From Fimbriimonadia bacterium (GTDB lineage Bacteria > Armatimonadota > Fimbriimonadia > Fimbriimonadales > Fimbriimonadaceae), in NCBI GenBank assembly GCA_030427425.1, contig JAUICQ010000001.1:110665-174664 (forward strand): 64,000 bases of DNA. The letters run 5' to 3'. Made by a program: the position numbers and the translations under genes. How positions within the stretch are numbered: position 1 is the first letter of the stretch; each line of letters begins with the position of its first letter. This document shows positions 1-64,000 of this stretch, one piece after another. The notes below the pieces were generated by a model. The model had not been told where the DNA came from. It was given only the letters and a program-made list of their open reading frames with translations, and searched no databases.

Positions 1-327
1 ATTGGATGGAAATTAAATTTAGTATTTCCGCACATAGGTGGATCTTATATTGCTGTTCTTAGCATCACCTTATTAGACTCTATCGTAGGCGGCGTAAAAT
101 GTGGAGTTGTGAACAAATTTTCATCTTACTTGTTTTACTCTGGATTTATATTTAATGTGATAGTAGCGTATGGCCTGGCATGGATAGGTGATAATATTGG
201 GATCGACCTATTTCTTTCCATAACAGTAATCTTCGCTTGGAGAATTTTTAATAACATTAGCGCATTACGCCGTATGTATCTTAAGAATAAAGGTTTTCCT
301 TTTTTTAAAAAAGAGGAAGGTTTATAG
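1..327 (+). CDS. sbp: Small basic protein Sbp (DUF1290), 5'-truncated by window edge
   Basis: Frame 1 is open from the first base to the TAG at 325-327, giving 108 visible codons, so the start lies outside the window. A GTG at 109 is internal, not the start. The protein is a short membrane protein. The N-terminal part reads PHIGGSYIAVLSITLLDSIV, followed by GG(V/I)-type turn residues, a second hydrophobic stretch (FIFNVIVAYGLAWIGDNIGIDL) interrupted by polar residues, and a C-terminal NI.A.RR motif. That is the pattern of Bacillus Sbp/DUF1290, about 110-120 residues, so little is missing. Sbp genes sit in the division cluster near ftsA and ftsZ in Gram-positives and some deep lineages. Here ftsZ is the next gene. 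The molecular role of Sbp is not well established. Confidence 0.8.
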   Translation: MGWKLNLVFPHIGGSYIAVLSITLLDSIVGGVKCGVVNKFSSYLFYSGFIFNVIVAYGLAWIGDNIGIDLFLSITVIFAWRIFNNISALRRMYLKNKGFPFFKKEEGL

Positions 328-568
328 TGCTAAAGACTCTTATTTCTGATATAATTCTATTATAAATCACTAAAATAGTAATTAAATGCGCGTATAAAGA
401 GTAATTAAGTGTATAAAGCATTAATTAATATAGTGGTATTGTTAATTAAACATAGGTATATATACGGGAATACTTCCGAAGTACATTATTTTTGATAATA
501 CTATTGCAAATAAAAGGTAGATTATCTATAGTGAAGGATTAATTTCCAGAAAAGTTGGGGTTAGTGAG

Positions 569-1741
569 TTGAGTACAGATAGAGCTGTTATTAAGGTAGT
601 AGGAGTAGGGGGCGGAGGTTCTAACGCAGTATGCCGCATGATAGATGCGGGAATCAAAGGTGTAGAGTTCATTGTGATGAACACAGATGCACAAGTGCTA
701 GAGAATTCTTCTGCGGATAAAACTTTACAGCTAGGAGCAGGTTTAACCAGAGGGTTAGGTGCTGGTGGAAATCCTGAAGTAGGAAGGAATGCTGCTGAAG
801 AGAGCCGAAATGAAGTTCGCAAACTGCTTGAAGGTGCAGATATGGTATTCATTACTGCAGGAATGGGTGGTGGAACCGGAACCGGAGCCGCTCCTGTTAT
901 TGCAGAAATTGCAAAAGATTTAGGTGCTCTTACTATTGGTGTTATTACAAAACCATTTGCTTTTGAGGGTGCTAGAAGAAATAAGCAAGCTAAGCTAGGA
1001 ATAGATAAGCTAACTAGCAATGTAGATACAATTATTACTATTCCAAACGATAAATTAACAGAAGTTGTAGAAAAGAAAACAACTTTAATGGATGCATTCA
1101 GGGCTGCTGATGATATTTTGAGGCAAGGAGTGCAAGGTATCAGTGATATTATTACCATACCTGGACAGATTAATGTAGACTTTGCAGACGTAAAGGCAGT
1201 GATGAAAAATGCTGGTCATGCACTGATGGGTATTGGTACAGGGAATGGTGAGAATCGGGCATTGCATGCTGCTCAGGAAGCCATTAGTAGTCCGTTACTT
1301 GAACATACTATTCATGGTGCTAAAGGGTTGTTGATTAATATTACTAGCGACGACGATCTAACACTTACAGAGGCCGCTGATGCTATGCAGTACATTAGTG
1401 AACTATGCCATTCTGAAGATGCTAATATTTACTTCGGAACTGTTGTAGATGAGAATCTGAAAGGAGATGTTAGAGTAACCGTTATGGCTACCGGATTTCA
1501 GATATCTTCACCAGTGAAGCAGGTGAATCCTCCCGTAAAGGCAGTTGCTGAAGTTAGTGAATCATCATTAATGAAGCAAACTAATAAAGATGATAGCAAT
1601 AAGAATTTAGCGGGTGTTTCTAATGAAAATTTTGATAAGAACAAAGATAATAAAAACGAATCTGTAGAAGATGCTGAAGATGGTAAAGATTCTTTCGACA
1701 TTCCTTCTTTTATTAAAGATTTCAGAAAGAATACTTTTTGA
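569..1741 (+). CDS. ftsZ: Cell division GTPase FtsZ
   Basis: Tubulin-like GTPase that polymerises into the cytokinetic Z ring at mid-cell. The N-terminal nucleotide fold begins VVGVGGGGSNAV. The tubulin signature GGGTGTG is at residues 100-106 and the T7-loop NVDFAD at 202-207. The C-terminal domain ends near residue 315. An acidic, Asn/Lys-rich linker of about 60 residues follows, then the terminal peptide DIPSFIKDF, which normally binds FtsA or other membrane tethers. Length 390 is normal. The start is TTG at 569, chosen because family homology begins there; no good ribosome site precedes it. An AAAAGG at 513-517 instead precedes a three-codon ORF (GTG AAG GAT TAA, 531-542), which could be a leader. 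Sbp lies about 240 bp upstream. No ftsA lies between them. Confidence 0.97.
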   Translation: MSTDRAVIKVVGVGGGGSNAVCRMIDAGIKGVEFIVMNTDAQVLENSSADKTLQLGAGLTRGLGAGGNPEVGRNAAEESRNEVRKLLEGADMVFITAGMGGGTGTGAAPVIAEIAKDLGALTIGVITKPFAFEGARRNKQAKLGIDKLTSNVDTIITIPNDKLTEVVEKKTTLMDAFRAADDILRQGVQGISDIITIPGQINVDFADVKAVMKNAGHALMGIGTGNGENRALHAAQEAISSPLLEHTIHGAKGLLINITSDDDLTLTEAADAMQYISELCHSEDANIYFGTVVDENLKGDVRVTVMATGFQISSPVKQVNPPVKAVAEVSESSLMKQTNKDDSNKNLAGVSNENFDKNKDNKNESVEDAEDGKDSFDIPSFIKDFRKNTF

Positions 1742-1920
1742 TTAATCGATTCTGACGTATAAGTTATTCAGCGATTAAGGGAGAAATGGATCCCGTTTCA
1801 GGAAGACGATTTTGTGGGGAGTAGAGTGGTTGCTTTATTCCCGCATCTCATATAACGAATGCATCATATCTGAAGGAATACTAGCATTTAGTTATTATTT
1901 TAAAAGGTAATATTATATTT

Positions 1921-3879
1921 ATGAGTAAAAAATATACTATAACCACCCCTATTTATTATGTAAACAGCGTTCCTCATATTGGCACTGCTACTACAACCCT
2001 ATTGAGCGATGTGCAAGCTAGATTTCAAAGATTAACCGGAAAAGAAGTACACTTTATGACCGGGACTGATGAAAATGCTATTAAAGTATTGGAAGCCGCT
2101 GAAAAAGCAGGTAAGCCAACATTAGAATTTGTTGATAACATTGCAGACGATTTTCAGAAAATATGGAAAGAATTTAAAATCTCTTTTGACGATTTCATTA
2201 GAACTACAGAGCCCAGACATCACAAAGGAGTATATCGACTCTTTAATATAATTAAGGAAAACGGATATATTTATCAAGACAAGTATGAGGGCTGGTACGA
2301 TGTTAGTAGCGAAACCTTTTACAAAGAGTCGGATCTAGTGGATGGCAAGAGTCCGGATGGAAACGAAGTACGCTGGGTAAGTGAAGAGAACTGGTTTTTT
2401 AAATTAAGTGCATTTGAGCAGCCTATATTAGATCATATTAAGAAAAATCCCGATTTTATTGTGCCTGAAAATAGAAAAAATGAAGTGATTTCATTTATTA
2501 ATCAAGGATTACGGGATGTATGTATCACCAGAAAGTCACAGGGATGGGGAATACAGCTTGAAGATGATTCAGCTAAAGTATTTTACGTATGGTTTGATGC
2601 TTTAATTAACTATCTTGTATCTTGTGGGTGGCCAGATAGTGCTGATTGGACAGATAAATGGCCTGCAGCTACTCAGTGGATGGGTAAAGATATTCTCACA
2701 AGATTTCATGCTACAATGTGGCCTGCTATGTTGATGGCCGCAAAACTACCTTTGCCTAAACAGATGATTGGTCATGGTTGGTTGTTAATTGGTGGAGAGA
2801 AGATTAGTAAGTCTAAAGGGAATGTAGTAGCTCCTGTAGAACTAGCAAAATACTTATCAGAAGTTTCAGGATGTAGTTATCTACTAGCTATCGATGCAGT
2901 GAGATACTATATGGCTATCTGTATGCCTTTTGAGAACGATGTAGTATTTACTGAGGAAGACTTCTTTGCACGGTATAATTCCGATCTTGCTAATGATATA
3001 GGAAACGTGCTAAATAGAACCCTTACCATGGTCCATAAGTTTTCTGAAGGAACTATTCCAGATGCAAAAATTGATGCGGAAGCTATCGATTATATTTCAA
3101 ACTGCAAAAAAGAGTATCAACATCACATCGATAATTCTAGAATCGATCTAGCGGCTAAAATAATGTTAAACTGTTCTAGATGGTTAAATAAATATATTGA
3201 CACAAAAGCACCTTGGGCACTAGCTAAAGAAGTGAGTATTGAGTTAAATGCTGTATTACGGACAATGGTGTATATGTTAAGAAATATAGAAGGATTTATA
3301 CTGTCTATTGCACCTGATACTGCATCGATTATAGCTAAACAACTAAAATTAGATGCTATAAAAAATTGGAATGAGGTTGGCACCGAGGCATTGGCGCCGA
3401 TTAATCATACAGTAGGTTCTCCTGAACCAATGTTTCCTAGACTAGATCTGAAAGAGATGAAAAAAAATCTTAAAGAGAGTAGTAAGGAAGATAAAAAAAT
3501 AGAAAAACAGAACAAAAAAGATGTTAAAAAAGAAGATGATGGTAGTAATGCCGGACTGATTGATATCAAACATTTTGCCGAAGTGAAGCTTAGGATTGGT
3601 ACTATCGAACTCGCTGAAGATTTAGAAGGTAGTGATAAGTTGTTAAGGCTTGAAGTAAATGTTGGTGATGCTAAAAAACAGATTCTAGCTGGTATTAAAA
3701 ATAAGTATAATCCTGAAGCGTTGATTGGAAAACAAGTGGTGGTTGTTGCGAATTTGAAGCCAGCTAAATTAAGAGGTCATTTAAGTGAGGGTATGCTGCT
3801 GGCTGCCACAGATAAGGATGGAAGCGCAGTTCTTATCCATCCGGCAAAAGAGATGGAGACCGGTAGTGAAGTTAGGTAA
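1921..3879 (+). CDS. metG: Methionyl-tRNA synthetase with C-terminal EMAP/Trbp111 domain
   Basis: Class I aminoacyl-tRNA synthetase that charges tRNA-Met. The HIGH motif appears as HIGT at residues 19-22 and the KMSKS loop as KISKS at 294-298. A lysine-rich linker (about 480-545) leads to a tRNA_bind OB-fold domain at 548-652 (LRIG, KLLRLEV, LRGHLSEGMLLAA), which in relatives binds tRNA and dimerises the enzyme. The connective-peptide zinc knuckle is degenerate: where relatives have CxxC, this protein reads YDVSSETF near residue 126, and the second cysteine pair is also missing, so it is probably a zinc-free form. The start ATG has AAAAGG about 15 bases upstream. Length 652 fits the EMAP-tailed subgroup. 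No T-box motif was recognised in the 180 bp leader. Confidence 0.97.
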   Translation: MSKKYTITTPIYYVNSVPHIGTATTTLLSDVQARFQRLTGKEVHFMTGTDENAIKVLEAAEKAGKPTLEFVDNIADDFQKIWKEFKISFDDFIRTTEPRHHKGVYRLFNIIKENGYIYQDKYEGWYDVSSETFYKESDLVDGKSPDGNEVRWVSEENWFFKLSAFEQPILDHIKKNPDFIVPENRKNEVISFINQGLRDVCITRKSQGWGIQLEDDSAKVFYVWFDALINYLVSCGWPDSADWTDKWPAATQWMGKDILTRFHATMWPAMLMAAKLPLPKQMIGHGWLLIGGEKISKSKGNVVAPVELAKYLSEVSGCSYLLAIDAVRYYMAICMPFENDVVFTEEDFFARYNSDLANDIGNVLNRTLTMVHKFSEGTIPDAKIDAEAIDYISNCKKEYQHHIDNSRIDLAAKIMLNCSRWLNKYIDTKAPWALAKEVSIELNAVLRTMVYMLRNIEGFILSIAPDTASIIAKQLKLDAIKNWNEVGTEALAPINHTVGSPEPMFPRLDLKEMKKNLKESSKEDKKIEKQNKKDVKKEDDGSNAGLIDIKHFAEVKLRIGTIELAEDLEGSDKLLRLEVNVGDAKKQILAGIKNKYNPEALIGKQVVVVANLKPAKLRGHLSEGMLLAATDKDGSAVLIHPAKEMETGSEVR

Positions 3880-3908
3880 GATTATCTGAAGAAATCAGAA
3901 TTCGATAA

Positions 3909-4133
3909 TTATTGAGAAAGTTTATATTGGAGAATATGTATTTTCTGGATTAAACCTAGGTAGCTATCATCTTCTACGATGGTAGCTACTGTTGCATTAT
4001 TTGCAATCATTCTGCTTAGGGTTTCATCCACGGATGTGTTTACTGAAATAATGAGCGGTTTTACCGAAGAGAAACGGGATACTTCCATAGATCCGAACTC
4101 TTTGGTATAGGAATAATCGGTACTCCATTTAAT
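3909..4133 (-). pseudogene. Truncated copy of the CBS-domain gene (C-terminal half only)
   Basis: Bases 3915-4133 repeat 4698-4916 (offset 783, no gaps, about four mismatches, clustered around 3990-4015). The reverse strand therefore encodes the last ~74 codons of the CBS protein at 4677-5072, from IKWSTDYSY to the end of the second CBS motif, and stops at a TAA (3909-3911) four codons earlier than the intact copy. Homology ends abruptly at 4133 with no start codon or N-terminal CBS motif, so this is a gene remnant. The near identity implies a recent duplication or ongoing gene conversion. The lipoprotein gene at 4292-4666 lies between the two copies. Confidence 0.85.
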
Positions 4134-4213
4134 ATCCCCTTGATCTTATTACTTTGTAATGATATCTCGCCTTATGTTTATATTTTTTTTCTTAAATGTT
4201 TAAAAAACCAATA

Positions 4214-4270
4214 CGGCAAGATTGAAGATTTGTTGTAAAAATATGATAATTGCCGGTTTTTTTTTTTTTT
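4214..4270 (+). terminator. Hairpin followed by a 14-T tract
   Basis: CGGCAA (4214-4219) can pair with TTGCCG (4250-4255) across a long loop, and exactly 14 T residues follow at 4257-4270. This looks like a weak intrinsic terminator for metG read-through, but it lies only 21 bases before the next start codon at 4292. It could therefore also act as an attenuator or as a slippery, length-variable tract in front of the lipoprotein gene. Confidence 0.45.
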
Positions 4271-4291
4271 AATAAATCCAATACTTGTAAT

Positions 4292-4666
4292 ATGATGAAA
4301 CAATATGCTTATAAGTGTGGGATATTATTAGGAACAGTTGGGTTTATAGTAGGATGTGGCAGCAATAGTGGTAGCAGTTCAAGTGATACTGAGACCAGTG
4401 GTGTTAATAAAACTTCTAGTTTGGAGATGCTGGATGAAAATAAAGTAAAAAGTGAACAGCTTACAGAAATAAGTAAAAAAATTCAGGAAGATATTTCTAA
4501 GATTCAGGAAGATATTTCTAAGATTCTAGAAGAAGTATCTAAAGACACGAACGTAAGGGTAGATATAAACTTTTCAGGTAATGAGACACTGAGCAAGAGT
4601 AATAATGAAGATGAATCATGGAAGTCGTCTGATGAAAATTATAGTAGTGGAGTAGGTGCGAGATAG
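4292..4666 (+). CDS. Small putative lipoprotein with heptad coiled-coil repeat
   Basis: About 124 residues from the ATG pair at 4292/4295. I reject the longer reading from TTG 4250 because it begins with poly-Phe encoded by the T tract. The N-terminus is MMKQYAYKCGILLGTVGF, then a lipobox IVGC (signal peptidase II, acylated Cys), then a Ser/Gly linker (GSNSGSSSSDTETSG). The middle carries three seven-residue repeats of the type IQEDISK, predicted to form an amphipathic coiled coil, and the tail is polar. No enzyme motif is visible. It resembles small coiled-coil outer-membrane lipoproteins in design, but I recognise no family. It converges on the intact CBS gene with only 10 bp between them, and it lies between two copies of that gene's 3' end. 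Confidence 0.65.
   Translation: MMKQYAYKCGILLGTVGFIVGCGSNSGSSSSDTETSGVNKTSSLEMLDENKVKSEQLTEISKKIQEDISKIQEDISKILEEVSKDTNVRVDINFSGNETLSKSNNEDESWKSSDENYSSGVGAR
4480..4542 (+). repeat. Three tandem 21-bp units inside the lipoprotein gene
   Basis: Units at 4480-4500, 4501-4521 and 4522-4542. The first two differ only at the first base; the third has diverged (CTAGAAGAAG in place of CAGGAAGATA). Each encodes one heptad of the coiled coil, so unit number can change without a frameshift. Confidence 0.85.
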
Positions 4667-4676
4667 TTAGAAAATA

Positions 4677-5072
4677 TCAGTTAGAGTTATTGTAATTAGA
4701 AAGTTTATATTGGAGAATATGTATTTTCTGGATTAAACCTAGGTAGCTATCATCTTCTACGATGGTAGCTACTGTTGCATTTTCTGTAATCATTCTGTTT
4801 AGGGTTTCATCCACGGATGTGTTTACTGAAATAATGAGCGGTTTTACCGAAGAGAAACGGGATACTTCCATAGATCCGAACTCTTTGGTATAGGAATAAT
4901 CGGTACTCCATTTAATGATATCGTTTTCTGAGACTATACCAATGGGATAATGATTCTGGTTTAAAATTGGCAAAGCAGGGAATTTATAAATCTCTAGCTT
5001 GTCTACTATTTCGCAGACACTGGAATCTTCATATATTATTGGGTGGTGAGCCTGAAGTATTTCTCTAAGCAT
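4677..5072 (-). CDS. Two-CBS-domain protein
   Basis: A 131-residue protein made almost entirely of a CBS pair (Bateman module), which typically binds adenine nucleotides and acts as an energy or ligand sensor. The first motif is around residues 1-55 (FPALPILNQNHYPIGIVSENDIIK, written here as two parts: FPALPILNQ and PIGIVSENDI). The second is around 78-125 (TVDETL-type, ATVATIVEDDSYLGLIQ). No attached catalytic or DNA-binding domain is visible. The last 73 codons are duplicated at 3909-4133. It is divergently transcribed from the ABC ATPase at 5204, and the ~130 bp between them should hold both promoters. The target it regulates cannot be told from the sequence. Confidence 0.85.
   Translation of the reverse strand: MLREILQAHHPIIYEDSSVCEIVDKLEIYKFPALPILNQNHYPIGIVSENDIIKWSTDYSYTKEFGSMEVSRFSSVKPLIISVNTSVDETLNRMITENATVATIVEDDSYLGLIQKIHILQYKLSNYNNSN
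4698..4916. repeat. Direct repeat partner of 3915-4133 (219 bp)
   Basis: Same orientation as 3915-4133 with a constant offset of 783 bp and about 98% identity by eye. The repeat covers the C-terminal half of the CBS gene. Recombination between the two copies would delete or amplify the small lipoprotein gene in between. Confidence 0.9.
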
Positions 5073-5203
5073 TTCTAATTAAGAAATTACCTTAAAATTA
5101 GGTAGTTTAACCTAGGTATTAGAATCTTTTTTAAAATACCGCATTAGAAATTGCTATATAAATGCCATAATTTAGTATGAACGTATCGTTATAGGAAACA
5201 ACA

Positions 5204-6394
5204 TTGGCTAGTATTTCTTTAAGTAAAATTAATAAAAAATATGATAACGATGTACTTGCAGTAAACAACGTAGATCTTAAGATTAACAATCACGAGTTTA
5301 TGGTGCTGGTTGGTCCTTCTGGATGTGGCAAGACTAGTGTATTAAGAATTTTAGCTGGTTTAGAGGATTGTTGTTCTGGGGAAGTTTATATTGGCAATAA
5401 GCTTGTGAATAATACTCCTCCAAAAGATAGAGATGTAGCGATGGTGTTTCAGAATTACGCGTTATATCCACACATGAGTGTATATGATAATATTGCTTTT
5501 GGCTTAAAAGTAAGGGAGGCTGGTGGATTACTCCAACGTGTACTGCATCCCAAAAAATATCATGACAAGATAGAGAGTATTGACAAGAGGGTGCAGGATG
5601 TCTCTAAACTGCTATCGATTAATCATTTACTATCTAGGAGGCCTTATCAGCTTTCGGGCGGTCAGAAACAGCGTGTGGCCCTTGCTAGGGCTATTGTAAG
5701 GAAGCCGAAGTTGTTCTTAATGGATGAGCCACTTTCAAATTTAGATGCTAGTTTACGTTTGCAGACCAGAACAGAGATTATAAAGCTTCATAGAAAGTTA
5801 GGTATTACAACGCTTTATGTTACCCATGATCAGATTGAGGCAATGACGATGGGTGATAGAATAGTAATAATGAATCAGGGGGAAGTGCAGCAGTGTGATA
5901 CCCCGGAAAATATTTATAGATTTCCCAAGAATAAGTTTGTAGCCGGATTTATTGGTTATCCTCCAATGAACTTTTTAGATGCTACTATTGAAGTTAAAGG
6001 AAAGCATGTCACTATATCATGCACCGATTTCGTTTTAAGTTTGCATCAAAACTTTTCACTTAAAGAGAAAATATTAAAAGTAGTAAAAGAAGGCAAGACG
6101 TCTGTAATATTAGGTATTCGGCCAGAATCTGTCCATGATAATTGTGCTGCTTTGGGATCTTGGCCTACTGAAAATAACTGTTTCGATGCCGTAGTTGACG
6201 CGGTAGAGCCTTTAGGTGCACAGAACATTATATTCCTAAGCACTGGTAAATATCAACTAGTCTCTACGATAGATTCATCGGTTAAAATTAAAAAAGGTGA
6301 ATCGCGTAATTTTTATATCAATCTAGATGCAATACACTTGTTTGATAAAGAGACAGAAGAGTCTCTATTAGAAACTAGTATCGAGACAGTATAA
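5204..6394 (+). CDS. ABC transporter ATPase, UgpC/MsmX/MalK type
   Basis: Cytoplasmic nucleotide-binding subunit of a carbohydrate-type importer. Walker A GPSGCGKT is at 37-44, the Q-loop FQNYALYPH at 82-90, the signature LSGGQKQR at 150-157, Walker B LFLMDEP at 170-176 and the H-loop THD at 207-209. A C-terminal TOBE/OB region (about 240-385) is typical of sugar importers and of shared multitask ATPases such as MsmX. A stretch of about 20 residues at 104-124 (EAGGLLQRVLHPKKYHDKIE) between the Q-loop and signature is an insertion relative to the usual family. The start is TTG at 5204, preceded by AGGA. No permease is adjacent. The next gene, 5 bp downstream, is a lipoprotein, so the two are probably one operon and the permease is elsewhere. 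Confidence 0.93.
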   Translation: MASISLSKINKKYDNDVLAVNNVDLKINNHEFMVLVGPSGCGKTSVLRILAGLEDCCSGEVYIGNKLVNNTPPKDRDVAMVFQNYALYPHMSVYDNIAFGLKVREAGGLLQRVLHPKKYHDKIESIDKRVQDVSKLLSINHLLSRRPYQLSGGQKQRVALARAIVRKPKLFLMDEPLSNLDASLRLQTRTEIIKLHRKLGITTLYVTHDQIEAMTMGDRIVIMNQGEVQQCDTPENIYRFPKNKFVAGFIGYPPMNFLDATIEVKGKHVTISCTDFVLSLHQNFSLKEKILKVVKEGKTSVILGIRPESVHDNCAALGSWPTENNCFDAVVDAVEPLGAQNIIFLSTGKYQLVSTIDSSVKIKKGESRNFYINLDAIHLFDKETEESLLETSIETV

Positions 6395-6399
6395 AATAT

Positions 6400-7092
6400 A
6401 TGTACCGCAAATTATTTTCTTTATTATTAGTAATATTTCTAGTTGGCTGCAGAGGGCAGGATATTGTAAGTGGTTCCGATGGTGAGAAAAAAAAGATCGG
6501 AGTAGTATATTCTTCAGAGGGTAAGAGTTTTGGTGAGAACAATCGACTTGTAACTGACATCCTTAATAAAAAAGAAATTAAAGAAAAGTATCAGGTATAT
6601 GAAATAGAAAATTTTACCGTCTCTGAATTTGCAGAAGATGTGAGATTTTTAATTGAAGAAGAGAGCGTTAAGACAGTAGTAATAGTTGAGCTTCCACCTG
6701 GTAAAATATTCGAAACTATAGTTGCTAAATATCAAGATGTTAAATTTATCAGTATCATAGAGCCCTGTGAAGATTGTAAAACGTCTGAAATGCTGGATCT
6801 CAATAAGATATCGATTATCGATAACGACTATTCTCGTACCAATTCTATCAGAAGCAAGCTCGCTCCATCTAAGGTTAAATGTCTTGGTGTAAGTACTTCT
6901 CCAGACTTAGGCTATTTAAGTGCTAGCCTAGTAAACAATCTGGGTTACAGTGCCATGATATATAGTGCTGGTTCTTGTGATATAGGAATCAAGAAATATG
7001 GAAAAGAAAAACTTGCCTTGGAATTAGAGGAAGATAAAACAGTATATGGAAAGAATTATGTTAATCGATTGCTTGAGTTATTGAAAAACTAG
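6400..7092 (+). CDS. Putative BMP/PnrA-like substrate-binding lipoprotein
   Basis: 230 residues. The N-terminus MYRKLFSLLLVIFLVGC has a classic lipobox with Cys17. The mature part starts KKIGVVYSSEGKSFGENNRLV, which resembles the opening strand and loop of the basic membrane protein (PnrA/BMP) family of nucleoside-binding lipoproteins. An alternating beta/alpha pattern follows (VKTVVIVELPPG, VKFISIIEPC, LGYLSASLVNNLGYSAMIYSAG). It is shorter than typical BMPs (about 320-350), so lobe 2 may be reduced. It starts 5 bp after the ATPase stop, which supports a transport role. A CEDC pair near 127-130 could form a disulfide. The family call is tentative. Confidence 0.6.
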   Translation: MYRKLFSLLLVIFLVGCRGQDIVSGSDGEKKKIGVVYSSEGKSFGENNRLVTDILNKKEIKEKYQVYEIENFTVSEFAEDVRFLIEEESVKTVVIVELPPGKIFETIVAKYQDVKFISIIEPCEDCKTSEMLDLNKISIIDNDYSRTNSIRSKLAPSKVKCLGVSTSPDLGYLSASLVNNLGYSAMIYSAGSCDIGIKKYGKEKLALELEEDKTVYGKNYVNRLLELLKN

Positions 7093-7147
7093 TAGAATTG
7101 GTATATCAATTTAATGCTGAATATGTGGAAAAGTACAATTAAGTATT

Positions 7148-9757
7148 ATGAAACATATAAAGTATGCAAGAACATTCGAGGTTCTCTCAAAATTTCCTAA
7201 AAAGTTAGAGCCGTTAAAAAAATTAGCTTACAACCTTAGATGGTCTTGGCATCATCCTACTAAGCTTCTGTTTAAAAGCATTAACAAAGTGTTATGGACT
7301 GAGTTAAAACATAACCCGGTAGCTCTTATTAATTCGTTATCTGAAGAAAGTATAAAAAGACTATTGTCTGATGCTGGATTCATGAAGGAATTAAAGCATT
7401 GTGAAAATAGCTTAGATAATTATTTAAGCAGTTCTACATGGTTTCAAAAGAGTTATCCAGATGAACAGAGTTCCAAGATAGCTTATTTTTGTGCAGAATT
7501 TGGTATTAATGAATGTCTTCCTATCTATTCTGGAGGATTAGGGATTCTTGCAGGAGATCATCTTAAGGCCGCTAGTGATTTAGGCTTACCGCTGGTCGGC
7601 GTGGGATTACTGTATACAAGGGGTTATTTTAAACAATTCATCACTCCTGATGGTTGGCAACAGGAAAAATATCCCGAATATAATTATTTTAATATGCCAA
7701 TAAATTTGGTAAAAGACGAACATAATCAGCCTCTAAAAATTTCTGTTGATTTTCCTGATAGAAAAGTGTTCTGCCATATTTGGAAGGCAGAGGTCGGCAG
7801 AACTCCATTATATTTACTTGATAGTAATGTCTTAGAGAACGATCATTTTGATAAGAGTATTACCGATACTCTATATGGTGGAAATGAGGATATGAGAATC
7901 CGCCAAGAGATAATTCTTGGTATAGGTGGTATGAAGGCGCTAGAAGCTCTAGGTATTACGCCAACAGTCTGCCACATGAACGAGGGCCATGCTGCATTTT
8001 TAAGTTTAGAGAGAACAAGGCAGTTGATGGAGAAGAACGGGTTAGATTACGATGAGGCCAAGAATTTGGTATCATCCGGTAATGTATTTACTACTCATAC
8101 TCCAGTGCCTGCCGGATTCGATCTTTTCCATAACAGCTTAATTGATAAGTACCTGACAAATGCGATAAATGCGATTAATCTGCCAGTAAACAGATTTTTA
8201 TCGGAAGGGGTGTTTAATGAATACTCTAGTGATGGATTATTTAATATGGCGCTCTATGCAATGTCTAACACAAATACAATCAATGGGGTGTCCAAGTTAC
8301 ATGCTAAGGTTTCTCAGGGTATGTTTCATGAAAAATGGCCGAACTTATCCATTTCTGAAGTGCCTATACAGCCTGTTACTAATGGAATTCATGTAGAGAC
8401 ATGGATCAGTAATAGAATGAGCAGGTTATTCGACAGATATCTTGGTAGCGATTGGAGAAATTCTGTTGAATGCAAAGGTGTATGGGAAAAAGTAGATGCT
8501 ATACCTGATAAAGAGATTTGGAATATAAGAGAAAACCAGCGGGCCGATCTTGTTAGGTTTGCTAGGAAACGAGCTGCTAAGCAGCATTATCAGAAGAGTA
8601 CGTGTCAGAAAGGAGCCATATTAGATCCTAGAATACTTACCATCGGCTTTGCTAGACGATTCGCTACCTATAAGCGTGCAACCTTACTATTTTCAGATAT
8701 TGAAAGATTAAAGAATATATTGCACCATGCGGAACACCCTGTTCAGATTATATTTGCAGGGAAGAGTCATCCTAGAGATGATGGTGGCAAAAAGTACATT
8801 CAGGATATCATTAATTATATTCAGAAAGAAGAAGGTGTACAGCGAATTCTTTTCTTGGAAGATTATGATATGGATGTAGCTACTAAGTTAGTGCAAGGTG
8901 TAGATGTTTGGCTGAATAACCCTCGTCGACCATTAGAGGCTAGTGGAACAAGTGGAATGAAAGTGCTGGCCAATGGCGGTTTAAATTGCAGTATCTTAGA
9001 TGGCTGGTGGGCGGAAGGATATCATCCAGATTGTGGTTGGGCGATTGGTGATGGTGAGGAGTATAATGATCCTGGCTATCAAGATTGGATAGATAGCAAT
9101 TCGCTTTATGACATTATCGAAAAAGAGATTGTTCCAAAGTTCTATCATAGAAATACAGACGGTATTCCAGAAAATTGGATAAAAATGGTGAAGGAGAGTA
9201 TTAAAAAGCTTACTCCTGAATTTTCCACTAGGCGGATGGTGCAGAATTATACTGACGAGCATTATATGTTAGCTGCAAAAGCTTACAACTATTTAACCAG
9301 AGATAGCGGTGCCCTTCATGAGTATTTAGACTGGAAGAATCATGTGATGCATCATTGGCATGAAGTTAAGATTCAAAACGTTAGAGAATTATCAGGATCG
9401 GAGCTGCAGCAGGGTGAATCGTTTGAAATTCAGGCAGAAATAGAATTAGGAAATATTAATTTGAATGACGTCTGTGTAGAAACTCTAGTCGGAACAGTTG
9501 GTAGCAGTGGAGATTTAAATAATCCTAAAGTAGTGCGTTTAAACTGTATCGAAAATATAGAAGGGAATAAGCATCTATTTGAAGGTAAGATTGCATGCGA
9601 GAAGGGCGGTTCTTGGGGTTATGTTTTAAGAGTTGTCCCGGATAACGAGTACATTAATACTAGAATGCATCTTAACTTGATGCACTGGGAAGAGGATGCT
9701 TTTAGTGATAGCATGGAGAATAGTTACTGGGTTAAGAAAGAGCAGATCGCATCTTGA
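7148..9757 (+). CDS. glgP: Alpha-glucan (glycogen) phosphorylase, GT35
   Basis: PLP enzyme that releases glucose-1-phosphate from alpha-1,4-glucan. The N-terminal DUF3417-type region (residues 10-115, NLRWSWHHP) marks the long-chain bacterial/archaeal subgroup rather than the E. coli GlgP type. The catalytic part has CAEFGINECLPIYSGGLGIL, HMNEGHAAF, THTPVPAGFDLF and RRPLEASGTSGMK, where Lys605 should bind PLP. Length 869 is normal for this subgroup (about 850). The C-terminal ~100 residues form a beta-rich extension typical of it. It stands alone on the plus strand after the ABC lipoprotein, with 55 bp between them. With the aldolase and PDH genes of this window it fits storage-glucan catabolism. 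Confidence 0.95.
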   Translation: MKHIKYARTFEVLSKFPKKLEPLKKLAYNLRWSWHHPTKLLFKSINKVLWTELKHNPVALINSLSEESIKRLLSDAGFMKELKHCENSLDNYLSSSTWFQKSYPDEQSSKIAYFCAEFGINECLPIYSGGLGILAGDHLKAASDLGLPLVGVGLLYTRGYFKQFITPDGWQQEKYPEYNYFNMPINLVKDEHNQPLKISVDFPDRKVFCHIWKAEVGRTPLYLLDSNVLENDHFDKSITDTLYGGNEDMRIRQEIILGIGGMKALEALGITPTVCHMNEGHAAFLSLERTRQLMEKNGLDYDEAKNLVSSGNVFTTHTPVPAGFDLFHNSLIDKYLTNAINAINLPVNRFLSEGVFNEYSSDGLFNMALYAMSNTNTINGVSKLHAKVSQGMFHEKWPNLSISEVPIQPVTNGIHVETWISNRMSRLFDRYLGSDWRNSVECKGVWEKVDAIPDKEIWNIRENQRADLVRFARKRAAKQHYQKSTCQKGAILDPRILTIGFARRFATYKRATLLFSDIERLKNILHHAEHPVQIIFAGKSHPRDDGGKKYIQDIINYIQKEEGVQRILFLEDYDMDVATKLVQGVDVWLNNPRRPLEASGTSGMKVLANGGLNCSILDGWWAEGYHPDCGWAIGDGEEYNDPGYQDWIDSNSLYDIIEKEIVPKFYHRNTDGIPENWIKMVKESIKKLTPEFSTRRMVQNYTDEHYMLAAKAYNYLTRDSGALHEYLDWKNHVMHHWHEVKIQNVRELSGSELQQGESFEIQAEIELGNINLNDVCVETLVGTVGSSGDLNNPKVVRLNCIENIEGNKHLFEGKIACEKGGSWGYVLRVVPDNEYINTRMHLNLMHWEEDAFSDSMENSYWVKKEQIAS

Positions 9758-9833
9758 TATAGTCGGATGCGGTGTGTTCTAGATTCAGTATGTAATTAAG
9801 CAAAAGCTAATACCATTCTATAAAGTTAATCCA

Positions 9834-10031
9834 GTGCATTCTGTGAGTTTAGATTCGTTAGCTGATGCATATTATGACTTCTATCACTATCTAACAGAGA
9901 GTGTAAGTAAGTTAATGACTGGAATATTGTCCCCTCGAGATAAGCGATATAATAATTCAATCACATCGCAATTAGGAATCTATGAACGCAACATTGAATT
10001 AGCATTATCCAGGGTAAAAGAATCTGCATGA
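9834..10031 (+). CDS. Small hypothetical protein
   Basis: 65 codons from GTG 9834 (or GTG 9843). The product is polar and helical with aromatic residues (DAYYDFYHYLTESVSKLM), has no signal peptide or membrane segment, and matches no family I know. Codon use (AT-rich third positions) is like that of its neighbours. It lies 77 bp after glgP in the same direction and could be co-transcribed. No clear ribosome site is seen, so it may be a chance ORF. Confidence 0.35.
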   Translation: MHSVSLDSLADAYYDFYHYLTESVSKLMTGILSPRDKRYNNSITSQLGIYERNIELALSRVKESA

Positions 10032-10130
10032 TCTTTTTCTAGCTTGTAGCAGTTGATAGGTTTGCGCCGGAGGGCTGGGATTGAAGTATTAAATCTTTGA
10101 CACTAGTGATCTTCAGCTGCAGGTTGTTAG

Positions 10131-10181
10131 CGCCTGGAGCGGTTGTATAGAAGAAATTCTTTTTCTCAACAGCTCCAGGCG
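10131..10181. other. Strong inverted repeat upstream of hppA
   Basis: CGCCTGGAGC (10131-10140) is perfectly repeated inverted at 10172-10181 (GCTCCAGGCG). Four further pairs continue inside after one mismatch (GTTG 10142-10145 with CAAC 10167-10170). No T-run follows on either strand, so it is not a standard terminator. It could be a processed RNA 3' end, a Rho-linked structure or part of a leader RNA. The surrounding 10032-10366 stretch holds no gene that I can support. Confidence 0.6.
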
Positions 10182-10196
10182 TACAGTATATAAATC

Positions 10197-10241
10197 AATA
10201 CTACATGTTCGACTAATTGCTACTAGAAATCAGGTAGTATT
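10197..10241. other. Second inverted repeat in the hppA upstream region
   Basis: AATACTAC (10197-10204) pairs with GTAGTATT (10234-10241). It stands 15 bases after the stronger hairpin and about 125 bases before the hppA start. Together the two hairpins suggest a structured leader or an intergenic RNA, but I recognise no riboswitch class. Confidence 0.4.
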
Positions 10242-10366
10242 ATAGTGATTTAGCGTTGATCTGTTAGAAATAGCCTAGTTAATACAAAATACTACTGTAA
10301 ATTCCTTTTATCCATTGAATATCTGTTAAAATTAGGGTATTAATATACACTGTAATAGGTGTAAAA

Positions 10367-13300
10367 ATGTCTAAAAATAGGTCTTCAATTTCGAAGTTTA
10401 AAACATTATTAATAAAAGCCTCAGATAAGAGCTCTGTTCTTAAGAAGGGTTTTTATTCGGTATTAGTCTCTACATTCCTAGCAATAACATCTAGCGTACA
10501 AGCAGCTGGTGGCGGGAATGTTAATGTAGAGTTTTCTAGTAATGAGCAACTCTATCTTTATGTGTCGCTAGGATTTGGAATTCTTTCATTATTGTTAGGA
10601 TTTTACATATCATCCTCTGTTATGAAACAGAGCGCGGGTAGTGAAGAGATGCAGTCTGTTGCTGATGCAATTAAGGACGGCGCTTTAGCCTATCTAAGAA
10701 AGCAAGTTTCAGCAATGTCTATCTTGGTTGTCTTTATTGCAGCAGGACTATTTGGTCTGTATCAGGGGACACACGGAGCTGCCACTGCATCGTTGATTGC
10801 AGTTAGCTTTATTGGTGGTGTTATTGCATCATACTTTGCTGGTTACATAGGCATGTTGATGGCTGTTAATGGTAACGTAAGAACTGCAAATGCTGCGTTA
10901 ACAAGTTATAAGTTATCACTTGAGACAGCTTTTAGAAGTGGAGCTGTTGCCGGGCTAGCCACAATCGGTATGGGTATTATTGGTGCTTCCGTAATATTTC
11001 TTTTAGGCGGATCTGCATCGGTTAAAATGCTTGTTGGATTCGGATTTGGTGGATCGCTTGCTGCCTTATTTATGCGTGTTGGTGGTGGTATATACACCAA
11101 GGCTGCTGACGTTGGGGCCGATCTTGTTGGTAAAGTAGAAGCTGGAATCCCAGAAGATGATCCTAGAAATCCTGCTACCATTGCTGATAATGTAGGGGAT
11201 AACGTAGGCGACTGTGCTGGTATGGCTGCAGACGTGTTTGAATCTTACGTTGTTACTTTAGTGGCTGCAATCGTTCTAGGGGCTACTACTTCAGAGATAT
11301 TTGAGCAAGATGTTTGGATGAGATTAGTACTCTTTGCATTTATGGTAAAAGGTATTGGTATTCTTTCATCTATAGTAGGAATTCTTACATTTAAAGGAAG
11401 TGACGATTTAAATAGCGATCCGTTATCAGCTATTAGATTAGGATTTAAAAAAGCAGTTCTACTCTGTATTGCAGGTACAGGTGTTGCAGCTTGGTATATG
11501 TTTGATGGAGAAAAAGGTGGAGTTATATCTAGCAAGTTAGTACCTGTCGAAGCATTTCAGAAGAAAGATGCAATGTTAGTTGCTGAGGTTAAGCTAGAGC
11601 AAGCTAAGCACAAGAATGTTCACCCAGATAAAATTGTGGTGAATGATATTGTAAAGAATCCTAAATTAATTAAGAAACAGCTAACTACTGTAGAAAATAA
11701 AGATTATTTAGCAAGTTTATTGTCTATTAAGAATCCGGAAGAACTAGTTTTTCAAGATATGAAAAACTTTAAGAAGCTAGATTTAAATGAGAACAAGGAA
11801 GTAGCTGATAAATACTCTGTTAGCTCTAGATTTTTAGGGATAGATCCTGCCGATAAAAAGGTTAGTGAATTTATTAGTTTAGGTGAGGCTCTAAAAGCAG
11901 GAAATCTTAATTACTATAAACTTAGTATTAAAAAAGTAAATAAAAGCAAAGATGATCCTACAAAGAGATCCGTAGAGAAACCACGTGAACAGTCGGTTAT
12001 CATGTTTGATAAGTTAATTAATAAGATTATTGATGAGAAAAAGAAAGCTGATGATCTTATTATTGATGTTATTGAACATAAGCCAGTAGAGTTTTATCTT
12101 TCCAAAGATAATGCTATCGTTGCTGCCGTTAGCGGATTGAAAAGACACGATGCAAGGAAGTCTGTAGCCCCATTACAGTTATATGCAGCATCTGCAACTG
12201 ACTTAAATAAAGTATTTGCTGATGCTAATAAAGCTAAAGATTTTACAGCACTTAGATCTTTAGATAAGCACACTGTACAACCACAACTTACTGTTATTAA
12301 GCATAAGAGCGTGGACTGGTGGAGATTCTTCCTCTGTGTAGCATTTGGATTATTTATGGCCTTTGCTATAGAACTGTTAACCGATTACTATGTATCAACC
12401 AACAGGAAGCCCGTGCAAGAAGTAGCGGGTGTCTCTACTGCTGGTGCTGCACCAATGCTGATACAAGGGTTCTCGTACGCACTAGAATCCAGTGTATTCT
12501 CTGTATTTGCCATCGTACTCGCTCTTATAGCACCTATGGTAATATTCCCGCCATCGATGTTTGACGGATACATACTGAGCCTTTATGGCGTAGCATTGGT
12601 AGGTCTAGGATTACTAAGCACTACAGGTTATATCCTAGCTATGGATACTTTTGGCCCTATAGCCGATAACGCACAAGGGATATTTGAAATGTCTGGAGCA
12701 GGAAAAGATAATCCAAAAGCAGCTAGAGCTGTAGGATTATTAGATGCTGCTGGTAATACAACAAAAGCATTGACCAAAGGATTCGCTATTGCCACTGCAG
12801 TTGTAGCCGCTGTTGCTTTATTCCAAGCATATATACAGGATACTCACCTCGAAAATATAGGAATTAGAGCTAACATTCCAGAAATATTTATGGGAATACT
12901 ACTCGGTGGTGCTACTCCATACCTATTCTCTGCATTCTCTATAAGTGCTGTAGGAAGAGCAGCTTTCCATCTTATTGGAGAAGTGAGAAGACAGTTTAAG
13001 GCTGATCCTGGAATAATGGCTGGTACTAGCCGACCTGATTATGGTAGATGTGTAGAAATTGTAACCGCTGCTGCTCAAAAAGAGTTGATTGGTCCAGCGA
13101 TTCTTGCTATATGTATGCCTATAGTAGTAGGATTTGGTTTCTCTATTGGCAAAGATCCAGTAATTATCGGTGGTGAGAGATACAATCTAGTTGGAGCTGA
13201 AGCGCTTGGTGGGTTCTTAATAGGTGCCATAGTAAGCGGTCAGTTATTAGCGGTATTGTTAGCTAATTCTGGCGGTATGTGGGATAATGCTAAGAAATTA

Positions 13301-13594
13301 ATCGAAGACGGTCATCATGGTGGAAAGGGAAGTGATGCACATAAAGCTAGTGTTGTATGTGATACAGTAGGGGATCCGTTCAAGGATACGGCTGGTCCTG
13401 CGCTTAACCCATTAATTAAGGTTATGAACCTAGTTGCAGTACTACTTGCTCCTATTATTGTACAACCATTAAGTACTAGTGTTTTAGTGGGAGTAACTGG
13501 GGTGTCCGGTATATTCTTAATCGGGGCTATGGTCTATTCGAAGAAAGGATCTATGAGTGATCATTTCAAGTCTATGAGCAGTTCTGAAAATTAA
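10367..13594 (+). CDS. hppA: Membrane-bound H+-translocating pyrophosphatase with large insertion
   Basis: Integral membrane pump that couples PPi hydrolysis to proton export. The catalytic loop EDDPRNPATIADNVGDNVGD is at about 263-282 and the second substrate loop (DTVGDPFKDTAGPALNPLIK) near 1003-1022. GNTTKA at 796-801 carries Lys800 where K+-dependent enzymes have Ala, so it should be a K+-independent H+ pump. Two features are odd. Residues 1-47 look like a cleavable signal peptide ending SVQA-AGGG. Residues ~384-647 (~264 residues, Lys-rich, no membrane segment) are inserted between two transmembrane helices, making the protein 1075 residues instead of about 650-750. From the usual topology this loop should face outside the cytoplasm. 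The start ATG follows an AGGTG. Confidence 0.95.
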   Translation: MSKNRSSISKFKTLLIKASDKSSVLKKGFYSVLVSTFLAITSSVQAAGGGNVNVEFSSNEQLYLYVSLGFGILSLLLGFYISSSVMKQSAGSEEMQSVADAIKDGALAYLRKQVSAMSILVVFIAAGLFGLYQGTHGAATASLIAVSFIGGVIASYFAGYIGMLMAVNGNVRTANAALTSYKLSLETAFRSGAVAGLATIGMGIIGASVIFLLGGSASVKMLVGFGFGGSLAALFMRVGGGIYTKAADVGADLVGKVEAGIPEDDPRNPATIADNVGDNVGDCAGMAADVFESYVVTLVAAIVLGATTSEIFEQDVWMRLVLFAFMVKGIGILSSIVGILTFKGSDDLNSDPLSAIRLGFKKAVLLCIAGTGVAAWYMFDGEKGGVISSKLVPVEAFQKKDAMLVAEVKLEQAKHKNVHPDKIVVNDIVKNPKLIKKQLTTVENKDYLASLLSIKNPEELVFQDMKNFKKLDLNENKEVADKYSVSSRFLGIDPADKKVSEFISLGEALKAGNLNYYKLSIKKVNKSKDDPTKRSVEKPREQSVIMFDKLINKIIDEKKKADDLIIDVIEHKPVEFYLSKDNAIVAAVSGLKRHDARKSVAPLQLYAASATDLNKVFADANKAKDFTALRSLDKHTVQPQLTVIKHKSVDWWRFFLCVAFGLFMAFAIELLTDYYVSTNRKPVQEVAGVSTAGAAPMLIQGFSYALESSVFSVFAIVLALIAPMVIFPPSMFDGYILSLYGVALVGLGLLSTTGYILAMDTFGPIADNAQGIFEMSGAGKDNPKAARAVGLLDAAGNTTKALTKGFAIATAVVAAVALFQAYIQDTHLENIGIRANIPEIFMGILLGGATPYLFSAFSISAVGRAAFHLIGEVRRQFKADPGIMAGTSRPDYGRCVEIVTAAAQKELIGPAILAICMPIVVGFGFSIGKDPVIIGGERYNLVGAEALGGFLIGAIVSGQLLAVLLANSGGMWDNAKKLIEDGHHGGKGSDAHKASVVCDTVGDPFKDTAGPALNPLIKVMNLVAVLLAPIIVQPLSTSVLVGVTGVSGIFLIGAMVYSKKGSMSDHFKSMSSSEN

Positions 13595-13612
13595 TATACA
13601 GATCTTGTTATT

Positions 13613-13662
13613 TAAATAAAAATAGTGGGTGAGTAAATATACTCATCCACTATTTTTATTTA
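13613..13662. terminator. Bidirectional terminator between hppA and the acidic lipoprotein
   Basis: A near-perfect stem: AAAAATAGTGGGTGAGTA (13618-13635) pairs with 13640-13657 around an AATA loop, and A/T pairs extend the base on both sides. A-tract and T-tract flanks serve both converging genes. Confidence 0.9.
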
Positions 13663-13676
13663 TTTACTGTAAATAT

Positions 13677-14939
13677 TTATGCAGCGGCGTCAGTAGCTGT
13701 TTCTCCAAAGAGACCAACTGTTTCGTCTGAGTTTGCTTCAGCGCTTTCGTCAGTATCTAACGCCATTTTTGCTTTATATACATTAGAAAGTAAGGACATG
13801 AACTCATCTTTCTTGCTATCAAGTGTACTTAGGCTAGACTGAAATGCTTCTAATTTAGCTTTTTCTGCTTCAGATGCTTCACCGTTTGCCACTTTTGCTT
13901 CTAGTGCTTCTACGCTATTCACTTCTTCTGTAGGTGTGAATTCAGGTATATCATCACCTAAGCCTGATAAATCGAAATCTACTACCTCATCAGTATTTGC
14001 ACTATCATCTGCTTCATTATCATTAGTTTCATCATTTAGGCCTGTAAATTTGAAATCTTCTACTTCATCAGTATTGTCAGTAGCGCCATCAGTAGTTTCT
14101 GCAGTGACATCATCTAGTCCTGGTATATCGAAATTTACTACTTCATCAGAATTGTTAGCAGTATCATCGCCTAGTCCTGTTAATTCGAAATTTACTACTT
14201 CATCAGAATTGTCAGCAGTATCATCGCCTAGACTTGGTATATTGAATTCTACCACTTCATCAGAATTGTCAGCAGTATCATCACCTAGACTTGGTATATC
14301 GAAATCCATTACTTCTTCAGTGTTATCGCTATCACCACCAAAAGTTAGTTCCTCTAGAGCTGGAGAATCATCAGCAACGACTTCTTCTGTACCACTATCA
14401 CCGCTAACAGTGAATTCTTCCAGAGCACCTAAATCATCAGCTGTACCACTATCACCACCAAGTGTTAGTTCCTCTAGAGCTGGAGAATCATCAGCAGCGA
14501 CTTCTTCTTTAGTATCAGTAGCGCCACTGTTATCTGCAGAGTCTGCAGCATCTGTAGTAGTTTCTAAAACAACACTTAAATCTGATAAATTGTTATTGTC
14601 GAAATCTACTGTGTCTGAAGTGCCAGATGTTCCACTTGGATCAAAATTGATATCTTCACTGAAAACTACATCTCCCCCTGAAACTGCATCATCATTTGTT
14701 ACGACGGTAGCATCTGACGCTTCTTTTGAATCGAAGCTAATCTCTAATGGATCATCTTCTCCGCCGAAACTAATGTCCATGCTTGCATCATCGCCAAAAC
14801 CAAAGTCGTCAAGTCTTGTCACTTCAGCGACTTTAGATGTTCTATTATCTACTTTATTATCTGCTCCACCACAACCAACTAGTCCGGCGGTACTTAATGC
14901 TATCAATGGTAAACTAAATTTTTTTGCAACTTTTTTCAT
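13677..14939 (-). CDS. Acidic repeat lipoprotein
   Basis: 420 residues. The N-terminus is MKKVAKKFSLPLIALSTAGLVGC (lipobox LVGC, Cys23). The start ATG has AAGGAG eight bases upstream. The mature part is extremely acidic and low in complexity. Two repeat types are seen. One is a variant of SPALEELTLGGDSGTA (three times, about residues 150-215). The other, about 22 residues long, follows the pattern F.IPSLGDDTADNSDEVV (at least five times, about 215-335). A helical C-terminal segment follows (EALEAKVANGEASEAEKAKL, then SLLSNVYKAKMALD). Such proteins may be intrinsically disordered, bind divalent cations or act as spacers; no catalytic motif is seen. It converges on hppA, whose extracytoplasmic insertion is Lys-rich, so an electrostatic partnership is possible but unproven. 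Confidence 0.8.
   Translation of the reverse strand: MKKVAKKFSLPLIALSTAGLVGCGGADNKVDNRTSKVAEVTRLDDFGFGDDASMDISFGGEDDPLEISFDSKEASDATVVTNDDAVSGGDVVFSEDINFDPSGTSGTSDTVDFDNNNLSDLSVVLETTTDAADSADNSGATDTKEEVAADDSPALEELTLGGDSGTADDLGALEEFTVSGDSGTEEVVADDSPALEELTFGGDSDNTEEVMDFDIPSLGDDTADNSDEVVEFNIPSLGDDTADNSDEVVNFELTGLGDDTANNSDEVVNFDIPGLDDVTAETTDGATDNTDEVEDFKFTGLNDETNDNEADDSANTDEVVDFDLSGLGDDIPEFTPTEEVNSVEALEAKVANGEASEAEKAKLEAFQSSLSTLDSKKDEFMSLLSNVYKAKMALDTDESAEANSDETVGLFGETATDAAA
13939..14513 (-). repeat. Degenerate tandem repeats within the acidic lipoprotein gene
   Basis: Units of about 66 bp (22 codons) recur between about 13939 and 14310, with two adjacent units near 14160-14300 almost identical at the DNA level. 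A second, shorter repeat (about 45-75 bp) recurs from 14340 to 14513. Expansion or contraction would keep the reading frame. Confidence 0.75.
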
Positions 14940-15160
14940 TCCAATCTCCTTAACCTGTAAATCCCATAAACATGAGATGTAAATATATATGTTTAATATT
15001 TAATTAAATTATAGGAAGGAGTAGAAAAATATTAATGATAATATGTAACAAAATAACATATAATGCAAAAAAAGGCAAATATACTTAAATTTGGATAAAT
15101 TCTGTTTATTATAAGAATGTTGCATGAATTGTATTTGAATATTATTGTAATATATTAGGT

Positions 15161-16282
15161 ATGTATCAAAACGAGAATAAGGTTGGCACTATTTTAGTTG
15201 CTATGTCTGGTGGTGTAGATAGTAGTGTTGTTGCAGCGATTCTTAAAAAGAGGGGTTACGATGTAATTGGCATAACTATGCAGATATGGCAAGAGAGTCA
15301 GGTGGAGGCAAGAAAGAATGGTTGCTGTTCATTAGGGGCTGTTGAGGATGCTAGGAGAGTTGCTAGAAAGCTAGATATACCTCATTATGTGATAAATTAT
15401 AAGGATGAATTTAAGAAGACTGTTATCGATTATTTTATTGATGAATATTCTGCTGGCCGCACCCCTAATCCGTGCGTGCAGTGTAATAAGAAGGTGAAAT
15501 TTGAAAGTTTATTTACAAAAATGAAAGAATTAGGTTGTACTCACTTAGCCACTGGTCATTATGTGCGGAGTGTGTATGATGATGAGTCTTCCAGATATTT
15601 ATTAAAGCAGGCAGTATGTAAGAATAAGGATCAGAGTTACGTGCTCTATATGCTTTCTCAGGATATGTTATCTAAACTATTATTCCCGTTAGGAGATATG
15701 GACGGAAAACACTGCACCAGAGAGCTAGCTAGAGAATTTAATTTACCAGTTGCTAATAAGCCAGATTCTCAAGAAATTTGTTTTGTAAGTGAAGCTGGAG
15801 GGTATACAGAATTTCTCAGGAAGAACAGACCTGATTTATTTGATAACCGAGGCGAATTTGTAAATACAAGTGGGGAAGTAGTAGGGTCTCATGATGGAGT
15901 TGCCAACTTTACCGTTGGGCAGAGAAAAGGGATAGGGGTAACCCATCAAAAACCATTGTATGTAATTAGTCTGGAACCAAAAACGAATAAGGTAATCATT
16001 GGAGAAAAAGAGGAACTAGAAGAGACGATTGTTCCTATGAAGGATGTTCATCTAAATATTGATAAGGATTTGTTACCGATTGATGTTGTTGCGAAGATAC
16101 GATACAATATGGATCCTACTCCGGCTATATTATCCATTGAGGATGGTAAATATTACATTAAATTCGCAGATCCTGTGAAAGCTATTACTCCCGGTCAGAT
16201 GGCAGTTGCTTATATTAATGAGACTGTTATCGGGGGTGGAGTAATTTATAAAGATACGAATGATAAAGCATATCTTAACTAA
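15161..16282 (+). CDS. mnmA: tRNA-specific 2-thiouridylase MnmA
   Basis: Forms 2-thiouridine at wobble position 34 of Lys, Glu and Gln tRNAs, using ATP and sulfur relayed from a cysteine desulfurase. The PP-loop is AMSGGVDSS at 18-26. The catalytic cysteines are Cys108 (in NPCVQCN) and Cys207 (SQEICFV), matching the E. coli Cys102/Cys199 pair. ATGHYVR and DQSYVLYML are also present. The C-terminal ~100 residues form the beta-barrel domain. Length 373 is normal. The start ATG at 15161 has only a short AGG nearby. A cysteine desulfurase that could supply sulfur lies at 52040-53203. The 220 bp region upstream is shared with the divergent acidic lipoprotein. Confidence 0.97.
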   Translation: MYQNENKVGTILVAMSGGVDSSVVAAILKKRGYDVIGITMQIWQESQVEARKNGCCSLGAVEDARRVARKLDIPHYVINYKDEFKKTVIDYFIDEYSAGRTPNPCVQCNKKVKFESLFTKMKELGCTHLATGHYVRSVYDDESSRYLLKQAVCKNKDQSYVLYMLSQDMLSKLLFPLGDMDGKHCTRELAREFNLPVANKPDSQEICFVSEAGGYTEFLRKNRPDLFDNRGEFVNTSGEVVGSHDGVANFTVGQRKGIGVTHQKPLYVISLEPKTNKVIIGEKEELEETIVPMKDVHLNIDKDLLPIDVVAKIRYNMDPTPAILSIEDGKYYIKFADPVKAITPGQMAVAYINETVIGGGVIYKDTNDKAYLN

Positions 16283-16315
16283 TCTGAACCTAAAATTATA
16301 GATTCAGATTAGTTA
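16276..16315. terminator. Bidirectional hairpin between mnmA and the globin chemoreceptor
   Basis: TAACTAATCTGAA (16276-16288) pairs with TTCAGATTAGTTA (16303-16315), 13 perfect pairs. It begins inside the last codons of mnmA and precedes the stop of the opposing gene. There is no long T-run, so its strength is uncertain. Confidence 0.7.
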
Positions 16316-16322
16316 ATTATTA

Positions 16323-17876
16323 TTAATCAATATTATCTGCAGAATTTGCTTGTGCTTCAATCATGTTGTTTACAGCACTATCAAACTCTGTAACTCTTTG
16401 ATCTATTTTTTTAGTATTGTTTTCTACAGTCATCATATTTTCTTGAAGGTCGGTTGCAGACTTAGATAATTCTTCTGCGGCATCTGATACTTCTGAAATA
16501 TTGTGAGACATATGCTTAATAGTTTTATTAGATTCGGATATCTGTTCACTGATATTATTTAAAATATTTCTATTGTTTCCATTCATATTTTTAAGGCCTA
16601 TTACAGCTTCAGACATAGTATTGTTTTGTTCACTAGTAATTTCAGTTAAATTGGCTATTTTTTCTAGGGCTAGCGCAGCATCGATGGTAACTTTTGAAAC
16701 ACTATCTACATCATTGACTGTAGTTTTAATAGCTCCGGACATATCATTACTTGTTTTTTGAACAGTACCTATTAAGTTAGATATTTCATCAGCAGATTCT
16801 TTAGATTTAATCGCTAGCTTTCTTACTTCAGTAGCAACTAATGCAAATCCTCTCCCGTGCTCTCCAGCATGTGCTGCTTCAATAGCAGCGTTTAAGGCGA
16901 GTAGATTGGTCTGATCTGCTATATCGTTAATAGAATCTACAATTCCACCAATTTCATTAGATCGTTGATTCATATCCTCTACTAATATGCTTGCTTGGTG
17001 AACTGTCTCTTTAACTCTTTTAATCTCAGATACTCGTTCTTTAATTTCGAACCAGATTTTCGATTGAATATCTATCTCTCCAATACTATTCTGAACACTT
17101 TCGATAGCTGCAACCATTCTTTCTAACGAAGTATCTTGTTTGTTGGCTGCCTTAATCATATCTTCTTTTAGTCGTTCTAGTTTATCCATCGAATTCGTAG
17201 ATTGTTTAGACATATTGGATAGTTCAGAAGCACTTGCTGTTAATTCTTCAGACATGGCCAACAGTTCACTAGTAAGATTTGCTGTGTTATTAGCTGCAGA
17301 GTGTGTATCCGCACTTCTGGCAGTTAGTTCTTCTATAAATTCTCTTACTTTATCTCTTAGTGGTGCAACATATGCATATTCTATATATGCTTCCATAATT
17401 AATTCTTGATCTAGGTTTATAGCTTTCATAATGGCAGCGATAGTCTTACCGCTTTTTCTAGCTGAGAACCTGTAATAGGAAGTGATGCTCTCAAATAATA
17501 CATCATAATATGTGCTCATTCCACAGAAGAAAAGCTTAGGATGAAGGCCGATTCTTGCATGAATCCAGCCGATTATCAGTCTACTTTCTAAGAACTTCTC
17601 ATCATATTCACATCTTAGTAATTCCTTAAAGTAATTTGGATTAGTTTTTTTAAGCTTATCTATACTTGAACCAGAATTTTCAATAATTTTCATAGCTGAA
17701 GGAATAGTTGCTAAATGACCGTAGAATGAGTTTACAAGCTTGCTCATTTTTCTATTTACTAGTCCCTCAATATTTCTTATGTACTTCTTGTCTGATTCTT
17801 TTATCCCGTAGATATCAACTCTATGTTTTAATTCGTTAATACTAATACCAAATTCTTTAACTAATGTACCGTTCAT
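16323..17876 (-). CDS. Globin-coupled sensor chemoreceptor (soluble, HemAT-like)
   Basis: Heme-globin sensor fused to a methyl-accepting signalling domain; relatives sense oxygen for aerotaxis. Residues 1-165 are protoglobin-like, with the proximal-histidine motif [12 protein letters not shown] (His106 counted from this start). There is no membrane segment. The MCP coiled coil follows, with the conserved tip [20 protein letters not shown] then [12 protein letters not shown] near 325-365. I chose the second ATG (17876) because GGAG stands six bases before it; the first (17888) has no ribosome site and itself creates that GGAG. Length is 517. It is divergent from the membrane receptor at 18086. 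No cheA, cheW or cheR genes are nearby. Confidence 0.93.
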
Positions 17877-18085
17877 ACTTTTCTCCATTTATTTTTTTGA
17901 CTAAATTACTTTAATATTTAGGTGTAATGGACTACTTGTTGCAATAAACAGATATTAAGAACAGGTTTTTTTAAAAAATAATATACTTTTATGTATATTT
18001 ATTAAATTACTGGCTATTTTGCCTTAATGAAAGTCTTACAACAATCCTAGAATAAAATTGTAACTGTATGAAAAAGGAGATTGTA

Positions 18086-19942
18086 ATGAATAAAATTAAA
18101 TTGTCACAGCGAATAATTGGTAGTTTTGCTATAATTACTGGATTAATAATGTTGTTAGGCTATAGTACTGTTTCAGAGATGGGCAGCGTACATAATGATT
18201 TCAAAAATGTAGTTAGTGTACAAATGGAGAGTATAGAAAAATTAAAAAGAGTTTCAGATCTATATGCAATTAATATTGTTGATGCTAGTCATCAAGTACG
18301 AAATAATAATTTTACTTGGGAAGAGGGCGTTCATTATGTAGAAGAAGCAAGGAGTGGTATTAAAAAAGAATGGGATGCGTATTTGTCTTCTCATCATACT
18401 ACTCAAGAATCAAAATTAATAAAAGAAGCTCTTTATTTAATGAAGAGCGCTGATGAAAATATTGCAGAGCTGTTAAGAATAATGAAGAAGAAAGATAAGG
18501 ATGTCTTAGTAGCTTTTACAATTGATCGCTTGTACCAATCGATAGACCCCATTACAGGTAAGATATCTGAAATTATTGCAGAGAATATGAAAGATGTAAA
18601 AAGTTCTTATTTGGTATCCAACATAAATTACAAAGATAAACTTACTTTTACTTATGCATTAGTTCTGTTCAGTATAGGTTTAGGTTTATTGTTGGGTTAC
18701 TCGTTATACAAGAGTATTACGGTGCCTTTAAAAGTATTCACGGAAAAACTAACAAGTTTACATGATCATTGTATTACAAACTTTAAGCAAGGAATAGAAC
18801 GCATGGCCAATGGCGATTTAACGCTGAAAGTTGAACCAAAAACAACACCTATTGAGACAGTTAGAGAGGACGAAATTGGTGAAGTAAGTAAAAAGTTTAA
18901 TGATATGCTTGCGAAGATACAGTCTGCATTAGAAAGCTACAATCAGTCTAGAGAGAAAATTACAAGTGCAGTAAATGAAATTAAATTAGCAATTAATAAT
19001 CTTAATGATAGTAGCTACAAATTAACCGATAATGCTACTACGGCATCGGTTGCTGTAAATGAAATAGCTAGCGCTAATGAAAAACTCGCTTTTTCTGCTA
19101 GTGAAGCTCAAGAAATAATGGAAAAATTATCTAGTTCGATACACGGCGTAGATGATGCCAGTAAGCATCAGGGATCGCTTGTTGGTACAGCAGATAGGGC
19201 TATTAAAGAGATGATCCAAGACATACAGAGTGTAGCTAATTCAAGCAGAAAAGCTGTAGAGGATGCTGGCGATGAGGATAATTCTGAATCTCAGGTTTTT
19301 GATGAAGATATGATATCTATTCAAGATGTGAGATTGTTGGTAAGCGATTCGGCATTAAAAGTAAGAGACTTAGATGAGAAAGGGCAGCAGATAGGAAAGA
19401 TTGTAAATGTAATAGAACAGATTGCCGGCCAGACTAACTTGTTAGCCTTGAATGCAGCTATAGAAGCTGCTAGGGCTGGAGAACAAGGTAAAGGTTTTGC
19501 AGTGGTAGCAGATGAGGTTCGTCATCTTGCTGAACAATCGGCTAGTGCTACTAAAGATATCGCAAAACTAATTCAGAGCGTTCGTGATACTGTATCATCA
19601 GCAGTTTCATCAATAGAAAAGACTGATAATGGAGTACAGAATGTAGCGAAGCGTGTAAATCAGGTGCGTGAGCGTGCAGAGCATGTCTTGACTGATATGG
19701 GTAATGTTAAAGAAGCTGCTGAAAAAAATGAATCGGCTTGTGTTGTTATGAATAAAGGTTCCGATCAGGTATCCGATTCAATTACAAACGTGGCTGCTAT
19801 TAGTGAAGAGACCTCTGCAAGCGCTCAAGAGCTAACTGCGACTGGACAAGAGTTAGCTGATTCTGCAGATAAGCTGAAAAGTATAGCTGTTAATCTAGAC
19901 GAGGCGATATCATTCTTTAAAATTAGTAGAGGTGCTGCATAG
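18086..19942 (+). CDS. Methyl-accepting chemotaxis protein, four-helix-bundle sensor
   Basis: Transmembrane chemoreceptor. From ATG 18086 (AAGGAG eight bases upstream; the upstream ATG 18068 contains that site and is rejected): an N-terminal membrane helix at about 7-27, a periplasmic helical domain at 28-185 of the 4HB_MCP type (ESIEKLKRVSDLYAINIVDA), a second membrane helix at about 186-210, HAMP at about 210-285, and the signalling domain with the tip [20 protein letters not shown], then FAVVADEVRHLAEQSA near 455-490. The ligand is unknown. An acidic insertion-like stretch (EDAGDEDNSESQ) occurs near residue 395. No C-terminal NWETF-like pentapeptide is seen. It pairs divergently with the globin receptor, sharing a ~210 bp control region. 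Confidence 0.95.
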   Translation: MNKIKLSQRIIGSFAIITGLIMLLGYSTVSEMGSVHNDFKNVVSVQMESIEKLKRVSDLYAINIVDASHQVRNNNFTWEEGVHYVEEARSGIKKEWDAYLSSHHTTQESKLIKEALYLMKSADENIAELLRIMKKKDKDVLVAFTIDRLYQSIDPITGKISEIIAENMKDVKSSYLVSNINYKDKLTFTYALVLFSIGLGLLLGYSLYKSITVPLKVFTEKLTSLHDHCITNFKQGIERMANGDLTLKVEPKTTPIETVREDEIGEVSKKFNDMLAKIQSALESYNQSREKITSAVNEIKLAINNLNDSSYKLTDNATTASVAVNEIASANEKLAFSASEAQEIMEKLSSSIHGVDDASKHQGSLVGTADRAIKEMIQDIQSVANSSRKAVEDAGDEDNSESQVFDEDMISIQDVRLLVSDSALKVRDLDEKGQQIGKIVNVIEQIAGQTNLLALNAAIEAARAGEQGKGFAVVADEVRHLAEQSASATKDIAKLIQSVRDTVSSAVSSIEKTDNGVQNVAKRVNQVRERAEHVLTDMGNVKEAAEKNESACVVMNKGSDQVSDSITNVAAISEETSASAQELTATGQELADSADKLKSIAVNLDEAISFFKISRGAA

Positions 19943-20008
19943 AGAGTATTGTTAGTAAAATTTATTATAGATCTTAGCAAGGTATGGTATAATTATGTTA
20001 TTGGAATG

Positions 20009-20084
20009 GGGCCTGTAGCTCAGCGGTTAGAGCAGGCGGCTCATAACCGCTTGGTCGTGGGTTCGATCCCCACTGGGCCCACCA
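20009..20084 (+). tRNA. tRNA-Ile2 (anticodon CAT, lysidine type) or possibly tRNA-Met
   Basis: 76 nt, with encoded CCA. Acceptor GGGCCTG pairs with TGGGCCC (two G-U pairs), the D arm is GCTC...GAGC, the anticodon stem GGCGG/CCGCT encloses CTCATAA, and the T arm is GTGGG TTCGATC CCCAC. The D and anticodon arms, GGTTAGAGCAGGCGGCTCAT, closely resemble E. coli ileX rather than elongator Met, so C34 is probably modified to lysidine to read AUA codons. It is preceded by the MCP gene and not part of a visible tRNA cluster. Confidence 0.9.
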
Positions 20085-20301
20085 ATTAAAACTCACCGTA
20101 CATTAATTTATCTAAGTCTTTATAAATTTTGATAAATCAACAATATTTAACTTAATTTTAAATATTTTATCCTAACTATCCAATATTTACGGGGAAGTAG
20201 TAAGTCTTTTTAGCTCTATCATCATAAAAACCTACTGTTCCAAGAGTTAAAGTTAGTTGCAATTTCTCTGTAAATATTGTGATTACATCTGATATTTCAA
20301 T

Positions 20302-21564
20302 TTATAGATGACTCATATTCCATATTAAAATCCCTCCAGGAATTTTAGGATAAAAATAAGTGCTTTTTTGAGGCATAATTTTGTGATTGTAGGCAATGTC
20401 CGTGATCTGTTTTATATTTGGAGAGGCACAATAAAAAATTAAATCGGTATCAGAATTATATTTGTCTAGCTCTTTAATGTTCTTAAAATAACTAATCGGA
20501 TGAGCTGGTTTTAGCTTAAGTAAGTGTTTGAATATAAATTGATGTAATATGCTAACATCTAGTTTAGCTACAATATCATCTATATCATCCATATAAAAAT
20601 TTTGTACTTCTCGTGGATTTTTTAAGGTTATTATATATTTTACATTTTTGTGTTTAATACCGAATACGTTATTTTTTCCATTTTTAATATCGTTGATAGT
20701 AGCTTGGATATTAGTGGAATTGAATTTTTCAATATTGAAGTTAGTAGAGAGTATGTTCAGCAGTTGATCCGTATTGATGTTTAATTTGCTCACCATTCTA
20801 TGGAAAGGTTGAATAAATAATCCTGGATCGTGCAGGCTTGTTAGTGCAACGGGAATATATTTACCGCCTTTTAACTTCGGATATAGATTGTGAAACATTA
20901 ATGTGGAGTTGTATCTGTGATGTCCGTCAGCAATAACTAATTTTTTAGTGCGGAAAAATTCTAGTATAGCCCTTGAATAGATGTCGTCTTGAATTTTTTC
21001 TAGCGTATTAGTAAGGTTCTTTTCGGAATTCCATGTAAATTCATCCAGTGTGTTTAATGAATTTATCCATGAGTATCCTTTACTTGCTTTATCTTCATAT
21101 AAGCAGAGTATAGTTTCAAAGTGGGTTTGAGTGGCCTCCAGCAATCGGAGTCGATCCTGGCAGTATTGCGGAAACACTTGCTCGTGAGGATATACTAACG
21201 AATCAGCAGCATCTTCTATTTCCAGCAGGGCTATCAAAGATGTTCTATTAAATACTTCTGGTAATTTATCGATTTGAAATTGTTGAGTATATCTATAGAA
21301 CGCAGGTTTATTTTCCGTATAGAGTATTCCTTTGTTTAACCATTCTTTTAAAAGAGCAGCGCTTCTTGCATAGCAGACAAACTTACTTCTGTCTTCAGAT
21401 AATTGTTCAGGCAGCGTTAAGTTGGCTATATTATATTCATTGTTGCTTGTTAAATAGTCACGGTCTATCTGTCTAGGAGTCTCATTAAATGTAGATATAA
21501 GCGTTTTGAAATCTCCAGCGGATTCGTGGTATCTTATTGCATGAAAAGGATATAAATTTGCCAT
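20302..21564 (-). CDS. DUF1015 family protein
   Basis: 420 residues with the family hallmark VIADGHHRYNST at about 210-221 and an N-terminal FHAIRYH-type opening (usually FkgirY). The family (sometimes called SerD-like/HPP-related) is cytosolic and widespread in Firmicutes, Bacteroidetes and deep lineages. Its biochemical function is not settled; an ATP-dependent kinase activity on free serine has been reported for archaeal relatives. The length is as expected. It stands alone, 160 bp upstream of ybaB in transcription order on the same strand, and is preceded by the tRNA on the other strand. Confidence 0.9.
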   Translation of the reverse strand: MANLYPFHAIRYHESAGDFKTLISTFNETPRQIDRDYLTSNNEYNIANLTLPEQLSEDRSKFVCYARSAALLKEWLNKGILYTENKPAFYRYTQQFQIDKLPEVFNRTSLIALLEIEDAADSLVYPHEQVFPQYCQDRLRLLEATQTHFETILCLYEDKASKGYSWINSLNTLDEFTWNSEKNLTNTLEKIQDDIYSRAILEFFRTKKLVIADGHHRYNSTLMFHNLYPKLKGGKYIPVALTSLHDPGLFIQPFHRMVSKLNINTDQLLNILSTNFNIEKFNSTNIQATINDIKNGKNNVFGIKHKNVKYIITLKNPREVQNFYMDDIDDIVAKLDVSILHQFIFKHLLKLKPAHPISYFKNIKELDKYNSDTDLIFYCASPNIKQITDIAYNHKIMPQKSTYFYPKIPGGILIWNMSHL

Positions 21565-21723
21565 AAGCGTATATATTAATAATAATTATATTATTGGTAC
21601 TTATACCTAATATACGCACTTATATGTGATAAGCAGAGAAAGAATAATATTAAAAAGAAATGAAATGATTATAAAATAGGTATTAATGCCTAAGTTACAA
21701 TCATTTTCATGGAGTTGAATTAT

Positions 21724-22056
21724 TTATAGGCCAGGTACATTAGGCATGATGCCTTTCATCTTCGACTCTTTGAGCTCTTTGGTTTTTTCTATTCCATTTT
21801 GAAAAGCGCTTTTAATAATATCTTCTAAAATTTCAACATCGATATTCGCAAGGTCTTCTTCAAGTATCTTTACTTCTTTAACATTACTCTGACCATCTAA
21901 TGTTATTTTCAAGAACTGTTTTTCTATAACAACTCTTTCATCTAACAATTTATTTTCTTCTTCTTGCATTTTCTGCATAGATTGCTCTAGCTGTTGCATC
22001 ATTCCAGGCATTCCACCTTGTGGCATGAATTTATTTAAATGTTTAGGCATTTTCAT
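21724..22056 (-). CDS. YbaB/EbfC nucleoid-associated protein
   Basis: 110-residue small DNA-binding protein. An N-terminal Met/Gln/Gly-rich tail (MPQGGMPGMMQQLEQSMQKM) leads into a coiled coil and the beta-hairpin core (KITLDGQSNVKEVKI), and it ends in a family-typical GI.P (GIMPNVPGL). The start ATG is preceded by AGAGGAT. In many bacteria this gene lies next to dnaX and recR; here dnaX is about 10 kb away, so that linkage is broken. It dimerises and coats DNA. Confidence 0.93.
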   Translation of the reverse strand: MKMPKHLNKFMPQGGMPGMMQQLEQSMQKMQEEENKLLDERVVIEKQFLKITLDGQSNVKEVKILEEDLANIDVEILEDIIKSAFQNGIEKTKELKESKMKGIMPNVPGL

Positions 22057-22137
22057 GATAATAATCCTCTATTAACGTGGTTTATATTGAAAAGTATATC
22101 CAGTTTATATAATAATTATTATTAATTGGGGAAGTAT

Positions 22138-24981
22138 ATGTTAAAGAAAAATTCTTTTATATTTTATTTAGTAATATTTTTTACAGCTATGGCTAGTCTT
22201 GCTAATGCAGGAATAGAACAAGCGTATTCAGAAAAAAGTAAACAAAGCAAAAAAAATAAGAAAACGAAGAAATTAAAAGAATATAATAAAAAATTTAACG
22301 ACGAATATACTATCTTCGGTATGGATTATTTTCAATTACCTAGAGAGAAAATCAATAGTAGAGTAAAGTTTAATAAAAAGAATAAGAAAGCAACTAAAAA
22401 AAATGTTCCTTTTACTGTAGAGGGCGAATCAGCAGAGAATAATACTGTAGATTTTAACATATTGGAAGGATTATCGGATAAAGTAATCAACTCAGATAGA
22501 TATCTGCTTGGGGTTAACGATACTATTTTACTTAAATATTGGAGTGAAACAGAGCCGCCTACCGAGACTAAATTAAAAGTAGATTATAAAGGTAGTGTTA
22601 ATATACCAATTACAGGAAAAGTTCTTACAGTGCGAGGCATGAATCTTCAACAGGCTGAAAGAAGTATAAAACAAGAGCTGTCTCAAGCATTAAACAGGCC
22701 GGAAATAACATTAACTCTATCAGAAATTAGAAGTATCCATGTAACAATAATGGGAGAATCGTATCTTCCGGGGAATTATGATGTACCTTCCACTACCACA
22801 CTATATAATTTATTATATGCAACTGGTGGTGTTAATATAAATGGAACATTACGTGACATCCATATTAAAAGAACAGGTAATGATACTATACATTTCGATT
22901 TTTATAAGTTCTTAATAGAGGGCGATTGTAGTCAGGATATACCTCTTAATCCTGGTGATATTATTTATATTCCTCCATGTAAAAATAGAGTGCTAATAAA
23001 GGGAGAAGTTGTTAGACCTGGTTTTTTTGAATTGGGAGAGAATAACAATATCAAAGAGCTTTTATGGTGCTGTAGAGGAATAAAATCGACAGCGAATGCT
23101 AATAACATACATATAGAGTCTGTTGTTCCTTATAAAGAGAGAACCGTAAAAGATATTGATATAACGAAAGACAGAGACTATGGCTTGTATCCGGTATATG
23201 ATAATGATACTGTAGAAGTAAGAAGTGTTCATAAGAAAGTGATGAATCAGGTGAGCATTGAAGGAGCCGTTAAAATACCTGGGAAATATGAATTTACCGA
23301 AGGTATTACTCTGGAAGATATTATCAATAGGGCCGGTGGACTTTTAGAAGATGCGTATCTTGATAGATGTGAATTAATTCATAAGAACAAGGATGGTTCA
23401 GAAGCGCTTGAGATAGTAGATTTAAGGAAGCTTCTAGCTGACAAAGGAAAGCATAAAGTGCTCAACCCGTTGGATAGCGTTCTAATATACAAACAAAAAG
23501 ATTTGAAATGGCAAGGGGAGAGATTTGTGAAAATTACCGGCGCAGTCAAAAAGCCTGGTACATATTACAGGCCAGACAATATGACCCTTGAAGATTTAGT
23601 AAATAGAGCCGGAGGTGTCCTTCCAGAAGGATATCTTAGAAACGTTTTCTTGCAGAGATATAATCAGGATGGAACTTTTGGCGAGCTGGTAAGATGCAAC
23701 TTAGAACAAGTGCAGAAAAGTAAGGGGTCGAAGCATACTTTACTCAGAGATAGGGATGAGGTTAATATACAAAGATTAGATGAAATACAATTTACTCCTG
23801 AGGAGGAGGTTAGTATCTATGGAGCTGTGCAGAAGCCTGGTTCGTATCCTTGTGGCTCTATCATGCCCTTGCAATCGTTAGTGCAGTTAGCGGGTGGTTT
23901 TTTGCCGGAGGCATCGGATGAAGTAGAAGTTGCCAGATCGAATTATTATCGTAAATTGAATCATACAGGCAATACTCATAAAATAGATAAATATAAAACT
24001 ATAGATATCATTAACGGAAGTGTTAATTGTTATATTCTTAAAGGTGATGTCGTAACTGTTTCGAAATTAAATGTCATCCAGAAAAGACCAGAAATAGTTT
24101 ATATCGAAGGAAGAGTAAAGAAACCAGGACCTTACCCATTAAAATCCAATTACGAGACTTTAAGCTCTGTAATTTATAGAGCAGGAGGGCTTATGAACGA
24201 TGCATTTTTAAGTGGTGCAAGACTCTATAGATCTGCGAGGCCAGAAGGTGAAGAGTTTAAAAGTAATGTTGTGAATAAAATTATCGATCTGTATAAAATT
24301 ATCCAACTTAATGAATATAAAAGGTTAACTGCTGAAATGCAGCTGAAGTTTTATAAAATAACAGGAGAAAATAGCAACTCTGGAGCATCAGAAACAAAAG
24401 CCGATTCTTTGATTGGTAAAGAGCTTTCTATGCTGAAGAAAACTAATAAATCTTTTAACAAAAAAGAGGATAACAGTTCATCATATCAGTTAAATCTAAA
24501 TAACTTAAATTTAGTAACTCCTGCTAGGGAATTTGATTATGGAAACTTGCATCCTTCTCCTAATTTAAATATCAATATTTCCGGAGCATTAAGAAATCCT
24601 GGATCGAAGGATGATATTATTTTAAAGAATAATGATAAAATAATTGTTCCTGAGGTTCCTAGTTCTATCAATATAATAGGATCTGTCGTAGTTCCATCTA
24701 CTATTTTATTTAAAGAAGGATACAATGTTGAATATTATGTAAATAGATCTGGAGGTTGCTGTGATGATGCTAATAAGGGACAAATAGTAGTCATACGTTC
24801 TAATGGTGTAGTTGATAAGGCAAATTTTAGAACTAAGATTTATTTAGGTGATACGATATTTGTTCCAAATTTAGTAATGCCAATTGCTATAGAAGAGAAG
24901 TCGGAAAAATTTAATAAGTTTTTAGATAATTTTACAAATCTAGCTTTTTCGTTTTTATTAGTTAGGAGTATTGTTAAGTAA
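22138..24981 (+). CDS. Polysaccharide export protein with multiple SLBB domains
   Basis: 947 residues from ATG 22138 (GGGGAAG upstream; I prefer it over the TTG at 22126). A signal peptide ends about residue 24 (ASLANAG) and a basic Lys-rich stretch follows. The Poly_export (Wza-type) domain is at about 118-205 (LLGVNDTILLKYW, VNIPITGKV). At least seven SLBB-like repeats follow, each opening with a variant of V.I.GAVKKPGTY (for example IKGEVVRPGFF, IEGAVKIPGKY, ITGAVKKPGTY, IYGAVQKPGSY, IEGRVKKPGPY). A C-terminal hydrophobic segment ends the protein. Wza has two SLBBs, so this is a long, multi-ring version, likely forming a periplasmic channel for polysaccharide. It directly abuts the Wzz-like gene. 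Confidence 0.92.
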   Translation: MLKKNSFIFYLVIFFTAMASLANAGIEQAYSEKSKQSKKNKKTKKLKEYNKKFNDEYTIFGMDYFQLPREKINSRVKFNKKNKKATKKNVPFTVEGESAENNTVDFNILEGLSDKVINSDRYLLGVNDTILLKYWSETEPPTETKLKVDYKGSVNIPITGKVLTVRGMNLQQAERSIKQELSQALNRPEITLTLSEIRSIHVTIMGESYLPGNYDVPSTTTLYNLLYATGGVNINGTLRDIHIKRTGNDTIHFDFYKFLIEGDCSQDIPLNPGDIIYIPPCKNRVLIKGEVVRPGFFELGENNNIKELLWCCRGIKSTANANNIHIESVVPYKERTVKDIDITKDRDYGLYPVYDNDTVEVRSVHKKVMNQVSIEGAVKIPGKYEFTEGITLEDIINRAGGLLEDAYLDRCELIHKNKDGSEALEIVDLRKLLADKGKHKVLNPLDSVLIYKQKDLKWQGERFVKITGAVKKPGTYYRPDNMTLEDLVNRAGGVLPEGYLRNVFLQRYNQDGTFGELVRCNLEQVQKSKGSKHTLLRDRDEVNIQRLDEIQFTPEEEVSIYGAVQKPGSYPCGSIMPLQSLVQLAGGFLPEASDEVEVARSNYYRKLNHTGNTHKIDKYKTIDIINGSVNCYILKGDVVTVSKLNVIQKRPEIVYIEGRVKKPGPYPLKSNYETLSSVIYRAGGLMNDAFLSGARLYRSARPEGEEFKSNVVNKIIDLYKIIQLNEYKRLTAEMQLKFYKITGENSNSGASETKADSLIGKELSMLKKTNKSFNKKEDNSSSYQLNLNNLNLVTPAREFDYGNLHPSPNLNINISGALRNPGSKDDIILKNNDKIIVPEVPSSINIIGSVVVPSTILFKEGYNVEYYVNRSGGCCDDANKGQIVVIRSNGVVDKANFRTKIYLGDTIFVPNLVMPIAIEEKSEKFNKFLDNFTNLAFSFLLVRSIVK

Positions 24982-26238
24982 ATGAAAACAGCTGATAATG
25001 CTAGAAAATACAATGATAGTGTTGATATTGGAAGAGTCTTGAATATAATATTAAAGGCGCGATATAAGATTCTTTGGGTATCACTAGTTTTAGGTTTATT
25101 GTTTTTATTATATGATAGAGTAAGAACTCCTGTTTGGAATGTATCTACTATTTTAACATTTGCTAATAATTCTAAAGGTTTTAATTTGGCAAATTTAAGT
25201 TCAGGAGAATCTGCTAATATTAGCATGTATTCTTCTATATTAAAGAGCAATAGAGTGCTAAAATCTGTCATAAAGAAATATGATTTAGACCAGCTTAGTT
25301 TTGTGAAAAAGTTAAATATTACTGAAAGAAAAAATTCTAATATTATTGAGTTTTCTTATGTTGGAGAAGATAAAAAATTAATCAGAAATATTCTTTTAGA
25401 TTTACTCCATTCTTTTACATTAGCTAATAAAGACCTTAATCTTCCAGGGAATTATAATGAGATAGAAGCTTATGATATAAGTATTAATGAAAAAAAAGAT
25501 AAGCTTAAAAAATTAGAATTAGAATTAGAAAAAATGCTCTCTGATACTGCCACTTCATTGGCAGATGAAAAGGGGATGTTTAAAATTATAGAGGACTATA
25601 AAATTAAAAAGTTAGAAAAAGAGAATCTTGAATCTCAATTAAATGATTTCCGAAAAAGATTTAGAGAATTACAGAACGATTCTAATCTACTTCCAAACTT
25701 CGATCCTGGAATGGAAGCGTGGAGAAAAAAAATAATTAATACTAAGCTTAAACTGAATAATATGAAGCTTACATATGGCGATTCAGCTCCAGCAGTTGTA
25801 AAATTGCGTAAAGAATTGGATAATTTGAATGATGAATTTAAAAGAGAAATTAATAATTTTAGCAAAGCTTTAGATAAAGGATTTACTGAGAAATTTTCAC
25901 AATTATTTATGGAAAAAGTAGGCCTGGAGACTACTATCGCTGGATTAGAAAAGCTTATTAAACAAACACCTGCAGATACCATTAAAGTTAACAATTTAAC
26001 GCGAGATATTGCTATATTAAACGTAGTATTGCAAGAGTTGATTAAAAAAAGAGAGATGTATCAGTTAGAAACAATTAAAAACCCTAATAAGTGGCAGGTG
26101 TTAGATAATGCCGTCATTTCAGATAGGCCGCTAAATAAAAAACCTATCTTAATGACTCTTTTAGGAATATTAATAGGTTTCTTACTTTCTACTATATATT
26201 TTGTTAGAAATAGTTCTAAAAATTCAATTGTTACGTAA
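24982..26238 (+). CDS. Wzz-like chain-length determinant (no kinase domain)
   Basis: 418 residues. The ATG follows the preceding TAA with no gap, so translation is probably coupled. An N-terminal cytoplasmic stretch is followed by a membrane helix at about 33-50 (VSLVLGLLFLLYD). A long periplasmic coiled-coil region (about 150-350, KLKKLELELEKML) leads to the family-typical DNAVISDRPLNKKP just before the second membrane helix (about 390-410). No Walker motifs or Tyr-rich tail, so it is Wzz/PCP-type, not a BY-kinase fusion. Together with the upstream SLBB protein it would set polymer length or open the export channel. Confidence 0.9.
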   Translation: MKTADNARKYNDSVDIGRVLNIILKARYKILWVSLVLGLLFLLYDRVRTPVWNVSTILTFANNSKGFNLANLSSGESANISMYSSILKSNRVLKSVIKKYDLDQLSFVKKLNITERKNSNIIEFSYVGEDKKLIRNILLDLLHSFTLANKDLNLPGNYNEIEAYDISINEKKDKLKKLELELEKMLSDTATSLADEKGMFKIIEDYKIKKLEKENLESQLNDFRKRFRELQNDSNLLPNFDPGMEAWRKKIINTKLKLNNMKLTYGDSAPAVVKLRKELDNLNDEFKREINNFSKALDKGFTEKFSQLFMEKVGLETTIAGLEKLIKQTPADTIKVNNLTRDIAILNVVLQELIKKREMYQLETIKNPNKWQVLDNAVISDRPLNKKPILMTLLGILIGFLLSTIYFVRNSSKNSIVT

Positions 26239-26269
26239 CGTTATGGAATAACTGGTAAAATGTTTACAG

Positions 26270-27523
26270 ATGCAGAATCAGAATCTGGTAAGAGTACCTT
26301 TTGATAGAAATTGCTTAGATCTTGAAATAGATCCTGTAAATATTGTGCATCAATTACCACTGAACAAAACTTCCCCCTGGCAGAGTTATGGTGGTGCTAC
26401 AAAAAATCACCCCTGCAAATTAAATCCTAAAAAACTAGTTCTAAATATTGATAAACCTTTTCATTCAATTAAAAAAATACATATTGTTGGCGTATTTGCT
26501 TTATGGGGAAATGAATCCATAGAGAAGCTGAACTTTCCAGGAGCTGTTATACAGGGTCTGTTAGACAGTGAAGAAGTATACTTGTTAGAACTTATCAGAG
26601 GCATACATTACACAGATAGTACCGATCAAACTAAAGGCATTAGACTTCATGGAGATAGAACTTCTTTAGAATATATAGATACTATCGAATATGCTGGAAA
26701 AAAACATAGGATTGATGTGTTAAGTATAGACTTAACTTCAGACCCTAAAGTGATGGATACTATTATATTTCGAAATCTGGGTATTCCTGCAAGCTTTCTA
26801 ATCTTTGATGTTTTTATTGAAGCAAGCGGAAAATCATGTCCATTTCACTCTCATTCCAATGCTATCCCCTTGCATGAAGTAACAACCTATATCCGTATGG
26901 GAGACAAAGATAATTTTAATAAAGCATTGAATCAACTTTTAACTAGTATACAAAATATTAGAAGTGCAAACCATGATCTGATGTTAGATGAAGCCCGCGG
27001 ACTTGCATTGATGTTTATTTCCTTGGTTAGTACCGCACTATTAGAGTTAGGTGCACCAAGATCTATCCATAAAGTTCAACTAGAAGCTGCCAGACAGCTT
27101 GAAAAACATAAAGATATAACCCACATCGCGGAATATGCTAAAGAGATTATTAATCAATTAACAGCGAAATTATTTGATAAATCGGAATCCACAGGCGATC
27201 CAATCATTGATAAGTGTATTGAATACATTAAAAAAATGTACTCACAAGATATCAATGATGATAACATGGCCAACTTATTAAATATTAGCACCTCACATTT
27301 CCGATTTTTATTTAAAAAATGTATAGGGATTCCATACCAGAAATATTTAAATGCCTATAGACTAGAAAAAGCTAGAAATTTAATAATCAGCTCCGATTTA
27401 TCTATTAGCGAAATCAGCAATCTTACAGGTTATGTAACAATGGGAAACTTCTGTAGAGCTTTTAAACAGAGATTCCATGTTTCAGCTACCGCTCTAAGAG
27501 ATTCAGTATTAAGAAATAGGTAA
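26270..27523 (+). CDS. AraC-family regulator with unusual beta-rich N-terminal sensor
   Basis: 417 residues. The C-terminal double helix-turn-helix (about 305-410) has the family motifs LLNISTSHFRFLFKKCIG and YRLEKARNLI, then ISEISNLTGYVTMGNFCRAF. The N-terminal ~185 residues look like a beta-sandwich (FHSIKKIHIVGVFALWGNES, then LSIDLTSDPKVMDTIIFRN and SFLIFDVFIE), resembling galactose-binding/NPCBM-like folds rather than the usual cupin; this is inference from the strand pattern. A helical linker (200-300) follows. It sits 31 bp after wzz in the same direction and before the sugar-modifying genes. It may sense a carbohydrate and control the cluster. Confidence 0.85.
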   Translation: MQNQNLVRVPFDRNCLDLEIDPVNIVHQLPLNKTSPWQSYGGATKNHPCKLNPKKLVLNIDKPFHSIKKIHIVGVFALWGNESIEKLNFPGAVIQGLLDSEEVYLLELIRGIHYTDSTDQTKGIRLHGDRTSLEYIDTIEYAGKKHRIDVLSIDLTSDPKVMDTIIFRNLGIPASFLIFDVFIEASGKSCPFHSHSNAIPLHEVTTYIRMGDKDNFNKALNQLLTSIQNIRSANHDLMLDEARGLALMFISLVSTALLELGAPRSIHKVQLEAARQLEKHKDITHIAEYAKEIINQLTAKLFDKSESTGDPIIDKCIEYIKKMYSQDINDDNMANLLNISTSHFRFLFKKCIGIPYQKYLNAYRLEKARNLIISSDLSISEISNLTGYVTMGNFCRAFKQRFHVSATALRDSVLRNR

Positions 27524-27573
27524 ACCTGTTTAATATACTATATTTGTATTTTCTTCTTGCCGACAATTATACT

Positions 27574-29829
27574 ATGTATTTTCCGAATTCTTATGAAGAA
27601 TATATGATAGATCCGTCTAGAAGAAGGCCGAAGTCGTCTAATTTGCTTGGGATGTTAATGCCAGAAAACGCAGGAAATATTCTAGATATTGGCCTAGGAA
27701 ACGGTGAAGATTTATATCATTGGAAATATAGAACCGAGAACAATATCGAGATATGGGGATTAGATTTAAAAGAGAAAGAGAATAAATTAAACCTAGATAG
27801 CTTGTATAAACAAGGAGTGATAGATATCCAGGGTAATATAGATATCGAATTGCCAGACAATTATTTTGACTGTATTGCGGTTAAGAATACTCTCGAGTAT
27901 TTACAGGATCCTATTAGTTTTTTAAATGTAATATCAAAAAAGCTTAAAACTGGAGGAGTTCTTTTGTTGAGTTATGCGAATTTTAGCAACGTAGTATCTC
28001 TTTCTAAGTTGTTATCTGGATACATGGATAGAGGATATGCTATTGATGATAATAGTGAATTATTTGTTAGGAATAGACTTAGCCCACTGCACATCAGTAA
28101 TTTATTAGCAGAGATTGGTTTTCAAATTGGCACTCATTATCCAGAACACATTTTCTCTAGCTCTAAATATTATAAGTTTTTCTCTTGGCTAGAGAAGGTA
28201 GGGTTGAAGAATTTCAATAATATATCCATTAGTTCTTTTAATTTATCATATATAAAAGTTAGTTCATGTACTGGAACTGCACAGACTTTGGTTTCAAATC
28301 AGATATCTGATGAAAAAATGTACCAGGATTTGAGTGCATTGCTTCAAAAGAAGAATATACAATCGAATGACAGAGTGCTAGTAATTGTAAATAAAGAATT
28401 TTATGAAGAAAATGTTAAATTTGATAACAGTGTTGTTAAAATTATTTCAGCAGATAAGTTGATACAGAATAGCACTGTTGCCAATTCACAAGAATATAAT
28501 CATATTATTGCCTACCATGCTATAGATAAAGTAATTAATCCAAGCTATGTACTAAACATAATTAGATCCATGCTTACAGATAATGGAGAATTAACTGTTA
28601 TCAATATGAATGCTAGTTATTGGAAACGAGTTTTAAAGTTTGCTTTTATCAATGAAATACCAGTAAATAAATTTTCTCATAATGAACTAAACTCTATGTT
28701 GTTTACTAAATATTCTTTAAAGCGAATTTTAAAGAATTCTGGGTTCGATAACATCAATTATACAGAAGAGGCTAATCTACCAGCTGATAGTAAAAATATT
28801 ATAAAAGACATAGGAAACTTATTTGATATCCATAAACAGGAAAACAGTGCACTCTTAAGCAATTTATCGGAAGAAAATATTATTGTATCTTGCAATAAAA
28901 ACACTGCCCAAATTAAAAATCATAATCTGACTCCATTATCCTTACTTTATTTTTCTAGAGAAGAGAATGATTTAAATATTAACAAATTTATTAATCAGCT
29001 TCCAGTAAATTCGGATATAACATTAGTGGTTAATGATAATGAATCCTGTCTTTCAGCAGCCGATCTGCTTTCTAAGCAATTTAGGATTAAGATTCTTCAT
29101 GTTAAAGATAATAACATGAAAGAAATTATGGAAGAATTTTTAAATTTTTCTTCACATAATTATTTTCTTATCCTAAATTCAAATGTTAGTTTTAATGAAT
29201 CGGTATTGGTTAACACTTACGGATTAGCTTATAAAAGCAATATAGATGTGATGCTTCCAATTAGTAGTTATGAACTAGAGTACAATAAAGACTTTTACAT
29301 GCCTAAATGGATTGATGGTAGCTGGAGTATCGATAGGTTAGATGAACTATTTAGTAGTTTATATAGCAATAATCTATACCATTATAACGGGTTAGGTTCT
29401 GATAATTTCTTAGTAAGAAGAGATGTCTTCCAAAATGCACTATTAGAAATTAATTCATTATCATCTACGTTGTGGTCTTTGGAGTTGTTTGATGTTTTTA
29501 GACGTCAAGAAAGAAATATTATTCAAAACACTGGCTCTATATTAGATGTTAAGAATTTCAGTAGAATTAATATTCATTCTAAACTTAATGATAGAAAATC
29601 TTTTATTGATAATTCAAAAGAAGTGTATGATAAATTTGCTGCATTATACGCACCTCGGGATATAGTACAACTAATAGGATGCCCAGAGTCTGATATTCTA
29701 TATAATATTAAGGATCATTGGGAGCAGATGCTAAAAAATCAGTTGACAGAAGATGCTAATAAAGAATTAAATTTAAGTGTTCCCGGCAGGTCTTCGATTA
29801 TCAGTGATGTTATTTCAGTGCGGGGTTAA
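27574..29829 (+). CDS. Fused SAM methyltransferase / glycosyltransferase-like protein
   Basis: 751 residues from ATG 27574 (the reading from TTG 27544 adds ten residues with no ribosome site). Domain 1 (about 30-210) is a class I methyltransferase with LDIGLGNGE at 37-45 and FDCIAVKNTLEYLQDP. Domain 2 (about 245-420) is a second, degenerate methyltransferase-like fold (YNHIIAYHAIDKVINPSYVL, then GELTVINMNASYWKR) with no glycine loop. Domain 3 (about 440-660) has the alternating pattern and acidic segment of a GT-A glycosyltransferase (DITLVVNDNESCLSAAD, NYFLILNSNVSFNES) with the usual DxD replaced by NSN. The two degenerate domains may bind rather than catalyse. It lies within the polysaccharide region and probably modifies a glycan. 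Confidence 0.75.
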   Translation: MYFPNSYEEYMIDPSRRRPKSSNLLGMLMPENAGNILDIGLGNGEDLYHWKYRTENNIEIWGLDLKEKENKLNLDSLYKQGVIDIQGNIDIELPDNYFDCIAVKNTLEYLQDPISFLNVISKKLKTGGVLLLSYANFSNVVSLSKLLSGYMDRGYAIDDNSELFVRNRLSPLHISNLLAEIGFQIGTHYPEHIFSSSKYYKFFSWLEKVGLKNFNNISISSFNLSYIKVSSCTGTAQTLVSNQISDEKMYQDLSALLQKKNIQSNDRVLVIVNKEFYEENVKFDNSVVKIISADKLIQNSTVANSQEYNHIIAYHAIDKVINPSYVLNIIRSMLTDNGELTVINMNASYWKRVLKFAFINEIPVNKFSHNELNSMLFTKYSLKRILKNSGFDNINYTEEANLPADSKNIIKDIGNLFDIHKQENSALLSNLSEENIIVSCNKNTAQIKNHNLTPLSLLYFSREENDLNINKFINQLPVNSDITLVVNDNESCLSAADLLSKQFRIKILHVKDNNMKEIMEEFLNFSSHNYFLILNSNVSFNESVLVNTYGLAYKSNIDVMLPISSYELEYNKDFYMPKWIDGSWSIDRLDELFSSLYSNNLYHYNGLGSDNFLVRRDVFQNALLEINSLSSTLWSLELFDVFRRQERNIIQNTGSILDVKNFSRINIHSKLNDRKSFIDNSKEVYDKFAALYAPRDIVQLIGCPESDILYNIKDHWEQMLKNQLTEDANKELNLSVPGRSSIISDVISVRG

Positions 29830-29861
29830 TTAAGTGAACATAAGCAGAGTAGGTAAGTGAA

Positions 29862-31436
29862 GTGACAAAATTAAATGAAAAATCCAATCAGAATAGTAGT
29901 AGTCCCAAGCTAGTAGCAATGCTCATTGTAAGAAATGAGGCACATAGATATTTAAAAGAATGTCTGGATCATCTGGATAGGTATGTCGATAAAATGCTCA
30001 TAATAGATGATGCTAGCACAGATCATACTCCAGAGATCTGTGAGTCCTATGATAAAGCAGTAGTTATCAAGCTAGAAAATTCGATGTTTGAGAATGAGGT
30101 AGAGTTAAGAAAGTTGGCATGGAAGCATGCTGCCGATTTAAATCCAGAGTGGATTCTGGCTATCGATGCTGATGAAATTTTTGAGGATGCTATTATCGAT
30201 AGTATTCCGGGCATGTTGGAATCAGATGAATATCAGGCATATGCCTTCCGACTGTACGATTTCTGGGGATGTAAAGATAAATATCGAGAAGATGCATCCT
30301 GGCAGGCCCATCACTACTATAAAACATTTTTAGTTAAATATACCGCAGATAACCCTGAATGGATTAATGCACCTAAGCACTGTGGAAGATTTCCTATCAA
30401 CTATACTACTAATTTAAAAACATACTATTCTGATATAAGGGTAAAGCATTATGGATGGGCCGATCCGGTAGATATTTTAAGAAAGTACGACTATTATATG
30501 AAAGAAGATGGAGATGGTAAATATGGATCTCTCCAGCAATATAGATCAATCCTCGATGAAAATCCTAATCTGATACAGTGGAAAGAGTCTTTAGGTGAAA
30601 ATGCAAAGATACTGATAGGCTCTGTGGTACATAAAGATCCGGTAGTATTAGCAGAATTTATCAATTCACTCTTGAAACTAGACACTAATAATCTTAACGT
30701 ATCATATCTTTTTATAGACGATAACACAGATAATGTTTCGTCAGGATTATTAGAATTATTTTCTCGAAAGAAAAAAAATGTTGAGATAATTAAAATACCT
30801 CAAGATGAAACAAGAAAAGAGAAAGACTCTCTTGATGAAGAATGGAATTGGAATAAAGAGTTTCGCGTTGCTGAATTAAAGAATATGATTATTAATAAAG
30901 CAAAAAGAGACGAATTTGATTATCTTCTATTAATTGATGCTGATATTTTGTTATACACTAGATCTCTGAAGCATCTTATTGCTTGTGATAAGCCTATTAT
31001 TTCAGAAATTATATGGGATGCTAGAAATAAAGAACCTCAAGTATGGTTTTATGATGAAAAATTAAGATACTGGATAGGGAACTACGAAAAACCTTCTGAA
31101 CAAGAGATTAAAGCTAGAAAAGAGCACATGATTGAAACACTTAGCCTGCCTGGTACCATCCAAGTAGGAGGTGTGGGGGCTTGTACATTTTTACGCAAAG
31201 ACGCATTAAATTATCCGATACACTTCCACAGAATTCCTAATCTATCATTCAATAGCGAAGATGTCCATTTTTCTGTAAGAGCTAGTGCACTGGGAATTCC
31301 GCTATACGTGGATACTATATTGCCAGCATTTCATATTTATAACTATTCTGAGCAGAAAGAGCTAATCAACGATTATAAGAGGGAAGCTGGGATTATAAGC
31401 AAAATTGATACTGAGGCTGTTATAGAGCAGTCATAA
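29862..31436 (+). CDS. Glycosyltransferase with two tandem GT-A domains
   Basis: 524 residues, start GTG 29862 with AGGT upstream. Domain 1 (about 17-220) is a GT2 fold: LVAMLIVRNEAHRYLKECL, nucleotide-site IDDASTD at 48-54 and catalytic-metal IDADEIF near 106-112. Domain 2 (about 245-490) restarts with ILIGSVVHKDP, FIDDNTDN and a DxD LLIDADIL near 364, like Anp1/GT-A type enzymes. Both nucleotide sites look intact, so it could add two sugars in sequence. No membrane helix is seen; it is probably cytoplasmic or peripheral. It follows the fused methyltransferase by 32 bp and is likely in the same operon. Confidence 0.88.
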   Translation: MTKLNEKSNQNSSSPKLVAMLIVRNEAHRYLKECLDHLDRYVDKMLIIDDASTDHTPEICESYDKAVVIKLENSMFENEVELRKLAWKHAADLNPEWILAIDADEIFEDAIIDSIPGMLESDEYQAYAFRLYDFWGCKDKYREDASWQAHHYYKTFLVKYTADNPEWINAPKHCGRFPINYTTNLKTYYSDIRVKHYGWADPVDILRKYDYYMKEDGDGKYGSLQQYRSILDENPNLIQWKESLGENAKILIGSVVHKDPVVLAEFINSLLKLDTNNLNVSYLFIDDNTDNVSSGLLELFSRKKKNVEIIKIPQDETRKEKDSLDEEWNWNKEFRVAELKNMIINKAKRDEFDYLLLIDADILLYTRSLKHLIACDKPIISEIIWDARNKEPQVWFYDEKLRYWIGNYEKPSEQEIKARKEHMIETLSLPGTIQVGGVGACTFLRKDALNYPIHFHRIPNLSFNSEDVHFSVRASALGIPLYVDTILPAFHIYNYSEQKELINDYKREAGIISKIDTEAVIEQS

Positions 31437-31509
31437 AGTTTACATTTACTTAATAAATATGATTTTATGCCAATAATTATACTTATAGTATTATTTACGG
31501 ATAATCGTT

Positions 31510-32463
31510 ATGACTGAGATTCTTTCAAAAAGAAAAAAACGCAAGCCTGCTATAGTAATTACAAGATTTACCAATGAAGAGTATTTAATGCCTTGGTGGA
31601 TACAGCATCACGTGCAACTTTTCGACCACGGTATTATGATAGATTGTGGATCGAAAGATAATACTGCAGATATCGTTAAAGAGTATGCGCCTAACTGGGA
31701 GATTGTACGGCATGACGACAAAGAGTTTTTTGTTAGGGACGATATTCAAGAAGGAATGGACTATGAAAGACTCTATCCAGGTTGCTGGAAAATGACCATG
31801 AATCCTTCAGAGTTTTTTTGCACCAGAAACATGGATGCACTTCTTTCATCTCTAGAAGCCGATGGGGTAATGGCTTATGCTCCTCATGGGATAAATATGG
31901 CTGATCCTCCAGGAGTTTATGATGCTGACGAATTAACCTATGATAAACCGCTCGTAGCGCAGAGGTACCATGGATATTTTGAAAAAGATAGAACTAGGTC
32001 GTCACGATTCACTTTTACTTATCCTGGTATAGAAAGATACCGCAGTAGAGTATTGCACTGTTTCGAGGATGGTAATTTCAAAGATCCTAAGCTGTGCGGG
32101 AACGGGATCCACTACTTAGGGTATCCGTTTTCATTTCCTATGGCAGATGCTTTAATATTATGGTTTGTATACAGTCCGTGGACGGATGCTATCATACAGA
32201 GAAGATTAAATCAGTATTATTATATGCCAGAGAAGTCTCGGGCTAGGTGTCCGTATCCAAAGGATTATGCTACATTAGAGCGGGATGTAGAAATGGAACT
32301 ATATGATACTGTAGATCTAAGAACGAAGAAAGAGTATCAGCACATTTTCGGATCGTGGCCCTTTAATGATAATCTGGACAATAAACACAGGCATGCAGAT
32401 TTCAATTCAAATCAGAATATTTTTGTGGCTAGAGGATCGGAGGAATCTCTTGTAGGGATCTAA
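31510..32463 (+). CDS. Glycosyltransferase family 2-like (Glyco_tranf_2_4 / GT92-like)
   Basis: 317 residues. The opening AIVITRFTNEEYLMPWWIQH and the nucleotide-site analogue IDCGSKDNTADIV match the Glyco_tranf_2_4 family, in which the first Asp of the usual DDGS is replaced. PSEFFCTRNMD occupies the place of the DxD. The C-terminal part is rich in Tyr/Trp/Pro (GYPFSFPMADALILWFVYSP), suggesting acceptor binding. It lies 73 bp after the tandem glycosyltransferase and ends the polysaccharide block. The donor and acceptor are unknown. Confidence 0.8.
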   Translation: MTEILSKRKKRKPAIVITRFTNEEYLMPWWIQHHVQLFDHGIMIDCGSKDNTADIVKEYAPNWEIVRHDDKEFFVRDDIQEGMDYERLYPGCWKMTMNPSEFFCTRNMDALLSSLEADGVMAYAPHGINMADPPGVYDADELTYDKPLVAQRYHGYFEKDRTRSSRFTFTYPGIERYRSRVLHCFEDGNFKDPKLCGNGIHYLGYPFSFPMADALILWFVYSPWTDAIIQRRLNQYYYMPEKSRARCPYPKDYATLERDVEMELYDTVDLRTKKEYQHIFGSWPFNDNLDNKHRHADFNSNQNIFVARGSEESLVGI

Positions 32464-32471
32464 TCTAACTA

Positions 32472-32492
32472 AAGTATTTTAATTGAATACTT
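32472..32492. terminator. Compact hairpin over the dnaX stop codon region
   Basis: AAGTATT (32472-32478) pairs with AATACTT (32486-32492), followed by a T-rich stretch. It would end transcription of the plus-strand glycosyltransferase while lying across the 3' end of dnaX on the other strand. Confidence 0.55.
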
Positions 32493-34131
32493 CTTTTATT
32501 TTGTTATAAAGATTGCTGCCAGTTAGAGGAACCTCATAATGGATTTCTGATGTATTCTCATTATTCAGACAATTTTTTTTTTGAATAAACTCTATACTGT
32601 AATCTTTACCTGAAATAGAAGCGAGTTCTTCTTTTATTGTCTGAACTAATTTTGGCTTGGAATTTACCCAGTCTACATCAATGTTTCTTGAAAACCCTAT
32701 CGTCACACTGTTATCGTTTACGCTATCAACGTGAGATTTAGTAAGTCTTGCATGAGCGGCTTTAGATATATTTTCGAAGTTTTTAACTAATAAGTTCCAT
32801 GCTTCATTAATATTAGTCTTATCACTTTTACTTGAAGTAGTCTCTTTTGTTTTTTTGTTACTTACGTTTGCATTGATATTATTTTCTACAGTAATGTTCT
32901 CACTGGTTGGCTTACTCTTAGCTTCTGTATTCACTGTAGATAGAGCGGTATGCTCTGTGGTTACTTTTTTAGGTTCGGTAGCACTAGATAACGAGAGAGA
33001 TATTTTTTGTAAATTAGCTTCCAGCCATATTGACGGAAGCGTTACGTCTCTCAAAGGCTTGCTTAAATCTGTAAGTTGGCATCTAATGCGTATCAATTCA
33101 CCTGCGATATCTTTTCTAGATTCTAGTAACGATGTAGTTGTTAAAATTAAGTTATCTAAGATTGTTTTCGGATCCTTGCCTGATGTATAAAGATTATTTA
33201 TTTCTTTACTGATATCGGTTAAAGATTCAATTGTATTAGGATGTACTAGTAAATCTATAATTTTAGATAAAGAACTTTCATCAATAAGATCTAACTGATT
33301 ATATATAATAGAGGGAGTAATGGTCATATCTTCAGATAAAGCCATTGCTTGTTGTAGGAAATTTAGAGCATCACGGAATCCACCATCGGATGCTTTAGCT
33401 ATTGCTTCAACGGCAGAATCTTCGCAAGTGTATCCTTCTTTATCTAAAATATATCTAATTCTGTCTACAAGAATCGGGATAGTTGCTCTATGGAAGTTAT
33501 ACTTCTGACACCTAGACCTAATAGTAAGTGGTACTTTATGATATTCTGTCGTAGCTAGAATAAAAATAATATGTTGCGGAGGTTCTTCTATTGTTTTTAA
33601 TAAGGCATCAAAGGCTTTACTGGAAAGATCGTGCACCTCATCTATGATAAATATCTTATAGCGAGATACTGTTGGGAGATAGTTGGTAACTTGTAATATA
33701 TGCTCCCTAATATTATCTACCCCCGATTCACTTGCTGCATCGAATTCTAATACGTCCATGGATGAACCGGTTGTTATAGATTGGCAAGAAGCGCACTGGT
33801 TGCAAGGATTATAGTTTATTAAATTTTCACAGTTTAAAGCTTTTGCTAAAATTCTCGCAGTAGAAGTTTTTCCTGTTCCACGCGGACCTGTAAATAGATA
33901 AGCATGTGAAATTAAATTCTTTTTTAATGCATTCTGAAGACCAGATTTAATGATATCCTGACCCATTAGCTCATCGAAACTCTGGCTTCTATATTTTCTG
34001 TATAAAACGCTAGATTTTTGTCTACCGACACTGCTTTTATCTGTTTCCAATGCAGTGTTTTCTAGCTTAGGTTTATCTAATAACTGTACTATATCTGATT
34101 TATCTAAAACATTGGTGTCGGCTGGCGTCAT
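32479..34131 (-). CDS. dnaX: DNA polymerase III subunit gamma/tau
   Basis: Clamp-loader ATPase of 550 residues. Walker A GPRGTGKT is at 82-89, a four-cysteine zinc module (CENLINYNPCNQCASC) near 102-117, Walker B IIDEVHDL, and the sensor region ATTEYHKVPLTIRSRCQKY. Domain III follows (to about 370), then a low-complexity linker and a C-terminal domain (about 445-550). About 42 residues precede the usual start of homology (LYRKYRSQSFDELMGQ), an unusual N-terminal extension; no better start codon was found. A run of seven A residues at codons 426-428 could allow a -1 shift to a stop eight codons on, giving a gamma-like 434-residue form. A run of ten A residues occurs near codon 517. The 3' end meets the opposing glycosyltransferase gene. 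Confidence 0.96.
   Translation of the reverse strand: MTPADTNVLDKSDIVQLLDKPKLENTALETDKSSVGRQKSSVLYRKYRSQSFDELMGQDIIKSGLQNALKKNLISHAYLFTGPRGTGKTSTARILAKALNCENLINYNPCNQCASCQSITTGSSMDVLEFDAASESGVDNIREHILQVTNYLPTVSRYKIFIIDEVHDLSSKAFDALLKTIEEPPQHIIFILATTEYHKVPLTIRSRCQKYNFHRATIPILVDRIRYILDKEGYTCEDSAVEAIAKASDGGFRDALNFLQQAMALSEDMTITPSIIYNQLDLIDESSLSKIIDLLVHPNTIESLTDISKEINNLYTSGKDPKTILDNLILTTTSLLESRKDIAGELIRIRCQLTDLSKPLRDVTLPSIWLEANLQKISLSLSSATEPKKVTTEHTALSTVNTEAKSKPTSENITVENNINANVSNKKTKETTSSKSDKTNINEAWNLLVKNFENISKAAHARLTKSHVDSVNDNSVTIGFSRNIDVDWVNSKPKLVQTIKEELASISGKDYSIEFIQKKNCLNNENTSEIHYEVPLTGSNLYNKIKEVFN
32828..32856 (-). other. Candidate frameshift/slippage site in dnaX
   Basis: On the coding strand the frame is AAC AAA AAA ACA. 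A -1 slip within the seven A residues (32850-32856) reads seven further codons after AAA AAA and then TAA at 32828-32830. The truncated product would be 434 residues; E. coli gamma is 431. The heptamer is not a perfect X XXY YYZ site, so transcriptional slippage is the more likely mechanism if any. No Shine-Dalgarno-like stimulator was identified. Confidence 0.35.
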
Positions 34132-34208
34132 AATCTTTAATACTCTGGGTTATTGAATCTAAATTTGGTGTAAGTTTTTTACTATATCTAGCACGCATTA
34201 TTAATGCC

Positions 34209-34277
34209 CTTATATTAGAATAATACCATTAATATAAGCGTGTAAGCCTTACTTAATGCCTATTTAAAGGCCTACAC
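34209..34277. terminator. Two adjacent inverted repeats downstream of the flotillin operon
   Basis: CTTATATTA (34209-34217) pairs with TAATATAAG (34230-34238). GTGTAAGCC (34240-34248) pairs with GGCCTACAC (34269-34277) with one mismatch. They lie just after the last flotillin gene on the minus strand and before the dnaX start, so they may terminate the operon. The T-run is weak. Confidence 0.45.
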
Positions 34278-34288
34278 TCTCTTAGTAT

Positions 34289-35521
34289 TTACTTCTTTTC
34301 TTGCATCCATTTAATAACATCAAAACCATAGGAGGTTTTTAATGTTTCAGCTAAAGATAAAAGGTTATTGCTCAAGCTTCCCGATTGCTGAGAACCGGAA
34401 TCTAATAGAGTTACAGATTCTATATCCATTTCCGGAAGCGATTTCACAAATGTTTCAGTTATAGGGAGTAGCTTCTGTTGCATTATTATTGGAATCCCGT
34501 TTTCACCGTATTTTTTGCTTTCTTTAGCTATTGAAATCATCGCCTCACTTCTAGCTTTTCCTTGTTCTATAATTGGTAGACTATTGGCTTTTGCGTTTAA
34601 TACCGCTGCTTCATAATTTGCTTTGGAAGGCAATATTCTATCTGCATTAAGTTGTCTTTTTACTTGCTCAACCCTAGCTTTTTGAAAATCTATTTCAGCC
34701 TCTACTTTCGCGATCTCTGCTTCAACCCCTGCTTTTGCTTCTGCTATAAGAGCTTCACGTTTAGATATTGCATCGATAATTTTCTGGTTAGCCTGTGCTT
34801 CTGCTATGTTTCTTTCTGCGTCTACTTGTGCCGTAACTTCTTTTTCTAAGTTTTCAGAATTACGTATTTTAGCATCTGCATGAGTAGTAGCTTCACGAAT
34901 TTTAGCGCTCGCCAATGCTTGAGCGTTTTTAATTCTACCAATTGAGTTTAGGTATTGTACATCATCATGAATGTGTTGAATCTTAAGATTATCTACTACA
35001 AATCCCAACTCAAGCATATCTTTTTCTGCTTCAGCTACTAGTTTATTCGCAAAGAGTATTCTATCGCTATTTACTTCTTCGGGGGTAAGGGTCGCCAATA
35101 CTCCACGCAGACTCCCTTCTAAAGTGGCTCTGGCTATATCAACAATTTCTTCTCGGGTCTTATCCAGCAATCGTTCTATAGCATGGTTTAAGACTGGTTC
35201 ATATCCAGCAATTTTTACATTTGCTACTCCTTCAACATGTAGTGGTATACATCCCTTAGAATAAGCATTTTTAGCTTTTAAATCTATAATCATGTTTGTG
35301 ATATCTAGCTTATCAACTCGTTCTATGAGAGGAATGAGAACGGCCATGCCGCCTTTAATTATTCGATAGCCATATATTTTCTCACCAACCTTTCTTCTCG
35401 ATCCAGAAAATACTAGCACCTCATTAGGTGAACATATGAACACTAAATTTCGTAAGGCGAATAAACTTATTAAAATTACAAAAAATAGTATTATGAATAA
35501 AAATGTAAAGACTCCTGACAT
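34289..35521 (-). CDS. Flotillin-like SPFH/band-7 protein (second of pair)
   Basis: 410 residues. An N-terminal membrane helix (about 5-25) is followed by the SPFH domain (about 28-190; FICSPNEVLVFSGSRRK and RATLEGSLRGVLATLTPEEV). A long Ala/Glu/Lys coiled coil (about 200-300; AEAKAGVEAEIAKVEAEIDF) and a C-terminal oligomerisation segment follow. Flotillins assemble large membrane rings that organise lipid microdomains; the catalytic role is nil. It starts 2 bp after the upstream SPFH gene ends, so translation is coupled. Sequence differences between the two copies suggest they form hetero-oligomers. Confidence 0.92.
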   Translation of the reverse strand: MSGVFTFLFIILFFVILISLFALRNLVFICSPNEVLVFSGSRRKVGEKIYGYRIIKGGMAVLIPLIERVDKLDITNMIIDLKAKNAYSKGCIPLHVEGVANVKIAGYEPVLNHAIERLLDKTREEIVDIARATLEGSLRGVLATLTPEEVNSDRILFANKLVAEAEKDMLELGFVVDNLKIQHIHDDVQYLNSIGRIKNAQALASAKIREATTHADAKIRNSENLEKEVTAQVDAERNIAEAQANQKIIDAISKREALIAEAKAGVEAEIAKVEAEIDFQKARVEQVKRQLNADRILPSKANYEAAVLNAKANSLPIIEQGKARSEAMISIAKESKKYGENGIPIIMQQKLLPITETFVKSLPEMDIESVTLLDSGSQQSGSLSNNLLSLAETLKTSYGFDVIKWMQEKK

Positions 35522-35523
35522 TA

Positions 35524-36909
35524 TTAATTTCCTCCCGATTTATTTCTTTTTGATGTACCTGCAAGTGTTTTAGTATTATAATTCAGAATACTAGGAATAT
35601 CCATCCCAGTTGATAGCTTAGTAGCATCAAACATAGAGTAGACCACCCCATGGCAAGCTTTTACATACTCTTTAATGGCCAAGCCGGCATCGCCGTGTAG
35701 GACTCTCATTTTATTAACCTTTACTTTTTGTAGCGATTTTGAGGCTTCTTCTAATAAAACATCAATCTCTGAGAGTATGGCAATCTTTTGAGCATCATCC
35801 CCACAATTGTTCCAGGCTTTACCTAAAACATCGATAGCATGAGAAAGAGCCAGACCTTTTTCTTTTTCAATAGCAGCTTCTCCCATCGCATTATACTGTT
35901 CTACTTGTAATTCAGCTTCTGCTGGTAGATTAATATCGCACTGCAACCTTATCTCCTCGCATACAGATCTCACTTTTTGCAGCTCTTGTTCGGATAACGC
36001 CTTAGCTTTCAGTGGTGCGACCTCCGTACGCTTATATTCCGATTGTATTTTTGCTTCTAGTTGAGCTTTGAAGCTTCGAAGATCGTTCTTCATTTTAGCA
36101 ATATTAGCTTCTACATTTGCTTCTATAGTGCCCGATCTGCTGTTCTGGATAGCTATAGCTTGTTCAGCTTCACGTTTAGCATCACTTTCAGCTAACTCTG
36201 CTGTACGAACTACATTGGCGATAGCTTGCCTTCCTATGGCATCTAAATAGCCCTTCTCATCTCTAACGTGTAGAATCTTCAAGCTATCTAGATGCATGCC
36301 CAATTTATTAAGGTCTTCTTCAGATTCATGTTCTAATATCTCTAAGAATTTAATTCTGTCTTCATTAACTTCTTCTGGTGTAAGCCTTGCAACCACACCT
36401 CGCAGCTGACCCTCTAATGTCTCTTTTGCAACTCTTCGAACATCTTCTAATTTTCTCCCAAGAAATCTTTCTATTGCATTGTTAATAGTAACGGGGTCGC
36501 TTGAAATTTTAACGTTAGCTACAGCATCTACATCTATCACTACACCACCTTTTGAATATACTTCACGAATAGAAATGGGAACAACAATGGTGGATAATCG
36601 AATTTTCTGGACTGTTTCTAGGAAGGGAATAAGAATACCTCTACCGCCGATTAATACTCTGTATCCTTTAACAGATCCGTCTGGCATTTTCCTTTTTAAT
36701 CCACTAAAAATTAAAGCTTGATTTGGTGGGCAGATGCATATAAGCTGTTTAAGCAACCATATGAATCCTATTGTGAAAAGTACGAATGCAACAGCATAGG
36801 TTAAGGTAGTGGATTCTTGCCTTGCTGATAAATCTAATAAATTATTAGCTGTATCACTGTAGCTCAATATTGTATTTTGTGCATGTATATAAATATCTTT
36901 TATCATCAC
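35524..36909 (-). CDS. Flotillin-like SPFH/band-7 protein (first of pair)
   Basis: 461 residues. A membrane helix at about 36-58 (TYAVAFVLFTIGFIWLLKQL) is preceded by a longer N-terminal tail than in its partner. The SPFH domain is at about 60-225 (CPPNQALIFSGLKRK, KETLEGQLRGVVARLTPEEV). A coiled coil follows at about 235-330 and a unique C-terminal region to 461 that lacks the partner's end. It is the middle gene of a minus-strand operon: NfeD-like protein, this, then the second flotillin, with gaps of 15 and 2 bp. This resembles the yuaF-floT and yqiJ-yqiK arrangements. Confidence 0.92.
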   Translation of the reverse strand: MMIKDIYIHAQNTILSYSDTANNLLDLSARQESTTLTYAVAFVLFTIGFIWLLKQLICICPPNQALIFSGLKRKMPDGSVKGYRVLIGGRGILIPFLETVQKIRLSTIVVPISIREVYSKGGVVIDVDAVANVKISSDPVTINNAIERFLGRKLEDVRRVAKETLEGQLRGVVARLTPEEVNEDRIKFLEILEHESEEDLNKLGMHLDSLKILHVRDEKGYLDAIGRQAIANVVRTAELAESDAKREAEQAIAIQNSRSGTIEANVEANIAKMKNDLRSFKAQLEAKIQSEYKRTEVAPLKAKALSEQELQKVRSVCEEIRLQCDINLPAEAELQVEQYNAMGEAAIEKEKGLALSHAIDVLGKAWNNCGDDAQKIAILSEIDVLLEEASKSLQKVKVNKMRVLHGDAGLAIKEYVKACHGVVYSMFDATKLSTGMDIPSILNYNTKTLAGTSKRNKSGGN

Positions 36910-36924
36910 TAATATTAATTTCTC

Positions 36925-37482
36925 CTAGTTTTGTTTTTTCTTTACTATTGCTATATTGTCTTTAATCTGTACAATAATTACTGCTTCATTTTCTTTTATA
37001 GATTCTTCTTCGCTGTAAGCCAAGAGATGAATTCTGTCTGTTGCAGTCTGAACAGATATTTTTCCATACTCTTTATTGCTACAGTGGAGTATAACTCGTG
37101 CATCTTTTCCTACTAAAGCAAGGATGCTTTCATGACTGCTACTGCTATTTAGATGTAGCTTGTTCATCAATAAATGAATTATCCAGCCGCCAGTGAAACC
37201 AAATACTATAGATATATAGAGTAGTTGCTTGTTATCAATAACGTATAGCATAGGGGTAACATATCCTGAAATTCCAAACAAGAACGCTGAATATAACCAG
37301 AATCTTAAGCTGAAGAATGGTATCCAAGCAGGCATCTCATGTGAATGATCGTGTGTTACATCAAAGCTATGTTCTGCATCGATGTTTTCTACCATATCTA
37401 CAGAGCTAGAAATTCCTTGAAAAACCGTAAGAAGAATCAAAATTCCAGATGCTACCATGCAAAAAAGATAAATTTGCTCCAT
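36925..37482 (-). CDS. NfeD/YuaF-like membrane protein with OB-fold
   Basis: 185 residues. Three or four membrane segments (about 5-22, 55-75, 85-103) are followed by a beta-rich C-terminal OB-like domain (about 115-180; ALVGKDARVILHCSNKEYGK, AVIIVQIKDNIAIVKK). A His/Asp-rich loop (DVTHDHSHEMP) lies near 42-52 and could bind metal. Such proteins accompany flotillins and are thought to help microdomain assembly. It is the first gene of the flotillin operon and diverges from coaE with only about 44 bp between the starts, so the two promoters must overlap. Confidence 0.85.
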   Translation of the reverse strand: MEQIYLFCMVASGILILLTVFQGISSSVDMVENIDAEHSFDVTHDHSHEMPAWIPFFSLRFWLYSAFLFGISGYVTPMLYVIDNKQLLYISIVFGFTGGWIIHLLMNKLHLNSSSSHESILALVGKDARVILHCSNKEYGKISVQTATDRIHLLAYSEEESIKENEAVIIVQIKDNIAIVKKKQN

Positions 37483-37526
37483 ATTTACTCCTAAATATAA
37501 TCATACCTAGGATAATAGTTAGATAT

Positions 37527-38078
37527 ATGTTGCAGATTGCTTTAACAGGTGGGATTTCAAAAGGGAAGAGTACCATATTACAAATTATTAGTTCATATGG
37601 CGTTTCCGTTCTATCGGCTGATGATGTAGCTAGAGAAGTGATTAATAGGGAAGATATTCAGAAGATTATCGCAAAGAAACTAGATATAAGTTTTCCATTA
37701 TCTAGGACAGAACTAAGAGATAAAATCATAGAATCTTCTGAAGCCAAAGAATATCTTGATAATCTATTACATCCTATTATTCTGAAAGAAATAGTAGCTA
37801 TCAATGCCACTGTAACAGAAGTCCCATTACTTTTTGAAGCCGGATATGAGAATCACTTTAAAAGAATCTGGTTAGCAACTTGTAATGATGATACGCAACT
37901 CCAAAGATTAACTGATAGGTTAGGTGATAGATCTACTGCTGAAAAATTAATTAAAATTCAGATGCCCGATAATAAAAAAATAAATAGGTGTGATAGATTG
38001 ATTGAAACTGATGTCTCAACAGAGATTTTAAAAGAAAAAATCCAGGAAATATTACTTGAAGATGGATTAATAAGATAA
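37527..38078 (+). CDS. coaE: Dephospho-CoA kinase
   Basis: 183 residues from ATG 37527. A longer frame from 37449 would overlap the divergent gene and add non-homologous sequence. It catalyses the last step of coenzyme A synthesis. The P-loop is TGGISKGKST (usually GGIGSGKS), followed by LSADDVAREV, LLHPIILKEI and VPLLFEAGYENHFKRIW, then the lid RLGDRSTAEKLIKIQM. The enzyme is slightly short against the usual ~200. The changed P-loop residues keep the GxxxxGKS pattern, so activity is expected. It is followed 30 bp on by the CsgG-like gene in the same direction. Confidence 0.88.
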   Translation: MLQIALTGGISKGKSTILQIISSYGVSVLSADDVAREVINREDIQKIIAKKLDISFPLSRTELRDKIIESSEAKEYLDNLLHPIILKEIVAINATVTEVPLLFEAGYENHFKRIWLATCNDDTQLQRLTDRLGDRSTAEKLIKIQMPDNKKINRCDRLIETDVSTEILKEKIQEILLEDGLIR

Positions 38079-38108
38079 CATAAATATAGCCACTAGGGAC
38101 TAATTATA

Positions 38109-38876
38109 ATGAATGTGTTAAATTTAAATAAAAAAATAATCCTCACAACCGTATTGCTGTTTACCAGTATTCTGTCTGAAGCAACTAAAGAGAATTGGGC
38201 CGTGTTACCTTTTGAGGATAACAGCAAAAGTTATGAAGCCGGACTGGGGAGATATTTAACTGAAAAAATATCTAAACTCTTACTGCTTGATAAGAGCGTT
38301 CTGCTTATCAGTGATGACGCTGTTTCTAATACACTTAACAAACTAGACATGCAGTTACCTCTATTAACAGAAAATCAGTATAGTTTTCTATCTTCACAAG
38401 TAAATGCAGATCTTATTATTACTGGCAGTATCAATGAATTTAAACAGACCAAAAAAAATCAGGGAACTTTAGTGGAAGCTACTATTGCTATTAGACTTAT
38501 TGATGGTGTAAGTGGAAAGGTTTGCAATAAAATGATTGTCAAATCTAATAGCACTTATCAAGATTCAAGATCATCCAGGATAGATTTATTTAAAAATGTT
38601 TTAATTCAGGCAAGTTTTGATGTGGCTAAAACTATCAAGGAAAATAATTTATCTGTAGCACTTGTGCAGAATATACTTACTAATTTAGCATTTATCAATT
38701 CAGGAAAAAATAAAGGATACTATTTAGGCCTTCCAGTTATAGTTATCCGTGGGAAAAAGGTAGTTGCTAAAGGAATTGTTAAAGAGATTGAACCAGATTC
38801 TGCAGCTATCGCAATTGATACTGTTGTATCCGGCATTCAGCCACTAGATAAAGTAAGACCTATAGTCGCTTTCTAA
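38109..38876 (+). CDS. Secreted CsgG/FlgO-like protein
   Basis: 255 residues with a signal peptide (about 1-25, KKIILTTVLLFTSILSEA) but no lipobox. The first domain (about 28-150) starts WAVLPFEDNSKSYEAGLGRY, then LTEKISKLLL and ADLIITGSINEF, the pattern shared by CsgG, LpoB, FlgO and TolB N-domains. The C-terminal ~70 residues (GLPVIVIRGKKVVAKGIVKE, then PDSAAIAIDTVVSGIQPLDKV) look like the FlgT C-domain. Relatives act in outer-membrane assembly of flagella, curli or peptidoglycan synthases. It lies between coaE and an FkbM methyltransferase on the same strand. The exact role is unknown. Confidence 0.65.
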   Translation: MNVLNLNKKIILTTVLLFTSILSEATKENWAVLPFEDNSKSYEAGLGRYLTEKISKLLLLDKSVLLISDDAVSNTLNKLDMQLPLLTENQYSFLSSQVNADLIITGSINEFKQTKKNQGTLVEATIAIRLIDGVSGKVCNKMIVKSNSTYQDSRSSRIDLFKNVLIQASFDVAKTIKENNLSVALVQNILTNLAFINSGKNKGYYLGLPVIVIRGKKVVAKGIVKEIEPDSAAIAIDTVVSGIQPLDKVRPIVAF

Positions 38877-38913
38877 TATAAATAAATTATCCTCAATTGG
38901 AGCTAGATAAATA

Positions 38914-40086
38914 ATGGTAGTAGATGTAAAAATATGTGACGACAAGAAAGATTATCAACATCAAAAACTTGAATGTTGTGTAGAGAATATATCTGATATT
39001 ATAGTAAACAACATGTTTACTCTTCAGATTTTACTGTATATTCAGACACTTAATCCGGATAACAAACTGAGTAAGAATTTCAACTATTCTCTTCCGTACA
39101 TTATTTCAAAAGTAGAATCTAATGTTAAAAAAATCATTAGTACGTTCTCTGATAAATATGATTCTTCAGATGTAACAATCCTTAGAGAGGAATACGAAAT
39201 TTTACCTGCTCAGGTTAAAGATTTATTAAATAATTACAGTTCGGAATTAGAAATAGGACTCACTGAAAAATTAAAGCAACTAAGTTTGTACTGGAATAAC
39301 TTATTCTCATCATGTATAGGCGCAAATGTTATAGAAGAAAAAATTCAGAAACACCAGAGAAAAGCACTATTGGATTTTCTTGAAATAGAAACTATATTAG
39401 ACCTAGGTGCAAACGTGGGTCAGTATGCAAGAAGAACCTTTAGCATAGGATATAAAAATAAAATACATTCATTTGAACCAGCTAACACTATTTTTAACAA
39501 GTTAGAGGAAAATAGAAATCAGCTCAACCTGGACTGGGTATTACATAACATTGCGTTAAGCAACGAGAATACCGAGAAGACCTTTCATGTCTGTGCAGAC
39601 TCTGCCTGTAGTGGTTTCAAGCCAACTTTTCAGAATGGCGCTTTAGCAGATGGTCATCCAGTGGGTGAGATTACTGTTCCTACATATACTTTAGATAGTT
39701 ATTTAGAACAAAACAGAATATCATTAGATAACACCTATCTTAAAATTGATGTTGAAGGACATGATAAGGAAGTTTTAGAAGGATCGGTTCATACTCTAGA
39801 GCAGGTAAAAGCTGTAGAAATTGAAGCAAGATTAATCTACTACGTTGAGGATCAATGGTTGCTTGGGGATGTTATAGCCTATCTTAATAAATTCAATCTA
39901 TATCCAGTTTTATTTACAGAACAGGTTACCGATTCCACTCTTGGCATCTGGCCTTCATCCGATTTGATTTTTATTAAGAAAGATATATTAAAAGAAATCT
40001 CATGGATGTTTAGCTTCCAACCATTCAAATCAAGAGTGCCAAGATCTTGTGGAAGCCCACTCTGTAGTGCATTGCACTGGATATAA
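38914..40086 (+). CDS. FkbM-family methyltransferase with helical N-terminal domain
   Basis: 390 residues. The C-terminal half is a SAM-dependent FkbM methyltransferase: ILDLGANVGQYARR from residue 161, HSFEPANTIFNKLEENRN, LKIDVEGHDKEVLEGS and VEIEARLIYYVE. Residues 1-150 are helical, Lys/Asn-rich, and unfamiliar. FkbM enzymes often O-methylate sugars in lipopolysaccharide or antibiotic pathways. The extreme C-terminus (SRVPRSCGSPLCSALHWI) is Cys-rich and unusual. It starts 37 bp after the CsgG-like gene. A surface-glycan role fits the glycosyltransferases elsewhere in the window. Confidence 0.88.
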   Translation: MVVDVKICDDKKDYQHQKLECCVENISDIIVNNMFTLQILLYIQTLNPDNKLSKNFNYSLPYIISKVESNVKKIISTFSDKYDSSDVTILREEYEILPAQVKDLLNNYSSELEIGLTEKLKQLSLYWNNLFSSCIGANVIEEKIQKHQRKALLDFLEIETILDLGANVGQYARRTFSIGYKNKIHSFEPANTIFNKLEENRNQLNLDWVLHNIALSNENTEKTFHVCADSACSGFKPTFQNGALADGHPVGEITVPTYTLDSYLEQNRISLDNTYLKIDVEGHDKEVLEGSVHTLEQVKAVEIEARLIYYVEDQWLLGDVIAYLNKFNLYPVLFTEQVTDSTLGIWPSSDLIFIKKDILKEISWMFSFQPFKSRVPRSCGSPLCSALHWI

Positions 40087-40164
40087 TATATATCCGGTGC
40101 ATCAAACTGTTATATATAATTTGTTTATTATGTATACGGAAATGGAATATCTAATTAGAAAGTT

Positions 40165-41577
40165 ATGAAGTTAAACGAAGCAACATCCAGAATAGAAAAA
40201 GATAGTTTAGGCGATGTACAAGTGCCAGTCGAAGCATACTGGGGAAGTCAGGCTGAACGCAGCAGAAACTTGTTTAAAATTACAGGTTTAACTGAACATC
40301 CTAAAATGATTGATGCATTTGTCATGCTTAAAAAAGCTTGTGCAGAAGCTAATACTAAGTTAGGTCTGCTTGATGAGAAAGTTGGTAATGCGATAGTGCA
40401 GGCTGCTGATGAAGTATTATCAGGCAAGCTGCGTGATCAGTTTCCAGTTGATGTCTTCCATATGGGAGCCGGTACTAGCTTCAATATGAACACTAATGAG
40501 GTTCTAGCAAATAGAGCAGAAGAAATATTAGGAGGGAAGAGAGGAGAGTACAAACAGGTAAATCCCAATAATGATGTTAATTATGGCCAGAGCACAAACG
40601 ATACATTTCCTACGTCTATGCGAATATTCGCAAGAACAATGCTTTCGGACCTTTTTCCTGCATTAGATACATTAGAAAGAGAGCTTAGGAATAAAGGTAA
40701 AGAGTTTGATGGAGTATTGAAATCGGCTAGAACGCACCTTCAAGATGCTGTACCTATCAGATTAGGCCAGGAATTTACTGCTTATGCTAACACTATTAAG
40801 AAGTGTAGAAAGTGGTTAGATAATGCAGCGAACGAATTAGAAGAATTAGGGATAGGTGGCAGCGCTGCTGGTACAGGAATGAACACACACCCAGAATATC
40901 GATTCCATGTAGTTAAGCTGTTAGAACAATATACGGGAGTGCCATTTAGAAATTCTAATGATTTATGTGAAAGTATGCAGAGCAACTTGGCAATGTCTGG
41001 TTTATCATCGGCCCTAAGAATGTTGTGTCTAGAATTAACCAGAATTACTAACGATCTTAGACTAATGAGTTCCGGACCTCTTACAGGGCTTGCTGAAATA
41101 ACCCTTCCAGCAGTTCAGCCTGGTTCTAGTATTATGCCAGGAAAAGTGAATCCTTCCATGGCTGAAAACATGAACCTGGTTCTATTCCAAGCATTGGGTC
41201 AATGTCAGGCGATTGATTATTGCGTACAGGCGGGTCAGTTAGAATTAAATGTTATGATGCCATCTATGGCATTTAGTGCTGGTTTTGCTATCCAGATTTT
41301 AACTAATACAATCGAAACATTTACAGAAAACTGTATTAAGGGAATAGAAGCTAATGAAGAAAAATGTAAGCATTATGCTCAAACATCACCATCTTTGGCG
41401 ACAGCATTGAATACTTATATTGGATATGAAGCAGCATCTAATGTTGTTAAAAAAGCATTACGTGAGGGTAAATCTATTCCAGAAGTTGTTCGTGAAGACA
41501 ATCTGTTAGATGAAGAAACATTACAGAAAGTATTAGATCCTGTGAAGTTAACAGAGCCTGGTATCCCTGGAAAATAA
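40165..41577 (+). CDS. Aspartate ammonia-lyase / class II fumarase family enzyme
   Basis: 470-residue homotetrameric lyase interconverting fumarate with aspartate or malate. The superfamily signature GSSIMPGKVN is at 320-329 and THLQDA at 190-195. Fingerprints are mixed. DQFPVDV, GAGTSFNMNTNEV, QSTNDTFPT and KVNPSMAENMNLV favour aspartase. The TH pair and the NDTFPT ending resemble fumarase, although many aspartases of deep lineages also have TH. I lean to aspartase. No other cycle enzymes are adjacent. A strong hairpin follows it. Confidence 0.9.
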   Translation: MKLNEATSRIEKDSLGDVQVPVEAYWGSQAERSRNLFKITGLTEHPKMIDAFVMLKKACAEANTKLGLLDEKVGNAIVQAADEVLSGKLRDQFPVDVFHMGAGTSFNMNTNEVLANRAEEILGGKRGEYKQVNPNNDVNYGQSTNDTFPTSMRIFARTMLSDLFPALDTLERELRNKGKEFDGVLKSARTHLQDAVPIRLGQEFTAYANTIKKCRKWLDNAANELEELGIGGSAAGTGMNTHPEYRFHVVKLLEQYTGVPFRNSNDLCESMQSNLAMSGLSSALRMLCLELTRITNDLRLMSSGPLTGLAEITLPAVQPGSSIMPGKVNPSMAENMNLVLFQALGQCQAIDYCVQAGQLELNVMMPSMAFSAGFAIQILTNTIETFTENCIKGIEANEEKCKHYAQTSPSLATALNTYIGYEAASNVVKKALREGKSIPEVVREDNLLDEETLQKVLDPVKLTEPGIPGK

Positions 41578-41592
41578 ATTAAGAGTAGGAGA

Positions 41593-41628
41593 CACCTGGA
41601 AGATTGTAATTGTAGAATCTTCCAGGTG
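41593..41628. terminator. Perfect 13-bp stem between converging genes
   Basis: CACCTGGAAGATT (41593-41605) pairs with AATCTTCCAGGTG (41616-41628) around a 10-base loop. No T-run follows on either strand, so it is unlike a textbook intrinsic terminator, but its position between the lyase and the TPR gene suggests that role. Confidence 0.6.
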
Positions 41629-41650
41629 ATGACATATAAAACTCTTCCTT

Positions 41651-43270
41651 CTATCTAACTGTTATAGATTCTCTTATAATGTTATCTGATAACGATTTAT
41701 TCTGAAGAGTATTATATAAATCTTGAATTTGCTTTTTGGTAGCATCTGAAGTAAATACTTTATAGATTCTAGTAGAGGTAAAGTGTTTAATTTTTTTAAC
41801 TTCTCCTAATAATGCATAACTTTTAACTAGTAACATAGCAATGTCATTAGTCGAATTACCTTTAACACTTTTATACATATCATTCTCTATTAGTTTAATT
41901 ACATCTTTGTATCTGCCTAGATCATACAGGACTGTTAGGTATTGATATAAGTAGTTAGATGTTTTACTGGAATATATGCTGGCTTTTTTATAATATTCTT
42001 TAGCTTTATAATAACTATTTCTTTTTATTTCACAGTTGGCTAATAGAGCGTAGATTTCATGAAGTGAAGGATTCATTTTCAACGCTTTCTTCAGTTCTTT
42101 TTCAGCATTTGAAATAAGATCTACTTCTATATATGCCTTTGCTATATCAAGATAAAAATCTATACAGAAGCAATCCGTTTTAGTTATTTTCCTCAATTGT
42201 TTTTCAGCAATTTCAATCTTGTTCTCTTTAAAATTATACATTGCTATGTTATACATTAGAATGTATCTATATATGGTTAGTTTTGGGGTATTTTCAAATT
42301 TATCTAGATTTTTCAGTCCCCATTCCATAAGATGGTAGACTTGTTCCAATTTGTTATCTTTCTCTAGAAGTGAAGCATAAGCATTTATTATAAACACTCT
42401 CAACAGCTGGAGGTCCTCTGAAGTATCGATGTCTGGATTAGTATTTACTTCTTCAAACAGTTCTTCTAATAATTTTCTGCCTCCTACCTCATCTCTTAAA
42501 TATTCCGAATGGTATTCTAGTTTAATAAATGTGAGTACTGTCTTTGCTTCTAATTTATATTCTATATTTGAATTATTTAACCACTGGTGACAGAAGTATT
42601 CAGCTTTAATTGTATCAGCAGCCATAATACATGCGGTAACTAGGAATCTGTAACATTTATTTCTAATGTTTTCTATATTATTGTTATCACCTGATTTATC
42701 TGCATTATACAACCCCGCTAGTATGCCCTGATTAATAGTTATAACTAGTTTAGGAATCCCTTTGCCTAATAAGGTAGAGGAGTACTTGTGAAAAGTATCC
42801 ACGTATTGGAGGGGAATATTATTTATCTGAATAGCACCTAAAAGATCTTCATAAGCAGAGTCAATCTTGATATTTTGTTCAATATTCTTAGTAGAATGTT
42901 GATAGTAGACGATCTCAATTTTATGAATTCTATATAGATACTCGAAAAAAATTCTCGATTCACAATCGAGCTTTCCTGCATTGAAAACTTCTACCCTTTC
43001 TATAGGATAGTTTTCTCCTATATCATTAGCTATATAGATGATGGATCGCTTAAGATTAGAACCAATCCAGTTCATAGCCTTATTGTACAGTGCAAAATTA
43101 TCTATTAAGCTGAATTTGTTATCACAATCATATGTAGAATCTGTTAATGTAAATGCTGCATAGTGTGTTTTTTGCTCGTGCGATTTTGGTTCAAATTCTA
43201 AGCATTTTAAAAAATGTCTTGCAGTAATTAATGGAAGTTCGGAATAATTTGCATTTATTGATAATTTCAT
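41651..43270 (-). CDS. TPR-repeat protein with unrecognised N-terminal domain
   Basis: 539 residues from the ATG at 43270, which has GAGAGG ten bases upstream; the longer frame from 43309 lacks a site. Residues 1-180 are an alpha/beta-looking domain (IIYIANDIGENYPIERVEVF, then HKIEIVYYQHS) that I cannot assign. From about 270 on, helix-turn-helix repeats typical of TPR occur, clearest at 365-450 (AEKELKKALKMNPSLHEIYA and YYKAKEYYKKA). No signal peptide is seen, so it should be cytoplasmic. Such repeats mediate protein contacts. A link with the glycan genes is possible but not shown. Confidence 0.7.
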   Translation of the reverse strand: MKLSINANYSELPLITARHFLKCLEFEPKSHEQKTHYAAFTLTDSTYDCDNKFSLIDNFALYNKAMNWIGSNLKRSIIYIANDIGENYPIERVEVFNAGKLDCESRIFFEYLYRIHKIEIVYYQHSTKNIEQNIKIDSAYEDLLGAIQINNIPLQYVDTFHKYSSTLLGKGIPKLVITINQGILAGLYNADKSGDNNNIENIRNKCYRFLVTACIMAADTIKAEYFCHQWLNNSNIEYKLEAKTVLTFIKLEYHSEYLRDEVGGRKLLEELFEEVNTNPDIDTSEDLQLLRVFIINAYASLLEKDNKLEQVYHLMEWGLKNLDKFENTPKLTIYRYILMYNIAMYNFKENKIEIAEKQLRKITKTDCFCIDFYLDIAKAYIEVDLISNAEKELKKALKMNPSLHEIYALLANCEIKRNSYYKAKEYYKKASIYSSKTSNYLYQYLTVLYDLGRYKDVIKLIENDMYKSVKGNSTNDIAMLLVKSYALLGEVKKIKHFTSTRIYKVFTSDATKKQIQDLYNTLQNKSLSDNIIRESITVR

Positions 43271-43556
43271 TAGAAGCCTCTCTGCTAAAAATTTGACATG
43301 CACTAACAATAAACATGTTACCTGTCAAATATTGCATATTCAATAGAAGTTTTAAATAATTTAATATTACTGTAGGGCTATATAGTTATTACTGAAGAAG
43401 TTATACATATATAATTATTGCATTTAGGGATTAATGCCTATGCAAAATGTTGCATCTTTTTAAGATATCTTATATCAAATGGAACTTTTCTAGTAAATAT
43501 ATTGTTAAATATTATAACACTTATGGAACAAAGATACTAATAGATAGGAGGAGTAT

Positions 43557-44081
43557 ATGAAAAACCATCACTTTAATAAACAAAATTCTATACATGAGCT
43601 TTTTTCAGTAGCAGTTAATAAGGCTGTTAATTACAGAGCTCCAGACTATTCCAATGAAGATATCCAGAACTATCTAACTAGACTAATGATTAAATTTCTT
43701 CATACAGACAATATTTTCGGAATTAAGAATGACGAAGGTAAAAGCGTACATGCTGTAGCAGATATGGTGCAGGAAGGAGATGTGACATTGAATGCTGAAT
43801 CGTTCGAAAAAGAGCGACTTGTCCATAAGCATATTGGCGACTACATTCTGTTCTGGTCGGCTACCTATCCGCAGTTTCTTAATTTATTAAAAGCTGAGAA
43901 TGTGACAGATACCATTTTAGATTATGATAAACAGGGAAGAGAGAGTTATTATGTTGCGAGTACTTTCGATTATAATCCGCATAGGGAAGAGTCTAAAATA
44001 TTAAAACAGTTAAGTGTACATTTTGACGATTTCAAAGATTGCCTGATATTGGCTAAGAATAATCTGCCTAATATTTGTTAA
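43557..44081 (+). CDS. Conserved-looking hypothetical protein
   Basis: 174 residues. The start ATG has a very strong AGGAGG eight bases upstream, among the best ribosome sites here, suggesting high expression. The product is soluble and mixed helical, with a Trp/Tyr-rich middle (GDYILFWSATYPQFLNLLKA) and a tail with FDYNPHREESKILKQL. I do not recognise the family. No membrane segment or signal peptide is seen. The 286 bp upstream holds no gene; promoters for this and the divergent TPR gene should lie there. Confidence 0.7.
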   Translation: MKNHHFNKQNSIHELFSVAVNKAVNYRAPDYSNEDIQNYLTRLMIKFLHTDNIFGIKNDEGKSVHAVADMVQEGDVTLNAESFEKERLVHKHIGDYILFWSATYPQFLNLLKAENVTDTILDYDKQGRESYYVASTFDYNPHREESKILKQLSVHFDDFKDCLILAKNNLPNIC

Positions 44082-44372
44082 TATTTTATAATGTATATCT
44101 ACTTGGTCTTAAGCATTAGTTTATTAGCAAGTTAAGAATACATCTTTGATATGGAACGGAATCCTCTTCCAAGATGAGCCAAAGAGGGTGATGAAAATTA
44201 ATCAGGCTATCTGGTATGACGATGATATTTGTGGAGCAATTGGTATTTGCAGATCCCACACTTGTTAATTATCTTCCAAATGTGGGACCTTAGTTATGTA
44301 ACTTTAGATACTAATCTTGTTAACCCTGAAATCATGAATATCAGGAGACCAGCTCTCATATAGAACTAGCTC
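44082..44372. other. Intergenic region with a hairpin, no gene seen
   Basis: About 290 bp between converging genes. TCCCACA (44254-44260) pairs with TGTGGGA (44281-44287), and CCTGA..TCAGG forms a smaller element near 44322-44345. No supported ORF, tRNA or promoter was found. The length is more than a terminator needs, so a small RNA is possible. Confidence 0.4.
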
Positions 44373-45455
44373 TTAAGCGATATCGATCTCCTTGCATAGA
44401 TATACATCTTGTATGGCATTTAATATTTCAACACCTTCTTTCATTGGTCGTTGGAATGCTTTTCTTCCGCTAATAAGTCCCATACCACCCGCACGCTTAT
44501 TGATAACGGCAGTGAGTACTCCTTCAGAAAGATCGTTTGTACCTGACGCGCCACCACTGTTGATAAGGCCAGCCCGACCCATGTAGCAGTTAGCAACCTG
44601 ATATCTACAGAGATCTATTGGGTGATCTGATGATAATTCTTTGTAGATTCTGTCATCGAATTTTCCATAGCTACTTCCACCCATATTTAATGCTGCATAA
44701 CCACCATTATTTTCAGGCAACTTCTGCTTAATGATATCTGCTTGGATTGTAACACCTAGATGATTAGCCTGACCAGTTAAGTCGGCTGATGCATGATAAT
44801 CTTTATCCTGTTTAAATGCGGAATTTCTAATGTAGCACCAGAGGATTGTGGCCATTCCAAGTTCGTGAGCGTGTTGGAATGCTTCACTAATCTCAACAAT
44901 CTGTCTGTTACTCTCAGGGCTGCCAAAGTAGACGGTAGCTCCTACTGCTGCTGCTCCCATGTTCCATGCTTGTTGGATGTTGCCGAATAGTATCTGATCG
45001 TGTTTATCTGGATAAGTTAATAGTTCGTTATGGTTGATTTTCACTACAAACGGAATTTTATGAGCATATTTTCTGGCACATGTACCTAGCACTCCGTATG
45101 TTGAGGCTACGGCATTACATCCACCTTCGATAGCCAACTTTATAATGTTTTCTGGATCGAAGTAGATAGGATTTTTTGCAAAGCTTGCTCCTGCAGCATG
45201 CTCTATACCTTGATCTACTGGGAGGATATTAATATATCCAGTACCAGCTAGTCTACCTGTATTAAAAATGCTTTGAAGATTTCTCAAGACCTGGGGATTT
45301 CTATCCGATTGCATGAATACATCGTCTACAAATGAAGGGTTGGGAACATGAATGTTTTCCTTTGGTATGGTTGAACATTTGTGTTCGAGTAGTAATTTTG
45401 CGTCTTTACCTAAAAGATCTGCGATTTTATCTATATTTCTATTCATAACTGGCAT
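44373..45455 (-). CDS. fbaB: Class I fructose-bisphosphate aldolase (DhnA/FbaB type)
   Basis: 360 residues. Glycolytic aldolase using a lysine Schiff base, of the archaeal-type class I family. The sequence has [59 protein letters not shown] and a phosphate-binding end ([25 protein letters not shown]). The length matches E. coli FbaB. The start ATG is preceded by AGAGGT. The gene stands alone. It complements the glycogen phosphorylase and PDH genes in this window for sugar breakdown or gluconeogenesis. Confidence 0.95.
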
Positions 45456-45557
45456 AAATTTACCTCTTAATTAATAGTATTGGTTTAAATATTTTCTTTA
45501 GTGAACAAAATTCTTATTTAATGAGTTTTATTTTGTTAAGCTTATATTTAAAAAAGT

Positions 45558-45599
45558 AAATACGCGGTTACTCATATTTTGAGTGAGAACCGCGTATTT
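45558..45599. terminator. Strong inverted repeat after the hydrolase-like gene
   Basis: AAATACGCGGTT (45558-45569) pairs with AACCGCGTATTT (45588-45599). Five further pairs (ACTCA/TGAGT) can form inside after a bulge. It is A-rich on the left side, so on the minus strand a T-rich tail follows, fitting termination of the gene at 45629-47611. Confidence 0.8.
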
Positions 45600-45628
45600 A
45601 GAGATTCTTATTTTTTATCTATTCATGA

Positions 45629-47611
45629 TTATTTTACAGATGCAGCAGCGCTAACTTGAGGTTGCTGTCCGGAAAATATCTCTAATAACCAATTCATTAT
45701 GGTAGTGTCATTTTTTAGAGTAATTAACTCAGAGCTTTTTCCATCTTGTGATGGGTTTACAAAGCACATACCATGTGGCCAGTTAGGAGATACAAAAGCA
45801 GTACCTAATTTCACTTCTATTTTACCTAGATCTGTCTTGCTTACGACGGATACATCCTTGCTGTTGAATCCGCCTTTGCCATCTAAGCTAGCAGGAACAG
45901 CACTGTTTATTCCTACACAACCATCGTTTGCATCTTTGCCTAGATAAGGTGAATTGGATGCCTGTTCCCCATCGCCCTGACCTTGGTTAGCAGGATTAAA
46001 TGGATCGAATCCGCAGAAGTAGTATTTTACTGTACTAGGGACTTCCTGTTGATTGAGGTCAGAAATATATTTTGGTACATTTCCACCATCAACAATCCAG
46101 TCATTTGGAGATCTCATTACAAAGAGATCTTCTACAAAGTTTTTCTGCCAGCTTAATTTTGGAGCTTGTGCAGGATCTGCACCTTGTGCTTCAACTTTTT
46201 TCTTGATATTCTCATTAATACCATTAACCATAGCATCTGGTCCTACTTTAGCAAGCATTCCAGCTATATTCTCACCTTGCTCCTTACTCCAACCTGCTAA
46301 CTGTTGACCGAATGGTGTTGTAGCCATATTGATAATACCACCGGTAATGGTGCTATTTTTATCTACATTTGCTCCGTTATTAGGAACAGCAAAACCAACT
46401 AAGTTTGTAAACTTCGAAGATATAGGAGATTTGCTTTGGATAACATCTCTCAACAGAAGTCCTCCAATACCGAATCCCATTCCAACTATCTCACTTATTC
46501 CATCTCCAGATTTTGCTAATGAATTGTTTAATTCGTTTGCTATATCTTTAAGCGGCGCGAATGAGTTATATTGCACTAGTACAATAGAATCGAATTTTAT
46601 ATTTCCAACTTTTTCTAACGTAGTTACCATTTCTGGTGCAAACTGATAAAAAGAGGCACCTGTACCAAAATCACCCATTGCAACTAGTGCTTTACCTTTA
46701 ATGGATGACGTTTCACTCCAGTTACTACCATTCCATGATAAAAGAGTAACATGAGGGTATCTGTATTCACTAGGTTGAGGTTCTTGGCCACCGCCCCCTC
46801 CTCCTTGCTGTTGCTGCGGAGGCATTCCTAATGCAGCAGCCATTTTAGGATCGTATTCGGCTTGTATCATTGTTCCCATCTGAATAAGCTGTTGTCCTAC
46901 CATGGTTAATTCAGGTTCTAGTTCGGGGAATGCAATTGCTACAGCAATAAGAGCTATCTGAGCAAACATTGGCCAGTTAGTTTCCATGTATGGTCCTACA
47001 TCATTTTTAAAGAAATCCCCTGTAGCAATTCCAGCTTTTGCAAATGCATTTCCAGTTGTGATAGCAGCATTTTCAACAGCATTAACACCTGTTAGAACTC
47101 CTCCAACGCCTGTCATGACTCCGCTTTCTACCCCATGGACACCCGTCATAACGCCGCCTCCGATAGTATTTACTCCAGTCATAAACCCACTTCCTACAGT
47201 ATTTACTCCGGTCATCACACCGTCTTTTACCGCATTGAAGGCCGTATTCGTTACAAAGTTAAAACCTCCTTTTGCAAAATTTCCTGTCGCATTTGCTGCA
47301 GCTTTAGCAGCGTTTGCAGTCGCTTCTGCTGCAGTTTTGGCAACGTTTGCAGTCGCTTCTGCTGCAGATTTAAAACCATTAACAAATCCTTCACCTGCAC
47401 TTTTAAAGCCACCACCTACTGTTTCAGCTGCACCTTTAATACCATTTCCTATACTACTGAAAAAGCTACCAAATCCACCCTCTTCATCTAAATGTAGAAC
47501 ATGATCTATGGATGCACTATTGTTTTCTGGAATTATTTCTACACTATTCCAGTTACTGCTTGTGATAATGAATGCAATAGCGCACATTATATTTCTTATA
47601 AACTTATTCAT
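45629..47611 (-). CDS. Secreted lipase-like protein lacking the nucleophile serine, with MTGV repeats
   Basis: 660 residues. A signal peptide is likely at 1-20, and the start ATG follows GGGGGA. Residues 45-130 are Gly/Ala-rich amphipathic repeats (AAEATANVAK type). Residues 131-180 are 11-residue repeats of the form GVMTGVNTVGS. A hydrophobic helix (about 212-232) and a Gln/Gly linker (264-280) follow. Residues 285-640 resemble an alpha/beta-hydrolase of the lipase/LCAT kind: GFGIGGLLLRD at 379-389 aligns with the usual GHSMGGLVAR, but the nucleophile is Gly381. LVGFAVPNNGAN matches the LGTPHHG motif, SPNDWIVDGG an Asp site, and PHGM near 615 a His. It may be a binding protein, not an enzyme. 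Confidence 0.7.
   Translation of the reverse strand: MNKFIRNIMCAIAFIITSSNWNSVEIIPENNSASIDHVLHLDEEGGFGSFFSSIGNGIKGAAETVGGGFKSAGEGFVNGFKSAAEATANVAKTAAEATANAAKAAANATGNFAKGGFNFVTNTAFNAVKDGVMTGVNTVGSGFMTGVNTIGGGVMTGVHGVESGVMTGVGGVLTGVNAVENAAITTGNAFAKAGIATGDFFKNDVGPYMETNWPMFAQIALIAVAIAFPELEPELTMVGQQLIQMGTMIQAEYDPKMAAALGMPPQQQQGGGGGGQEPQPSEYRYPHVTLLSWNGSNWSETSSIKGKALVAMGDFGTGASFYQFAPEMVTTLEKVGNIKFDSIVLVQYNSFAPLKDIANELNNSLAKSGDGISEIVGMGFGIGGLLLRDVIQSKSPISSKFTNLVGFAVPNNGANVDKNSTITGGIINMATTPFGQQLAGWSKEQGENIAGMLAKVGPDAMVNGINENIKKKVEAQGADPAQAPKLSWQKNFVEDLFVMRSPNDWIVDGGNVPKYISDLNQQEVPSTVKYYFCGFDPFNPANQGQGDGEQASNSPYLGKDANDGCVGINSAVPASLDGKGGFNSKDVSVVSKTDLGKIEVKLGTAFVSPNWPHGMCFVNPSQDGKSSELITLKNDTTIMNWLLEIFSGQQPQVSAAASVK
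47072..47221 (-). repeat. 33-bp coding repeats (MTGV type)
   Basis: Four to five units encoding variants of GVMTGVNTVGS at residues 131-180. At DNA level the motif GTCAT(G/A)AC(T/A)CC recurs on the plus strand. The period of 11 residues suggests an amphipathic helix wheel or surface-layer repeat. Confidence 0.75.
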
Positions 47612-47819
47612 TTTCCCCCATTTACTTCTTTTAATAACGTTTTATTATTATTTACAATTTGATTTTTGGATAATATCTATCTAAGTGCATAGGTGTTAAT
47701 ACGAGGTTTGTAATATTAGAAGAGAGTCTGCTGTATTTTTAATACACAGTAATAAATACTTAGGGTATACTTGTTATAAAAGCTCTAAAGACAGTTGGTA
47801 GTATAATTCCAGAGATGGG

Positions 47820-47910
47820 AGCCAGCCGAGGGGTATTTAGGAATAATAATAGTATTATTATAGCAGTTCTTTTACGAGCGGCTCCTGGATACCACCAGGA
47901 GTCGTTTTTT
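47820..47910 (+). promoter_or_regulatory. Leader/attenuator of the rplJ-rplL operon
   Basis: Upstream of rplJ, GC-bearing segments (GGGAGCCAGCCGAGGGG near 47817-47833) precede a terminator-like hairpin CGGCTCCTGG (47879-47888) / CCAGGAGTCG (47895-47904) with six T. The 5' GAGCC segment could pair with GGCTC in the hairpin, an arrangement that would switch between termination and read-through. It is similar in logic to the known L10 leader, where L10(L12)4 binds the mRNA, but I cannot confirm the exact consensus. Confidence 0.55.
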
Positions 47911-47926
47911 ATTTATTGGAGGGAAT

Positions 47927-48451
47927 GTGCCTACAGAAGTAAAAGCTAGGATAATCCAGCAGACAAAAGAAATATATGAAGAATCCACTGCAATGCTATT
48001 CGTAGATTACAGAGGATTAAAAGTTAAGGATATGCAGGCACTTCGGTCTAAGCTCCGAGAGAAAGGCGCGGACATGCATGTTGTAAAAAACACGCTACTG
48101 CGCATTGCAATTGGGGACGATTCTCAGAGTCTTCCTGATGATTTGCATAACGGACCAACAGCTGTAGCATTCTTGAAAGGGAATGAGCCAGACTGTGCCA
48201 AGATACTAATGGATTTCTCAAAAGAGAACAAAGCCTTATCTATTAAAGGTGGTTTTCTTTCAGGAAAAGCATTAGATAGCAAAGAAGTAGATAGCTTGTC
48301 TAAATTGCCGCCAAGAGAAGTACTTATTGCTCAGGTTATCGGTACCATTGCCGCACCTCTCAGCAATCTTGTATCAACTGTGGAAGCATTATATGCACAA
48401 CCTATTAGGACAATCGGTGCTGTGGCCGATAAGGCAGCAGAGAATAAATAA
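47927..48451 (+). CDS. rplJ: 50S ribosomal protein L10
   Basis: 174 residues forming the base of the ribosomal stalk; its C-terminal helix binds L7/L12 dimers. It starts with PTEVKARIIQQTKEIYEEST, has the family core VDYRGLKVKDMQALR and VVKNTLLRIAI, and ends with a helical tail. The start is GTG 47927 after GGAGGG; an overlapping ATG two bases earlier is out of frame. rplL follows after 22 bp. The usual upstream neighbours rplK and rplA are absent, because a lipase-like gene on the other strand precedes the leader. Confidence 0.97.
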   Translation: MPTEVKARIIQQTKEIYEESTAMLFVDYRGLKVKDMQALRSKLREKGADMHVVKNTLLRIAIGDDSQSLPDDLHNGPTAVAFLKGNEPDCAKILMDFSKENKALSIKGGFLSGKALDSKEVDSLSKLPPREVLIAQVIGTIAAPLSNLVSTVEALYAQPIRTIGAVADKAAENK

Positions 48452-48473
48452 TATATAAAAAAAGAGGAAACAA

Positions 48474-48860
48474 ATGTCAGCAACAATAGAAAAAATCGTA
48501 GAAGAAATTAGTGGTTTAACAGCAATCGAGCTTTCAGATTTAAAGAAGGCTTTAGAAGAAAAGTTCGATGTTACAGCAGCAGCTCCTATGATGGGAATGC
48601 CAATGATGGCAGGAGCAGCAGGTGGAGATGCAGGCGCAGCTGAAGAAAAGACAGAATTTACTGTTATGCTAGCTGATGCAGGTGCTCAGAAACTACAAGT
48701 AGTGAAGGCTGTAAAAGAATTAACAGGTCTAGGACTCAAAGAAGCTAAAGATGTAGTAGACGGTGCTCCTAAAGCTGTTAAAGAAAACATCAGCAAAGAC
48801 GAAGCAGAAAAATTAAAAGCTGCTTTAGAAGCTGCAGGCGCTAAAGTAGAACTTAAGTAA
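48474..48860 (+). CDS. rplL: 50S ribosomal protein L7/L12
   Basis: 128-residue stalk protein that recruits translation GTPases. The N-terminal dimerisation domain is at 1-33, then a Met/Ala/Gly-rich hinge ([20 protein letters not shown]) and a C-terminal globular domain with [35 protein letters not shown] and [14 protein letters not shown]. The ribosome site GAGGAAAC is strong. The Met-rich hinge is somewhat unusual. In many genomes rpoB follows; here a GNAT gene does, so the rplJL-rpoBC linkage is broken. Confidence 0.98.
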
Positions 48861-48880
48861 TTCTATTATATAATAGAATT
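48859..48880. repeat. Perfect 22-bp palindrome overlapping the rplL stop
   Basis: AATTCTATTAT followed by its exact inverse ATAATAGAATT, starting at the last two bases of the TAA. It precedes the true terminator by five bases. It may aid RNA 3'-end stability. Confidence 0.8.
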
Positions 48881-48885
48881 TAGAG

Positions 48886-48914
48886 AGTCGTCCTTATTAA
48901 GGACGGCTTTTTTT
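48886..48914 (+). terminator. Intrinsic terminator of rplJ-rplL
   Basis: AGTCGTCCTT (48886-48895) pairs with AAGGACGGCT (48899-48908) around an ATT loop, and T residues continue to 48914. It is a textbook Rho-independent terminator. Confidence 0.92.
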
Positions 48915-48929
48915 GTATATAATAAATCT

Positions 48930-49721
48930 ATGTGCATAGTTAGGAATGATTTATTATCTAATATTATAGAATTAGAAAACAAGAATTTTTTATATATTCC
49001 AGATATACTTCAGTTTGAAATAATAAGAAATAATTACAACACTGTAGTAAACTCTAAGCTTCAATCATCCATGTTTAATCTTGTGCTATCCAATAAAGAT
49101 TGTAGCGGTGAAATAGATAGTAAAACAAATTATGTTCAAGATATAATAGAAGTTTATGACAACAAGCCTTTTGCTTGGTGGATATCCCCTGGTGATAATA
49201 CTGGAATTGAAACAACATTATTTGATATGGGATTCCATAAAGAAGCTTTAGAAGCAGTTATGTTCGCCGACTTAACTAAATTACACGCAGGGGAACTTTC
49301 ATCAGATCTGACCATTAGCCTAGTTGAAAATGAATTACAATATAATCAGTTTGCAGAGATAGTTGCTACGTATGATGCCGTTGCAGCCGATGTTTTTAGA
49401 AAATTATATATCCATAATTCTGCCGATAGTAATCTTAGGTTATTTGTAGGCTGCTTTAATAGCACTCCAGTCACCACTGGCGCCTTATTTAAGTATAAAC
49501 ATGGAGTGATATTTTTCAATCTAATTACAAGGGAAGAATACAGGAACAAGGGGTTTGGGGCAACAATGTTTAACTACCGGATTAACGAAGCAAAGAAATG
49601 GGGCTGTAAATGGGGAATGCTTACTTCTACAGATAACTTAGGACTCAGGTTCTACAGTAAACTTGGGTTTATTGATACTGGATACAGATATCAATGTTTT
49701 GAATATAGCAGTCTGAATTAA
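48930..49721 (+). CDS. GNAT-family N-acetyltransferase
   Basis: 263 residues. The C-terminal acetyl-CoA domain (about 130-255) includes motif A ITREEYRNKGFGATMFNYRI (pyrophosphate loop RNKGFGA) and LGLRFYSKLGFIDTGYRYQC. The N-terminal half is another GNAT-like or accessory fold with Trp pairs (FAWWISPGDN). The substrate cannot be told. The start ATG is only 15 bp after the rplL terminator and has no ribosome site, so its own promoter must lie within the rplL tail or it depends on read-through. Confidence 0.88.
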   Translation: MCIVRNDLLSNIIELENKNFLYIPDILQFEIIRNNYNTVVNSKLQSSMFNLVLSNKDCSGEIDSKTNYVQDIIEVYDNKPFAWWISPGDNTGIETTLFDMGFHKEALEAVMFADLTKLHAGELSSDLTISLVENELQYNQFAEIVATYDAVAADVFRKLYIHNSADSNLRLFVGCFNSTPVTTGALFKYKHGVIFFNLITREEYRNKGFGATMFNYRINEAKKWGCKWGMLTSTDNLGLRFYSKLGFIDTGYRYQCFEYSSLN

Positions 49722-49730
49722 CAGACTGCT
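49707..49730. terminator. Bidirectional hairpin overlapping the GNAT stop codon
   Basis: AGCAGTCTG (49707-49715) and CAGACTGCT (49722-49730) form a perfect nine-pair stem around AATTAA, which contains the stop codon. ATTATTTT follows on the plus strand. The opposing lipoprotein gene ends seven bases on. Confidence 0.85.
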
Positions 49731-49736
49731 ATTATT

Positions 49737-51182
49737 TTACAAGTTAGTATCTTCTTGAGATTCGTCCTGCGGAGTTATCTCATTAATGTTAGATTCTGCT
49801 GCTTTATTATTTTCTACTGAATTATTGGCATCAGATTGTCCTGCCTCATTGCTTTCCAGATCGTCAAGAGTGATATCCAACTCTATATCATCAGGCTTAT
49901 CTTCACTTGGTCTAGCCTCATCGGGCTTAGCTGAGTTCTCTGAAGCATTTGCAGCTGTCGATTCCTTCAGTTCTTCCTCTACAGCAGCCTTACCATAAGT
50001 TTTAGCAAATACTAGATTGCTCTTAACAGTAGGTTTATTGTCGTTATTTTTAACAACTTCTTTACTTACTACAAATGTTGCTTGATTGGTGTTGTACTTG
50101 TTTAAGGCATATTTAAGCATCCCAGCAGAAATAAGATTATTTTCATTATTGTATAGTACCGGCTTATCGCCTATATTTACATCTAGCGTTGTTTCTTTAG
50201 TGCTTATACCTTCAAAAACATACGGTTGATACTTAAGTACACCCTTTTCAATATCTATATCTACCAGTCTTCCATCATAAAAGTCTGTGTTTTCAATCTT
50301 GTTATTGGATACTAAGCACTCTTCTACAACAAGCCCTCTTTTTTCTAGTGAGAATTTACCTCTTACTAGTGCATGCTGACCCTCTTTAATTTCTACTAGT
50401 TGATTTCCTTTTGTATCAATTTTAAGTGCTGTATTTTGGAAATCTAGGAACAGTACGCTATTATATGATGATTCTAGCCTAGCTGTGTAACTGCCTTTAT
50501 TCCCGGTTACATCCTTAAGAGTACCTACAAAGCTAGTTTCCAACTGTCTTTTAAGCTTAGGATCGGTAAAGTTCTTTTTGGTATAAATTTCAGGCTGATA
50601 CAACCCATTTCCATTCTTTTTAATTTTATCTAAATTCCAATTAAGAATAATTGGTTTTTCAGAAGAGAGATCGTTTAATTGTACGTCTATATTAATTCTT
50701 GATAAAAGTTTTCCTTTTTCATCTTTATAATCATATTCGTTAGCTAATTTAAGAATGTTAGGTTTATCTCCCTTTGTAACATCAGTTGCATCCTTACTCA
50801 GCACTAGGCTTACTCGCTGAACAGTGTCTCCAGTATTAGCAAACTCACCCAAGAATAACGATCCTGTAACTATACTCATTAAATTGAGGTGCTTTCCTGA
50901 TAAATCTTTATATATTGTTTTAATATTAGTTCCACTCTGAACAGATACTTCATATATAGACGACCAGAAATGTGGACTACCTTTCTCATCTACTTTTCCA
51001 TTCACAGTAAGGAAAACAGGAACAAACTTTGAAGCTTTTTTTTCTTTTTTCCCACCAGCATCTGCTCTGTTACTGCTGTTAATTTTAGGATATTTCTGAT
51101 TACTCTTATCCGATTTACCGCCACACGCAACTGCAGTTAATACTACAAGAAACTTACTGAATTTCAATATATTACTCTTCAT
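49737..51182 (-). CDS. Large lipoprotein of unknown function
   Basis: 481 residues. The N-terminus MKSNILKFSKFLVVLTAVAC has a lipobox (AVAC, Cys20), followed by a Lys/Ser-rich spacer. The body (about 50-390) is beta-rich, with alternating strands (KFVPVFLTVNGKVDEKG, HALVRGKFSLEKRGLVVEEC). The last ~80 residues are acidic and disordered (DDIELDITLDDLESNEAGQS), like the acidic lipoprotein at 13677-14939. No enzyme motif is recognised. It is probably anchored in the outer or inner membrane and exposed to the periplasm. It is a single gene transcribed toward the GNAT gene. Confidence 0.75.
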   Translation of the reverse strand: MKSNILKFSKFLVVLTAVACGGKSDKSNQKYPKINSSNRADAGGKKEKKASKFVPVFLTVNGKVDEKGSPHFWSSIYEVSVQSGTNIKTIYKDLSGKHLNLMSIVTGSLFLGEFANTGDTVQRVSLVLSKDATDVTKGDKPNILKLANEYDYKDEKGKLLSRINIDVQLNDLSSEKPIILNWNLDKIKKNGNGLYQPEIYTKKNFTDPKLKRQLETSFVGTLKDVTGNKGSYTARLESSYNSVLFLDFQNTALKIDTKGNQLVEIKEGQHALVRGKFSLEKRGLVVEECLVSNNKIENTDFYDGRLVDIDIEKGVLKYQPYVFEGISTKETTLDVNIGDKPVLYNNENNLISAGMLKYALNKYNTNQATFVVSKEVVKNNDNKPTVKSNLVFAKTYGKAAVEEELKESTAANASENSAKPDEARPSEDKPDDIELDITLDDLESNEAGQSDANNSVENNKAAESNINEITPQDESQEDTNL

Positions 51183-51363
51183 AGTATTATTTTACAAAGA
51201 AATTTATATTATTAGCATATAAAAATAAAAAAACATAATAATTAATATTTATTTAGTGCGCTCGTCTCATATATTAGTACAAAACATGATGCTTAGAATT
51301 ATATTCTTGTTATGCAAACATCTTAGAATAGGATGTTGATAATATATTATTTGAACGTGGTTA

Positions 51364-51391
51364 TTGACATTTTCAGAGCGATTATTATACA
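51364..51391 (+). promoter_or_regulatory. Probable sigma-70 promoter
   Basis: TTGACA at 51364-51369 and TATACA at 51386-51391 with a 16-base spacer. Transcription would start near 51398, about 30 bases before the ATG at 51427. Confidence 0.6.
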
Positions 51392-51426
51392 TTATATAGT
51401 TAAAAACTACTATTATTATAGAAATC

Positions 51427-52032
51427 ATGAAACATTCATCCGACACACTTATAATGATTAATAGCAGACTATTTATATTGATACTTTTATTCACTACATA
51501 TAGTAGTGTACTGGGGAACTCTAAGAAAAGAAAAATTAATAATTCGGTTCATATAGAGTTGAATTCGGAAATACTAATGCTAGAAGAAGACTTTCATGCT
51601 AGCGATCTAGATTGTGATGACGTACTCCCGCCTCCACAAAAATCTGTAAGTAATGATTTTTTACAAGAAAAATCTATACTAGAGATAGGTGCCGAGTATT
51701 TTAATATATCGATTAGAAATCCTGATGGAATATTAGCTACTAGAGGTGATTCATTATTAAACTGCATTATTTTAGAATGTGCGATAGAGTCACGATTTAT
51801 ATGTAACAGGGGCGTATTAAGTGGATATAAAACAAAATATGGCTGTAATGCGTTTTTATTTAAGAGATCTAAAGAACTATTTGAAACGCCTGAGAATTCT
51901 GAATTTATAAGTAATTATAATGTACACGATTTAGGGGATAGGGTAGAGCAGACCATATGCATGCTTTATGATAATGAAGGATATCAATCTGCAGTAGAAT
52001 TTGTAAGAGCGTTCTGCAATTATGAGATATAG
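51427..52032 (+). CDS. Small secreted hypothetical protein
   Basis: 201 residues with a signal peptide (the most hydrophobic part is RLFILILLFTTYSSVLG, ending near residue 31). An internal ATG (codon 10) could be the true start. The mature part has six or more cysteines (LDCDD, LLNCIILECAIESRFICNRG, KYGCN, TICM, FCNY), suggesting disulfides outside the cytoplasm. No family is recognised. A good promoter lies upstream. It converges on the cysteine desulfurase with 7 bp between them. Confidence 0.65.
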   Translation: MKHSSDTLIMINSRLFILILLFTTYSSVLGNSKKRKINNSVHIELNSEILMLEEDFHASDLDCDDVLPPPQKSVSNDFLQEKSILEIGAEYFNISIRNPDGILATRGDSLLNCIILECAIESRFICNRGVLSGYKTKYGCNAFLFKRSKELFETPENSEFISNYNVHDLGDRVEQTICMLYDNEGYQSAVEFVRAFCNYEI

Positions 52033-52039
52033 TCTAAAA

Positions 52040-53203
52040 TTATTTGAATCTAATAAGGATCTCAATTAATTTATCAGCAGCCACGATAGCTTTTTCTTTA
52101 GGAGTATCACTACCAAAAGTAAACCTGATGGTCTCCTTAGCAAACTCTTGAGACAAACCCATAGCTTTTAGAACATGACTCGTTTCCATGCTCCCAGCCC
52201 CGCATGCCGATCCGCTACTTGCACTAATGCCAGCGCGATCCATCAGTATCAATAACGATTCTGCACTTACACCCTTAAATCTTAAATGGAGATGACCGCC
52301 TAGTACTTGCACTTCATCCTTAGGAACCGTTTCTTCAATATCAACCGGTGAATGTTTTTTTAACTGATCCCAGAATACTTTTTTAGCTATTTTTTTATTT
52401 TCGTAAAAATCTAGATAGTTATCATGAGATATTTGTACAGCTTTTGCAAACCCTGTAATTGCTGCAGTATTTTCAGTTCCAGCTCTTAAAGAGCGCTCTT
52501 GCTCTCCTCCTGAAACAAAACTTTTTAGTTTAATACCCCTTCTTATATAAAGAGCACCAACACCCTTCGGACCATGTATCTTGTGTGCCGAAACATTAAT
52601 CAGATGCGCTCTAACACTGTTTACATTCCATAAAGAACCGTTATCAATCGGGTTAAGAAAAGTTTGAACGGCATCAACATGATGAATAACGCCCATGGTT
52701 TCCCCAATTTCAGAAATACTATTGATATTGTTAACGACACCTGTTTCATTGTTAGCATGCATCGTACTAACAAGCAGTACGTTATCACAGATATTGCTAT
52801 TCAACCAATCTAAATCTACTAGCCCTGCCTTTGTTACGGGTATCAGCTGAATTTTATAGCCTAGTTTAGTTAGTATATGCTTGGTATTTAGAACGCATTC
52901 ATGTTCAGTAGAGTTGAAAAAAATAGTATCTCTACGCTTTTCTTCATTTTGAAGAGCTAGTCCTATTATAGCTAAGTTAGCTGCTTCTGTACCACTTCCA
53001 GTGAAGATCAACTCGCTAAATTCACAACCCAGAACATCTGAAATAAGCTCTCTAGCTTCATCTATGCTATTCCTAGCCACTCTGCCTTCACTATAAATAC
53101 TCATTGGATTACCATAGTTATTAGTAACCCAAGAGCTCATTGTATCTAAAACTTCTTGATATGGTTTAGTAGTGGCTGCATTATCTAAATATATTCTTTC
53201 CAT
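52040..53203 (-). CDS. Cysteine desulfurase (NifS/IscS family)
   Basis: 387 residues. PLP enzyme converting cysteine to alanine and enzyme-bound persulfide for iron-sulfur clusters and tRNA thiolation. The start is YLDNAATTKPYQEV. His101 stacks on PLP, Asp177 is in HHVDAVQ, and Lys208 (SAHKIHGPKG) binds PLP. The active-site Cys334 is in ASSGSACGAG. No iscU or nifU neighbour. It starts 6 bp after the CPBP protease stop on the same strand, an odd operon. It may be the sulfur donor for MnmA. Confidence 0.95.
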   Translation of the reverse strand: MERIYLDNAATTKPYQEVLDTMSSWVTNNYGNPMSIYSEGRVARNSIDEARELISDVLGCEFSELIFTGSGTEAANLAIIGLALQNEEKRRDTIFFNSTEHECVLNTKHILTKLGYKIQLIPVTKAGLVDLDWLNSNICDNVLLVSTMHANNETGVVNNINSISEIGETMGVIHHVDAVQTFLNPIDNGSLWNVNSVRAHLINVSAHKIHGPKGVGALYIRRGIKLKSFVSGGEQERSLRAGTENTAAITGFAKAVQISHDNYLDFYENKKIAKKVFWDQLKKHSPVDIEETVPKDEVQVLGGHLHLRFKGVSAESLLILMDRAGISASSGSACGAGSMETSHVLKAMGLSQEFAKETIRFTFGSDTPKEKAIVAADKLIEILIRFK

Positions 53204-53209
53204 CTTTTC

Positions 53210-54727
53210 TTACAATATGTTTTTAAGCGTCTGAAATATCATCCCTAACAAAGAGTCTGACATCTGATTAGGCAATAGCGATACATATAAAATAAAGGAG
53301 TTGTGTAGAGCATGAGCTATGATGCCAGGGATAATCGATCTAGTTTGATAAGTAAGCATGCAGAACATTGCACCTATGGCTGTTAGAACAGGCCAGGCAG
53401 TGGGTCCTTGTGGGTGGAGCATAGCAAATATCAGTCCTGTAAAAACAGCAGCTTGAACAGGAGATGAGAATCGTCTTATAGCAGCAGGGAAGAGCACTCC
53501 CCGGAAAAGTATTTCTTCAGTAATAGGTGCTGCGATACCAGCTAAAAAGAATAATTTCAATATATCTAATGTAGATGCATTGCTTGTTATCCAATCGGAA
53601 ATCGGGTGGTTAGGAAAAGGGAAGTAGGGAGCAATTACAATCGAGAGAATGCTTGCCAAGGCGATTACTGAAAAATTCGCAAAGAAACCCCATATGGCCC
53701 ACTTTAAATAGTAAAAAATACTCTGTTGTAAATTAAGAAGTTTATAAATATTAATTTGGATCATTCTCATTAATAAGTTATAAAGTTTGAGATGAATAAA
53801 TAGAAAAATAGGTAGAGACAATAAATATATAGATTTCGATCGAAGATAGTAACCTGTATAAAGGCTCAGGAACTGCATTGGAATATCGGCAAATAAGAAC
53901 ATAGTCATAAAGACGAGAATAAATTTCCCCGCTACTGCTTGAGACTTTATATATATAGGGTGCTTAAGTGGCGCAGCTCCCCCATCCTTCTTGTACATCC
54001 GATATATTATCCAGCTATACATGCTTACTAACAGGACAATAATACCAGTGAGAGAGAGAATCCCCATACTCAATATATAATTGTAACAAATATGATTCAA
54101 ATCGGAAGAGTATTCTGTATACTTCTCACCATGCTGACTTAATTCTTTTTCTACATCACTAAGGAGGATGAGATATGTTAACTGAATTAACCCTTCTTGG
54201 TTAGTGTTATTATATATATTTTTAAAATAATCATATATATCGGTAAGTTCAAACAATGTAATTTTATCATTGATATATATGCCTTCGATAGCAGAAGCAA
54301 ACTTATTTGCAGCGTGCGGTTCATCTAAGATATTGATATTAGTATTTTTCCGTAATACCTCTATATCGTTCTTATCTATAGTTTTCTTATCATAATGTCT
54401 AAGTAGGATGTACAGAAGGCTATCAATGAAATTATCTTCACGAGTATCAACTAGTTCTGATATTAAGTTATCAAATGGAGACGCGATATTCATGTTGGAC
54501 GAATCCACTGGTAGTTGATCTTGGTATTTTTCTAAAATATACTTGTATCCGATGCCAATTTTTAGTTCATATATTTTTTTTTGGATATCTGCACTGTTCT
54601 GATTCGATGCATTATTTTCTAACTTATCTAAATGATACAGTGAGATAATAAAACACATTCCAGCCAATAATAACCAAACTAAAGGACTTTTCTTATTGGT
54701 TTCGTGATTACTAAAATAATGCAGCAT
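53210..54727 (-). CDS. CPBP-family intramembrane metalloprotease
   Basis: 505 residues. An N-terminal membrane anchor (about 17-32) is followed by an extracytoplasmic helical domain (about 35-210) and then eight or so membrane helices. The catalytic motifs are EEILFRG (Glu404, Glu405, Arg409), FAMLHPQG and HALHNSFI, as in Abi/CAAX-processing proteases. The ~200-residue N-terminal domain is larger than usual. Functions of the family include prenyl-protein processing and bacteriocin self-immunity; which applies here is unknown. The upstream region (54728-54959) contains only the rsfS terminator. Confidence 0.9.
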   Translation of the reverse strand: MLHYFSNHETNKKSPLVWLLLAGMCFIISLYHLDKLENNASNQNSADIQKKIYELKIGIGYKYILEKYQDQLPVDSSNMNIASPFDNLISELVDTREDNFIDSLLYILLRHYDKKTIDKNDIEVLRKNTNINILDEPHAANKFASAIEGIYINDKITLFELTDIYDYFKNIYNNTNQEGLIQLTYLILLSDVEKELSQHGEKYTEYSSDLNHICYNYILSMGILSLTGIIVLLVSMYSWIIYRMYKKDGGAAPLKHPIYIKSQAVAGKFILVFMTMFLFADIPMQFLSLYTGYYLRSKSIYLLSLPIFLFIHLKLYNLLMRMIQINIYKLLNLQQSIFYYLKWAIWGFFANFSVIALASILSIVIAPYFPFPNHPISDWITSNASTLDILKLFFLAGIAAPITEEILFRGVLFPAAIRRFSSPVQAAVFTGLIFAMLHPQGPTAWPVLTAIGAMFCMLTYQTRSIIPGIIAHALHNSFILYVSLLPNQMSDSLLGMIFQTLKNIL

Positions 54728-54891
54728 ACTAGTATAAATATACTATATTATCCAGATCTTTTTGGAACAATCGTTTTTTCCGATAATATATATTATGAAA
54801 TTTATAGCTGTTTTGGTTTATTGGGATTGTTTATGTAGAAGAAATCTATGTGAATTTAGCTGTTTTAAGATATCGCATGAAAGAGTTTACT

Positions 54892-54936
54892 AAAAAAAAC
54901 AGCGGATCCCTTAATGTTTAGTTTCGAGGGGATCCG
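54892..54936 (-). terminator. Intrinsic terminator of the obg-nadD-rsfS operon
   Basis: CGGATCCC(T) at 54903-54911 pairs with GGGGATCCG at 54928-54936. On the minus strand eight T residues follow the stem (A-run at 54892-54899). It lies directly after rsfS. Confidence 0.9.
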
Positions 54937-54959
54937 TATTGCTTAATAATTTTTAATTC

Positions 54960-55301
54960 TTAAGCCAGGTTATCTGAAGGAGATATATTGTTCCACAATG
55001 ATTCTATATCATAAAACTGCCGATTTTCTTCTAGCATTACATGTAATATTACATCGCCGTAATCTACTAACACCCAGCCACCATCACCAAATTCTTCTCG
55101 TAATGGTTTTACTTTGTTATCTTTCATTTTAGCTAATACATTTTCAGCAATCGATTTCACATGAATATTGCTAGTGCCGGTACATACAACAAAATAATCG
55201 GCTACACTGGTTTTGGCTTTAACATCTAGAGTGGATATATCTTTTGCTTTTATCTCTTCTACGAAGTTAATAATAAGATCTAATCTGTTTTTGGTTTCCA
55301 T
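54960..55301 (-). CDS. rsfS: Ribosomal silencing factor RsfS
   Basis: 113 residues, binds L14 and blocks subunit joining in starvation. Recognised by DIS.LDV, VADYFVVCTGTSNIHVKSIA, EFGDGGWVLVDYGDVILHVM and EENRQFYDIESLW. Length is typical. It is the last gene of a minus-strand operon after obg and nadD, 16 bp behind nadD, the order common in Gram-positives and other lineages. Confidence 0.96.
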   Translation of the reverse strand: METKNRLDLIINFVEEIKAKDISTLDVKAKTSVADYFVVCTGTSNIHVKSIAENVLAKMKDNKVKPLREEFGDGGWVLVDYGDVILHVMLEENRQFYDIESLWNNISPSDNLA

Positions 55302-55317
55302 AATCGTTTAATTTCTT

Positions 55318-55914
55318 TTAGTCTAAATATAGTTTTTTTTCTATTATATATCTTTCAGTATCCTGTTTCATTAATCCTGAAATGGGTAATTTCTTCTTAC
55401 ACTTATCTTTAATATCTTCACTTGATGGAAGTTTTGTATCAATTCTGAATATTCTAGCTTTATTAACTAGCCATTCTGGGAGTTTATTCAGAAACATTTC
55501 ATCGGTTTTCAATGAATGAGTACAGATGATAAGTTTGTCTAAAACATCTCTTTTTTGTGAGCTGCGGGGGGTAGCTATATTATTAATATCATTCCCGTTA
55601 ACTATTAAAGTATACCTAGCTGGATACACCATGTAAAATTCATCTAATACATCAATCCAGTGCATAGGGCTATCTTTCTGAATGCCTATATCTGAAAGAG
55701 AAAGTTTAGTCTCTTTATTTAGTTCTTTTAAGCACATCTCTAGCCTATAAGCAGGCTTAGTAATATGTCTTGCTGAGTGTTGAAAATTATTGTTCCCTGC
55801 GGGTATAAATATGATCTCTTCTAGCTCTTCTTCGCCTAACAGCTGGTGGGCATTTTCGATGTGTATTTTATGCGGAGGATCGAAATATTCTATATATAAA
55901 CCAATTTTTTTCAT
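55318..55914 (-). CDS. nadD: Nicotinate-nucleotide adenylyltransferase-like protein (NadD), degenerate motifs
   Basis: 198 residues. Family position and length fit NadD, which makes nicotinate adenine dinucleotide. The N-terminal motif is GLYIEYFDPPHKIHIENA, where GxFDPxHxGH is usual; the H..H is preserved as HKIH. FIPAGNNNFQH replaces the IPAxxPPHK, and the C-terminal ISxTxIR is changed to ISGLMKQ. These changes could mean altered substrate use or loss of activity. It overlaps obg by one base, so coupling is tight. If no other NadD is in the genome, the enzyme must be functional. Confidence 0.8.
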   Translation of the reverse strand: MKKIGLYIEYFDPPHKIHIENAHQLLGEEELEEIIFIPAGNNNFQHSARHITKPAYRLEMCLKELNKETKLSLSDIGIQKDSPMHWIDVLDEFYMVYPARYTLIVNGNDINNIATPRSSQKRDVLDKLIICTHSLKTDEMFLNKLPEWLVNKARIFRIDTKLPSSEDIKDKCKKKLPISGLMKQDTERYIIEKKLYLD

Positions 55915-57248
55915 TAATAAATGTCATCCTTAATATAGGTTAATTCAATATTGCCAAATCGTACGGTATCATCTTCATCGATACCTAATTCCTCTAGTTT
56001 ATCGAATATACCAATTTTTCTAAGTCTTCTATAAAGGTACCTTAACGACTCATCATGCTGTAGCTGGGTCATTGCAACCATTCTTTCTATTTTCTCGCTT
56101 TCTACAACATAAATGCCGTCAGTTTCATCAAGATAGTAATTAACTGAACTAGATTCAGTGACCTTCCCTCTGCTTTTAACAGGCTGTGGTCTTAATACTG
56201 GAATCGATTCCTTGTCTATTTCTGAATTGGAATTATCCTGTATTGAATTTAATTCATCTTCTATCTGTTTTAATTCTTCTAGTATGTTCTTTAGCAGCAC
56301 TGGCATTCCTTTACCACTTACACCTGAAACAAGAATCGGCTCAATACCCATTTCCACAAATTTATTTACAATCTGCTCTGTTCTATTATCAAAATCTAAA
56401 TCTAATTTATTAAGTGCAACTATCTCTTTTTTTTCTGATAATGTTTTTGAATAATTTGCTAGTTCATTTCTGATAAGCTTATAATTTTCTATGGGACACG
56501 ATTCATCTAATGGAAATGCATCTACTACATGAACAAGCATTTTAGTCCGTTCTATATGCTTTAGAAACTGTATCCCTAGCCCAGCACCCTCACTAGCAAA
56601 TTCGATGAGTCCCGGCATATCTGCTATAGTAAAGTTTTCTTCACCACAAACAACCACCCCAAGATTCGGCGTTATGGTTGTAAAAGGATAGTTCCCTATT
56701 TTTGGCTTAGCACTTGTTAACACACTGAGGAGCGTGCTTTTCCCTGCATTAGGAAGACCTATCAAGCCTACATCTGCTAAAAGCTTTAATTCAAGCTTAG
56801 CCAATATTCGTTTTCCAGGTTCACCATTCTCTGCTATTTTAGGCACCTGCCTAACACTGCTTACATAGTGTAGATTACCGAACCCGCCACGGCCACCTTT
56901 ACAAAGAGTAAAGCTCTTCCCGTCTGTATCTAGATCTGCTATTATCTTTCCATTAGATTCGTCTACTACTAATGTACCAATAGGTACATGCAGATTTACG
57001 CTGGACCCGTCCTTCCCTTTCTTGTTCCCAATAGCATCGGCTCCATTTTCAGATTCGTAAATCTTTTTCAATTTAAAATCGTATAGGGTTCTTTCATGCC
57101 TGCTGGCAGTAAGAATTATATCTCCGCCTCTACCACCATTCGCTCCGTTAGGACCTCCCCGTGGCACATGTTTCTCCCTATGAAAACTAACAACTCCGTT
57201 GCCGCCTTTCCCGGAAATAAATTCTACTACGCATTCATCTACAAACAT
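55914..57248 (-). CDS. obg: GTPase Obg/CgtA
   Basis: 444 residues from ATG 57248 (the preceding codon is a TTG). The Gly-rich Obg fold is at 1-157 (GKGGNGVVSF, KGGRGGFGN). The G domain has GLPNAGKST at 164-172, DMPGL, and NKLD. The C-terminal OCT domain is at about 365-440. An insertion of about 35 residues (SIQDNSNSEIDKESIPVLRP and after) lies between the G and OCT domains. It acts in 50S assembly and stringent control. First gene of the obg-nadD-rsfS operon. Confidence 0.97.
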   Translation of the reverse strand: MFVDECVVEFISGKGGNGVVSFHREKHVPRGGPNGANGGRGGDIILTASRHERTLYDFKLKKIYESENGADAIGNKKGKDGSSVNLHVPIGTLVVDESNGKIIADLDTDGKSFTLCKGGRGGFGNLHYVSSVRQVPKIAENGEPGKRILAKLELKLLADVGLIGLPNAGKSTLLSVLTSAKPKIGNYPFTTITPNLGVVVCGEENFTIADMPGLIEFASEGAGLGIQFLKHIERTKMLVHVVDAFPLDESCPIENYKLIRNELANYSKTLSEKKEIVALNKLDLDFDNRTEQIVNKFVEMGIEPILVSGVSGKGMPVLLKNILEELKQIEDELNSIQDNSNSEIDKESIPVLRPQPVKSRGKVTESSSVNYYLDETDGIYVVESEKIERMVAMTQLQHDESLRYLYRRLRKIGIFDKLEELGIDEDDTVRFGNIELTYIKDDIY

Positions 57249-57319
57249 CAATGTAATTATTTTACAATAATTTAAACAAATCCTGCTGATCTATTTCCAA
57301 AATCATCGTAAAATATTTA

Positions 57320-58216
57320 TCAACAGTAGCTAATATTTCTAATTTCTGATGGTAAGAATCCCGTATATTTTTTTAACGACTCTCTGAAAACATGCGCCGA
57401 GCAGTATCCGCAAATGCTGGCAACCTGTTCAATGGGTATTCCTTCACACAATTTATTGATAGCTTGCTCTATTCTACATCTATCAACGAATTCTGGAAAT
57501 CCATACTTCATAACAGTTCTAAAACTTCTTGATAAGTGGTAAGAAGAGTATCCAACAAATTCAGCGCCTTTATTTAAGCACCAGTTCTTGGATGGATCTT
57601 TCTTTACTTCTAATAACAGTTTCTTCATATAATCTGGGATAGCCTCCGGTATATTTGCCAATGCCAACTTCCCTTTTCCAATTACAGCATACACTGCTAT
57701 TTGATGCAGAAATCCTAACAGTAGAGTACGACTATTCGATTCATTTTTATCGAGTAACATGACTATGGTTTTATAGATACTACTCAATTCTTTGGAGATA
57801 CAACTACATGCAAAAACATTATTTAATATTTTAATACCTTCGGTGGAAGAGTTATTTAGCCAATTCTTTAATCCCATTGTAAGAAAGGCATCCCATGTTA
57901 AGAGGTGGAATTGATACTTCCCTCTCGAAACTTGTAGCTCCATATTGATGGGTCCGTGTACAAATAAAATACTCTTTTCAGGAATTAAATTAGTGCTTTT
58001 TCCGTGTCTTATTATACAGCTGCCTTTTGTGTTTATGAGGATTAGAAATTCATTTGCATTAACCGATAGAGAGTAATTCCAAACCTTATTCTCTCTACCC
58101 TCAATAGTCTTAATATCTATAGATTTATTATTAGTTCGAATCTGATTTGTATTCTTCGAAAATCCAAGAGTTTTTTCTTCTGTTTTGTATGTATAGTTTA
58201 ATGCAAAATTAGACAT
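57320..58216 (-). CDS. AraC-family transcriptional regulator
   Basis: 298 residues. The C-terminal HTH pair (about 195-290) has YSSYHLSRSFRTVMKYGFPE and IEQVASICGYCSAHVFRESL, then FLPSEIRNI. The N-terminal ~130 residues look like a cupin sensor (LSVNANEFLILINTKGSCII, then SKSILFVHG-type strands). The start ATG has a GGAGG-like AGGGAATATG context. It is followed on the same strand by obg, 70 bp away, and preceded by the glycosyltransferase gene. The target is unknown; control of the adjacent glycosyltransferase is a guess. Confidence 0.9.
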   Translation of the reverse strand: MSNFALNYTYKTEEKTLGFSKNTNQIRTNNKSIDIKTIEGRENKVWNYSLSVNANEFLILINTKGSCIIRHGKSTNLIPEKSILFVHGPINMELQVSRGKYQFHLLTWDAFLTMGLKNWLNNSSTEGIKILNNVFACSCISKELSSIYKTIVMLLDKNESNSRTLLLGFLHQIAVYAVIGKGKLALANIPEAIPDYMKKLLLEVKKDPSKNWCLNKGAEFVGYSSYHLSRSFRTVMKYGFPEFVDRCRIEQAINKLCEGIPIEQVASICGYCSAHVFRESLKKYTGFLPSEIRNISYC

Positions 58217-58310
58217 ATTCCCTCCGAATAGTTATACTTTCAGTATGAATACTAATTAATTATTTTTCACTACACTATACAAATATCTGTATAAGATTAG
58301 GCCTATATAC

Positions 58311-60476
58311 TTACACAGATACTGTTTTCCTAGGCATTAATACTCTAAAGTGTTCACTTACCATACAAGGTTCTAAATTATTATTTGAAATAAGGTTTTC
58401 AAAGCTATTCTCATTTAATAGTAATCTGTTTTTAAGAACCGTATCTAAGTAATCTGAAGGGATAGATTCCGTTGCATAATTCATAAATTTCTGAATATAT
58501 CCATCATACATCTCCTTAGAATGAATGCTTACAGCAATTAGAAGCATGTTGTTGATTGCTAAAATGTGTTCCGGATTATGGTACAAGCACTTGTTATACG
58601 CATCCATTACAATGTTTTGAGGTATGTAGATATCCCTCAGCAAAGATGTGGCCAGATGAAAATAAGCTTCCGCTAAGTTATCTTGACGGACCCCGATATC
58701 GGTCAGTTCCGGATAAAAATCTAGTATTGAGTATGAATTATATACTTCTTCTTTTATTTTTTTGGATTCACTTACTCTATAAGATAAATCGCAACGATTA
58801 GAGCTGTTATGTTCGTTGTCTCTATAGACTATGAGTGGCTGATTGATGTAATGATAATTTAAGAATTTTGCAGAACGTAGCCAGAAATGATAGTCGGATG
58901 CGAAACAGGTTTGGAATCCTCCCATCTTCTGAATACCGCTCCTACGCATCATGCATGATGGAAATACAATACAATTCACCTGTAGTAATTTTCTAAGAAT
59001 ATTATTCCTTGTAAGTGATAAATCTAGCTTTTCAGATAATCTCTCGTTATAATGGACAGTGTCCCCTAATACTTGATAAACATCAGAATAGCATACATCT
59101 ATATTTGGATTTTCATCAAATGCTCTCAGCTGTAATTCTACTTTATTAGGCATAAGAAGATCGTCACTGCCTATAAATGCAATCAGCTCTGAATCGGTTA
59201 AATTAATACATCTTTCGAGAAGTTTATCGAAATTTTTAAGATTGGAGCCAATGTTGTCTTGTCTTACATATTTTATTCTTGGATCAGAAAGATATTTTTT
59301 AATGATGTCCGGAGTACTATCGGTAGATCCATCATCCAGCAATAAGTACTCAAAATTGGGATTAGTCTGTTCTAATATACTCTTAATATGATCTTCAATG
59401 TACCGTTCACCATTATAAACCATACAGGTTAATGCTAATCTATTTTTCGGCTTTACGTCAATTCTTGCTTCTCTAGCTTGAAAGGTATATTGAGGTTTAT
59501 TTTTTCCCTCTGGAATGTGTTTAATAATCTGATCTAATGAGTTTTTCCATATACGTTCACTCTCCATTGCGCCTGATACCGCTACACTGAATGCTTTAGA
59601 TAGGTTATATCTATCGTCGTTGTTATGTAAAAAGTGATTGATCTTATGCAATAAATCGGTCTCGTCGTTAAAGCATATGTATTGCGTGAGATGTGAAAAA
59701 GCGTTCTCGATATCTTCATGATGCTTTGTAAAAAGCAGACCATTGCAGGCAGCAACCTCAGAAAATCTACTCTTCATCGAAGGTTCTGTTTCATCATCTT
59801 CATTCCAAGGCAAATCTAATACAATCTTCGTTTTATTATATAAACTTAATATCTCATCATGTATTCTATAACCAGAAGAGATACCGTCTAAATCCGGATA
59901 ATGATTCCAGCCAGCACCATAAACCCTAATGTTTACTCCGTTCTCTAATAGTTTACGAATGATTCCTGCTCGATATTCCGAAGCTGAACCTACAAATAGT
60001 ACATCGTGCTCTTTTTCAGCAGAAGTAGGATAATAAAAATCGTTTTCAATAGTATAAGGATGGAAAATAGTTCTTGTAAAACCGACTTCTACAGCGTTCT
60101 TGCACATCGTTATACTAGAATTTAGGACTATGTCATACAGACCAATCGTGCCATATTCAAAACACGTTGCCTTATGAGGATCGGATAAAAATCCGACAGT
60201 TGCAATAGGAAAATCGTCTCTAAGATCAGCTAAAAGTCTCGGTTGTAACTCATTATCTATTCTGGCATGTATTAGAATATCGGGCTTATTCTCTGCTATA
60301 CATTTATATAGCTCCACTTCCATCCCTTCTCTTCCAAGTTTTTCAAATAAAACATTATAATCGAAATCTATAACAGTATCTACAGACTTTTTCAAAGGCG
60401 CTCTGAAGTTTCTGTAACCCCACCCACCTAATCCTTCTTGTTTATCATAACCTGGAGAACATAAAAGTACTTTCAT
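58311..60476 (-). CDS. Bifunctional glycosyltransferase (CgeB-like GT-B plus GT2)
   Basis: 721 residues. Residues 1-335 are a CgeB/Glyco_trans_1_2-like fold: MKVLLCSPGYDKQEGLGGWG, HDVLFVGSASEYRAGIIRKL, then SRFSEVAACNGLLFTKHHED. Residues 345-560 are a GT2: LALTCMVYNGERYIEDHIKS, DDGSTDSTPDII, a DD site in IGSDDLLMPNK. A helical TPR-like C-terminal section (about 600-700) follows. Two glycosyltransferase modules of different fold in one chain suggest successive sugar additions, possibly to a protein acceptor bound by the TPR part. It stands alone with its own promoter region (60477-60639). Confidence 0.85.
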   Translation of the reverse strand: MKVLLCSPGYDKQEGLGGWGYRNFRAPLKKSVDTVIDFDYNVLFEKLGREGMEVELYKCIAENKPDILIHARIDNELQPRLLADLRDDFPIATVGFLSDPHKATCFEYGTIGLYDIVLNSSITMCKNAVEVGFTRTIFHPYTIENDFYYPTSAEKEHDVLFVGSASEYRAGIIRKLLENGVNIRVYGAGWNHYPDLDGISSGYRIHDEILSLYNKTKIVLDLPWNEDDETEPSMKSRFSEVAACNGLLFTKHHEDIENAFSHLTQYICFNDETDLLHKINHFLHNNDDRYNLSKAFSVAVSGAMESERIWKNSLDQIIKHIPEGKNKPQYTFQAREARIDVKPKNRLALTCMVYNGERYIEDHIKSILEQTNPNFEYLLLDDGSTDSTPDIIKKYLSDPRIKYVRQDNIGSNLKNFDKLLERCINLTDSELIAFIGSDDLLMPNKVELQLRAFDENPNIDVCYSDVYQVLGDTVHYNERLSEKLDLSLTRNNILRKLLQVNCIVFPSCMMRRSGIQKMGGFQTCFASDYHFWLRSAKFLNYHYINQPLIVYRDNEHNSSNRCDLSYRVSESKKIKEEVYNSYSILDFYPELTDIGVRQDNLAEAYFHLATSLLRDIYIPQNIVMDAYNKCLYHNPEHILAINNMLLIAVSIHSKEMYDGYIQKFMNYATESIPSDYLDTVLKNRLLLNENSFENLISNNNLEPCMVSEHFRVLMPRKTVSV

Positions 60477-60639
60477 AATATATAGCCTAGTATAAATGTT
60501 GGCAGTAATTCATAATATTTATAGCGTAGTCTTTAACTGGATAGTTACTTACTGGATATTATTTTAGAACATCGTTCCTGCTTAAGATGAGCTTTAATAT
60601 TAATTTTTATATAAATATTATCATGATAGAATTATATGT

Positions 60640-61194
60640 ATGAATGTATCTAAGCTTATTTTAATAAGTATTATTTTAATTACATGTATGAGTTGTCATA
60701 GGCACGATAATACTCAGAGTAAAAGCACACCAGTTGCTAGTAAAAATGAAATACGTTCACTAATATTGGAAAAAATAAAAAGTTATTCGCAAAACTGTCT
60801 GGATAAAGGAATTTCAGAAAGAAAAATCATTGAAGGGATAAAGTTCGTCAACAGTAAAGTGGAAGAAACTATCAAGAGTAGCTCAGGAATTTATATTGAA
60901 TCTGCTAATAAAATAAATAATTTCTTCTCTTATTTTAGTAATTCAGTTTTAACTAGTAATGCTCTCAATTATCTTAATTTTCAAAAAATACGCACCGATT
61001 CTAGTTTAAAAGAGGATATCCTCAAATTAATCAGTGATATTAAAAACACAATAAATAGAAATATTAACGAAAAAATAAAATTAACTTCTATATATACTTC
61101 CCTTTCAGATTCATTAGAAAGAATTATTAATAAACAACTTAAAAAAGAAAACATTGAAATGAAAGATGTTAGAAGCTTTTTGAATAATCTGTAA
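60640..61194 (+). CDS. Small helical lipoprotein
   Basis: 184 residues. The N-terminus MNVSKLILISIILITCMSC has a lipobox-like TCMSC with likely Cys19, then a polar linker (HRHDNTQSKST). The rest is all helical and Lys/Asn/Ser-rich, with heptad-like spacing (ISDIKNTINRNINEKIKLTS). No family is recognised. Borrelia-type helical lipoproteins look similar in composition only. It is divergent from the bifunctional glycosyltransferase. Confidence 0.65.
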   Translation: MNVSKLILISIILITCMSCHRHDNTQSKSTPVASKNEIRSLILEKIKSYSQNCLDKGISERKIIEGIKFVNSKVEETIKSSSGIYIESANKINNFFSYFSNSVLTSNALNYLNFQKIRTDSSLKEDILKLISDIKNTINRNINEKIKLTSIYTSLSDSLERIINKQLKKENIEMKDVRSFLNNL

Positions 61195-61308
61195 ATATAT
61201 ACATTAAAACATGGAAAAACATATATATATCACTCTTCTTGAAAGGTACTATTAATTCATAGCACCCGAAATATTACGAGTAGATGCTTTAATAAAAGTT
61301 GGGTTTTT

Positions 61309-62406
61309 ATGAGTATCGGAAAAAAATTAACAGAAACCAAGAAATTACCAAGGCACTCTCTTACTAGAGAAGATTATTTAGAGATATTTAAACAGCTTTT
61401 CTTAGCAAGATATTTTGATATCAGGCTCATCAAAGAGAAGAAGAGGGGTAGGTTGCGAGGAACACTCTACTCTTCACATAACCAGGAAGCCGTACTAGTT
61501 GGTACGCTTTATGCACTTAATCCTGAAGATTGGATAAGTCCTATACACAGGGATATGCCTGCATTCTTCTTAAAAGATTTAAAATCTGGCTGGAATAATC
61601 CTGAACGAAAAGGGATCTCTATCGAACAGATTATCTGTCAAGTTTTTGGTAAAGTTGATGCACCAGGAAGAGCTAGGGATAACTGGTCCCATATCGGCAG
61701 TAGAGAGAAAAAAATTATCCATTCAACATCGATGCTAGCTGGCACCATCCCTGTTGCTGCCGGTGTGGCGCTCTCAGAAAAGATGCGTGGCAGCGATACT
61801 GTAGTAGTAACTTATAATGGAGAGGGCTCTACAGCTAGAGGTGATTTTCATGAAGCGATAAATTACGCTGCAGTTAAAAAATTACCCATGATTACGGTTA
61901 TTGAAAATAATATGTGGGCTTACGGGACTCATGTATCAGAAGTATGTAACACTCCCGATGTAGCAGATAGAGCGAAGGGTTTTGATATTCCAGGAATCGT
62001 TGCTGATGGTCAGGATGTATTTGATGTTTACGATAAAATGTCCCAATTGGTAGAATACGCCAGACAAGGTAACGGACCCAGCATATTAGAATGTAAAACA
62101 TACCGCGCATACGGTCATGGAGATCATGATGATAACAGGGCAGATAAATATAGACCGTCCGAAGATGTTAATTCTGGACGCAGTAGAGATCCGCTTGCTG
62201 TATGTAGAGAATATCTTGTTAATGAAAACATTCTTGGAAAAGACGATGCAAATCTGTATATGGCAGATAACAAGAGTGCATCTCAAGCTTCAGACGAAGA
62301 TTTTCCTGAGGAAGTTATTAATTACCTAAAACAAGGTGTAGATTTTGCAATCAATTCCGGATTGCCAGAAGCAGAAGAAGGCGGAATGTGGGTTTTTAAA
62401 GAGTAG
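61309..62406 (+). CDS. pdhA: Pyruvate (2-oxoacid) dehydrogenase E1 alpha subunit
   Basis: 365 residues. Thiamine-diphosphate subunit of a two-chain E1. The TPP/Mg motif starts GEGS at 171-174 and ends ENN at 199-201, with GDFHEAINYAAVKKLPMITV between. RARDNWSHIG corresponds to the GKGGSMH region, and THVSEV, KTYRAYGHGDHD is the phosphorylation-loop region. Length 365 is normal. The substrate could be pyruvate, branched-chain acids or acetoin; I lean to pyruvate. pdhB follows after 28 bp with an AGAAAGG site. No E2 or E3 is seen before the window's end, so they must be elsewhere. Confidence 0.92.
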   Translation: MSIGKKLTETKKLPRHSLTREDYLEIFKQLFLARYFDIRLIKEKKRGRLRGTLYSSHNQEAVLVGTLYALNPEDWISPIHRDMPAFFLKDLKSGWNNPERKGISIEQIICQVFGKVDAPGRARDNWSHIGSREKKIIHSTSMLAGTIPVAAGVALSEKMRGSDTVVVTYNGEGSTARGDFHEAINYAAVKKLPMITVIENNMWAYGTHVSEVCNTPDVADRAKGFDIPGIVADGQDVFDVYDKMSQLVEYARQGNGPSILECKTYRAYGHGDHDDNRADKYRPSEDVNSGRSRDPLAVCREYLVNENILGKDDANLYMADNKSASQASDEDFPEEVINYLKQGVDFAINSGLPEAEEGGMWVFKE

Positions 62407-62434
62407 TAAATAGATTTTTAGAAAGGTTAAATTC

Positions 62435-63436
62435 ATGAGCGTGGAACAAGCAGTAAAAACCAATTATCTCAATGCACTAAAACAAGCTATAGATGAAGAG
62501 ATGGCAGCAGATAGTGAAATGATCTGTATAGGCGAAGATATAGCTAACCTGGGAGGAGCCTTCGGTGTTACTGAAGGTTTAGTGGATAAATATGGAAAAT
62601 GGCGCGTGCAGGATATGCCCATTGCTGAGGAGTGCATCGTTGGTACGGCTGTTGGTGCAGCTCTAACTGGAAGAAGAGTAATGGCAGAAATGCAGTTTAT
62701 AGACTTCATCAGCTGCGGTTTCGACCAGATTGTAAATAACTTAGCAACCTTCCATTATCGAACGGCCGGTGAAGTTCCAATGCCCGTAGTTCTACGCGGA
62801 CCTGCTGGCGGCTACGGTGGTGGAGCTCTATACCACAGTCAGATGAATGAAGGTTGGTTCTGCCATTCGCCCGGATTAAAAGTAGTATGCCCTTCCACAT
62901 CTTACGATGCGAAAGGATTATTGAAGGCTGCATTAAGAGATCCTAATCCGGTTATATTTTATGAGATAAAAGAACTCTACCGAAGAAAGGATTTAGAAGA
63001 AGAATTACCAACTACCGATTATATTGTTCCTTTAGGTAAGGCTACGGTGAGAAGATCCGGTGAACACATTACACTCGTCAGCTACGGTCAGAATATGTAC
63101 CACTGCTATCAGGTAGCCGATATGTTAGCTAAAGATGGGTATAGCGCAGAGGTAATTGATATCCGTACACTAGTGCCACTAGATGAACAGACTATCATGG
63201 ATTCCATTAAGAAGACTAGTCGGGTAGTAGTAGTAAATGAAGCACCACGAACTTGCGGATTCGCAGGAGAAGTGCTTGCTAGAGTTTGTGAAAATGCATT
63301 CGAATACTTAGATGCACCACCAGCTAGATGTACGAGATTAGATACACCGGTTCCTTGGGTAAAACCACTTGAATCGTTTGTACTACCAAGCGTAGAAAAA
63401 ATTTACAACACCTGTATCCGTACGTTGAAGTATTAA
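62435..63436 (+). CDS. pdhB: Pyruvate (2-oxoacid) dehydrogenase E1 beta subunit
   Basis: 333 residues. Partner of PdhA. Recognised by ALKQAIDEEMAADSEMICIGED, GAFGVTEGLVDKYGKWRVQD, MPIAEECIVGTAVGAALTGR, VVLRGPAGGYGGGALYHSQM and a transketolase C-terminal domain (VDIRTLVPLDEQTIMDS-like, EAPRTCGFAGEV, RLDTPVPWVKPLE). Length is typical. A hairpin terminator follows about 110 bp downstream. The two subunits form the alpha2beta2 E1 that decarboxylates the oxoacid and acylates the lipoyl E2. Confidence 0.94.
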   Translation: MSVEQAVKTNYLNALKQAIDEEMAADSEMICIGEDIANLGGAFGVTEGLVDKYGKWRVQDMPIAEECIVGTAVGAALTGRRVMAEMQFIDFISCGFDQIVNNLATFHYRTAGEVPMPVVLRGPAGGYGGGALYHSQMNEGWFCHSPGLKVVCPSTSYDAKGLLKAALRDPNPVIFYEIKELYRRKDLEEELPTTDYIVPLGKATVRRSGEHITLVSYGQNMYHCYQVADMLAKDGYSAEVIDIRTLVPLDEQTIMDSIKKTSRVVVVNEAPRTCGFAGEVLARVCENAFEYLDAPPARCTRLDTPVPWVKPLESFVLPSVEKIYNTCIRTLKY

Positions 63437-63518
63437 CTGTTAAGTGTTAGGCTCAACTCTATACGGTGTATTCCCGACATTATATACTGTTAGGATCCGA
63501 GAACTTAAAAATTTATTT

Positions 63519-63583
63519 TTGAAGCAATTACTTCAAATGTCGTCATGGTCCCCGAGAATATACAATCTCGGGGTGACAATTTT
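63519..63583 (+). terminator. Inverted repeats downstream of pdhB
   Basis: A small stem TTGAAG/CTTCAA (near 63516-63536) precedes a strong stem CCCCGAGA (63550-63557) / TCTCGGGG (63566-63573), which GTCA/TGAC can extend, followed by AATTTTT. It is probably the terminator of pdhAB. Confidence 0.7.
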
Positions 63584-63796
63584 TCTTTCGAACCCAGGCT
63601 TAACAAATTTTCAATATAAACGACAGCACGCTCACACTAATGTCACCCGGGAAACATATAGTTCCCCTTCGAGGACGGAGCCGGAGTCTATGACCTTATC
63701 AAAAAACTATTCCAGATTTCGTATCGGCCGAATCGCGGTATTTTGAAACCAGATCGATAAAAGTAAATATATAAAACCAATAATTCTGAAACCTTA
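63584..63796. other. Intergenic stretch of higher GC, no gene supported
   Basis: About 210 bp. Bases 63620-63735 are visibly richer in G+C than the genome around them (GTCACCCGGG, GAGGACGGAGCCGGAGTC). The sequence TGTCACCCGGG echoes the TGACA/CCCC words of the preceding hairpin, so this may be a decayed repeat element. An ORF across it (63444-63746) has no homology and is rejected. Confidence 0.4.
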
Positions 63797-64000
63797 TTAT
63801 CTAACCTCAAAACTAAAATCGATATAAACCTCGAAAGTTCTATTCCAAGGCAACCTGATATCGATATCCTTAATCCCAGTCAGTCGACTATTGTCACCAA
63901 CTGAGTAGTTCAAAAAGTTCTCTCTGAACAATTTATCAAGATGCTTTTTTAATCCTTCCCGGATGTCTTGTTCAAACTGAATCTTCATATCATCCGATAA
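63797..64000 (-). CDS. 3' end of a gene running off the right edge
   Basis: The frame is open from base 64000 down to the stop at 63797, 67 codons. An ATG at 63988 lies in frame but the frame continues upstream, so the true start may be outside. The visible part reads LSDDMKIQFEQDIREGL, then a helical stretch and a beta-rich end (IKDIDIRLPWNRTFEVYIDF). I do not recognise the family. Confidence 0.45.
   Translation of the reverse strand, partial: LSDDMKIQFEQDIREGLKKHLDKLFRENFLNYSVGDNSRLTGIKDIDIRLPWNRTFEVYIDFSFEVR

Follow-up and report, generated by a model that had tools for sequence, protein, structure and literature searches.

A protein combining two methyltransferase-type domains with an altered GT2-type domain in two species of one Fimbriimonadaceae genus

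The stretch of 64,000 nucleotides analysed here (the window) belongs to a 1.5-Mb assembly (G000) that consists of 19 contigs and is 97.65% complete. Genomes in the other genera of the same family range from 1.7 to 6.5 Mb. The window contains a gene for a protein with three transferase-type domains, referred to below as D1, D2, and D3, and two glycosyltransferase genes that follow it (Table 1). Its start codon is taken to be the ATG at position 27574; an alternative TTG at position 27544 is possible, but the former is preferred because the protein of the sister species (G001) begins at the equivalent position (MYFQNFYER, aligned with MYFPNSYEE in the window). In both species, this gene is the first of three side-by-side genes. 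The order of the other two is swapped: the double GT2 gene precedes the GT2_4-type gene in the window and follows it in the sister genome (locus L021), where the first two genes of the triplet overlap by 4 bases (L021 positions 13577 to 13580). Among the Pfam and NCBIfam models reported for the protein, none spans all three domains.

Table 1. Positions of the three-domain gene, its domains and altered motif, and the two genes downstream of it in the window
Feature	Position	Strand	Evidence or conservation
Three-domain gene (MT-MT'-GT2'), 751 aa	27574..29829	+	Intact ORF
D1, class I SAM methyltransferase, residues 1-244, including a C-terminal extension	27574..28305	+	Pfam, hhalign
D2, methyltransferase-like, same subfamily, no glycine loop, residues 245-448	28306..28917	+	hhalign, shuffles, alignment
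D3, GT2-type, altered motifs, residues 449-751	28918..29826	+	hhalign, shuffles, alignments, model and fold search
NSN in place of NPD, residues 535-537 (codons AAT TCA AAT)	29176..29184	+	Alignments
Double GT2 protein, 524 aa, canonical DADE and DAD motifs	29862..31436	+	64% identical in sister species
GT2_4-type protein, 317 aa, NPSEFF at expected DxDE	31510..32463	+	71% identical in sister species

The initial annotation of the gene had proposed a fusion of a methyltransferase with a clear SAM loop, a methyltransferase-like domain without this loop, and a glycosyltransferase-like domain, and profile comparisons bear out this domain order. D1 is a class I methyltransferase with an intact glycine loop (DIGLGNG); it scores 60.7 bits against the Methyltransf_23 domain (Pfam ID PF13489), well above the cutoff of 27 bits, and matches a methyltransferase profile (9 domains, 8 of them from fusions and 1 from a single-domain frame) with an hhalign probability of 99.4% and an E value of 5e-22. 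Searching the sequences of solved structures with D1 returned seven methyltransferases. In the sister protein, the SAM loop is gone, with VLEISKTNISS found where the window protein has ILDIGLGNGED; despite this loss, the sister protein still scores 36.4 bits against PF13489.

D2 has no glycine loop, and the segment from residue 244 to residue 457 scores 22.7 bits against PF13489, which is below the cutoff. It is nevertheless matched by the family-specific methyltransferase profile with a probability of 84% (E value of 7.6e-6) and a score of 42.5, which none of 100 column shuffles reached (maximum, 18.8), and it obtains next to no score with the GT2 profile. The search of solved-structure sequences with D2 returned nothing. 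In the alignment, an N-x-x-HW-like motif and the C-terminal extension are common to D1, D2, and the methyltransferase-GT2 fusions described below, which suggests, without proving it, that the methyltransferase unit was doubled within such a fusion.

For D3 on its own, there was no Pfam match up to an E value of 10, and the cutoff of PF00535 was not reached. In an hhalign comparison of a two-sequence D3 query with a profile built from 24 GT2 domains, including 9 from fusions, the probability was only 42% (10.6% in the global mode), with an E value of 2.6e-4. The score of 35.5 was not reached by any of 100 column shuffles, the highest of which scored 19.2, and D3 obtains next to no score with the methyltransferase profile. 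The wrong pairings, D2 with GT2 and D3 with methyltransferases, stayed within the range of their shuffles, 11 and 44 of 100 of which, respectively, scored as high. For D3 with the paralogues, the solved-structure sequences matched, with E values from 0.08 to 0.99, were those of two designed proteins and a GalNAc-transferase.

A structural model of D3, computed from an alignment that included 25 GT2 domains from viral contigs, had a pLDDT of 61 and a pTM of 0.64, with many core blocks at 70 to 93. Foldseek, with the same GT2 sequences behind the model, placed it among GT-A proteins, with the chondroitin polymerase K4CP as the best match (E value of 7.7e-10); TarP and RmlT were also among the GT-A proteins that the model matched. 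The VIA-align comparison gave a Z score of 16.1 for RmlT (rmsd of 5.2 over 246 aligned residues) and 15.8 for residues 293 to 520 of human LH3 (rmsd of 3.9 over 199 aligned residues), and many other proteins were matched as well. Because GT2 sequences were part of the modelling alignment, the fold match supports a GT-A fold but is no independent proof of it. With this qualification, the structure prediction and fold search, which had been proposed along with the initial annotation, are in line with a GT-A-like third domain. An AlphaFold model of the whole protein, based on the two orthologues alone, had a pLDDT of 33.8 and a pTM of 0.24 and was not used as evidence.

The initial annotation had also remarked on NSN in place of a DxD motif. 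The site was correctly identified, but in GT2 domains of this type the standard motif is NPD: the segment LILNSNVS of D3 aligns with ILLNPDTE in hhalign, the modelling alignment, and all five MAFFT modes. Local hhalign, global hhalign, the modelling alignment, and every MAFFT mode agree in showing NSN in the window species and SSN in the sister species at the NPD site; hmmalign put no D3 residues on the motif columns. The D/E-D pair is represented by WS in both species in the five MAFFT modes and global hhalign and by a gap, again in both species, in the modelling alignment; it is lost in 6 of the 7 alignments that placed D3. At the third site, VD, the sister protein has Q. The window protein has V there in hhalign and four of the five MAFFT modes and D in the fifth mode and the modelling alignment, so the aspartate may be kept in the window species. 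The number of acidic sites lost in D3 thus depends on the alignment; as judged from these sequence comparisons, the loss of NPD is firm and that of the D/E-D pair likely. Of the 24 GT2 domains of the profile, 20 retain NPD and 21 the D/E-D pair, while all 23 that were readable at the VD position have the aspartate there; the three domains without the D/E-D pair all come from the genus g28.

The window and sister proteins are only 28% identical (30.0% in D1, 23.5% in D2, and 29.2% in D3). Both are encoded by about 750 codons free of stops, have the same order of domains, and share the clusters PDNYFDC, ELE, PKW-G-W, and LWS-E-F. In phylogenetic trees, which carry flags for long branches and odd composition, each of the three domains groups with its sister counterpart with 99 to 100% support, so that the three-domain form is probably older than the split of the two species.

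A search with a profile built from the two full-length proteins found full-length matches in 2 of the 113 genomes of the order and 2 of the 291 genomes of the phylum Armatimonadota, in each case G000 and G001; the remaining matches listed in these searches covered the D1 region only. A non-exhaustive scan of contigs from 84,980 species, seeded by two short peptides, yielded 301 relatives; among the 80 that were kept, 1 was full-length (the sister protein) and 79 fell within residues 3 to 232. In these searches, the same order of domains, for which a database search had been suggested at the outset, was found in the window genome and its sister only. No relatives were confirmed in viral contigs (with the two-peptide seeds) or in plasmid and phage collections, which leaves a mobile origin of the gene unsupported; the two-domain fusion P0003 likewise gave no seed-pattern matches in viral contigs. 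A literature search on methyltransferase-glycosyltransferase fusions came back empty, and none of the papers retrieved on inactive glycosyltransferase domains dealt, by title and abstract, with the MT-MT'-GT2' architecture.

The initial annotation had described this architecture as unfamiliar, and no Pfam or NCBIfam model reported for the protein spans it, but the protein proved to be less isolated than that description implied. The family contains nine methyltransferase-GT2 fusions, namely, P0003 (529 aa, from G014; the same protein as L004 and L106) and eight others (L107 to L114, with roughly the first 60 residues missing from L107), and the genus itself has two-domain paralogues in G000 (L016; 561 aa) and G001 (L015; 572 aa). 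Like the target, the two-domain fusions and the paralogues have a GT2 domain preceded by a methyltransferase that belongs to the same subfamily and carries its C-terminal extension; unlike the target, they have a single methyltransferase. L106 to L111 retain all three GT2 motifs, whereas NPD is lost in the target. The paralogues have intact SAM loops, but their NPD site reads TSD in G000 and TEC in G001, and neither has the VD aspartate. They are 45.6% identical to each other, with 58.7% identity in the methyltransferase half versus 30.4% in the glycosyltransferase half, so the glycosyltransferase half changes faster in the two-domain paralogue too. The g28 proteins (L112 to L114) resemble the target in having two methyltransferases and one GT2 domain without NPD and the D/E-D pair. 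However, their order is methyltransferase-GT2-TylF, with the second methyltransferase being the C-terminal TylF domain, their GT2 domain is recognized by Pfam (E values of 5e-16 to 5e-22), and the VD aspartate is kept. The domain trees single out none of these fusions as the closest to the target.

Some multidomain proteins of glycan biosynthesis offer partial parallels. WsaE, which participates in S-layer glycan synthesis in Geobacillus stearothermophilus, also has three domains, with an N-terminal sugar O-methyltransferase preceding glycosyltransferase domains (PMC2943079), but it combines one methyltransferase with two active rhamnosyltransferases, whereas the target has two methyltransferase-type domains and one GT2-type domain and so does not belong to the WsaE type. 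WsaE and a Klebsiella O7 protein are chain-terminating methyltransferases joined to glycosyltransferases (PMC2943079, PMC11231755). The chlorovirus protein A064R, which assembles the terminal part of a viral glycan and methylates it, similarly carries a methyltransferase and glycosyltransferases as three domains of one chain, although in the order GT-GT-MT and with all three domains reported as active; its domain 1 has been likened to another glycosyltransferase family and its domain 2, which transfers rhamnose without a cation, has been called a new family (PMC9614988). By analogy, these proteins support a glycan-tailoring context for the ancestor of the target rather than any particular present function. 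As domain 2 of A064R illustrates, the loss of a motif does not in itself prove the loss of activity. Finally, the LH3 segment matched by the D3 model is, by the residues named in the paper, the central accessory (AC) domain of this multidomain human protein, which has a glycosyltransferase fold and has, according to its authors, possibly lost catalysis (PMC6082870). It comes from an unrelated protein context and is 12% identical to D3, a likeness of fold only, of a kind common to many GT-A proteins.

The GT2_4-type neighbour, found in 3 of the 85 genomes of the family, carries N-x-S/T-E-F at the DxDE site not only in the two species but also in a relative belonging to a different genus; in the G018 relative, the motif is NITEFF. 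In the window, the target also stands beside polysaccharide-export genes (SLBB and Wzz) and next to an AraC gene. The orthologue of the latter lies elsewhere in the sister genome, where a search for Wzz, run without a positive control, gave no match and no export-type frame was seen by eye within 33 kb around the triplet; the SLBB, Wzz, and AraC genes were consequently set aside as guides to function. Given the swapped neighbours and the displaced AraC gene, we infer a surface glycan from the glycosyltransferase neighbours alone.

In the interpretation that we favour and to which we give an even chance, the target is a lineage-specific, largely non-catalytic offshoot of the methyltransferase-GT2 fusions that partners the adjacent glycosyltransferases in recognition or assembly, although D1 may still be a methylating enzyme in the window species. 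Its ancestor would have been a fusion of two domains, a sugar-type SAM methyltransferase and a GT2 glycosyltransferase, whose methyltransferase unit was probably doubled in the ancestor of the genus to give D1 and D2. After that, D2 would have lost SAM binding and D3 its acidic catalytic residues, with D3 retaining its full length. Most likely, the protein would now assist the products of the two glycosyltransferase genes immediately downstream, as a subunit for recognition or assembly; D3, and perhaps D2 too, would hold the growing surface glycan, which D1 may still O-methylate in the window species. A working GT2 enzyme is expected to retain its acidic residues. The loss of the NPD aspartate in both species and of the SAM loop in the sister species, with the length, domain order, and neighbours all kept, favours a non-catalytic role in a complex, and the absence of the loop from the sister D1 makes methyl transfer by D1 unlikely as a function shared by the two species. 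The analysis shows directly the domain composition by profile, the replacement of NPD by NSN, the absent loops, the conservation of the gene triplet, and the relationship to methyltransferase-GT2 fusions; the doubling of the methyltransferase, the loss of catalysis, and the role as a helper are deduced from these.

It is possible, although we have our doubts, that D1 is the sole working part, the protein being a glycan O-methyltransferase in which D3 serves as a glycosyltransferase-derived recognition domain that aids sugar binding. For the window species, where D1 is intact, this overlaps with the interpretation given above, and the g28 proteins, with their altered GT2 domain between a methyltransferase and TylF, look as if such a GT2 served methyltransferases. 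Since the sister D1 has no SAM loop, this explanation can hardly hold for both species. It seems unlikely that the target is a working enzyme with methylation by D1 and sugar transfer by D3, the latter through an unusual, metal-independent mechanism that requires few or no aspartates. Each species has an unbroken reading frame, the SAM loop of the window D1 is normal, the VD-site aspartate of the window protein may remain, and cation-free transfer is known for domain 2 of A064R. However, the description of that domain as a new family makes the analogy with D3 a loose one, all alignments that placed D3 show the loss of NPD in the two species, all but one of them show the loss of the D/E-D pair, and the SAM loop is missing from the sister D1. 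A decaying, functionless gene in a shrunken genome, with fast change reflecting lost constraint, would fit the small assembly and the contrast between 28% identity for the target and 64 to 71% for its neighbours but is improbable, as both copies have retained an uninterrupted frame, the arrangement of domains, and the two glycosyltransferase genes beside them, along with conserved sequence clusters that would be unexpected in a dead gene.

A bolder version of the favoured, largely non-catalytic interpretation, which we put forward only tentatively, is that wholly non-catalytic transferase domains, such as the two pseudo-methyltransferases and the pseudo-GT2 of the sister protein, form a glycan-recognition scaffold in this small-genome lineage and that pairing altered partners with canonical glycosyltransferases is a habit of the lineage. 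In its favour, the neighbour at 31510-32463 and the tandem pair on contig C11 of G000 (see below) also lack motif aspartates. If the favoured interpretation is right, an ordinary glycan-tailoring fusion enzyme has been turned into a non-catalytic helper, and the two species represent different stages of this process, one of them retaining the SAM loop of D1 and the other having lost it. The case would then be a counterpart in bacteria of the accessory glycosyltransferase domain of LH3 and would call for caution before such proteins are labelled methyltransferases or glycosyltransferases.

Glycosyltransferases of other architectures are also found in these genomes. G000 has 14 GT2 matches, nine of them in frames of 638 to 748 aa, located at 58311-60476 of the window and on contigs C3, C4, C6, C7, and C8 (L136 to L141 and L143 to L145). 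In eight of these nine frames, GT2 is preceded by a match to the CgeB/GT4-like domain (Pfam ID PF13524), which is under the cutoff in two of the eight and was confirmed in the window frame; in six larger relatives, the PF13524 matches are mostly found in shorter frames. Tandem pairs of double glycosyltransferases are encoded at L184:6495-9605 (G000, contig C11) and L185:8435-11556 (G001, contig C3). One member of the pair has canonical DADE and DTD motifs, and its partner has DSNE and NSN in G000 and DSHE and DSD in G001; the D-to-N change in the G000 partner resembles the one in D3. Near these paired glycosyltransferases, both species encode proteins with signal-like N termini that we take to be leucine-rich-repeat-like (L184:4290-6377; L185:3750-4751 and 7055-8050) and that perhaps point to a host-associated life. 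The two-domain paralogue on contig C19 of G001 has in its vicinity a frame that, in our estimation, resembles flagellar FliD (L025:9927-12392) as well as a small protein with LDQVSGG near its end that may be akin to a leader-type peptide precursor (L025:734-1141). Elsewhere in the window, there is a chemotaxis receptor with a protoglobin sensor domain (16323-17888), and a ribosomal protein L10 leader RNA is predicted at 47767-47919, with a score of 44.2 bits against a threshold of 44.

Follow-up and report, generated by a model that had tools for sequence, protein, structure and literature searches.

The window, i.e., the whole 64,000-nucleotide stretch of DNA that was analysed, belongs to a genome (G000) that totals 1.51 Mb over 19 contigs; related genomes of its family span 1.7–6.5 Mb. 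At positions 45629–47611 the window carries a 660-codon open reading frame on the minus strand, the plus strand there being interrupted by many stops, and GGGGGAAA, a possible ribosome-binding site, directly precedes its ATG. The gene adjoins rplJ, as does its ortholog (L006) in a congeneric genome of 1.5 Mb (G001). An L10_leader RNA (47767–47919, plus strand; Rfam RF00557, 44.2 bits against a gathering score of 44) lies 5' of rplJ/rplL, and all three are oriented divergently from the gene. The features of the gene and its product are given below, with the basis for each in brackets.

45629..47611, minus strand: whole gene, 660 aa, predicted exported pseudo-lipase (ORF and translation)
47522..47611, minus strand: residues 1-30, signal-peptide-like N-terminus, K/R then a hydrophobic stretch (sequence)
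47015..47476, minus strand: residues 46-199, about 14 amphipathic 11-residue repeats (periodicity, hydrophobic moment, PDB match)
46826..47014, minus strand: residues 200-262, central hydrophobic helical segment, NDVGPYMETNWPMFAQIALIAVAIAFPEL... (identity to ortholog, model)
46760..46825, minus strand: residues 263-284, Gln/Gly-rich linker (sequence; 15% identity to ortholog)
45671..46759, minus strand: residues 285-647, degenerate lipase-type alpha/beta-hydrolase domain (hhalign, Foldseek, VIA)
46670..46675, minus strand: Gly313-Asp314 in place of the HG oxyanion motif (alignments)
46460..46477, minus strand: nucleophile elbow GFGIGG, residues 379-384 (codons, alignments, core model, hhalign)
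46469..46471, minus strand: Gly381 codon GGT, nucleophile position (codon, hhalign)
45923..45925, minus strand: Asp563, kept catalytic-acid position, NDGCVGINSA against NDGMVPVNSA (alignment, profile)
45773..45775, minus strand: His613, probable kept catalytic-base position, WPHGM (ortholog, motif order)

The N-terminus predicts export via a signal peptide, and the corresponding sequence of the ortholog is a clearer signal peptide (MNILKKINLFAVLALSTTIGMSA, then Q). The ortholog has an intact frame of 637 codons and is 42–43% identical to the window protein. It was the only relative found in a contig scan of the genome collection, and no orthologs outside the genus were found in 275 genomes of the phylum; orthologs are known from two genomes, one or both of which are MAGs. 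Identity between the two is highest in the central segment (residues 200–262), at 65% compared with 40–47% elsewhere, and this segment is helical in the full-length AlphaFold model, at low confidence.

The original prediction of a lipase-like fold in the C-terminal domain was borne out by fold prediction and fold search. Aligned profile to profile (hhalign) with nine Ser-bearing paralogs plus G090, ten Ser relatives in all, the domain gave a probability of 97.7% (E 1.5e-12, 122 columns), and searches with the AlphaFold core model returned CALB, cutinases and esterases both in Foldseek (probability 1.0, E 1e-4) and in VIA (Z 8–9.3 over ~ 130 residues). The core model places a strand at residues 371–380, the elbow, and a helix at 382–392 (model residues 90–99 and 101–111, with Gly100 being Gly381; pLDDT 59–80), i.e., the strand-elbow-helix arrangement of the alpha/beta-hydrolase superfamily. 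Because the models were built from two sequences only, the window protein and L006, the core model is confident only at ~ 282–405, the first third of the domain, with pLDDT mostly below 50 past ~ 405; the full-length model had a mean pLDDT of 34.5 and was used as weak support for helices only. Against the Pfam profile Palm_thioest the protein scored 12.0 bits, below the cut-off of 26.8, whereas the paralogs L004, L005 and L003 scored above it. No match to DUF687 or DUF3530 was listed at E up to 1, a list from which HMMER filters may drop weak matches. Weak matches to Chlorosome_CsmC (E 0.005), a phage tape-measure profile (E 0.04), and Rmt methyltransferase and bacteriocin models were judged to be composition-driven and rejected, all being below cut-off wherever one exists.

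Within this fold the elbow reads V-G-M-G379-F380-G381-I382-G383-G384-L-L-L-R, and the nucleophile Ser is replaced by Gly381, as had been proposed: the codon is GGT, the residue falls in the Ser column of the hhalign alignment to the Ser relatives (FGIGGLLLR against HSMGGLVAR), and it lies at the elbow between strand and helix in the core model. The elbow of the ortholog reads AAGLGG, and since this Gly, in another species, has a different codon (GGA), Gly381 is neither a sequencing error nor the result of recent decay. Both orthologs have GD in place of the HG oxyanion motif. The protein therefore has neither the nucleophilic Ser in G-x-S-x-G nor the HG-type oxyanion motif of an active serine lipase or esterase. 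A decaying gene, in which the Ser-to-Gly change is one step in the loss of function and has no selected role, would suit the reduced 1.5 Mb genome and the low overall identity of the orthologs. We regard this as highly improbable, given that the frames are intact in both species (660 and 637 codons), the rplJ neighbour is conserved, and the 65% identity of the central segment and the NDG..SA and YNSFAPL motifs have been conserved at 43% identity overall.

The claim that candidate Asp and His sites remain held in full for the Asp, which is invariant at position 563 in a 13-row alignment (C-terminal profile alignment E 7e-4), and with less assurance for the His. His613 is kept in the ortholog (WPHAL) and corresponds to LNH/LPH in the paralogs by order and context, the alignment there being weaker, so it is a probable match. 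The kept Asp and His could support chemistry without serine, which counts against a non-catalytic reading: Asp563-His613 might serve as a general base, as in some Ser-free alpha/beta-fold lyases or oxygenases, making the protein catalytic while no longer a hydrolase. All three Gly proteins (the third is a paralog described below) retain Asp and probably His, and alpha/beta hydrolases working with a D/E-H dyad have been described (PMC11878206). We nevertheless consider such an enzyme unlikely, as the HG oxyanion motif has also been lost, the elbow region (48% identity to the ortholog) shows no higher conservation than the remainder of the domain (41–47%), the best-conserved part being the central helical region, and cofactor or pathway genes are absent next to the gene.

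The hydrolase family has seven members in the window genome (the window gene, two on contig C7, and one each on C4, C1, C6 and C11) and five in G001. At the level of the class, lipase-like secreted paralogs are expanded in this reduced-genome genus (7 in G000, 5 in G001) compared with at most two matches in each other genome searched. The comparison set comprised six same-genome paralogs, four from the sister species G001 and three family-level relatives, and every member compared keeps Ser and HG except L034. Four other ortholog pairs or groups likewise have Ser, and it is also present in the single members from three further genomes of the family. L034 (L034:1445-2590, G000 contig C4) is a second Ser-to-Gly paralog, with the elbow AMGAGGLVAR, HE in place of HG, and Asp and probably His kept; it is without a long repeat array, and its Gly elbow is shared by no match in G001. 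Across the alignment the HG motif is lost in all three Gly proteins (the window protein, L006 and L034), in which the His preceding the nucleophile has also gone, and is kept in all 12 Ser proteins.

The question of whether relatives keep the Gly thus has a divided answer, with the ortholog and L034 doing so and 12 other paralogs or relatives having Ser. Relatives with an intact GxSxG, which had been named as a possible refutation, do exist, but as they are same-genome paralogs or single copies in other genera they reveal the origin of the protein and do not refute a pseudo-enzyme. That reading is upheld by the matched hydrolase fold, the Gly kept in the ortholog, and the loss of HG where 12 of 12 Ser relatives keep both HG and Ser. 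In the tree, L034 is apart from the window/L006 pair in all bootstrap trees and a single Gly origin is found in 0% of them, which suggests two independent Ser losses, one in the window pair and one in L034; a single loss is not rejected by the AU test (p 0.10). The same-genome Ser paralogs (L005/L013, L016, L017, L030 and L031, with Palm_thioest, PGAP1-like and class 2 lipase profiles) share with the window protein the alpha/beta-hydrolase domain and the motifs YxS, GG(L/V)xxR and DGxVxxxSA, but they retain the Ser of a GxSxG-type elbow as well as the HG oxyanion motif, and are without the long 11-mer array. Among the genomes searched, there was no other case of a pseudo-lipase fused to 11-mers beside expanded intact paralogs.

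Ahead of the domain, Ala-rich and MTGV repeats had been listed as two elements. The repeats are present, but they are not separate, since the 11-residue periodicity is continuous over residues 46–199 and the two types therefore form one array, in which Ala/Lys/Glu units (GFKSAAEATAN/AAKAAANATGN) are followed by TGV/N/G/M units (GVMTGVNTVGS). Lag-11 identity is 0.43 against a shuffled maximum of 0.19 (1000 shuffles), and the hydrophobic moment exceeds that of all 1000 shuffles. The hydrophobic period is 3.69 (power 16.6 against a shuffled 99% value of 8.2) and that of the ortholog array 3.66 (power 23.1), where 11/3 is 3.67; in both, the power is higher than the 99% shuffle level by a factor of two to three. 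These are tandem 11-residue units with an 11/3 hydrophobic period, as in perilipin/synuclein-type modules. In a sequence search of all PDB entries with the array segment, alpha-synuclein was the only family matched (best E 0.006), and comparison against both the G000 and G001 genomes gave no other match in either.

The composition of the array, rich in Thr/Gly/Val with few charges and a low hydrophobic moment, resembles that reported for perilipin 4, and 11-mer repeats take a 3-11 helix form on lipid (PMC5889406). With perilipin-4 and alpha-synuclein the array shares the 11-residue units, the 3.67-residue period, the T/G/V-rich low-charge composition and the low hydrophobic moment, but it is far shorter than that of Plin4, is fused to a hydrolase-fold domain and follows a predicted export signal; the likeness is likely convergent rather than inherited. 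From its low-charge, 11/3 amphipathic sequence, lipid binding by the array is plausible. Counting against this, 11-residue arrays are also known in LEA-type and coiled proteins without lipid binding. The protein might then be structural or stress-related, its array LEA-like or a coiled envelope filament and its hydrolase domain an adhesion or assembly module in the manner of neuroligins; the repeats are rich in Gly/Ala/Thr/Asn, an 11-mer array (DAAKDGAEKMG repeats) also occurs in a small lipoprotein (L008) of a family relative, and the best-conserved part is the central segment. LEA arrays, however, are highly charged, unlike the array region here with only 19 charged residues in 167, and the hydrophobic face and T/G/V composition better suit helices at lipid interfaces, which leaves this explanation rather unlikely. 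Nothing was found that particularly favours the surface structure that the original prediction had offered as one role.

On balance we think it probable, though not strongly so, that the gene product is an exported pseudo-lipase without hydrolytic activity, retained at a lipid surface, and that it arose within a family of secreted serine lipases/esterases that has expanded in this small-genome genus. The signal peptide would export the protein, after which the ~ 14 repeats, whose periodicity is observed, may fold as an extended 3-11 amphipathic helix of low charge along the lipid surface. The C-terminal domain keeps the lipase fold, the Asp and a probable His. With the nucleophile and HG motif observed to be lost, no acyl-enzyme would form and the domain would presumably be inactive, so that it would act at the interface by binding a lipid, ester or partner; the most plausible roles are those of a scaffold, a lipid carrier or a co-factor of the active Ser paralogs. 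Given that the second species also lacks the catalytic Ser and that the repeats are lipid-coat-like, the protein probably binds lipid surfaces instead of cutting lipid. A co-factor or scaffold role for the active Ser paralogs is speculative and is drawn from their co-occurrence in one genome.

For this last step there is a parallel on the lipid droplets of animals, where CGI-58 acts together with ATGL and perilipins, by analogy only and not by descent. CGI-58 is an alpha/beta hydrolase without Ser that serves as a co-factor of lipases, and DUF687 and DUF3530 are bacterial alpha/beta hydrolases without catalytic residues and with proposed non-enzymatic roles (PMC11878206). As in CGI-58/ABHD5-like co-factors, the catalytic Ser is absent here, with Gly381 in its place, and the likeness extends to a lipase-type fold and a proposed action at a lipid surface; CGI-58/ABHD5 is, however, eukaryotic, of another subfamily and without a fused 11-mer array, the comparison being one of design taken from the literature and not of homology. 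DUF687 (Chlamydia) and DUF3530 (Pseudomonas) are likewise bacterial folds of this type with proposed near-membrane roles, but have other accessory domains. Neuroligins are also secreted or surface hydrolase-fold proteins lacking the catalytic Ser, but are animal proteins of other subfamilies with adhesion roles and no 11-mer array. Drosophila yolk proteins are secreted hydrolase-fold proteins without the catalytic Ser, yet they are animal proteins with a storage role and no 11-mer array. A literature search on this lineage and on yolk-protein analogues found nothing usable.

Alpha/beta hydrolases without Ser and 11-mer lipid helices are each already known; what is new is their fused architecture and its conservation across the genus. 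An improbable extension would make the protein a bacterial, exported, one-polypeptide counterpart of animal perilipin/CGI-58, in which a pseudo-lipase joined to a lipid-coating 11-mer helix would position or stimulate active secreted paralogs at a lipid surface outside the cell or in the periplasm, the Ser having been lost twice in the same small genome. The fusion offers a compact test system for a pseudo-lipase working at lipid interfaces, and bears on whether bacteria evolved a perilipin-like coating of lipid in a setting other than lipid droplets.

Elsewhere in the window, positions 10367–13594 encode an H+-pyrophosphatase of 1075 aa, to which the profile matched in two separate stretches; it is unusually long and may therefore hold a large insertion. 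Chemotaxis genes are present in this 1.5 Mb genome, among them one that joins a Protoglobin domain to a methyl-accepting chemotaxis domain (16323–17888; oxygen-sensor type) and, after it, one for a second chemotaxis receptor. Two neighbouring Band-7/SPFH domain genes lie at 34289–36909 on the minus strand.
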